Assembly: GCA_013002205.1 (NCBI GenBank)
Contig: JABDKN010000276.1
Span: forward strand, 1-36,371
DNA length: 36,371 nucleotides
Reading direction: 5' to 3'
DNA from: Granulosicoccus sp.
Lineage (GTDB): Bacteria > Pseudomonadota > Gammaproteobacteria > Granulosicoccales > Granulosicoccaceae
Part shown: piece by piece, positions 1-36,371 of the stretch
Position numbering within the stretch: position 1 is the first letter of the stretch
Layout: each line of letters begins with the position of its first letter
Program-made: the position numbers and the translations under genes
Notes under the pieces: generated by a model
What the model was told of the DNA's origin: nothing
Database searches by the model: none
What the model saw: only the letters and a program-made list of their open reading frames with translations

Positions 1-211
1 CGGGACCGACGTAACCGTAAAAGGCCGGCTCATGTCCGGAACCACCGCCGACCACGATGCCAACCTTACCGGGCACTGTCCTCCTTGCGGCGATGACCCG
101 ACCGGTGTCGCCGCAGGCTTCGACGAGATGGCCGTGTGCGCCCAGAATGCCCTCGATCATTTCATCGATGATGTCATCAGCAGCATTGATCAGTTTCTTG
201 GTCGGGCTCAT
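1..211 (-). CDS. dhaK: Dihydroxyacetone kinase DhaK-type subunit, N-terminal part (truncated by window edge)
   Basis: Reverse-strand translation from ATG at 211: MSPTKKLINAADDIIDEMIEGILGAHGHLVEACGDTGRVIAARRTVPGKVGIVVGGGSGHEPAFYGYVGP; the GIVVGGGSGHEPAFxGYVG motif is typical of DhaK. Absent from the ORF track because it runs off the edge. Confidence 0.88.
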   Translation of the reverse strand, partial: MSPTKKLINAADDIIDEMIEGILGAHGHLVEACGDTGRVIAARRTVPGKVGIVVGGGSGHEPAFYGYVGP

Positions 212-367
212 GCGTATCTCCTGTGCCGGGTAGCCGTCCGCGCACGTCATGTTCGCTCAGGACAGGCGGAGACTGCAAGCTGACACGGAAAAGAGTTTTG
301 CCGTACTGATTGCCCTGGCGGTGGCCGCATTGACCCGTTAATACTTCAATTTCCCGGAGCCTGGAAT

Positions 368-1756
368 TCACCCCAGACCGGTGGACGCTTCGTCGAGTAT
401 TCGCACTTCCCGTTGGGGGAACGGAATTTCATAACCATGCCCTTGCATGGCTTCCAGAATCATCAGCAGCAGATCTCCGCCCACCCTGTTTCGGCCATCA
501 TCAATACCAATCATCCAGAACTCCACAAACATGTTGATACCGGAGTCGCCAAAGCTGGCAATCTCACAGTCAGGTCGTTCCTCAGCCTGGACGTGCTCTC
601 CACTGATGACTTGTTCGTGAGAGGCAACAACGGTTTTAATCAGCTCCACCAGCTTGCGAACATCGCTGTGATAGGCGACAGAAAAGTCGACTCGATAACG
701 TTGCTTCTTGTGATTGTGCGTCCAGTTGGTAAAGCTTGCGGAGATGAACTTCTCGTTAGGCACCATGATGTCCTTGCCATCGAAGGTCTCAAGTGTTGTG
801 GAGCGCAGAGACATTTCCGTGACAGTGCCGGTGCGGCCATCTTCCAACTCGATATAGTCATCAAGGGATATGGAACGGTCCAGAAGAATGATGATGCCGG
901 AGATGAAGTTGGAAGCAATGGACTGCAGGCCAAATCCCAAACCAACACCCAGCGCACCGCCAAATACGGCCAGTGCCGTCAGGTTGATCCCCATGACTTG
1001 CAGAATCAACAGGAAAATGACGACGAAGATCAATACTTCCAGTAATTTCGCGGCTACTTCCCTGGTGCGGACATCCAGCTTTTCCTGGCGACGAATTATC
1101 CCCTTGGCGGTGTTGTTCGAAACACGTCCCATCCAGAAAAGCAAAGAGCCGAAGAGCGTGACTCGCAATATCCCATAGGCTGACATTTCTATGTTTCCAA
1201 TGGTGACAGACATAGACTCCAGGATGGCAACGAGCTTCTCCAGTACATCGAGCATATGCAGCAGCAATAACGGCAGCCCCACCCATCGGAACACAGTGGC
1301 TATGAAGTCGTTCCTGACGTGATTCCGAATCACAGTGTGGAACACGTATAGTACGGCCAGGATTCGTGCAAAGTTGACGAGCCAGGACTCGCCGAGGTAC
1401 TGGCGACTGAGTGCAACCGCCATACTCAGTAATAGGATCGTCAACAGGGGGAACACCAGATTTCCCAATACCCTGATGAATTTGCGCACCGGGTCGACTG
1501 AGTTGGTGATTTCGCTTCGCGACAGCAACGGAAAAATGGTTCGGAGACGGGTGTTGATGAGCCAGGAGAAGCCTACGATCGTCAGGGCCAACGCAAGCTG
1601 AGCATAAGTGTCAGTGCTGAGAATCAATTCCAGCATTTGATCAGCTGCATCAGGGATAAGCTGTTTAAAGCGTTCGATGGCCACGTCTTCGCTCCCGAAT
1701 GGTAAGTAGGGAGTATAGGTGGCCATTGCTGCGTGTTGACGGCTACTGAACGACAT
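368..1756 (-). CDS. MscS-family mechanosensitive ion channel
   Basis: 462-aa ORF with TM segments and MscS core GGALGVGLGFGLQSIASNFISGIIILLDRSISLDDYIELEDGRTGTVTEMSLRSTTLETFDGKDIMVPNEKFIS. Confidence 0.9.
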   Translation of the reverse strand: MSFSSRQHAAMATYTPYLPFGSEDVAIERFKQLIPDAADQMLELILSTDTYAQLALALTIVGFSWLINTRLRTIFPLLSRSEITNSVDPVRKFIRVLGNLVFPLLTILLLSMAVALSRQYLGESWLVNFARILAVLYVFHTVIRNHVRNDFIATVFRWVGLPLLLLHMLDVLEKLVAILESMSVTIGNIEMSAYGILRVTLFGSLLFWMGRVSNNTAKGIIRRQEKLDVRTREVAAKLLEVLIFVVIFLLILQVMGINLTALAVFGGALGVGLGFGLQSIASNFISGIIILLDRSISLDDYIELEDGRTGTVTEMSLRSTTLETFDGKDIMVPNEKFISASFTNWTHNHKKQRYRVDFSVAYHSDVRKLVELIKTVVASHEQVISGEHVQAEERPDCEIASFGDSGINMFVEFWMIGIDDGRNRVGGDLLLMILEAMQGHGYEIPFPQREVRILDEASTGLG

Positions 1757-1852
1757 CCGGGAGATCTCCTGCAGATACTATCAAGCAGTAGCCAGGGTTG
1801 ACAGCGGTGCATGAAATGTGGATTGCTGTGATTCTGGACACAGTGTTCACCG

Positions 1853-3733
1853 ATGGACTGCGAACACCGCCTTCACTCATCAATGATGACGACAATCCGC
1901 ATGCAGCCGACAGATTCCGGTTCAGATAGCGAACGACAGATCGTCGAACTGGTCGTAAAGCGCTACGATTCACGCAAGGATGCGCTGGTGCAGATCCTGC
2001 GCGAAGTACAGGCAGAGACACACTGGCTGTCACGCAAGGTCCTCCACCTCGTGGCGGCGGCCGTCGGGCTGACGCCTGCACGGGTCGAAGGTGTGGCCAG
2101 CTTTTATCACTTCTTCCATTTGCAGCCTGTCGGGCGATATCATTTCCTGTGGAGCGACAATGTCATTGATCGCATGCTCGGCAGTCGCATGCTGGCTCGA
2201 GAGCTGTGTCGACTGCTGCATATCGTGCCGGGAAAACCGCGCCAGGCGGCACCTGCCAGCCTCGATTTCACCTCCTGCACCGGCCTGGGTGACCAGGGAC
2301 CGGCTGTGCTGCTCAATCAACACCAGGTGCTGACGCGCCTGGATGAACTGCGTGTCGTGGAAATAGCCGAGCTGGTACATGCCCGGGTGCCCATCGAGGA
2401 GTGGCCGGGCGAGTGGCAGCGGGTGGACGATCAACTGCGTCGCCCTGACGTGTTACTGGCCTCGCCAGCGGCACAGGGCGAGGCCCTGCGAGCGACGCTG
2501 GCACGCGGCGCGGAGGCCACACTCGATGAAATAGTCATATCCAGGCTGCGCGGGCGCGGGGGTGCAGGCTTCAGTACCGCCACCAAATGGCGGGCCTGCC
2601 TGCACTCGCCATGTCCGGCACATGGCGGACGCGTGGTGGTGTGCAATGCCGATGAAGGCGAGCCGGGCACATTCAAGGACCGGGTATTGTTGACACGCCA
2701 GGCCGACGCCGTGTTCGAAGGCATGACGGTGGCTGCCCGGGTGATTGGCGCCACTGAAGGTCTGGTGTATCTGCGCGGTGAATACCGCTATATGCTGGAG
2801 ACCCTGCAGTCGGTTCTCGAGCAACGTCGTCGCGACCAGCTACTGGGGCGGCAGATTCTCGGTGTCGATGGATTCAACTTCGACCTCGACATCCATGTCG
2901 GTGCAGGCGCCTATGTCTGTGGGGAGGAGAGCGCATTGATCGAATCGCTCGAAGGCAAACGTGGCACACCGCGCATTCGCCCACCATTTCCGGTGGAACG
3001 CGGTTATCTGGATCGGCCGACGGTGGTGAATAACGTCGAAACTTTCTGCGCGGTGACGCGGATTGCGCAACGCGGAGGCGCGTGGTGGTCCGCTATCGGC
3101 ACCGCGCAAAGCAGCGGCACCAAGATTCATTCCGTCAGTGGCGACTGCGCTCGACCGGGTATTTACGAATACCCCTTTGGTGTGTCGATAGCACAGATCC
3201 TCGAGGATTGCGGTGCCAATAGCGGCGCCCATCATGCGCAGGCAGTACAGGTGGGCGGACCCTCCGGACTCTGTCTGGCCACGGACGAGTTCGAGCGTTG
3301 CATCGGTTTCGAGGATGTGCCAACCGCCGGTGCCTTCATGGTGTTCGATGAAACCCGTGACATGTTCGAGACGGCACGTGGCTTTGCCCATTTCTTTGCC
3401 CATGAGAGCTGTGGTTTCTGTACGCCGTGCCGGGTCGGTACCGAGCTTGTCGTACGTCGCATGGACAAACTGGCAAAGGGCCATGGTTCGATCTTCGACG
3501 AGACCGAACTGCGTGAACTGGAGTCCTTGCTGCATGGCACCACCCATTGCGGGCTGGGGGCGACGGCCACCAACCCCTTGCGCGATACCCTGGCGCGCTT
3601 CCGACCAGCCTATGAACAGCGCCTGAAGTCACCGACCTTCACCCCCGGATTCGACCTGGACGCTGAACTGGCGGCGGCGCGTAGAGTGACCGGGCGGGAT
3701 GATGCGGACGCTCACCTGGTATGGCAGGAATGA
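1853..3733 (+). CDS. hoxF: NAD-reducing [NiFe]-hydrogenase diaphorase subunit HoxF (NuoE-like N-terminal domain fused to NuoF-like domain)
   Basis: Contains RGRGGAGFSTATKW, CNADEGEPGTFKDR, GAGAYVCGEESALIESLEGKRGTPRIRPPFP (FMN/NAD sites) and SCGFCTPCRVG...HCGLG (4Fe-4S). N-terminus NuoE-like. Start uncertain (ATGs at 1853, 1883, 1886, 1901). Confidence 0.95.
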   Translation: MDCEHRLHSSMMTTIRMQPTDSGSDSERQIVELVVKRYDSRKDALVQILREVQAETHWLSRKVLHLVAAAVGLTPARVEGVASFYHFFHLQPVGRYHFLWSDNVIDRMLGSRMLARELCRLLHIVPGKPRQAAPASLDFTSCTGLGDQGPAVLLNQHQVLTRLDELRVVEIAELVHARVPIEEWPGEWQRVDDQLRRPDVLLASPAAQGEALRATLARGAEATLDEIVISRLRGRGGAGFSTATKWRACLHSPCPAHGGRVVVCNADEGEPGTFKDRVLLTRQADAVFEGMTVAARVIGATEGLVYLRGEYRYMLETLQSVLEQRRRDQLLGRQILGVDGFNFDLDIHVGAGAYVCGEESALIESLEGKRGTPRIRPPFPVERGYLDRPTVVNNVETFCAVTRIAQRGGAWWSAIGTAQSSGTKIHSVSGDCARPGIYEYPFGVSIAQILEDCGANSGAHHAQAVQVGGPSGLCLATDEFERCIGFEDVPTAGAFMVFDETRDMFETARGFAHFFAHESCGFCTPCRVGTELVVRRMDKLAKGHGSIFDETELRELESLLHGTTHCGLGATATNPLRDTLARFRPAYEQRLKSPTFTPGFDLDAELAAARRVTGRDDADAHLVWQE

Positions 3734-4482
3734 ATTACTTCACACTCGATGGACTCGAGGTCCCCTTTGAAGAGGGCGACACGCTGATGAGTGCTGCGCG
3801 GCGTGAGGGACACTATGTGCCACACCTGTGCTGGCATCCCCGGCTGGGACAAAGTGGTGCCTGTCGGGTGTGCACAGTCAAGGTGAACGGTCGACTGGCA
3901 GCGGCCTGTACGACGCGTGCATCAGCCGACCAGATGGTGGAAAACCGCACCACTGAACTGGACGCCAAGCGTCGTCTACTTCTGCAGATGCTGTTTGTCG
4001 AAGGCAATCATTTCTGTCCCGGCTGTGAGAAGAGTGGCGATTGCCTGCTGCAGGCCACCGCCTACGAGATGGGCATGACCGGGCCGCGTTTCGAAGAGTT
4101 CTATCCCGATCGACCACTGGATGCCAGTCACCCTGATACCTGGATCGACTTTGACCGCTGCATTCTGTGCAAGCTGTGTGTGCGTGCCAGTACCGAGATC
4201 GATCATAAGAATGTATTCGCCATTGGCGGTCACGGCATTGACACGCATCTGGTGGTCGATTCGCCAAGCGGCAAACTCGTGGACAGCCGGTTTTCGGCGG
4301 ACGATTTCGCCGCCGGCGTATGCCCGGTCGGGGCGATCCTGCCCAAGCGCCGTGGATTCGTCATACCGATACACGAGCGACGGTTCGATCGCGCACCGGT
4401 GGCGGAAGAATCCTGGCTGGAGAATGATGCCAGCACCCGCGAATCGACCGACGACACCGGAGGTCATGATGAGGGCGCCTGA
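3721..4482 (+). CDS. hoxU: NAD-reducing hydrogenase subunit HoxU (NuoG-like ferredoxin-domain protein)
   Basis: 2Fe-2S motif HLCWHPRLGQSGACRVCTVKVNGRLAAACTT; HFCPGCEKSGDC; one 4Fe-4S set FDRCILCKLC...GVCPVGAI. Overlaps the hoxF 3' end. Confidence 0.94.
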   Translation: MAGMNYFTLDGLEVPFEEGDTLMSAARREGHYVPHLCWHPRLGQSGACRVCTVKVNGRLAAACTTRASADQMVENRTTELDAKRRLLLQMLFVEGNHFCPGCEKSGDCLLQATAYEMGMTGPRFEEFYPDRPLDASHPDTWIDFDRCILCKLCVRASTEIDHKNVFAIGGHGIDTHLVVDSPSGKLVDSRFSADDFAAGVCPVGAILPKRRGFVIPIHERRFDRAPVAEESWLENDASTRESTDDTGGHDEGA

Positions 4483-5059
4483 TCCTGCAGCACAGAAACC
4501 GGTCGCGCCGGATAACGCTGCGAGCAAGCCGCGAATCGCGACGGTCTCACTGGCCGGTTGTTTTGGCTGTCACATGTCTTTGCTGGATATCGACGAGCGG
4601 CTGTTTACGTTGTTCGATATCGTCGAGTTCGATCGTTCGCCCCTGACCGACATCAAACATTGCGCTGCCTGCGATGTGGGCCTTATCGAAGGCGGTCTCT
4701 GCAATGCCGAGAACGTACATGTACTGCGCGAGTTTCGCGCCCGCTGCAAGGTGGTGGTGGCCGTCGGTGCCTGTGCAATCAATGGCGGACTGCCAGCACA
4801 ACGAAATGCCCTGGACATCGGTCAGATCCTGCTCGATGTGTATCAGCATCGCCCGGGTCTGGCCACTGGCAGTTCGGTCCCCAATGACCCCGAACTGCCA
4901 CTGCCGCTGGCACGCGTACACGCCATTCACGATGTTGTGCACATAGATCACTTTCTGCCCGGCTGCCCGCCCAGTGCCGATGCGATCTGGGCTTTCCTGA
5001 CGACCCTGCTTGCCGATGGGGCGCCGAAGCTGGGTCGCGAAAACCTTCACTACGACTGA
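4466..5059 (+). CDS. hoxY: [NiFe]-hydrogenase small subunit HoxY
   Basis: SLAGCFGCHMSLLDIDERL...VGLIEGGLCNAENV...VGACAINGG...GCPPSADAIW. ATG at 4466 (or 4469) preceded by GGAGG; the track ORF starting at 4121 is an over-extension. Confidence 0.94.
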   Translation: MMRAPDPAAQKPVAPDNAASKPRIATVSLAGCFGCHMSLLDIDERLFTLFDIVEFDRSPLTDIKHCAACDVGLIEGGLCNAENVHVLREFRARCKVVVAVGACAINGGLPAQRNALDIGQILLDVYQHRPGLATGSSVPNDPELPLPLARVHAIHDVVHIDHFLPGCPPSADAIWAFLTTLLADGAPKLGRENLHYD

Positions 5060-6615
5060 TGGCACGCCCGCCCGGAACAATCATGGAAACTGCCGCGAAT
5101 CCGAACGGCCTGCGCCGTGTAGCCATCGACCCGGTCTCCCGGGTGGAGGGCCATGGCAAGGTCACCCTGTTACTCGATGAACATAATCGTGTTCAGCAGG
5201 CACGCCTGCACATCGTCGAGTTCCGGGGTTTCGAAGCCTTCATCATTGGACGCCCCTATTGGGAGATACCCGTCATGGTGCAGCGGCTGTGTGGCATCTG
5301 CCCGGTCTCGCATCACCTGGCAGCAAGCAAGGCCATCGACATTGCGCTTGGCATCGACCAGGTACCGCGTACTGCCGAACTGATGCGACGTTTGATGCAC
5401 TACGGCCAGATCATGCAGTCACATGCGCTGCATTTCTTCCATCTGTGCTCACCCGACCTGTTGTTCGGCTTCGACAGTGAAGTGGCCAGGCGCAACATCA
5501 TGGGTGTGGCCCAGGCTTATCCGGACATTGCACGGCAGGGAGTGCTGCTGCGTAAATTCGGCCAGGAAGTGATTCGCCTGACTGCCGGTAAACGCATCCA
5601 TGGTACCGGTTCGATTCCCGGCGGCATGAATCGCCACCTGACCCCGGCCGAACGGGATGAGCTTGCCACCCAGGTACCGCAGATGCTTGACTGGTGCAGT
5701 GCGGCGGTCGAACTGGTGGCATCGCTGGAAGCACAGAATAAATCGCTCTATGAGAACTTCGGCAGACTGAATACGAGCTGGATGTCGATCGTCGGAACAG
5801 ACGGTGCGATGGAACTTTACGATGGCGTTTTACGCGCACGTACGGCGGAAGGGGAGACGCTGCTCGATGGTGCCGACGCACAGGATTATCACGACCTGAT
5901 CGAGGAGCGGACCCAGTCCTGGACGTATCTAAAATTTCCCTACCTTCGTTCGCTGGGACCAGAGGCAGGTTCCTACCGGGTCGGACCGTTGGCCCGGGTG
6001 CAGAACTGTGATGTCATTCCCAGCCAACGTGCCGAGCTCGAACGGCAGCGTTTCCTGGCTCATGGGCCGGTGCACGCAACCTTGTCCTATCATCGCGCCC
6101 GGATGATAGAGATGCTGCATGCCATGGAGGTGATCGGCGAACTGCTTGGCGACGATGCGCTGATCGGTGGTGAGCTGACAGCACCGATACCGGGTCCGGG
6201 CTCACCGGATCGCCCCGCGAGGCGGCGAGGTGTCGGCATCATCGAAGCACCACGCGGAACCCTGATTCATGATTATGCCATTGACGATGATGACCTGATT
6301 TCCGAGTGCAACCTGATCGTCAGTACCACGCACAATAATCAGGCGATGAACGATTCGGTACGTGCGGTGGCACGTGATGCATTCGATGGTCGTGAAGTCA
6401 GTGAGGGGTTGCTGAACCAGATCGAAGTGGCCATTCGCGCCTACGACCCCTGCCTGAGCTGTGCCACCCATGCCCTGGGCAGCATGCCCATGGAGGTGAA
6501 CCTGGTCGATGCAGGTGGGGTGCTGCAGGACAGCGTGGTGCGGCACGGTGATGGCAGCTTCGAGCGGATGCCATCCGCCAATCCGGTCGGCGTGGCAGAG
6601 CGGGTCAATCCCTGA
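5059..6615 (+). CDS. hoxH: [NiFe]-hydrogenase large subunit HoxH
   Basis: N-terminal RLCGICPVSHHLAA and C-terminal DPCLSCATHA nickel-ligand motifs; RVEGHGKV. ATGs at 5059 and 5083. Confidence 0.96.
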   Translation: MARPPGTIMETAANPNGLRRVAIDPVSRVEGHGKVTLLLDEHNRVQQARLHIVEFRGFEAFIIGRPYWEIPVMVQRLCGICPVSHHLAASKAIDIALGIDQVPRTAELMRRLMHYGQIMQSHALHFFHLCSPDLLFGFDSEVARRNIMGVAQAYPDIARQGVLLRKFGQEVIRLTAGKRIHGTGSIPGGMNRHLTPAERDELATQVPQMLDWCSAAVELVASLEAQNKSLYENFGRLNTSWMSIVGTDGAMELYDGVLRARTAEGETLLDGADAQDYHDLIEERTQSWTYLKFPYLRSLGPEAGSYRVGPLARVQNCDVIPSQRAELERQRFLAHGPVHATLSYHRARMIEMLHAMEVIGELLGDDALIGGELTAPIPGPGSPDRPARRRGVGIIEAPRGTLIHDYAIDDDDLISECNLIVSTTHNNQAMNDSVRAVARDAFDGREVSEGLLNQIEVAIRAYDPCLSCATHALGSMPMEVNLVDAGGVLQDSVVRHGDGSFERMPSANPVGVAERVNP

Positions 6616-7121
6616 TGTCATCGCTGGCGGGCGGTCGGCCTGCACCGTGGCTCATACTCGCTATCGGCAACCCCAGCCGGGGTGACGATGCGCTGGGCCC
6701 GGTCTTCATCGAGCGTCTGCAACGGGCGCTCACTGATCTGGCAGAAGCTGGCAACATCGAATTCCTCACCGATTTTCAGTTGCAGGTGGAACACGCACTC
6801 GACCTGCTTGGCCGGCGCGCTGTGTTGTTCGTCGATGCCGCCCTGCCCGGCGTGGTGAGCGAGGTCGCCATCGAGGCGGTGCCGGCAGATGCTGGCGTAA
6901 CGCCAACCAGTCATGCGCTGCGACCCGGCGCGGTGCTGAACATTGCCATGCGGATAAACGGGCATGCCCCTCCCGCATGGCAACTGGCGATAGAGGGCCG
7001 TGAATTCGCCCTGGGTGAAGGTCTCAGCAGCCAGGCTGAGCTGAACCTCGGCCGCGCCATCCTGATGGCACAGCGTTGGCTTCGGGATCGAGGTTGCACC
7101 GGAGTGATACGCAATGCATGA
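6615..7121 (+). CDS. hoxW: Hydrogenase maturation endopeptidase (HoxW/HyaD/HycI family)
   Basis: ILAIGNPSRGDDALGPVFIERL, VLFVDAALPG, SHALRPGAVL; start overlaps the hoxH stop (TGATG). Confidence 0.9.
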   Translation: MSSLAGGRPAPWLILAIGNPSRGDDALGPVFIERLQRALTDLAEAGNIEFLTDFQLQVEHALDLLGRRAVLFVDAALPGVVSEVAIEAVPADAGVTPTSHALRPGAVLNIAMRINGHAPPAWQLAIEGREFALGEGLSSQAELNLGRAILMAQRWLRDRGCTGVIRNA

Positions 7122-7455
7122 GCTGAGCCTTGCAGGCAACATCCTCCGGATCGTCGAATCCGCTGCGCAGCAGGACGCGTTTGTGCGTGTACGGACGTTG
7201 CACCTGTCAGTACCCGTGCTCGCTGGCGTGGAGGTCGGGGCATTGAGATTCGCATTGGAGTCGCTGGCGCCCCGGACCTTGCTGGACGGCGCGCACCTGA
7301 CCATCGACGAACCCGCATCGCAAGCCCATTGTCTCGAGTGTGCACGTGATATCACTGTGGAGGATCACGGGGCGCCCTGCCCGTCTTGTGGCAGCGAGTG
7401 CTGGCAGTTGTCGGGCGATCGTGGTGTTCGCGTGGTCGAGTTGTTGGTGGAATGA
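7114..7455 (+). CDS. hypA: Hydrogenase nickel insertion protein HypA
   Basis: MHELSLAGNIL N-terminus and zinc motif CLECARDITVEDHGAPCPSCGS. Confidence 0.93.
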   Translation: MHELSLAGNILRIVESAAQQDAFVRVRTLHLSVPVLAGVEVGALRFALESLAPRTLLDGAHLTIDEPASQAHCLECARDITVEDHGAPCPSCGSECWQLSGDRGVRVVELLVE

Positions 7456-7535
7456 GCAACGGGATGTGTGTTCATCCGCCAGCTGTTAAAGTTGAAACGG
7501 TTGTTCATGCGCCTTGAGCGCTACAGGAAAACGTC

Positions 7536-8486
7536 ATGTGTGTCGTATGTGGTTGTCATGAAAACACTGAAGGCCATGCCCGGGTAGATGCATCGACCGG
7601 CGACCTGCACTTCGGCACGGGCGCTGCCAGGGTATCTGTCCCGGGCATTAGTCAGTCCCGTGCCATCAGGCTTGAAGCCGACGTACTGGGTGAAAACGCC
7701 AGGCTGGCAGCGCAGAACCGGGCGCACTTCGCGGCTCATGGCGTCACTGCCTACGATCTGGTGTCGAGCCCCGGTTCCGGCAAGACCACCCTGCTGTGTT
7801 CGACCATTGCGGCACTGAAGAGGCGTGTACCGGCTCTGCCCCTGGCGGTCATCGAGGGTGACCAGCAGACAAGCCTCGATGCAGACCGGATTCGCCGTGC
7901 GGGCGCTGATGCCATCCAGGTCAATACCGGCAAGGGCTGCCATCTGGATGCACAAATGGTCGGTGCCGCCTTTTCTCGCCTGGCCTTGCATGCTGGTGGT
8001 CATGGTCATGGTCATGGTCATGGTCATGGTCATGCACATGCACATGCACATGACGTTGAGCAGCCGTATGTGCTGCCGCGGGCCGCTGCTCAAAAGATTG
8101 ACCAGAATGCTGCACATGTGGTCAGCGGCACTGGAATCGGTGCGTTGTTACTTGTCGAGAACGTAGGCAACCTGGTCTGTCCAGCCCTATGGGATCTGGG
8201 CGAAGCGGCGAAGATCGTGATCCTGTCAGTCACGGAGGGTGACGACAAACCGCAGAAATACCCGGACATGTTCGCAGCCGCTGACCTGCTCGTGATCAAC
8301 AAGATCGATCTGCTGCCCTATGTCGATTTCGATGTCGAGAGATGCATCGAGAACGCGCGGCGTGTAAACCCGATGATCGAGGTCAGACGCGTATCGGCAA
8401 CCAGTGGGGAAGGGATCGATGGCTGGCTTGACTGGCTGCTTCGCGTGAGCGAAAAACCTGCGCGTGCTCTGTCAGCATCCAGTTGA
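7536..8486 (+). CDS. hypB: Hydrogenase nickel incorporation GTPase HypB with internal His-rich insertion
   Basis: MCVVCGC N-terminal metal motif; [12 protein letters not shown]-loop; [47 protein letters not shown]. Internal (GH)6(AH)3 tract. Confidence 0.95.
7998..8051 (+). repeat. In-frame 6-bp tandem repeat (GGTCAT x6, GCACAT x3) encoding the HypB His-rich tract
   Basis: Read directly: ggtcat repeated 6 times then gcacat repeated 3 times, 54 bp. Confidence 0.95.
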
Positions 8487-8556
8487 GTCGAATCAACTGG
8501 CTGAGTTGAATCACCTGGTAGAGTCGGGCGACCAGCTTGAGGCGGGCCAGCTGCTT
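8485..8556 (+). repeat. Imperfect 18-bp-period direct repeats between hypB and hypF
   Basis: gagtcgaatcaactggct / gagttgaatcacctggta / gagtcgggcgaccagctt / gaggcgggccagctgctt, four consecutive 18-bp units. Confidence 0.6.
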
Positions 8557-8575
8557 GCGTCGCAGTACCTCATCG

Positions 8576-9721
8576 ATGCCTGATTACGGCTGTCTGCCTG
8601 TCGCTGCGCCGCGACGTGTACTGGCCTGTGGTGCGTACCTGAAAAACCGTGCCTGCCTGGTGGACGGGATTCGATTGTGCTGGTCTGTCCTGCACGGCGA
8701 CCTGGGTGAGACCGACAGCTGCCTGGCGCTGGAGCAATCCGTGGATGCGTTGATCAGGCGCGCTGATGGTGAGGTGCACGCCATTGCGCACGATCTGCAT
8801 CCCGATTTTTTCAGTACCCGGCTTGCACTGGCGGTGGCGGATCGGCTTGGCATACCCGCCGTGGCGGTCCAGCACCATCATGCGCACATTGCTGCCGTGA
8901 TCGCTGCCAGGGGAATTTCGCAACCGGTGATTGGCATCGCTCTGGATGGCGTGGGCTTGGGTGTCGATGGCCAGGCCTGGGGTGGGGAAATCCTCCGGGT
9001 TGACGGTGGCCTCTGCGCACAACACTGGCAGCGGCTGGCAGCCCTGCACCCTCTGCAGCTGCCCGGTGGCGACAGCGCCGCCCGTGAACCGTGGCGCATC
9101 GCTGCGGGATTGCTGCACGACGCCGGGCGCTCAGCTGACATAATGCCGCGGTTTGCACCGCATGTAGGACAGGAGGCAACACGGATCGTGCGGCAGATGC
9201 TGGAACGAGGAGTGAACTGTCCGTCCACGAGCAGCGCGGGCCGCTGGTTCGATGCCGCCGCGGCTGCCCTGGGTCTGAGCCTGCGACAGCACTTCGAGGC
9301 AGAAGCTGCGATGGCACTCGAACAGTGCGCGAGCGACTGGCTGCGCCGGAATCCGCGATTCGATCAGCCCTGGTGCAGTCTTGATCTGCGCAGCGTGGTC
9401 AATGATCTGTTCGACATCTCTGCATCGGACCCGCCGGCTGTTGGGCATGGCGCCGCGACCTTTCATCTTGCCCTGGCCAACGGCCTGGCGCATACCGCGA
9501 TCAACGCGGCTCATGAAACGGGCGTTGGTGATATCGTTTTTGCAGGAGGGTGCTTCATGAACACATTATTATGTGAACTCCTGCAGAGGCGGATTTGCTC
9601 AGCAGGCCTGCGTGTCCACGTATTGCCTGCGGCCGACTGTGGTGACTCAGCCATCGGGCTCGGACAGGCATGGGTAGCCGCGTGTACACTCACACAGGTA
9701 CCCGGCGTGGAGAATCACTGA
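8576..9721 (+). CDS. hypF: Short HypF: Kae1/TsaD-like carbamoyltransferase domain only
   Basis: VLACGAYLKNRACL, AHDLHPDFFSTRLA, QHHHAHIAAVIAARG, GIALDGVGLGVDGQAWGGEIL, FAGGCFMNTLL match the C-terminal half of HypF. No acylphosphatase, zinc-finger or YrdC-like domain. ATG at 8576 preferred over the TTG at 8537. Confidence 0.88.
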   Translation: MPDYGCLPVAAPRRVLACGAYLKNRACLVDGIRLCWSVLHGDLGETDSCLALEQSVDALIRRADGEVHAIAHDLHPDFFSTRLALAVADRLGIPAVAVQHHHAHIAAVIAARGISQPVIGIALDGVGLGVDGQAWGGEILRVDGGLCAQHWQRLAALHPLQLPGGDSAAREPWRIAAGLLHDAGRSADIMPRFAPHVGQEATRIVRQMLERGVNCPSTSSAGRWFDAAAAALGLSLRQHFEAEAAMALEQCASDWLRRNPRFDQPWCSLDLRSVVNDLFDISASDPPAVGHGAATFHLALANGLAHTAINAAHETGVGDIVFAGGCFMNTLLCELLQRRICSAGLRVHVLPAADCGDSAIGLGQAWVAACTLTQVPGVENH

Positions 9722-9722
9722 C

Positions 9723-9971
9723 ATGTGCCTTGCCCTGCCAGCACTCGTCGTGGCGTTACTGGATGACGATCACGCAACGGTCGATCTGGACGGCATCCAG
9801 AAGCGCGTCTCAATCGCACTGACGCCTGATGCCGGTGTGGGTGACTATGTCATCGTGCATGTCGGTTATGCGATCGGCATGCTCGATCCGCACGAAGCAC
9901 AGCAGACGCTGGACCTGTTTGCCGAACTGGCGGAGTCGCAGATGCCAGTTGAGCCACGTCCGGTCACATGA
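9723..9971 (+). CDS. hypC: Hydrogenase maturation chaperone HypC
   Basis: MCLALPALVV start, GDYVIVHVGYAIGMLDPHEA; 82 aa between hypF and hypD. Confidence 0.95.
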   Translation: MCLALPALVVALLDDDHATVDLDGIQKRVSIALTPDAGVGDYVIVHVGYAIGMLDPHEAQQTLDLFAELAESQMPVEPRPVT

Positions 9972-11164
9972 AATTCATCGATGAATTTCGCGACGGAACG
10001 CTGGCCGCCAGGATCGCCGCACGCCTGGCGGCTGAAGTCGAAACCGGGCGTGACTACCGCTTCATGGAGTTCTGTGGCGGTCACACCCATGCGATAGCCC
10101 GCTATGGCATCACGGATCTCCTGCCCACACAGGTGCGCATGATTCACGGCCCGGGCTGTCCGGTGTGTGTGTTACCGATCGGCCGCATCGACCAGGCGAT
10201 CAGGCTGGCGTTGACCCGCGATGTGATGCTGTGTACCTACGGCGATGTGATGCGTGTGCCGGCCTCTGATGGCCTGTCCCTGCAACGCGCAAAGGGGCGA
10301 GGTGCGGATATTCGCATGGTGTATTCGGCGGCCGATGCACTGGAACTTGCGCGTCTGCATCCCGAGCGCGACGTGGTGTTCCTGGCAATCGGCTTCGAGA
10401 CGACCACGCCACCGACTGCGCTGGTGGTCCGGCAGGCCTCGCTTGAAGGTCTCGGAAATTTCAGCGTGTTGTGCAACCACGTGCTGACACCAAGTGCCAT
10501 CGCACACATCCTGCACTCACCCGACGCCGACCTCGCCGGCGAACAGACTGCCAGCATCGATGGTTTCATCGGTCCTGCACATGTCAGTATCGTCATCGGT
10601 TACGCGCCGTATGAGGCATTCGCCCACGATTACCGGAAACCTGTGGTGATAGCCGGCTTCGAGCCGCTGGATGTCATGCAGTCGATCCTGATGCTGGTAC
10701 GCCAGGTCAACCAGGGACGTTTCGAGGTGGAAAATGAATTCACCCGCGCGGTGAGCCGGCATGGCAACCAGGCCGCTCAGGCCATCATCGACGAGGTGCT
10801 CGAACGACGTGCCACGTTCGAGTGGCGGGGACTGGGCGATGTGCCCCACAGTGCTTTGCAGATCCGCGAACCTTATGCCGCCTTCGATGCGGAGAAGAAG
10901 TACGCGCTGGACTTCAGTTCGGTCGCGGATCATCGGCAGTGCGATTGCGGCGCCATTCTTCGTGGTGTAAAACAGCCCACCGACTGCAGGCTGTTTGCCA
11001 CGGTGTGCACGCCGGAGAATCCTATGGGCTCATGCATGGTCTCGTCCGAAGGGGCCTGTGCCGCACATTATTCCTATGGCAGGTTTCGCGACATTCCGGT
11101 GGTTTCGACACCGGAACCTGCATCGACACCAGCGACAGCCACGACCCCGGCACAAACAGCATGA
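9968..11164 (+). CDS. hypD: Hydrogenase maturation protein HypD
   Basis: MEFCGGHTHAIARYG, IHGPGCPVCVLP, GFETTTPPTA, C-terminal Cys motifs CDCGAILRG, SEGACAAHYSY. ATGA overlap with hypC. Confidence 0.95.
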   Translation: MKFIDEFRDGTLAARIAARLAAEVETGRDYRFMEFCGGHTHAIARYGITDLLPTQVRMIHGPGCPVCVLPIGRIDQAIRLALTRDVMLCTYGDVMRVPASDGLSLQRAKGRGADIRMVYSAADALELARLHPERDVVFLAIGFETTTPPTALVVRQASLEGLGNFSVLCNHVLTPSAIAHILHSPDADLAGEQTASIDGFIGPAHVSIVIGYAPYEAFAHDYRKPVVIAGFEPLDVMQSILMLVRQVNQGRFEVENEFTRAVSRHGNQAAQAIIDEVLERRATFEWRGLGDVPHSALQIREPYAAFDAEKKYALDFSSVADHRQCDCGAILRGVKQPTDCRLFATVCTPENPMGSCMVSSEGACAAHYSYGRFRDIPVVSTPEPASTPATATTPAQTA

Positions 11165-12243
11165 CCAGTAACAGGGGTGAGGACCGTCCGCGACGCAACT
11201 ACCTTCGGCCACTGGATTTCCGCCACGGTCGTATCGACATGAATCATGGTGGTGGCGGGCGCGTCTCGACGCAACTGATCGATGAGTTGTTCGTGCCTGC
11301 ATTCGACAACGACTGGCTGAACTGCGGCAATGATGCAGCCGTGCTCGACCTCCACCTGCCTGAGGGACATCGCCTGGCAATGGCCACCGATGCGCATGTG
11401 ATCTCTCCACTTGAATTTCCCGGCGGGGATATCGGCAGCCTGGCAGTCCATGGCACGATCAACGATGTGGTCATGCTCGGTGCAGCACCTTGCCACCTCA
11501 GTGCAAGCTTCATCATCGAAGAAGGTTTTGCACTGGCCGACCTGAAGCGGATCGTAACGTCGATGGCCGCTGCATCCAGGCAGGCTGCTGTGCCGATCGT
11601 CGCCGGGGATACCAAGGTGGTCGAGCGCGGTAAAGGTGACGGTTTGTTCATCTCGACGACCGGAATCGGAGTCGTGCCTGCAGGCCGCAGGATCAGTGGC
11701 TCGGGAGCACGACCTGGGGATGCCATTCTGCTGTCAGGTACGATTGGCGATCATGGTGTGGCGATCATGGCTACCCGTGAGTCGCTGACCTTCGATACGA
11801 CCGTCGAATCCGACAGTGCCGCGTTGCATACGCTGGTGGCAGAGTTGCTGGACGCGCTGCCGGAAGGTGCAGTGCGTACCCTGCGTGATCCGACCCGGGG
11901 CGGACTGGCCAGCACGCTGAATGAGATTGCCCGGCAATCGGGTATCGGGATGCAACTCGACGAGACGGCCATTCCGATCAAAACGCAAGTGGCTGCCGCC
12001 TGCGAGCTGTTGGGTCTGGATCCGCTTTACGTAGCCAATGAAGGCAAGTGCGTGATCATCTGTGCGGCGGATCAGGCCGACAGGGCGATTGCCATCCTGC
12101 AGGCGCATACCCTCGGTCGAGAGGCTGCCCGCATTGGCACGGTAACCGACGATCCTCATGGATTCGTGCAGATGAAAACCGGCTTCGGGGGTGCACGCAT
12201 CGTCGACTGGATGGCGGGCGAGCCATTACCCAGAATTTGCTGA
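11161..12243 (+). CDS. hypE: Hydrogenase maturation protein HypE
   Basis: MNHGGGGR...NDAAVLDL...GAAPCHLSASFIIEEG, RDPTRGGLASTLNEIA, C-terminal PRIC (catalytic Cys). ATGA overlap with hypD; the ORF from 10822 is over-extended. Confidence 0.93.
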   Translation: MTSNRGEDRPRRNYLRPLDFRHGRIDMNHGGGGRVSTQLIDELFVPAFDNDWLNCGNDAAVLDLHLPEGHRLAMATDAHVISPLEFPGGDIGSLAVHGTINDVVMLGAAPCHLSASFIIEEGFALADLKRIVTSMAAASRQAAVPIVAGDTKVVERGKGDGLFISTTGIGVVPAGRRISGSGARPGDAILLSGTIGDHGVAIMATRESLTFDTTVESDSAALHTLVAELLDALPEGAVRTLRDPTRGGLASTLNEIARQSGIGMQLDETAIPIKTQVAAACELLGLDPLYVANEGKCVIICAADQADRAIAILQAHTLGREAARIGTVTDDPHGFVQMKTGFGGARIVDWMAGEPLPRIC

Positions 12244-12291
12244 TTTGCTGCGGCTGCTGCCTGTCTCTATGATACAGCGATTACTTCGCTT

Positions 12292-12297
12292 TATAAT
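12292..12297 (+). promoter_or_regulatory. Possible sigma70 -10 element (TATAAT) upstream of the Tat-protein gene
   Basis: Exact TATAAT about 80 bp upstream of ATG 12377, in the intergenic region after hypE; no good -35 recognised. Confidence 0.3.
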
Positions 12298-12376
12298 CTC
12301 CACTGAATGAGAATGCTGAACCATTTTCGGCCGGACAACTCGATAGCCATGACAAGTCCGTAGACAGGAGTGCAAT

Positions 12377-12874
12377 ATGACTTCCCCTGACATCAATCGT
12401 CGAACCTTCCTGATTGGCGCCGGACTCGGCAGCGCTGCACTGCTGACAGGATCGTTCAACTTCATGTCGCCGGTGCGCGCGCAGAGTTCACTCCCGGCAA
12501 CCCGATCGATGCGCGGCGGCAGTAACAACTACAGGCCCAATGCACCACTGGTTGACAACCTGGGTACCGGGTTTCTGGTTCACGGTACGGTGCGCCGGGC
12601 CGGTGCCGGGGAACCTCTGGCCAACCTGCGTATCCAGATATGGGCGGCAACCGCAAGAGGTGGCGAACGCGAACCGAGTAATCACGGCAGTGTCCTGACC
12701 GCCTCTGACGGATCATTCCAGCTCGAGATGTCGCAGATCGTGCCCAATTTCGGCCAGCCGCATGCACACCTTGCCTATGACGATGGCGATTTCGAGACGG
12801 TATTCCTGCGCCCGGTCATGAGCAGCAGAAGCGACACCAGCGTCCAGGCTCATTTCGTGCTGGCAGCGGCCTGA
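12377..12874 (+). CDS. Tat-exported intradiol-dioxygenase-fold (transthyretin-like) protein, function unknown
   Basis: Tat signal NRRTFLIGAGLGSAALLTG...VRAQSS; domain GTVRRAGAGEPLANLRIQIWAATARGG...TASDGSFQLE...QPHAHLAYDDGDFETVFLRP resembles the intradiol dioxygenase beta-fold. Confidence 0.75.
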   Translation: MTSPDINRRTFLIGAGLGSAALLTGSFNFMSPVRAQSSLPATRSMRGGSNNYRPNAPLVDNLGTGFLVHGTVRRAGAGEPLANLRIQIWAATARGGEREPSNHGSVLTASDGSFQLEMSQIVPNFGQPHAHLAYDDGDFETVFLRPVMSSRSDTSVQAHFVLAAA

Positions 12875-12881
12875 ATTTCCC

Positions 12882-13514
12882 TTGCCCGATCTGCAAGGAC
12901 CGTTGCGACGGCGACTCCTCCCGATTGCGGCCTGGATGGTCGTGGCAGCCCTGGTCGCTGCCCCGGTACTGATTGCAGCCACGAGTCCGTTGCTGGCCAG
13001 CCGTGATGCGGCCTACATCATTGGCGGCATGGCCGGAGTCCTGGCATTGGCGTTGTTTTTCATGCAGCCGCTGCTGGCAGCAGGCTACCTGCCGGGCATC
13101 GCGTTGACCCGTGAACGGCGATGGCACCGCGTGCTCGGTGCCGGGCTCGTGATCCTGGTGTTGATGCATGTGGGCGGGCTGTATATAGCCAGTCCCCCGG
13201 ACATGACGGATGCGCTGCTGCTGGTTGCACCCACCCCGTTCTCGGTTTACGGTGTGATCGGTTTCTGGGGAGTGGTGGCAACCGCCGTGTTTGTCGCTGC
13301 CCGGGCACGCTTGCGCATCAGGCCTGCTACCTGGAATATCTTCCATAACACGCTGGCGCTCATCATGGTATCGGCAAGCGTCACCCATGCGCTGATGATC
13401 GAGGGTGCAATGGGTGCCCGGTCCAAGTTGCTACTGTGTCTTTGCGTACTGGCCGCAACGGCCCTGGTGATCCTGCATTTACGCGTGCTGAAACCGTTAC
13501 TGCGAAATCGCTGA
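12882..13514 (+). CDS. Ferric-reductase-like transmembrane (heme b) protein
   Basis: Multi-TM ORF with two His pairs each spaced i/i+14 (WHRVLGAGLVILVLMH; FHNTLALIMVSASVTH), as in the FRD/YedZ/NOX membrane domain. TTG start at 12882, 7 bp after the previous gene. Confidence 0.75.
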   Translation: MPDLQGPLRRRLLPIAAWMVVAALVAAPVLIAATSPLLASRDAAYIIGGMAGVLALALFFMQPLLAAGYLPGIALTRERRWHRVLGAGLVILVLMHVGGLYIASPPDMTDALLLVAPTPFSVYGVIGFWGVVATAVFVAARARLRIRPATWNIFHNTLALIMVSASVTHALMIEGAMGARSKLLLCLCVLAATALVILHLRVLKPLLRNR

Positions 13515-14414
13515 TCATGATGGTACCCGGCCAGGCCGACTTCCGGGTAACAGCTCCAGAAATGCCAGCGCTGCCCGCGACAGGGTCCTGTCCTTCAGGC
13601 ACACCGAGCCCAGCTGTCTCTGCATCGCAAGTCCCTGAACCGGCACTGCGATCATCTCGCCATCGATCATGTTGCTCGGCAGTGCGCTCCAGCCGAGTCC
13701 GACAGAGACCATCATCTTGATGGTTTCGAGGTAATTGGTTTCCAGCGAGGTGGCCACGGTGACCCCGAAGGGCTGCAGAGCATCCAGCAGGATGGTACGC
13801 GTAACGGTGCCGCGGGCTGGCAGGACGGCGTTGAAGGACGTCAGGTAGTCGGCCGTCACCTCAAACCCTTTATCGAGGGCATTGGCCAGTGGATGATCCG
13901 TTGCACACACGATACTCAGCGGGTCGGGCCACACCAGCTGCGTCAGCAGTGAACCTTCAAGCTTGTCCGGCAGGGTGACGACGGCCAGTTCGATATGTCC
14001 GTTCAGCACATCGTCACAGGCAAGTTCGGAATCCATGAACAGCAGATCCAGCTCGACGTCAGGGCAGGCCTGGGTGAAGGCTTTCAACACTGGCGGCAGG
14101 CGATGGATACCGACATGATGACTGGTCGCCAGACGCAATCGTCCACCCACCACCGAACCCAGCGAGTGCAGCTCCTCACGGCTGATGTCGATATCCGCCA
14201 GGATGCGCCGGGCACTGACCAGGAATTTCCGGCCGGCCTCGGTGAGCTGGATGCCACGTCCCAGCCGGTCGAACAGAGTGACCCCCAGATCCGCTTCGAG
14301 GGATGCAATCCGCTTGCTGATGGCTGGCTGCGTCATGAACCGTTGCTCGGCAGCCCTGGAAAAGGAGCCGGATTCGGCCACTGCCACGAAGGCGTTGAGA
14401 GACGGAAAATCCAT
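13515..14414 (-). CDS. LysR-family transcriptional regulator
   Basis: MDFPSLNAFVAVAESGSFSRAAEQRFMTQPAISKRIASLEADLGVTLFDRLGRGIQLTEAG HTH. ATG at 14414 preferred over 14450. Confidence 0.93.
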   Translation of the reverse strand: MDFPSLNAFVAVAESGSFSRAAEQRFMTQPAISKRIASLEADLGVTLFDRLGRGIQLTEAGRKFLVSARRILADIDISREELHSLGSVVGGRLRLATSHHVGIHRLPPVLKAFTQACPDVELDLLFMDSELACDDVLNGHIELAVVTLPDKLEGSLLTQLVWPDPLSIVCATDHPLANALDKGFEVTADYLTSFNAVLPARGTVTRTILLDALQPFGVTVATSLETNYLETIKMMVSVGLGWSALPSNMIDGEMIAVPVQGLAMQRQLGSVCLKDRTLSRAALAFLELLPGSRPGRVPS

Positions 14415-14420
14415 ATTGCT

Positions 14421-14452
14421 ATTCCAGCATGGAATGTGATTGATAATCAATA
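14421..14452. promoter_or_regulatory. Two adjacent palindromes (candidate LysR operators) in the lysR-leuC intergenic region
   Basis: ATTCCA-GCA-TGGAAT (14421-14435) and ATTGAT-A-ATCAAT (14439-14451), both perfect; both contain T-N11-A spacing (14422/14434, 14440/14452). Confidence 0.6.
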
Positions 14453-14521
14453 TGAATTTGAGTTATTTGTATCCAGTCGATAAAATTCCCTTATCTGTAG
14501 CATCGCAATGAGGGCTCCGGC

Positions 14522-15925
14522 ATGACGGGCAAGACCTTGTACGACAAAGTGTGGGATGCCCACGTCGTCCATCAGCAGGAGGAGGGCACCGTCCTGCTGT
14601 ATATCGACCGGCACCTGGTGCATGAGGTCACCTCACCGCAAGCCTTTGAAGGATTGCAGCTGGCCGGGCGCAAGCCATGGCGTACCAGTTCCATGCTGGC
14701 GGTTGCCGATCACAACGTGCCCACCACGGATCGTGCAGGCGGGATCACTGACCCGGTTTCACGGCTGCAGGTAGAAACCCTGGACGCCAACTGCGAGGCA
14801 TACGGGGTGGTGGAATTCAAGATGAATGACCTGCGCCAGGGCATCGTGCATGTCATCGGTCCCGAGCAGGGAGCTACCTTGCCGGGCATGACCGTTGTCT
14901 GCGGCGATTCGCACACATCGACTCACGGTGCGTTCGGTGCGCTGGCGTTTGGTATCGGTACCTCGGAGGTCGAGCATGTGATGGCCACCCAGACGCTGCT
15001 GCAGAAAAAGTCGCGCAACATGCTGGTCAGTGTGGACGGGCAGGTGGGTCCGGGTGTCACGGCCAAGGATATCGTGCTGGCGATCATCGGCAGGATCGGT
15101 ACTGCCGGTGGCAACGGCTGCACCATCGAGTTCGCCGGAGAGGCCATCAGGGCCCTGTCGATGGAAGGGCGCATGAGCGTGTGCAATATGTCCATCGAGG
15201 CGGGTGCGCGCGCAGGAATGATCGCCGTGGATGACACCACCATCGAGTACCTGAAGGGACGTCCGTTTGCACCCACGGGGGACATGTGGGATGCCGCCGA
15301 ATCCGCCTGGCGAGAACTGCAAAGCGATGCGGATGCGCAGTTCGACGAGGTCGTACGTCTGGATGCTGCCGACATCGAACCACAGGTGTCCTGGGGTACG
15401 TCGCCGGAAATGGTCACCTCGGTCAACGGCCATGTACCGGATCCGTCTGCCGATGACTATGCCAGCAAGCGCGAAGGCTATCAGCGTGCGCTGGACTACA
15501 TGGATCTGGCACCCGATACGCCGATGATCGACATCATGCTGGACCGGGTCTTCATCGGTTCCTGCACCAATTCGCGCATCGAGGATTTACGCGCAGCCGC
15601 TGCTGTCATCCGGGAACGCAAGGTGGCGGATACCATCAAGCAGGCCATGGTGGTGCCTGGTTCGGGCCTGGTGAAGCGCCAGGCTGAAGAGGAAGGCCTG
15701 GACAAGCTGTTCATGGCAGCAGGCTTCGAATGGCGTGAACCAGGGTGCTCGATGTGCCTGGCCATGAATGCCGATCGTCTGCAACCCGGCGAGCGTTGTG
15801 CATCGACGTCCAACCGCAATTTTGAGGGTCGGCAGGGGCAGGGTGGTCGTACGCATCTGGTGAGCCCTGCCATGGCGGCGGCGGCAGCGATTGCGGGCCA
15901 TTTCGTCGATGTACGCCACTTCTAG
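14522..15925 (+). CDS. leuC: 3-isopropylmalate dehydratase large subunit
   Basis: [69 protein letters not shown]. Confidence 0.97.
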
Positions 15926-15939
15926 CCCGGGAGAATACG

Positions 15940-16599
15940 ATGCAGAGTTTTACGACACTGAAAGGCCTGGCCGTCCCCTTGATGCGCGCCAATGTCGATA
16001 CGGATGCGATCATTCCCAAGCAGTTTCTGAAATCCATCAAACGATCTGGATTCGGAGTCAACCTGTTTGACGAGTGGCGCTACAAGGACGCCGGTTTTCC
16101 CGGCCAGGATCCGGCTACCCGTCAGCCAAATCCGGATTTCGTGCTGAACGAGCCGCGTTACCAGGGTGCGCAGGTACTGATTGCGGGTGAGAATTTCGGT
16201 TGCGGCTCCTCGCGCGAACATGCGGTGTGGGCGCTGGATGACTACGGTTTCCGCTCGGTCATCGCACCGGGATTTGCCGACATCTTCCATAACAACTCGT
16301 TCAAGAGCGGCCTGCTGCCCATCGTGCTGGACAAGCCCATCGTCGAGAAACTGGCCACAGAGTGCGCAGAGCGTGAAGGCTACCAGCTGGATATCGATCT
16401 CGAGGCGCAGACCGTCACGACACCCGATGGCGAGGTGCATCCGTTCGAGGTGGACAGCTTCCGCAAGTACTGCCTGCTGAATGGCTTCGACGACATCGAA
16501 CTGACCCTGCAGCAGCGGTTTCGCATCGAGGCCTATGAAGAACGCCGGCGAACGTCGGCACCCTGGCTGTTCGATTCAATCGATTCCAGATCGCCATGA
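15940..16599 (+). CDS. leuD: 3-isopropylmalate dehydratase small subunit
   Basis: [50 protein letters not shown]. Confidence 0.97.
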
Positions 16600-17240
16600 A
16601 ACTCGTCATCGGCAACAAGAACTATTCATCCTGGTCGCTGAGGCCGTGGATACTGATGAAGCACGCACAGATGTCATTCGATGAAGTCCATGTGCCACTG
16701 GACACCAGCGAAGGAGCGGCCCTGATCCGTCAGTGGTGTCCCGCCGGACGTGTACCCGTGTTGCATGACGGGCCACTCGTGCTCTGGGATTCACTGGCAA
16801 TCTGTGAATACATTGCCGACAAGGTGACCGATCGCTCCCTGTGGCCGGAGCGCCCGGATGAGCGTGGTAGAGCGCGGGCCATGAGTGCTGAGATGCATTC
16901 AGGGTTCGCGGATATGCGTGAAGCCATGCCGATGAACTGCCGGCGACGTGTTGAAGCGTTCAAGCCACCCCTCGCCGTGCAGATCGACATCAACCGCATC
17001 GTGCAGCTGTTCGAGGACGCTCTTCAGCAAAGCGGCGGACCCTGGCTGTTTACGCATTACAGCGTGGCCGATGCCATGTTTGCGCCGGTTGCCTCGCGTT
17101 TTCATACCTATCGGGTAAATCTGCCGACCCTGTCCCGGCAGTATGTCGACAGAACTCTGCAGGACCCGCCCATGCAGGACTGGTATGCCGCAGCGGCTGT
17201 GGAGACGGCGGTCATCGAACACTCTGAAATCAACGTCTGA
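16596..17240 (+). CDS. Glutathione S-transferase family protein
   Basis: [49 protein letters not shown]. Confidence 0.93.
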
Positions 17241-17254
17241 CTGGAACTTCACCA

Positions 17255-18355
17255 ATGGCTCAAGCACGCAAGATCGTCGTTTTACCCGGCGACGGAATCG
17301 GTCCTGAAATCATCGCCGAAGGCCAGAAGATTCTCGAGGCCGTCAATGAGCGACATGACCTGGGACTGAGCACGCGGACGTGTGTGTTCGGGGGTGCGGC
17401 CTATGATGAAACCGGCAAGCCCCTGCCCGGGGAGACGCTGGCCGCGTGTCGCGACGCCGACGCCATTCTGCTCGGTGCCATCGGTGGTCCCCAGTATGAC
17501 GAGGCACCTCGGGAGCTTCGTCCGGAACGTGGCCTGCTGGGCCTGCGTTCGGAACTCGGTCTATTCGCCAATCTGCGTCCTGCCCTGCTCTATCCGGAGC
17601 TGGCGGACGCCTCGTCACTCAAGCCTGAACTGGTTGCCGGACTGGATCTGATGATTCTGCGGGAGCTCACCGGCGGCATCTATTTCGGCCAGCCGCGTGG
17701 CATCGAAGAGCGCGATGGCGAGCGTGTCGGATTCAATACGATGGTCTATCGCGAGTCGGAAATCCGCCGCATTGCCGTACGCGCCTTCGAGATCGCACGG
17801 CAGCGTAATTCCCGCCTGTGTTCAGTGGACAAGGCGAACGTGCTGGAAGTGTCAGAACTCTGGCGGGAAATCATGATCGACGTGGGCAAGTCCTACCCGG
17901 ACGTGGAACTGAGCCATATGTACGTGGACAACGCGGCCATGCAACTGGTACGTGCACCCAAGCAGTTTGACGTCATGGTCACCGGCAATCTGTTTGGTGA
18001 TGTCCTGTCGGACGCGGCCGCCATGCTGACGGGTTCCATCGGCATGCTGCCCTCGGCGTCGCTGGATGAGTCCGGAAAAGGGCTGTATGAACCCATTCAT
18101 GGCTCCGCCCCGGACATAGCCGGTCAGGGCGTAGCCAACCCACTGGCCACCATTCTGTCCGTGTCGATGATGCTGCGTTACACGCTCCGGGAGGATGCTG
18201 CCGCCGATGCCATCGATGCGGCCGTCTCCAGCGTGTTGGCAGCAGGTTGCCGTTGCCGCGATATCGCCACAGGACATGCCGGTGAACATGTGATCGATAC
18301 GCAAGAGATGGGTGACGCCGTTCTGGCAGCACTGCAGGCAGGAGAAAAGGCATGA
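17255..18355 (+). CDS. leuB: 3-isopropylmalate dehydrogenase
   Basis: [83 protein letters not shown]. Confidence 0.97.
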
Positions 18356-19374
18356 GCAAGACCTATGACGTTGCCGTCGTCGGTGCCACAGGGGCGGTTG
18401 GCGAGACCATGTTGTCCATTCTTGCCGAACGGAAATTTCCGGTTGGCAAGGTGTATCCGTTGGCCAGTTCACGATCGGCCGGCAAACGCGTGGAATTCGG
18501 CAACCAGCAGCTGGTCGTACAGGACCTTGACACCTTTGATTTCTCCCAGGTGCAGATCGGACTGTTCTCGCCGGGTGCCGCCGTGTCCAGGATCCATGCA
18601 CCCAGGGCCGCAGCGGCTGGCTGTGTGGTCATCGATAACACATCGCAGTTTCGCTACGATGATGACAAACCGCTGATCGTGCCGGAAGTCAATGCTCACG
18701 CGATTGCCCGATACACGGATACCAACATCATTGCCAATCCGAACTGCTCGACCATCCAGATGCTGGTGGCCCTGAAGCCCCTGCATGATGCCGTGGGTAT
18801 CACGCGTGTGAATGTCTGTACCTACCAGGCGGTATCAGGTACCGGCAAGGAGGCCATCGAGGAGTTGAGCACGCAGACGGCCAGGCTGCTCAACGGTCTG
18901 CACGTGGAGCCTACGGTGTATCCAAAGCAGATTGCCTTCAATGTGCTGCCGCATATAGACGATTTCCAGGAGAACGGTTACACCAAGGAGGAGATGAAGA
19001 TGGTATGGGAAACCCACAAGATCATGGAGGATACCTCCATCGCCGTAAACCCTACCTGCGTACGTGTTCCGGTGTTCTTTGGCCACTCGGAAGCGATACA
19101 TATCGAGACTCGTCGGCCCATGACGGCCATTCAGGCCCGAGAATTGCTCCAGTCTGCTCCAGGAGTGGTAGTTTTGGACGAACGAAAGGCTGGGGGATAC
19201 CCCACCGCCGTGACTGAATCAGCCGGAACTGATGCGGTTTTCGTAGGGCGGATTCGTGAGGACATAAGCGTTGAAAACGGGCTGAATCTCTGGGTTGTGT
19301 CCGATAATGTACGCAAGGGAGCAGCGCTCAATAGCGTACAGATCGCTGAATGTCTCGTTCAGGACTACTTGTAA
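18352..19374 (+). CDS. asd: Aspartate-semialdehyde dehydrogenase
   Basis: [60 protein letters not shown]. Confidence 0.95.
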
Positions 19375-19506
19375 ACGCTGATCTATATCGGAATAGATGC
19401 GATAATTGCTCTATAGATAGCGTTGTTACAGTTAACTTCGTTTGCCCTGAGTCGGTGTACTTCCGGCGCCGCTGATCGGGTCAGACGTCTGAGTGGGACT
19501 CGATAC

Positions 19507-22500
19507 GTGCGAAAACTAGCAACGGCTGCAGCGGTTAGCCTGGCATTGGCCTCAGGTGGCGCTTTTGGACTTGGGCTTGGCGACATTGAAATGCGTTCGG
19601 CCCTGAATCAGCCAATGAACGCTGAAATCAGGCTGACCTCTGTCAAGTCGGGTGAACTGGATGGCATGATTGTGCAACTGGCATCGCCGGATGCCTTTGC
19701 GCGTGCCGGTATAGAACGCTCCCCCGCGTTGACCGATTTGCGTTTCACGGTCGATCAGAGTTCCGGTGTGCCGGTTATTCGCATCTCCAGTCAACGACCG
19801 GTGATCGAGCCGTTCCTGAATTTCCTGCTGGAAGTGGACTGGCCCCAGGGTCGAATGGTGCGTGAGTACACCGTTCTGCTCGATCCCCCGGTCTTCATGA
19901 CGCCCACCGCCACTGAACGCAATACGACGGCTGACCAGCCGGCAATCGTGGAGCGTGGCAATGAGGTACTGGTGGCCCCCACACCGATCGAGCGTGTCGA
20001 ACCTGCAGCCGATGAGGTCATAGAAGTCGAACTGGTGGACGTGGTGGAAGAAACCGGTGACCAGGAGGCCGTCGAGTTACTCAGCGACGGGCAGGGCGAC
20101 ATCGTGTCCCTTGATTCCCTGTCTGATGAGTCTTTGCTGCTTGAGGAGGATGCCGTAGCGCCTGGAGATGGCGACATCGTTCCCTTGACTGACCTTGCTG
20201 CGCCTAATCTGTCCGCCATCGAAGAGCGTGAACTCGCCGCTCAGCGCAATTTCGATCTGGACAATATCGAGGTCGAAATCGTCGGTTCCACCGAGGAGGT
20301 CTCCGATAACGTGGTGATCGCTGGTGATTCAGTCCAGAGTGGATCCAGCCTGGATGACAGTTCGACCATCGTATCCCTGGACGATCTGGCGCTTGATGAG
20401 GAAACGGCAGCAGCGCCGCAGCCTGCTGGCCAGGACACTGCCGCGGGCCCTGCGGGTGACGTGGAAGTCAGAGCAGGAGACACATTGTTCGAGATCGCTC
20501 GCGACAATGCAGTGGGTGGTGTTTCGGTGCAACAGATGATGATGGCCTTGCTGGCGGCAAACGAGGCGGCATTCATCAACAACAATATCAACCTGGTGCG
20601 TGCCGGAGCCATTCTGCGCGTGCCGCAGGCGGATGAGGCTTTGCAACTGACGCAGACCCAGGCGCTGGCCGCCATCGGAGAGCAAACCCGGTTGTGGCAG
20701 GAGTATCGGGACAATCTGCGCAATACCGGTGTCACCCGGCTGGCAGGTTCGGACGCCTCCGTTGAAGTGCAGGAGTCCACAGCCTCTACTGGGACCTCAT
20801 CAGATACAACGGCCATCGACACGGCAGCGCTGGATGCGCAGCTGGAGAGCGAGGAGTCGGTGGATGGCCTGTCTGCAGAAGCGCGGGAAATCCTCGAAAA
20901 TGCGCGTAACGAGATACTCGACCGCGATGAGCTGCGTATCGTGGCGGACAACGCCCCTACCAGTACTACAGCCAGCGCTACTGCGGACGAAACCAGTGAC
21001 AGCGACGCTGCCCGACTGGGCGAACTCAATCGCAAACTGCAACTGGCTCGCGAAGAGTTGGCCTCCACGCGGCTGCAATCGGAAGATCTGTCCGATCAGG
21101 CCAGCGACCTGCAGAGCACTACGGAAAACCTGGATGCACTGGTAACGCTCCGCCAGAACGAGATCGCGGCGCTGGAAACACAGCTGGCTGATGCCCGCCA
21201 GGCACGCGAAGCGGCGGCCACGACTGAAGCTGCAGAAACCGCAAATGCTGGTGAACCAGTGGCCGAAGTGGCAACCGATGCCACGACCGATGCCACGACC
21301 GACGCCACGGCCGAGGTTGCAGACAGCGCGACAGAGGCCGCACAGGCAGCCGGTGACACGGTCGCAGAGGCTGCAGCCGATGCCAGTGACGCTGCGGCTG
21401 AAGCGGTTGCCGATGCCAGTGACGCTGCGGCTGAAGCGGTTGCCGATGCCAGTGACGCTGCGGCTGAAGCGGCTGCCGATGTCAGTGAAACGGCTACTGA
21501 AGCGGCTGCCGATGCCAGTGAAACGGCTGCTGAAGCGGCTGCCGATGCAGCGGCAACCATCGCTACGGCCACTGAGGGTGTGGTTGACAGCAGCACCGAC
21601 GCACCGGCCACCGGTGAACTGCCGGACGAGGTGGCGGACAGCGAGGCTGAGGACACGGGTGTTGTGATTGCACCACCGGCCAGGCAGACCAGCTGGTACC
21701 AGGACCTGCTCGACGACCCCAAACGCATGATGATTGCGGGTGTTGGCGGCATTGGTCTGCTGGGTGTGCTCGGCACCTTGATGATTCGCCGCAGGCGCAA
21801 CGATGAAGACGAGCTTCGCGAATTTGCGGATGACGTGGAACACCTCGATGGCGACGGTGCACAGGCAAAGGGTCGACAGACTGGCAAGGGGGCGGGACTG
21901 GCAGCAGCCGGCGGCACGGGTGTGGCTGCAGCGGATGACCTGGACGGCACCGCAGTGCGCGATCCTTCAAGCAGTTCATTCGACGACCTGGGTGACTCCA
22001 CACTGGCACATGGCTCCGAGACTCAGGCGGTAGCGGATGCCACGAGTGACGACGGTATCGACAAGGATGACACCCTGTCCGAAGTGGATGTATACCTGGC
22101 CTATGGCCTGCATGGCCAGGCAGAGGAGTTGCTGACCAAGGCCATCGAACGTAAGCCGAACAATCCGGAGTACGTGCAGAAACTCCTGCAGACCTATCAC
22201 GCTCAGGGTAATGGCGAAGGATTCCACGCCGCCGCCAGTGACTTCCATCTGCGATTTGATGGTGAAGCCAACCCGCAGTGGCCAGCCATAGCGGCCATGG
22301 GAACCGAACTGCGCCCCGGCGATCCACTGTACGCCTCCGCTCGGGATGCCGTAAACGCCATCGGCGTCGGGCATTCAGAAGGGACTGCGATGGGTGATGA
22401 CGATTTCCCGACCTCGGAAACTGACGAGGGCGGTAGCGTTTCTCGTGACTTCCGGTCGGCCGAGGAGGCCGTCGATTTCGAGGACGAGGGTGAATCACAG

Positions 22501-23163
22501 ATACTCGATCAGAGCCTGGACCCGGCATTTGCCTTCGATGAGAGCGATCTTGAAGCCACCGGTGATTTTTCCGACATGGCCAGTGAACTGGCCAGCGAAG
22601 ACGATGGGAGTATCGATTTTCCCGGCATCGATGCCAGTGAAAGCGCCGCCGCTCAGAATGAGCCGGACCTCACGGACAAACCGGACGTTGCAGCCGAGCT
22701 GCCCGCTGCAGATGGTCAGGACTCCACGGATGAGCCGCTCCTCACAGGCGATGCAGGCAGCGATGACCTGACCAATGAGCTGTCAGCCGACTTGACCGAA
22801 GGCGATGATTTTCTCAGCGACGCGCTGACGATGGACGAGCTGGACAGGGTTGCGTCTGCGGACGACCTGACACTTGATCTGGACCAGTTGTCTGGTGATC
22901 TCGAACTCGACAGTGCGGAACTGATGAATTCCGACCTGTCCGATCTCGATCTGCCGGAGCTCTCCGCAGACAACGAGTTGCTGATCGACAGTACGGCCGA
23001 TGGCGATGGTGCCGATGAAATGGATACCATGCTGGATCTGGCCAAAGCCTATATCGACATGGGTGACAAGGACTCGGCGAGCAGTGCCCTGGGCGAAATC
23101 GTGAAAAGCGGCAGCCCGGAGCAGGTCACTGAAGCCGAGACCCTGCTGCGCAAGATTTCCTGA
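19507..23163 (+). CDS. fimV: FimV-like pilus-assembly / polar-hub protein (LysM, Ala-rich repeats, TM, acidic TPR-bearing C-terminus)
   Basis: N-terminal LGDIEMRSALNQPMNAEIRLTSV, LysM-like VRAGDTLFEIARD, TM AGVGGIGLLGVLGTLMIRRRR, C-terminal DEMDTMLDLAKAYIDMGDKDSASSALGEIVKSGSPEQVTEAETLLRKIS; located between asd and truA. GTG 19507 gives a signal peptide; the track start at TTG 19423 is longer. Confidence 0.9.
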   Translation: MRKLATAAAVSLALASGGAFGLGLGDIEMRSALNQPMNAEIRLTSVKSGELDGMIVQLASPDAFARAGIERSPALTDLRFTVDQSSGVPVIRISSQRPVIEPFLNFLLEVDWPQGRMVREYTVLLDPPVFMTPTATERNTTADQPAIVERGNEVLVAPTPIERVEPAADEVIEVELVDVVEETGDQEAVELLSDGQGDIVSLDSLSDESLLLEEDAVAPGDGDIVPLTDLAAPNLSAIEERELAAQRNFDLDNIEVEIVGSTEEVSDNVVIAGDSVQSGSSLDDSSTIVSLDDLALDEETAAAPQPAGQDTAAGPAGDVEVRAGDTLFEIARDNAVGGVSVQQMMMALLAANEAAFINNNINLVRAGAILRVPQADEALQLTQTQALAAIGEQTRLWQEYRDNLRNTGVTRLAGSDASVEVQESTASTGTSSDTTAIDTAALDAQLESEESVDGLSAEAREILENARNEILDRDELRIVADNAPTSTTASATADETSDSDAARLGELNRKLQLAREELASTRLQSEDLSDQASDLQSTTENLDALVTLRQNEIAALETQLADARQAREAAATTEAAETANAGEPVAEVATDATTDATTDATAEVADSATEAAQAAGDTVAEAAADASDAAAEAVADASDAAAEAVADASDAAAEAAADVSETATEAAADASETAAEAAADAAATIATATEGVVDSSTDAPATGELPDEVADSEAEDTGVVIAPPARQTSWYQDLLDDPKRMMIAGVGGIGLLGVLGTLMIRRRRNDEDELREFADDVEHLDGDGAQAKGRQTGKGAGLAAAGGTGVAAADDLDGTAVRDPSSSSFDDLGDSTLAHGSETQAVADATSDDGIDKDDTLSEVDVYLAYGLHGQAEELLTKAIERKPNNPEYVQKLLQTYHAQGNGEGFHAAASDFHLRFDGEANPQWPAIAAMGTELRPGDPLYASARDAVNAIGVGHSEGTAMGDDDFPTSETDEGGSVSRDFRSAEEAVDFEDEGESQILDQSLDPAFAFDESDLEATGDFSDMASELASEDDGSIDFPGIDASESAAAQNEPDLTDKPDVAAELPAADGQDSTDEPLLTGDAGSDDLTNELSADLTEGDDFLSDALTMDELDRVASADDLTLDLDQLSGDLELDSAELMNSDLSDLDLPELSADNELLIDSTADGDGADEMDTMLDLAKAYIDMGDKDSASSALGEIVKSGSPEQVTEAETLLRKIS
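21376..21540 (+). repeat. 33-bp (11-codon) tandem repeats in fimV, about five units
   Basis: gccgatgccagtgacgctgcggctgaagcggtt and variants at 21376, 21409, 21442, 21475, 21508; encodes ADASDAAAEAV-type repeats. Confidence 0.92.
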
Positions 23164-23198
23164 GTCCATCAGCAGGCTCGCCGAGCGGCTGAATACTG

Positions 23199-23996
23199 TT
23201 GGATGCACGACGAATAGCCCTCGCCATCGAATATGATGGCGAGGGTTTTTGCGGTTGGCAGCGGCAACCGCACTGTCACTCGGTACAGGCTGAAGTAGAG
23301 GCAGCCCTGGGGCAGATCGCCCAGCAACCGGTCACCGTCCATTGCGCCGGGCGTACCGATACAGGGGTGCACGCCATGGCGCAGCTCGTGCACTTCGACA
23401 CGACACTCGACCGGCCGCTGCGTGCCTGGACCTTCGGCGCCAATTCCCTTCTCGACAGACGGGTATCGGTGCACTGGGCCGCTGTCATGCGGGCGGATTT
23501 CCACGCACGTTTCTCCGCGATCAGGCGCAGCTACCGTTACACGATCCTGAATCGCGCCACGCGCCCGGGCTACCAGGCGGGTACGCTTGGCTGGGAGCGT
23601 GTGCAGCTGGACGAGAAGCGGATGCACACTGCGGCCCAGGTTCTGGTGGGAGAGCATGACTTCTCCGCCTTCCGGTCGGCGGAATGCCAGGCCAATCATG
23701 CGATTCGCCGCGTGTTGCATATCGGTGTCAGCCGTGTCGGGGACCGGGTGTTGATCGACATAGCGGCGAACGGTTTCCTGCATAACATGGTACGTATAAT
23801 CACCGGATGCCTGCTGGCCATTGGCCGGGGAGATCGGTCGGTGGACTGGATGTCAGACTTGCTGGGGGGGCGTGATCGGAGCGCAGCAGGTGTCACCGCG
23901 CCTGCCAAGGGGCTATGCTTTCTGCAACCTGGTTACCCGGACGAATTCGGTGTCCCGGATTTTGAACGGTTGAAGTCCGATCCCTGGCATCCATAG
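23199..23996 (+). CDS. truA: tRNA pseudouridine synthase A
   Basis: RIALAIEYDGEGFCGWQRQPHCHSVQ, CAGRTDTGVHAMAQ, RSYRYTILNR, FLHNMVRIITGCLL. TTG start at 23199. Confidence 0.95.
   Translation: MDARRIALAIEYDGEGFCGWQRQPHCHSVQAEVEAALGQIAQQPVTVHCAGRTDTGVHAMAQLVHFDTTLDRPLRAWTFGANSLLDRRVSVHWAAVMRADFHARFSAIRRSYRYTILNRATRPGYQAGTLGWERVQLDEKRMHTAAQVLVGEHDFSAFRSAECQANHAIRRVLHIGVSRVGDRVLIDIAANGFLHNMVRIITGCLLAIGRGDRSVDWMSDLLGGRDRSAAGVTAPAKGLCFLQPGYPDEFGVPDFERLKSDPWHP
23218..23250 (+). terminator. Terminator/attenuator-like hairpin inside the 5' end of truA
   Basis: CCCTCGCCATC (23218-23228) - GAATAT - GATGGCGAGGG (23235-23245) perfect 11-bp stem, followed by TTTTT (23246-23250). Confidence 0.5.
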
Positions 23997-24054
23997 CATT
24001 GGTGGCCAACACGCTGTTGCATAGAAGCTGCATCTGTTAAGGTTCGTACCTATC

Positions 24055-24705
24055 ATGGCGCGACGAACCCGAGTCAAGATCTGTGGTATCACACGCCTGC
24101 AGGATGCGCATCTAGCGCAAGAGCTGGGTGCGGATGCACTCGGCTTCGTATTCGTACCGACCAGTTCACGCTTCGTGACCACTGAGGGCGCTGCACGCAT
24201 CGTCGGGCAGTTGTCACCGTTCGTGACCCCTGTCGGCCTGTTTCTCAACGCAGAGGCGGAGCAGGTACACGCGGCCCTGCAGATAATGCCTTCATTGCTG
24301 CCGCAGTTTCACGGGCAGGAAAGCGGGGCATTCTGTGATCAGTTCCAACGGCCTTACCTGAAAGCCGTAGGCCTGGGTGCCGGTAACAGCGTACCCTGCG
24401 CCGAGAGTCTGTCCGAGTTCTCACAGGCGATCGGGTTTCTGTTTGACAGTAACGAGCCGGGTCAGCTCGGTGGGACCGGTCATGCCTTCGACTGGACGCG
24501 ATTGACAGGCGGTATTCACAGACCGCTGATTCTGGCTGGCGGACTCAGCCATCAGACAGTGGGCAAGGCCATTGCGCAGGTGAAGCCCTACGCGGTGGAT
24601 GTCAGTTCAGGTGTGGAGAGGGACAAGGGGATCAAGGATGCGGATGCGATGCGCGCGTTCATGGCGGCCGTCAGATCCGCAGATGCGCGGACCCCGGACA
24701 ATTGA
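24055..24705 (+). CDS. trpF: Phosphoribosylanthranilate isomerase
   Basis: RVKICGITRLQDAHLAQELGADALGFVFVPTSSRFV, LAGGLSHQTVGKAI, VDVSSGVERDKGIKD. Confidence 0.96.
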   Translation: MARRTRVKICGITRLQDAHLAQELGADALGFVFVPTSSRFVTTEGAARIVGQLSPFVTPVGLFLNAEAEQVHAALQIMPSLLPQFHGQESGAFCDQFQRPYLKAVGLGAGNSVPCAESLSEFSQAIGFLFDSNEPGQLGGTGHAFDWTRLTGGIHRPLILAGGLSHQTVGKAIAQVKPYAVDVSSGVERDKGIKDADAMRAFMAAVRSADARTPDN

Positions 24706-24727
24706 CAGGTAAACAGAGACGTTGCAG

Positions 24728-25957
24728 ATGAATACAGAGACACAGCCCTTCCAGGGCAGTTTGACTGATAACAGCCCTGACAGAAAAGGGCATTTCGGTA
24801 TCTATGGTGGCAGCTTCATTGCCGAAACATTGATGGATCCCGTCAGCGAACTGCAGGAAGCCTATGAGCGCTATCGCCTGGATAACGAATTCATAGCCGA
24901 GTTCGAATGGGAGTTGAAGAATTTCGTCGGCCGGCCCAACCCGCTCTACCATGCACGCCGCTGGTCACAGGAGCTTGGCGGGGCGCAGATCTGGCTCAAG
25001 CGTGAAGACCTGAACCATACCGGTGCACACAAGATCAACAACACCGTCGGGCAGGCCTTGCTGGCCCGCCGCATGGGCAAGAAGCGCATCATTGCCGAGA
25101 CTGGAGCCGGACAACACGGCGTGGCTACGGCAACGGTCTGTGCCCGCTGGGGCATGGAGTGCATCGTCTACATGGGCGAGGAGGACATCGTCCGCCAGGC
25201 GCCCAATGTCTTTCGCATGAAACTGCTGGGCGCAACGGTGGTGCCCGTCACCTCCGGTTCGCGCACCCTGAAGGATGCGCTCAATGAGGCCATGCGTGAC
25301 TGGGTCGGCAATGTCGATGACACGTTCTATATCATCGGCACCGCCGCCGGGCCGCACCCCTATCCCACGATGGTGCGTGATTTCAACAGCGTCATTGGCA
25401 AGGAAATCAGGGAGCAGTCGATCGAGCACACCGGGCGTCTGCCCGATGCCATCATCGCGTGCGTGGGGGGTGGATCCAATGCGATCGGTGCTTTCCATCC
25501 CTTTCTCGATGACCGCGAGGTAAGTCTGATCGGCGTGGAGGCAGGTGGAGACGGACTGGAAACCGGTCGTCATGCAGCGCCACTGAGTACCGGAAAACCC
25601 GGCGTTCTGCACGGCAATCGTACCTACCTGATGGAAGATGACGCCGGCCAGATCATCGAGACGCACAGTGTGTCTGCCGGGCTGGATTACCCGGGCGTCG
25701 GACCTGAACATGCGTGGCTCAAGGATATCGGGCGCGTACAGTACGTGGCGGTCACCGACCGGGAAGCGCTGGATGCGACCCACAAGTGTTGTCGCATCGA
25801 GGGTATCATTCCCGCGCTGGAGTCGGCCCATGCACTGGCGCATGCGGTCAAGATCGCACCAGCGCTGAGCAAGGACAAGAATATCGTCGTCAACCTGTCC
25901 GGGCGTGGAGACAAGGACATCAACACCCTGGCCGACATCGAAGGGATCACTCTGTGA
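24728..25957 (+). CDS. trpB: Tryptophan synthase beta chain
   Basis: [57 protein letters not shown] at 24728 preferred over TTG 24722. Confidence 0.97.
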
Positions 25958-26769
25958 CTCGAATCGCCACCTGTTTTGCCCAGGCTGCAGGCCGCAAGCT
26001 GCTGGTACCGTATATCACCGCCGGTGACCCGGATCTGGACACAACGCTTGCCCTGATGCACACACTGGTGCGGGCAGGTGCTGATGTCATCGAGCTCGGT
26101 GTGCCGTTCTCCGACCCGATGGCCGACGGACCGGTCATTCAGGCCGCCTGCGAACGTGCCCTGAAACACAGGGTAACTCTGACTCAGGTCATCGACACGG
26201 TGAAACGCTTCCGTGAGAGCAATCAGGATACGGCCATCGTGCTGATGGGGTATCTGAATCCTGTCGAGCGGTTGGGTTATGCACGGTTTGCCACACTGGC
26301 GCGCGAGGCCGGTGTCGACGGTGTCCTGACTGTGGACATGCCGCCGGAAGAAGCTGCGGACCTGGTGGACGAGCTGCGCAAGAACGATCTGGACAGCATC
26401 TTCCTGTTATCGCCCACCACGCCTGATGCTCGTCTGAAGCAGGTCTGCGAGTTGGCGACGGGCTACATCTACTACGTGTCCCTCAAGGGCGTGACCGGTG
26501 CAGCCAATCTGGATACGGCTGAAGTGGCCGGTAAGGTAACCCATATTCAGTCCTTCACCGACATTCCGGTCGCCGTGGGTTTTGGTATCCGGGATGCCCG
26601 GTCGGCTGCGGCAATTTCGCAAACTGCTGATGCCGTCATCGTGGGTAGCGCGCTGGTTGCGTTGATCGGCGAGCACGCCGGAAATCCTGAGACCATGCAC
26701 TCGACACTCCATGACCTGGTCAATGGCATGCGCCTGGCCATGGACCGGTCAGCCGGAGCCGCTGCATGA
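25954..26769 (+). CDS. trpA: Tryptophan synthase alpha chain
   Basis: [53 protein letters not shown] start at 25954 overlaps the trpB stop; the ORF from 25714 is over-extended. Confidence 0.96.
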
Positions 26770-27842
26770 GTGACGAGAAAAAAGCCGGCACAGAGAAGGA
26801 CGCCGGAAAAGTCCATAACCAGGTCGACCCGCGCCTCGACAAAGAGCACGGGGACGGCAGGGAACACAAGGAGGGTAAAGACCACAAGGATGCCAAAGAA
26901 CACAAGGAAGGCTCGCGACGCCCATTCCTGACATCGATTCGGCCGTTGAGCTGGTTCGAGCGCATGATTCCTGCCCGCATCGGCACGCGCAATGAAGAGA
27001 AGAAGGGTACGGTGCCGGAAGGCCTGTGGGTCAAGTGCGATAACTGTTCCAATGTGTTGTATCACGCCGAACTGGACCGCGCGCAGGACGTGTGTATCAA
27101 GTGCGGACACCACATGCTCATCAGTGCCCGTAAGCGTCTGGGGCGTTTACTCGACCCGGGTCAGCACGAAGAGATAGGTGCATCGGTGGAGCCGGTGGAC
27201 ATGTTGAAGTTCAAGGATTCCAAACGTTACAAGGACCGCCTGAGTCAGGCGGCCAAGGATTCGGGGGAGAAAGACGCCCTGGTTGTCATGCAGGGCAGGC
27301 TCAAGGGCATGCCGGTCGTGGTGGCGGTTTTCGATTTCAATTTCATGGCAGGATCCATGGGTTCGGTGGTGGGCGAGCGATTCACCCGCGCCTGTGATCG
27401 CAGCCTTGAACAAGGTATACCGTTCATCTGCTTCAGTGCCAGTGGCGGTGCCCGTATGCAGGAAGCCCTGTACTCGTTGATGCAGATGAGCAAGACCAGT
27501 GCGCAGTTGCGACGCCTGTCCGACCGGGGCCTGCCCTATATATCCGTACTGACTGATCCGACGATGGGCGGTGTTTCTGCCTCGCTGGCCATGCTCGGTG
27601 ATATCATCATCGCCGAGCCCGCAGCACGGATTGGCTTTGCCGGTCGTCGGGTCATTGAACAGACGGTCCGCGAAAAACTTCCTGAGGGCTTCCAGAGCAG
27701 TGAATTTCTGCTCGAGCACGGAGCCATCGACATGATCTGCGACCGACGTGATATGCGCGATACCCTGGCCCGGCTGCTGGCCAAGCTCAGTGACAAGCCA
27801 GTTCTGAAATTCGATGATCCCCGCATTGTCGCTCCCGGCTGA
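26766..27842 (+). CDS. accD: Acetyl-CoA carboxylase carboxyltransferase beta subunit with charged N-terminal extension
   Basis: [20 protein letters not shown]...VCIKCGHHM zinc ribbon; [54 protein letters not shown]. Confidence 0.96.
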
Positions 27843-29085
27843 TAAACCTGAACCCAGCGCCCCGCTCGATGAATGGCTGGCGTGGCTGGAAACCATCCAT
27901 CCCGTCACCATCGACATGGGACTGGATCGGGTCGGCCGTGTTGCAGACCGACTGGGACTTCGTCCAGTGGTAAAGCCACTGATTCTGGTGGGCGGTACCA
28001 ATGGCAAGGGGTCGACCGTTGCCATGCTGTCGGCGATCTACTCGGCAGCTGGTTACCGGGTAGGCGCCTACACCTCTCCGCATATCGTGGATTTTCGCGA
28101 GCGTATCTGTATCGACGGCCGGTGGGCGGATTCTGATGCCATCGTTGCGGCACTGGATTTCGTCGAGTCTGGTCGGGCACCTGACACATTGACCTATTTC
28201 GAGTACACCACACTGGCAGCCATGCACGTGTTCCAGCAGTCACAGTGCGATGTGTATGTGCTGGAAGTGGGGCTTGGAGGCCGGCTGGATGCGACCAACC
28301 TGTGGGAGCCGGACTGTTCGGTGATAACCAGCATTGCACTGGATCACGAGGAATACCTGGGTTCGGATGTGAACGTCATCGCTACCGAAAAAGCCGCCAT
28401 AGGCAGAACCGGCAGGACACTCGTGCTGGGAGAGCCGCAGACACCGGCTTCATTGTTCGATTACGCAGCGTGCCATGGCATCACGGTGAATGCCATCGAT
28501 CAGAGCATCGCAGAGGTGCCTCCCGCCATCAACCTGACAGGTCCTCACCAGCGGCGCAATGCCTGGTGTGCCATGGCGGCTGTCGATGCACTGCAGGGGC
28601 AGCTGCCGGTGCAGTACTCTGATCTGCTGAGCGGCTTGAAGCACGCCCATGCACCAGCGCGCTTCGAACGTCTTCAGCATGACGGGGTCGATGTGGTCAT
28701 GGATGTTGCGCACAATCCGGCAGGTGCCCACGCCCTGTGCCTGGCATGGCAGGAAGCCTTTGGCGAACAGCAGGCCGAAGTAATATTTTCGGTGTTGGCC
28801 GACAAGGATCTGGGTGGCATCGTCCGCGCGCTGGAGCCTGTCGCCGGGGCCTGGCATTGCATCGAGCTGGATGGGGCGAGGGCTACGCCGCTGGCCAGGC
28901 TGGGGGAGATCGTTGCTCGGTCCAGTGAGCACCCTGTGAACCTGCATACCGATGCAGCGCGGGCCTGGCAGGCTGCACGCCAGGGTGCCATCGAGGCGTC
29001 ACGCCGTGTGCTCGTTGCCGGATCCTTCCACACCATTGCACGCATTCACGAGCTCCGGGCATTGCCGGTCGACGTTGCCTCATGA
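27814..29085 (+). CDS. folC: Bifunctional folylpolyglutamate / dihydrofolate synthase
   Basis: [54 protein letters not shown]. Confidence 0.95.
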
Positions 29086-29114
29086 ACGGTCCAGGCTAGT
29101 TTCAGGAATCTCTC

Positions 29115-29723
29115 GTGGGTTCAATCGATGACAAAGAGGAAGAGGGCACGTTCAGGCAGCGGCTCTGGGGTGCTGCCGTCTTCATCGCCATCATGGTCAT
29201 CGTCCTGCCCTTGCTGCTTGATGGTGCAGGCAGCGAGAGCCAGTTTCGCCGGGTCGAGAAACTGCGCCAGGAACCGCCTAGTGTGGTTGATGCAGATGGC
29301 AATCGCAGCGTGCAGCAGATTCCCGAGATGCGATCCGTGGGAAAGGACCGTGTGTCGACCAGCGATCCTGAACGTATCCCACCAGCGTTCAAACCGGACA
29401 TCAAGATCGGAGAGGACGACCTACCGGATTACATGAAGGCGGAAAGCGCCGTGCGCGAAGAACTCAAGCGATCGCTTGACAGGATTCCACTCTCGGCCTG
29501 GGTCGTGCAGGCCGGCAGTTTCAATGAGCAGGACAATGCCGTAGCCGTACGCGATCAATTGCGGCGAGCCGGATTTGCCTCGTTCATTCGTGACCGTGAG
29601 GTCGAGACAGATCCCTACCGGGTACTGGTGGGACCGATGATCAGTGCCGAGAGCGCCGGCGATGCACAGCGACGGGTCATGGAACTGCTGGGTACCGAGG
29701 CCCTGATCCTGGCGTATCCCTGA
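29115..29723 (+). CDS. SPOR-domain membrane protein (DedD-like)
   Basis: Single N-terminal TM (LWGAAVFIAIMVIVLPLLLDG) and C-terminal SPOR domain AWVVQAGSFNEQDNAVAVRDQLRRAGFASFI...YRVLVGP; between folC and cvpA. Confidence 0.9.
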   Translation: MGSIDDKEEEGTFRQRLWGAAVFIAIMVIVLPLLLDGAGSESQFRRVEKLRQEPPSVVDADGNRSVQQIPEMRSVGKDRVSTSDPERIPPAFKPDIKIGEDDLPDYMKAESAVREELKRSLDRIPLSAWVVQAGSFNEQDNAVAVRDQLRRAGFASFIRDREVETDPYRVLVGPMISAESAGDAQRRVMELLGTEALILAYP

Positions 29724-29816
29724 TGCTTTGCTCATCCCGAACCGCCCCCCTGCAACAGGGCCGCATTTGTTACCATTTGCATTTGCGCTATCACGCCAGC
29801 AGTCGGAACTCTCCAC

Positions 29817-30326
29817 TTGTCTGAAATAGACCTCGTCATACTGGCGATCATTGCCATTTCAGCGCTCATCAGCTTCATGCGCGGCTTCTTCCGCGAGGCG
29901 ATGAGCCTGGGGACCTGGCTGGCAGCGATACTCATAACCCTCATGTTCACCAGCCGCTTTGCCATCCTGTTGCCCTTGGATACCGTGGAAAGTCCGCAGG
30001 CCCGGGCGACCATCAGCGCGCTGACCCTGTTCGTGGGGACGTTGTTGATTGGCAACCTGATCAACTGGATGTTTGCCCGCATCATGGCACGCACCACCCT
30101 CGGCCTGGCCGATCGGGCGGTGGGTGTCGGTTTTGGTGCAGTGCGCGGAGCCATCATTGTCACCTTGCTCGTATTGGGTGCCAACCTGGTTCCCGAGCTC
30201 AAGCAGGAAACCTGGTGGAAGAACTCCACACTGCTACCGCGATTCCAGCAAGCTGCCCAGTTCGTCCATGCACAGATGCCCGATGGTATCGGCCAGCATT
30301 TCGACTTCATCCGGACAACCATCTAA
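29817..30326 (+). CDS. cvpA: CvpA family protein
   Basis: [33 protein letters not shown]...[14 protein letters not shown]; directly upstream of purF. TTG start. Confidence 0.93.
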
Positions 30327-30330
30327 CCAC

Positions 30331-31830
30331 ATGTGCGGGATCATAGGCATCGTTGGGCATGACTCGGTCAGTACGCGTCTGTATGACGGATTGACTTTGC
30401 TGCAGCATCGTGGACAGGATGCGGCGGGTATTGCCACCTGCCACGATGGCAGGCTGATCATGCGCAAAGGGGCGGGGCTGGTGCGCGATGTGTTCAAGGC
30501 CACCGACATCCAGCGGCTCGAAGGGCGGATGGGTATCGCCCATGTGCGCTACCCCACCGCCGGCACCTCGGGTCATGCCGAAGCGCAGCCCTTCTACGTG
30601 AATTCACCCTATGGCATCGTCATGGGCCATAACGGCAACCTGACCAATGCGGACGTCCTGCAGCGCGAGTTGTTCGAGTCTGATCTCAGGCACATCAACA
30701 CGCGCTCGGACAGCGAGGTACTGCTCAATGTCTTTGCCCATGAGTTGCAGGATCTGAAGCCGAGCACCCACCTGACTGCTGACATGATCTTTGCCACGGT
30801 GGCGGCCGTACATCGACGTTGTCGCGGCGCCTATGCGGTCATTGGCATGATCGTAGGCCGCGGTGTCTTTACATTCCGGGATCCGCTGGGTATACGCCCC
30901 GCTGTCATCGGACAGCGTGTAACCGATGCCGGTACCGAGTATGCCGTTGCCTCCGAAAGTGTCGCACTGGCGGGCCTGGGGTTCAGCCTGCTGCGTGATG
31001 TAGCGCCTGGCGAAGCGGTCTTCATCGACATGGAGGGCAAACTGCACACCGAGCAGTGTGCGCAGAACCCGACGCTGTCTCCCTGCATATTCGAATACGT
31101 CTACCTGGCCAGACCGGACAGCATCATCGATAACATATCGGTGTACAAGTCACGCCTGCGTATGGGTGAGACGCTGGCCCGGCGGATCCTGAAGGAGCGG
31201 CCCGATCATGATATCGACGTGGTCATTCCGATACCCGACACCAGCCGCACCTCGGCACTCGAGGTGGCGTTCAACCTGGGTGTGAAGTACCGTGAGGGAT
31301 TCATCAAGAATCGCTATATCGGACGTACGTTCATCATGCCCGGGCAGCAGTTGCGCAGGAAATCGGTGCGCCAGAAGCTCAGCCCGATCGATCTTGAATT
31401 CAACGGCAAGAACGTGATGCTGGTGGATGACTCCATCGTTCGTGGCACCACCTCGGGTCAGATCGTACAGATGGCGCGCGATGCGGGTGCGAAGAAAGTG
31501 TATATGGCATCTGCCGCTCCACCGGTGCGATACCCCAATGTGTATGGCATCGACATGCCGGCAGCCGATGAGCTGATCGCCCATGAAAAATCAGCGGAAG
31601 AAATCGAGAAGTTGATCGGCGCCGACTGGCTGGTCTACCAGAGTATCGAGGATCTCATCGAAGCGGTGCGCTACGACAAGCATCCTATCGACCAGTTCGA
31701 AACCAGTTGCTTTACCGGCGACTACATTACCGGTGATGTCGACAAGGACTATCTGGTTGCGCTGGAGCAGCTGCGTTCGGACTACGCCAAGCGGCTGCAG
31801 AATACGGCGGATGACCTGATCGTTCTGTAG
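30331..31830 (+). CDS. purF: Amidophosphoribosyltransferase
   Basis: [13 protein letters not shown] with catalytic Cys2, [38 protein letters not shown]. The ORF from 30073 is over-extended. Confidence 0.97.
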
Positions 31831-31859
31831 GGCGCGATACCAGTGCGCCGGCGGGCGCA

Positions 31860-33164
31860 TCAGCCCATGCGCAGTCCTGCACGCTGGAAGTCACCGACGT
31901 CGATGCCATAGGCACCGTCACTATGGGTCGTCTTGATCTGGTAGATATTGCCTTCGTTGTCAGTATCCATCTGCGACAGGTCCACGATACGCTGTGCGGT
32001 CGGCTCACCGATCGCGTCGAGGATCATGATGACCCGGGGTCGTAACTTGTCGCTGGTATTGGATAACACGATACCGACTTCACCATTGAGCATCTCCACG
32101 ATACTGCCCGGGGGAAAGATGCCCACTGAATCGATAAAGCGGATGACCAGGTCTTCATCGAACTGCTTGCCGCGCTGGGCGTAGAGTTCCTGCAGTGCAT
32201 CCGAGGGTGAACAGGCCGCCCGATACGGCTGATTGATGGTCATCGTATCGTAGGCTTCTGCAATCGCCACGATCTTCGCATACAGTGGAATACCGTCATC
32301 GGTCAGTTTTCGCGGGTATCCCAGGCCATCGGGCCGCTCATGATGTGAATGGGCAACGTCGGCGGCACCTGACATGACACTCTTGGTGGACAGGAGTATG
32401 TCGCGGCCATAGCGTGTGTGTTTCTGCATTTCGGCCATTTCGACATCGTCCAGCGGGCCCGGTTTTTCCAGCACCTCGGTTGAGATACTTGTCTTGCCCA
32501 CGTCGTGCAACATGCCGCAGACCCCGATGTCCTCCATTTCCCGATTCGTCATGCCCATCGATTTGGCCATGACGATACTCAGGGCTGCCACGTTGAGCGA
32601 ATGCTGGGCAGTGGCTTCATGCTTGGCCTGGATGCGGGTCAGCCACACGGAAGCATCCGGATTCCTGAGTATGCTGTCGACACAGCCATTGACGGCCTGC
32701 TTGATCTTGCCGCCGTCGATCTCGGCTCCCAGGCGAATCTCTTCAAAGAGTGTGGATATGGTCTGGCTGGCCAGATTGTGCACTTCTGTGGCGGCATCGA
32801 TCTCGTCCTCCACCATGACACCCTTGTCCAGCATGGACCCGGCACCTTTGGTCGGCAGGCCGTTTGCGGGGGGCGATTTCTGGAGACTGAATTCATCGTA
32901 GTCGACCCAGACCGTTGAGCACTCTTTCTGGACAGCCAGAACATCGGCGGGGGATTTTATTTCAAGTCCCTGGAACATGAAGCTGGACTCTTCCCATGGC
33001 TTGTCCAGTTCAACCACGAACATGCCCACGCGCAGGTCTTTTACATCGATCTTTTCATGATGTTTGCGGGTACGTTGCGTACGGTCCCGCTGAGGCGCTT
33101 GAGGGCGTCGCCGGCGCCGCTCAGGTTCCTTGTCCTCACTTTTGAAGAGTTTACTGAACAGCAT
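31860..33164 (-). CDS. HD-GYP domain protein (DUF3391 N-terminal domain), putative c-di-GMP phosphodiesterase
   Basis: GMLHDVGKTSIS, HTRYGRDILL, HSHHERPDGLGYPRKL (HHExxDGxGYP); N-terminal DUF3391-like IDVKDLRVGMFVVELDKPW. Confidence 0.92.
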   Translation of the reverse strand: MLFSKLFKSEDKEPERRRRRPQAPQRDRTQRTRKHHEKIDVKDLRVGMFVVELDKPWEESSFMFQGLEIKSPADVLAVQKECSTVWVDYDEFSLQKSPPANGLPTKGAGSMLDKGVMVEDEIDAATEVHNLASQTISTLFEEIRLGAEIDGGKIKQAVNGCVDSILRNPDASVWLTRIQAKHEATAQHSLNVAALSIVMAKSMGMTNREMEDIGVCGMLHDVGKTSISTEVLEKPGPLDDVEMAEMQKHTRYGRDILLSTKSVMSGAADVAHSHHERPDGLGYPRKLTDDGIPLYAKIVAIAEAYDTMTINQPYRAACSPSDALQELYAQRGKQFDEDLVIRFIDSVGIFPPGSIVEMLNGEVGIVLSNTSDKLRPRVIMILDAIGEPTAQRIVDLSQMDTDNEGNIYQIKTTHSDGAYGIDVGDFQRAGLRMG

Positions 33165-33259
33165 GTTGTTCCGTGACGATGATCGCTGGCCGGTGGCGGG
33201 AAACAGGTCTTTGCCCTTACTTGGTGAGCGGCATGAATCGATGAGACTTTAACCATCAT

Positions 33260-34498
33260 TCAGTGCTCAGACACATTCCAGTGTTCGGTCACCACCTGCC
33301 AGTCACCGTCACTATCCTGCGCCCAGTAAAGTGTGAGTTGATTAGCATATTTCGGTCCGATTTGCGCCCGCATGATGACAAAAGGCCGATCCAGCCGTGC
33401 ATCTCCGACCTGCAGCGACGGATTGCGGAAAATGCTGATGTCCTGCCGGTTAACCGCATCCAGGGGGGATGGACTGGACGCATCGTGCAATTCGATCTGA
33501 TCCAGTCTGTCTCTGGCCACGGTCGTGGACTCGTACAGTGCAAGAAGGTCGATCTCATCACGTTCCCGCCAGGCCTGCTGGTAGCGGACAAACAGATTCT
33601 GGAAATACTCGCGCTCCGCCTCTCTGTCGCTGGCAAGCTGCCAGCGGGTGGCATAGGTCAGTACCACCAGTGGTTGACCGCCCGGCAAACCTGAGCGAGC
33701 TTGCGGTAATGCCTTGCCGATCGACAAGCCGTTCTGCAGCAAAGTGAAGTGGTCGTTGGACATCGTCACGCAGCCCTCGCTGGATCGGGGAGGTCGGCTT
33801 TGCTGATCCCGCGGTACGCCGTGCAGCCAGATGCCCGAACCGGTCCGGCCCAGGTGGCGATCAAGCGCATTGGGGTAATCCAGTGTCAGGGCGCCTGAGC
33901 CATACAGGTCCGGCAGTGAGGCATCCGAGCGCTGCCCGGTGATGGTGTAGATGCCCAGAGGCGTCTTGTTGTCTCCCTCCACACGCTTGCCGAATCCGGC
34001 TTTGCCACTGCCGACATAATGTTGTCGCAACAGCGTGGGAAATCCGTCGTTCACCGCCAGGTGGTGCAGGGTGGAGTTTGCCAGATCGACGACCAGCAGG
34101 GCAGAGACGTCCTTGCCAAGCTGGATGATCTCACTGGGCAGCTCATCCATCAACTGCGCCCCGCGTGTCACGGGTCCACCGTGCAGGCGTGCCCGCGCTT
34201 CGAGCAGCAGCGCCATGAGCGTCTGGCTCATGGGTTGTGCGCCTGCCGCCAGCACGTCCCTGTGTGCAGCCGTAGCCGCCAGTTCTGCCGAGAGTAGCTG
34301 GGCCAGCGCCGAGGTGGGAAAGCGCAGCGCCATCTGCCGCGACAGGATACGCGCCTCCGCCAGATTGCCAGCGCTGAGTGACTGCAGCGTGGCGGCCATC
34401 TGCTGATCCAGGGCCTGCGAGGAGTCGAACCCCTGGTGGGGCGCGGGTGAGGCAGCAGAGGTGAACAGGGCAAGGCACAACGCCGTGATCAGTCTCAC
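33260..34498 (-). CDS. YkuD-type L,D-transpeptidase with C-terminal NTF2-like domain
   Basis: GIWLHGVPRDQQSRPPRSSEGCVTMSN catalytic motif; TPLGIYTI; N-terminal signal peptide; C-terminal YFQNLFVRYQQAWRERDEIDLLALYE...GDWQVVTEHWN. Confidence 0.9.
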   Translation of the reverse strand: MRLITALCLALFTSAASPAPHQGFDSSQALDQQMAATLQSLSAGNLAEARILSRQMALRFPTSALAQLLSAELAATAAHRDVLAAGAQPMSQTLMALLLEARARLHGGPVTRGAQLMDELPSEIIQLGKDVSALLVVDLANSTLHHLAVNDGFPTLLRQHYVGSGKAGFGKRVEGDNKTPLGIYTITGQRSDASLPDLYGSGALTLDYPNALDRHLGRTGSGIWLHGVPRDQQSRPPRSSEGCVTMSNDHFTLLQNGLSIGKALPQARSGLPGGQPLVVLTYATRWQLASDREAEREYFQNLFVRYQQAWRERDEIDLLALYESTTVARDRLDQIELHDASSPSPLDAVNRQDISIFRNPSLQVGDARLDRPFVIMRAQIGPKYANQLTLYWAQDSDGDWQVVTEHWNVSEH

Positions 34499-35367
34499 AG
34501 GCGAGTTTCCTGGTAGATTTTCCAGCGATGCCCGACCAGTCTCAACAGCAACAGTGTGCGATTGTGAAAGGCATCGCTGATGACCGCTACTGCATCATTC
34601 GCCGTGAAGGCAATCTCCCGATGCATATCGGCCCATTGCCGGTTGGCAAAGTATTCACGGGACAGCTGGATGGCTACCGGGGAAAAATCGTCGACGTAAT
34701 GCTCGGCAAGGCCAATGGAATTCTGCAATGCCTGCCACCAGGCAAACAGCTCGTATTCCAGCGTACTGATGGACTGCAGCGGGTTATCCGCTTGGGCGGC
34801 TGCACGTCTCTCGGCGTTTTCGATCGACGAGGATTGCCATTCGAACAGCGGTGGTGGAAGGTCGATGGGTGTGCCCAGCGCACTGGCATAGGCTTTTGCT
34901 GCCCGATGTTCAAAGATCTGCCGCAGGTGCCCGAAGGTCTGTGCGGCTCGCCGGTCCTGCTGCAGAGAGCGTTCGAAATGGTCGATGGCGTCAGGCCAGT
35001 CACTGGCCCTGGCGGCCAGTACCCCGCGATTATGTGCCAGCTGGGGCATCGGCGGACAGCGGGATTCAAGCTCGGCCAGCCGCGAGTCCATGGCCGCCCG
35101 GTTCAGCTCTGCAGAACCTGCACCAGTGGCACGCTCGACAGCTATGTTACGAGCCGTCTCATTACTCAGCAGCGCAACAGCAGCATCCAGTTCGACCTGG
35201 CACCGCTGCAGTGACAGGCGCTCTATGGGCAGATGGGTCTCGGCAATACCCGGCTGGTAATGGAACGTCGCCAGAAGCGCCAGAGTCAGTGTGAGCGGCT
35301 TGGTCCTGAACAATGGCAAAGGCGTTTCATCGGTAACAATGCAGATGCAGTAGTATAACGAAACCAC
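34495..35367 (-). CDS. Exported protein with TPR-like middle region, partner of the YkuD protein
   Basis: 290-aa ORF overlapping the YkuD gene by 4 bp, signal-peptide-like segment FRTKPLTLTLALLATFHYQPGIAE, TPR-like LAHNRGVLAARASDWPDAIDHFERSLQQD. Start uncertain. Confidence 0.7.
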   Translation of the reverse strand: MVSLYYCICIVTDETPLPLFRTKPLTLTLALLATFHYQPGIAETHLPIERLSLQRCQVELDAAVALLSNETARNIAVERATGAGSAELNRAAMDSRLAELESRCPPMPQLAHNRGVLAARASDWPDAIDHFERSLQQDRRAAQTFGHLRQIFEHRAAKAYASALGTPIDLPPPLFEWQSSSIENAERRAAAQADNPLQSISTLEYELFAWWQALQNSIGLAEHYVDDFSPVAIQLSREYFANRQWADMHREIAFTANDAVAVISDAFHNRTLLLLRLVGHRWKIYQETRL

Positions 35368-35385
35368 ACATCAGGCCAGATTCCG

Positions 35386-36371
35386 TTGAGTAAAGATAAC
35401 CTCCAGGAACCCGAGAACGACGACAGGCTCTGGGCCGACGATACGCTGGCAGTTCGCAGTGGATTCGAGCGCTCGCACTTCGGTGAGCATGGTGAACCCA
35501 TCATGACCACCTCCAGCTTCGTGTTCAGTAGTGCTGCAGAGGCTGCCGCCCGTTTCAGTGGAGAGAAACCCGGGCCCATCTATTCCCGCTTTACCAATCC
35601 CACAGTGCAGATTTTCGAGCAACGCCTGGCAGCGATGGAAGGTGGGGAGGCCTGCATCGGTACGGCCTCCGGTATGGCAGCCACGGCCACGCTGTTGCTG
35701 GGCACGCTGCAACAGGGCGACGAGATCGTGGCCACGCGCAATATGTTCGGCAGTACGGTCAACCTGTTCAAGAACTTTCTGCCACGTTACGGTATCACCG
35801 TGCACTGGGCCGACGGCCTGAGTGTCGACAATTGGGCGGCACTGGTCAATGACAATACGAAGCTGCTGTTTCTGGAGACTCCCACCAATCCACTGATCGA
35901 ACTCGCCGACATCAGGGCCTTCGCCGATCTGGCCCATTCACATGGTGCGCAGCTGGTAGTGGACAACTGTTTCTGTACACCGGTGTTACAGAAGCCTCTT
36001 GCGTTGGGGGCCGACATCGTCATCCACTCGGCCACCAAGTACCTCGATGGCCAGGGTCGTTGTGTGGGAGGAGCCGTCGTCGGCTCACAGGCGCTGATCG
36101 ACACCTTGACCTCGTTCATGCGCAGTGCAGGGCCATGCATGAGTCCGTTCAACGCCTGGGTGTTCATCAAGGGACTGGAAACACTGAGTCTCAGAATGCA
36201 CCAGCATTCGGCCAATGCCGGTGAGCTGGCAGCCTATCTTGATAACCACCCTGCCATTCGCCATGTCTACTACCCGGGGCTGGCGTCGCACCCCGATGCC
36301 GATCTGGCCAGGCGCCAGCAGAAACTGCCGGGCGGCATCCTGTCCATGGAAGTGGAGGGGGATCGAGCCGC
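35386..36371 (+). CDS. metZ: O-succinylhomoserine sulfhydrylase (truncated by window edge)
   Basis: Translation from TTG 35386: MSKDNLQEPENDDRLWADDTLAVRSGFERSHFGEHGEPIMTTSSFVFSSAAEAAARFSG...GPIYSRFTNPTVQIFEQRLAAMEGGEA...HSATKYLDGQGRCVGGAVVG. Not in the ORF track because there is no stop in the window. Confidence 0.92.
   Translation, partial: MSKDNLQEPENDDRLWADDTLAVRSGFERSHFGEHGEPIMTTSSFVFSSAAEAAARFSGEKPGPIYSRFTNPTVQIFEQRLAAMEGGEACIGTASGMAATATLLLGTLQQGDEIVATRNMFGSTVNLFKNFLPRYGITVHWADGLSVDNWAALVNDNTKLLFLETPTNPLIELADIRAFADLAHSHGAQLVVDNCFCTPVLQKPLALGADIVIHSATKYLDGQGRCVGGAVVGSQALIDTLTSFMRSAGPCMSPFNAWVFIKGLETLSLRMHQHSANAGELAAYLDNHPAIRHVYYPGLASHPDADLARRQQKLPGGILSMEVEGDRA

Follow-up and report, generated by a model that had tools for sequence, protein, structure and literature searches.

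What does an exported protein with the fold of a ring-cleaving dioxygenase do when it is encoded next to a predicted heme-binding membrane protein? This question is raised by two adjacent genes of Granulosicoccus sp., located in a stretch of 36,371 nucleotides (contig JABDKN010000276.1) that is called here the window. The existing annotation of the pair says only "twin-arginine translocation pathway signal" and "ferric reductase-like", and our literature search found no description of the gene 1/gene 2 pair in the open literature. A preceding reading made from the letters alone (the sequence-only reading) had proposed that the pair copies the MsrPQ architecture with a different soluble fold. 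The first gene and its export signal are located as follows:

12377 to 12874, + strand: gene 1, encoding a Tat-exported protein of 165 aa with an intradiol-dioxygenase fold (ORF, AF2, Foldseek, hhalign)
12377 to 12481, + strand: Tat signal region of gene 1 (NRRTFLIG ... VRAQ), cleavage point approximate (TIGR01409; R8/R9)

The ORF of gene 1 is present and opens with the Tat signal that had been ascribed to it, as TIGR01409 scored above its cut-off (17.0 vs. 16.7 bits); the twin-arginine residues R8 and R9 are 99% conserved. The match to the intradiol dioxygenase family PF00775 is weak, 20.3 bits being under the curated cut-off of 27.3, which places gene 1 outside the family by score. The AF2 model built from 101 sequences shows a core mostly above pLDDT 90, and the Foldseek search of this model against the PDB returned intradiol dioxygenases nearly alone among the matches listed (best E 6.2e-7), with moderate TM-scores of about 0.5-0.6. 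The alignment of the gene 1 profile with intradiol enzymes from related bacteria by hhalign gave a probability of 97 and E 6e-11. The modelling, Foldseek and hhalign results agree on the intradiol-dioxygenase-like fold suspected in the sequence-only reading, which was to fall if the model showed no such fold, and the closest solved folds to the modelled gene 1 are those of the intradiol dioxygenases. The molybdopterin oxidoreductase domain (PF00174 / NF003767) was searched for in gene 1 and gave no match.

Since the fold is that of iron enzymes with two His and two Tyr ligands, the positions corresponding to these ligands are of particular interest:

12665 to 12667, + strand: codon of E97, which takes the position held in intradiol dioxygenases by the first Fe-ligating Tyr (alignment, hhalign)
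12749 to 12751, + strand: codon of F125, which by its position alone probably corresponds to the second Fe-ligating Tyr (that Tyr meets a gap in the alignment)
12761 to 12769, + strand: HxH motif (H129, H131), kept candidate metal ligands (invariant; aligned to the intradiol HxH)

In the hhalign alignment, W89 pairs with the Trp of the IWQ motif of intradiol enzymes, E97 with the first Fe-ligating Tyr and H129xH131 with the HxH, and the second Fe-ligating Tyr falls in a gap. Judging by position, F125 is probably the counterpart of this second Tyr, and Q127 would lie near the place of the catalytic Arg. Conservation was counted over 127 distinct homologues. Both H129 and H131, corresponding to the two His ligands of the PF00775 enzymes, are present in 127/127, F125 is Phe in 127/127, and H103 is His in 125/127. 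Position 97 bears Glu in 126 homologues and Asp in the remaining one, i.e., a carboxylate in every homologue. The pair of Fe-ligating Tyr that marks the intradiol dioxygenases is thus missing across the 127 homologues, in line with the by-eye observation that gene 1 keeps the HxH and loses both Tyr; the exchange of the first Tyr for a carboxylate had been overlooked. The retention of a carboxylate even where Glu is changed points to a 2-His-1-carboxylate metal site, which we consider probable for gene 1 (H129, H131 and E97, with the proximity of E97 to the HxH taken from the alignment only). With both Fe-tyrosinate ligands replaced, a ring-cleaving dioxygenase activity is improbable for gene 1, just as had been supposed. 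Sites of the 2-His-1-carboxylate type bind Fe(II), and many oxygenases possessing them require an outside electron source, whereas the Fe(III)-tyrosinate intradiol enzymes require none. This suggests that the gene 1 site would need electrons from outside, and such a need would explain why gene 1, unlike the classical Tat-type intradiol enzymes of related bacteria, is tied to a membrane protein able to deliver them.

The features of this membrane protein are the following:

12882 to 13514, + strand: gene 2, encoding a six-helix ferric-reductase-domain (FRD) protein, of bis-heme b type by its ligands, with no FAD/NAD domain (PF01794, AF2)
13125 to 13169, + strand: helix 3 with the predicted heme ligands H82 and H96 (HX13H; invariant, 88 rows)
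13182 to 13238, + strand: periplasmic loop, residues 101-119, the most conserved part of gene 2 and a candidate docking face for gene 1 (mean information)
13344 to 13388, + strand: helix 5 with the predicted heme ligands H155 and H169 (HX13H; invariant, 88 rows)

The 210-aa product of gene 2 matches PF01794 with 35.1 bits (cut-off 28), which assigns it to the FRD superfamily, and its AF2 model consists of six long helices with a mean pLDDT of 95. The pairs H82/H96 and H155/H169, invariant in the 88 aligned rows, reproduce the two-heme pattern of this superfamily. Foldseek placed the membrane parts of NOX5, cytochrome b561, STEAP and SpNOX on top, all with weak E-values. When a FAD/NAD(P)H domain was sought within the 210 aa, PF01794 proved to be the sole domain match, and no NCBIfam model matched gene 2, the MsrQ equivalog NF003831 included. 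The ORF coordinates, the two His pairs and the lack of a FAD/NAD domain given for gene 2 in the sequence-only reading therefore stand, but its start codon is uncertain: by eye, no ribosome-binding site is obvious ahead of TTG 12882, AAGGA precedes TTG 12903, and either may serve as the start. The mean information reaches 3.5 bits in the loop 101-119 vs. 1.6-2.2 bits in the cytoplasmic parts, so that the conserved loop positions lie mainly on the periplasmic side, and the basic residues are mostly found in or at the predicted cytoplasmic parts. Such a conservation peak is to be expected if a dedicated periplasmic partner docks at this loop.

Some relatives carry altered copies. In G023 (L130:2030-3103), gene 2 is broken near residue 155 by about 1.2 kb of DNA that includes an IS605-type TnpB/OrfB gene (PF07282, PF01385). 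In-frame stops were reported within the matched stretches at loci L149, L153 and L118, namely a TGA in gene 1 of two relatives and a TAA in gene 2 of one relative; start-site artefacts or decay are both possible.

How strictly the two genes belong together was surveyed at several taxonomic levels, as the sequence-only reading had advised. Among 48 genomes of Granulosicoccaceae, the family of the window, gene 1 was found in 37 and gene 2 in the same 37; the 38th gene 1 match, outside this family, scored a weak 22.5 bits. When the contigs of one public genome set were scanned, 319 stretches encoding gene 1 relatives were revealed, the best 80 of which belong mostly to Rhodobacterales, Hyphomicrobiales and Granulosicoccaceae. 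At 134 of the 136 gene 1 loci fetched (some genomes being counted twice), gene 2 lies directly downstream on the same strand, and at the other two the contig ends soon after gene 1. In 385 evenly drawn Alphaproteobacteria, gene 1 scored above 250 bits in 11 genomes and gene 2 above 235 bits in the same 11, always adjacent to each other, with the next-best scores being as low as 23 bits for gene 1 and 34 bits for gene 2. A phylum sample yielded 19 genomes besides that of the window, and gene 2 stood beside gene 1 in 19/19. Furthermore, the pairwise distances of the gene 1 and gene 2 proteins correlate (r 0.70 vs. at most 0.10 in permutations), to which shared descent contributes. Homologues of gene 1 lacking the membrane partner, which would have spoken against the proposed pairing, were sought in the 136 loci, and only the contig-end cases turned up. 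The pair is an obligate two-gene unit.

Five weak gene 1 matches (17-23 bits) were considered as partner-free homologues and rejected, as they are classical Tat-type dioxygenases with the Tyr motifs. Two relatives, G044 and G001, have two gene 1 matches each.

The surroundings of the pair are not conserved. No third conserved gene was found around it in 80 loci, the largest real neighbour clusters being scattered LysR and ABC-type genes in at most 9/80. The hydrogenase operon adjacent to the pair in the window had been remarked upon earlier; however, a search for HypD/HypE beside the other copies of the pair (flanks of 1.5-6 kb) found none, and we rejected the hydrogenase link. With no third gene conserved and HypD/HypE next to no other copy searched, the hydrogenase neighbourhood appears accidental and local to the genome of the window. 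This hydrogenase maturation operon, upstream of the pair, includes a HypB-like gene (7536-8486) whose product bears an extended His-Gly/His-Ala run (HGHGHGHG...HAHAHAH) that probably serves to store nickel.

Two clades, with support of 100/100, make up the gene 1 tree, one reading IWAATxxGGER, to which gene 1 of the window belongs, and the other IWAHTTEGHER. Granulosicoccaceae are placed among Alphaproteobacteria in both, and the well-supported branches force at least two changes (bootstrap not fully converged). The pattern agrees with lateral transfer, by which the family probably gained the pair on two or more occasions. As to the deeper origin, five short Tat-type intradiol dioxygenases of related bacteria (L181, L182, L183, L184 and L185) keep both Tyr ligands, and their PSMR stretch resembles SMRGG of gene 1. 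These enzymes are possible ancestors of gene 1.

A hint as to the role of the pair came from its promoter region in alphaproteobacteria, its main host group. Counts of spaced tetramers upstream of gene 1 revealed an enrichment of TCAC-N5/6-(T)GTG, refined to TCACR-N4-YGTG and lying some 75 to 160 bases ahead of the start codon (e.g., at L055, L068 and L103). The refined motif is present in 48/70 alphaproteobacterial gene 1 upstreams vs. 11/588 upstreams of other genes at the same loci, several of the 11 being divergent neighbours that share the site of the pair; the shuffled expectation upstream of gene 1 is 0.24. Among 25 genomes fetched separately, 13 have TCAC-N6-GTG. A weight matrix for the cell-envelope regulator CenR was built from 31 Rhodobacter sphaeroides CenR sites (PMC9275681 Table 1), and its consensus, TCACGAAATTGTGAT, is the same as the motif found beforehand without those sites. 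The mean best matrix score upstream of gene 1 was 10.1 vs. 5.4 for random stretches and 5.5 for the reversed matrix. Downstream of the motif, -10-like boxes (TANNNT) cluster at +43, +48 and +68, a phasing compatible with an activator. It was a literature search with the motif that pointed to CenR: this regulator binds AGTCAC-N6-GTGACT upstream of srlA in Sinorhizobium meliloti, where srlA is required for salt and peroxide tolerance (PMC9561847). The published CenR targets include tolQ, surA, dsbC, msrA and rpoH1 (PMC9275681).

The likeness of the alphaproteobacterial pair to the CenR regulon (PMC9275681, PMC9561847) thus lies in an upstream site that matches the CenR consensus and precedes phased -10-like boxes; the differences are that the pair was not seen in the published regulon table (PMC9275681) and that the family of the window is devoid of the site (0/31 upstreams), gene 1 of the window itself having no CenR-type site and a matrix score at background. 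These data suggest that the pair is a new CenR target in alphaproteobacteria, where CenR probably activates it. Under such probable control, the job of the pair is probably envelope maintenance or periplasmic redox protection rather than aromatic catabolism. The CenR-type site of the alphaproteobacterial relatives, pointing to envelope maintenance or stress, had been overlooked in the sequence-only reading. Boxes of the FNR, Irr, LexA and copper types showed no clear enrichment in 99 gene 1 upstreams, and Fur-like boxes matched in 2/99. A whole-genome pattern search for the motif gave a mild excess over the reversed control, with sites beside unrelated genes; it was abandoned as a route to the regulator as it gave no name, and CenR was named via the published sites. 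Two related genomes (L238 and L245, at about 1501) have in common a TCACGAAANCGTGA site flanked by genes for a short-chain dehydrogenase and a substrate-binding protein, possibly a further target of the same regulator.

Taken together, the results lead us to favour, with modest confidence, an MsrPQ-like and probably quinol-fed envelope redox system with a different catalytic fold, in which gene 2 would feed electrons to the rebuilt gene 1 site and which CenR probably activates in alphaproteobacteria. In this scheme, whose metal, docking, electron donor and direction, and substrate we infer, gene 2 would be an inner-membrane bis-heme b conduit whose electrons come either from quinol or from a flavin reductase of the cytosol, the latter being considered because gene 2 has no FAD/NAD domain of its own. 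Gene 2 would deliver the electrons at its conserved periplasmic face to gene 1, its dedicated Tat-exported partner, folded with the Fe(III)-tyrosinate site rebuilt into a probable 2-His-1-carboxylate one (H129, H131, E97). Reduction of the metal site by gene 2 would then enable gene 1 to act as a reductase or an oxygenase on an envelope substrate, and activation by CenR in alphaproteobacteria would serve envelope maintenance or periplasmic redox protection. A narrower version, which we put forward tentatively as one possibility, is that gene 1 is a quinol-driven periplasmic 2-His-1-carboxylate metalloenzyme that arose on the intradiol-dioxygenase fold, where Fe(II) chemistry dependent on outside electrons replaces the Fe(III)-tyrosinate one and an FRD heme protein, as the source of these electrons, takes the place of a Rieske or flavin reductase. 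In that case, the pair would constitute a novel type of oxygenase or reductase, coupled to the membrane and belonging to the CenR envelope response.

It seems doubtful that gene 1 is instead a non-catalytic periplasmic binder or carrier of iron or copper, with gene 2 as a metalloreductase of the presented metal, as in ferric/cupric reductase systems. The FRD superfamily does include ferric reductases and STEAP (PMC3591440), gene 2 has weak Foldseek matches to STEAP and NOX, and the HxH of gene 1 together with the conserved M45, M118, M148 and H103 could bind copper or iron. However, no uptake, receptor or metal-resistance gene is conserved near the pair, none of the tested Irr, FNR and copper-type boxes is enriched and the Fur-like ones are as rare as noted above, and gene 1 has an enzyme fold with the replaced ligands at the catalytic site.

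Still less probable is that gene 1 binds no metal and serves gene 2 as a structural partner, a beta-sandwich of the carboxypeptidase-regulatory-like or DUF4198-like type by which gene 2 is stabilised or sensed. Although CarboxypepD_reg and DUF4198 also score on some family members, and MRGGSNNY, an invariant stretch specific to the gene 1 family, could be an interface, the HxH and the carboxylate are invariant across two deep clades, and Tat export fits a protein that folds around its cofactor in the cytoplasm. Finally, a residual intradiol-like oxygenase whose altered iron site, kept reduced by gene 2, would still act on phenolic or catechol-type compounds is hardly to be expected: the fold, the HxH, the partial PF00775 match and the solved ligand mutants of protocatechuate dioxygenase, including Y408E (PDB entries among the Foldseek matches listed), speak for it, but gene 1 departs from the intradiol enzymes at both Tyr ligands and at the Arg and Gln positions, conserved catabolic genes are absent beside the pair, and the same bacteria have separate classical Tat-exported intradiol enzymes.

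The pair is thus a discrete, widespread and uncharacterised two-gene system, represented at over 300 loci of a single public genome set. Its existence suggests that MsrP is not the only exported partner of FRD heme proteins, and gene 1 provides a natural example of how an iron-tyrosinate site was converted into what is probably a 2-His-1-carboxylate site. The tie to a defined envelope regulator makes the function of the pair directly testable in tractable roseobacters, Paracoccus or rhizobia.

Among known systems, the intradiol dioxygenases (PF00775), especially the short Tat-exported ones such as L184, share with gene 1 the fold, the IW motif, the HxH and the Tat signal. Gene 1 differs from them in that both Tyr are replaced, the catalytic Arg and Gln positions are changed, the protein is shorter, and its pairing with a membrane heme protein is obligate; in other words, it has the intradiol fold yet fails the defining ligand test of intradiol dioxygenases. 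Gene 2 resembles the FRD superfamily (NOX, FRE, STEAP, YedZ/MsrQ) in having PF01794, six helices and two HX13H pairs; it differs in lacking a dehydrogenase domain, i.e., the FAD and NAD(P)H binding domain of full-length NOX/FRE reductases, and in having a dedicated exported partner of a kind that we did not find described in the literature. A further close parallel is MsrPQ (MsrP NF003767 + MsrQ NF003831), where a Tat-exported soluble subunit is likewise encoded adjacent to a six-helix FRD heme protein without a FAD/NAD domain. The soluble subunit of our pair has the intradiol fold instead of the molybdopterin oxidoreductase fold, and gene 2 gives no match to the MsrQ model; the genome of the window encodes a true MsrPQ elsewhere, its MsrQ scoring 180 bits on NF003831 beside a strongly matching MsrP. 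The initial idea of an MsrPQ-like architecture built around a different soluble fold thus holds for this two-gene unit of a Tat subunit and an FRD protein, which, by analogy, would work like MsrPQ but is not MsrPQ.
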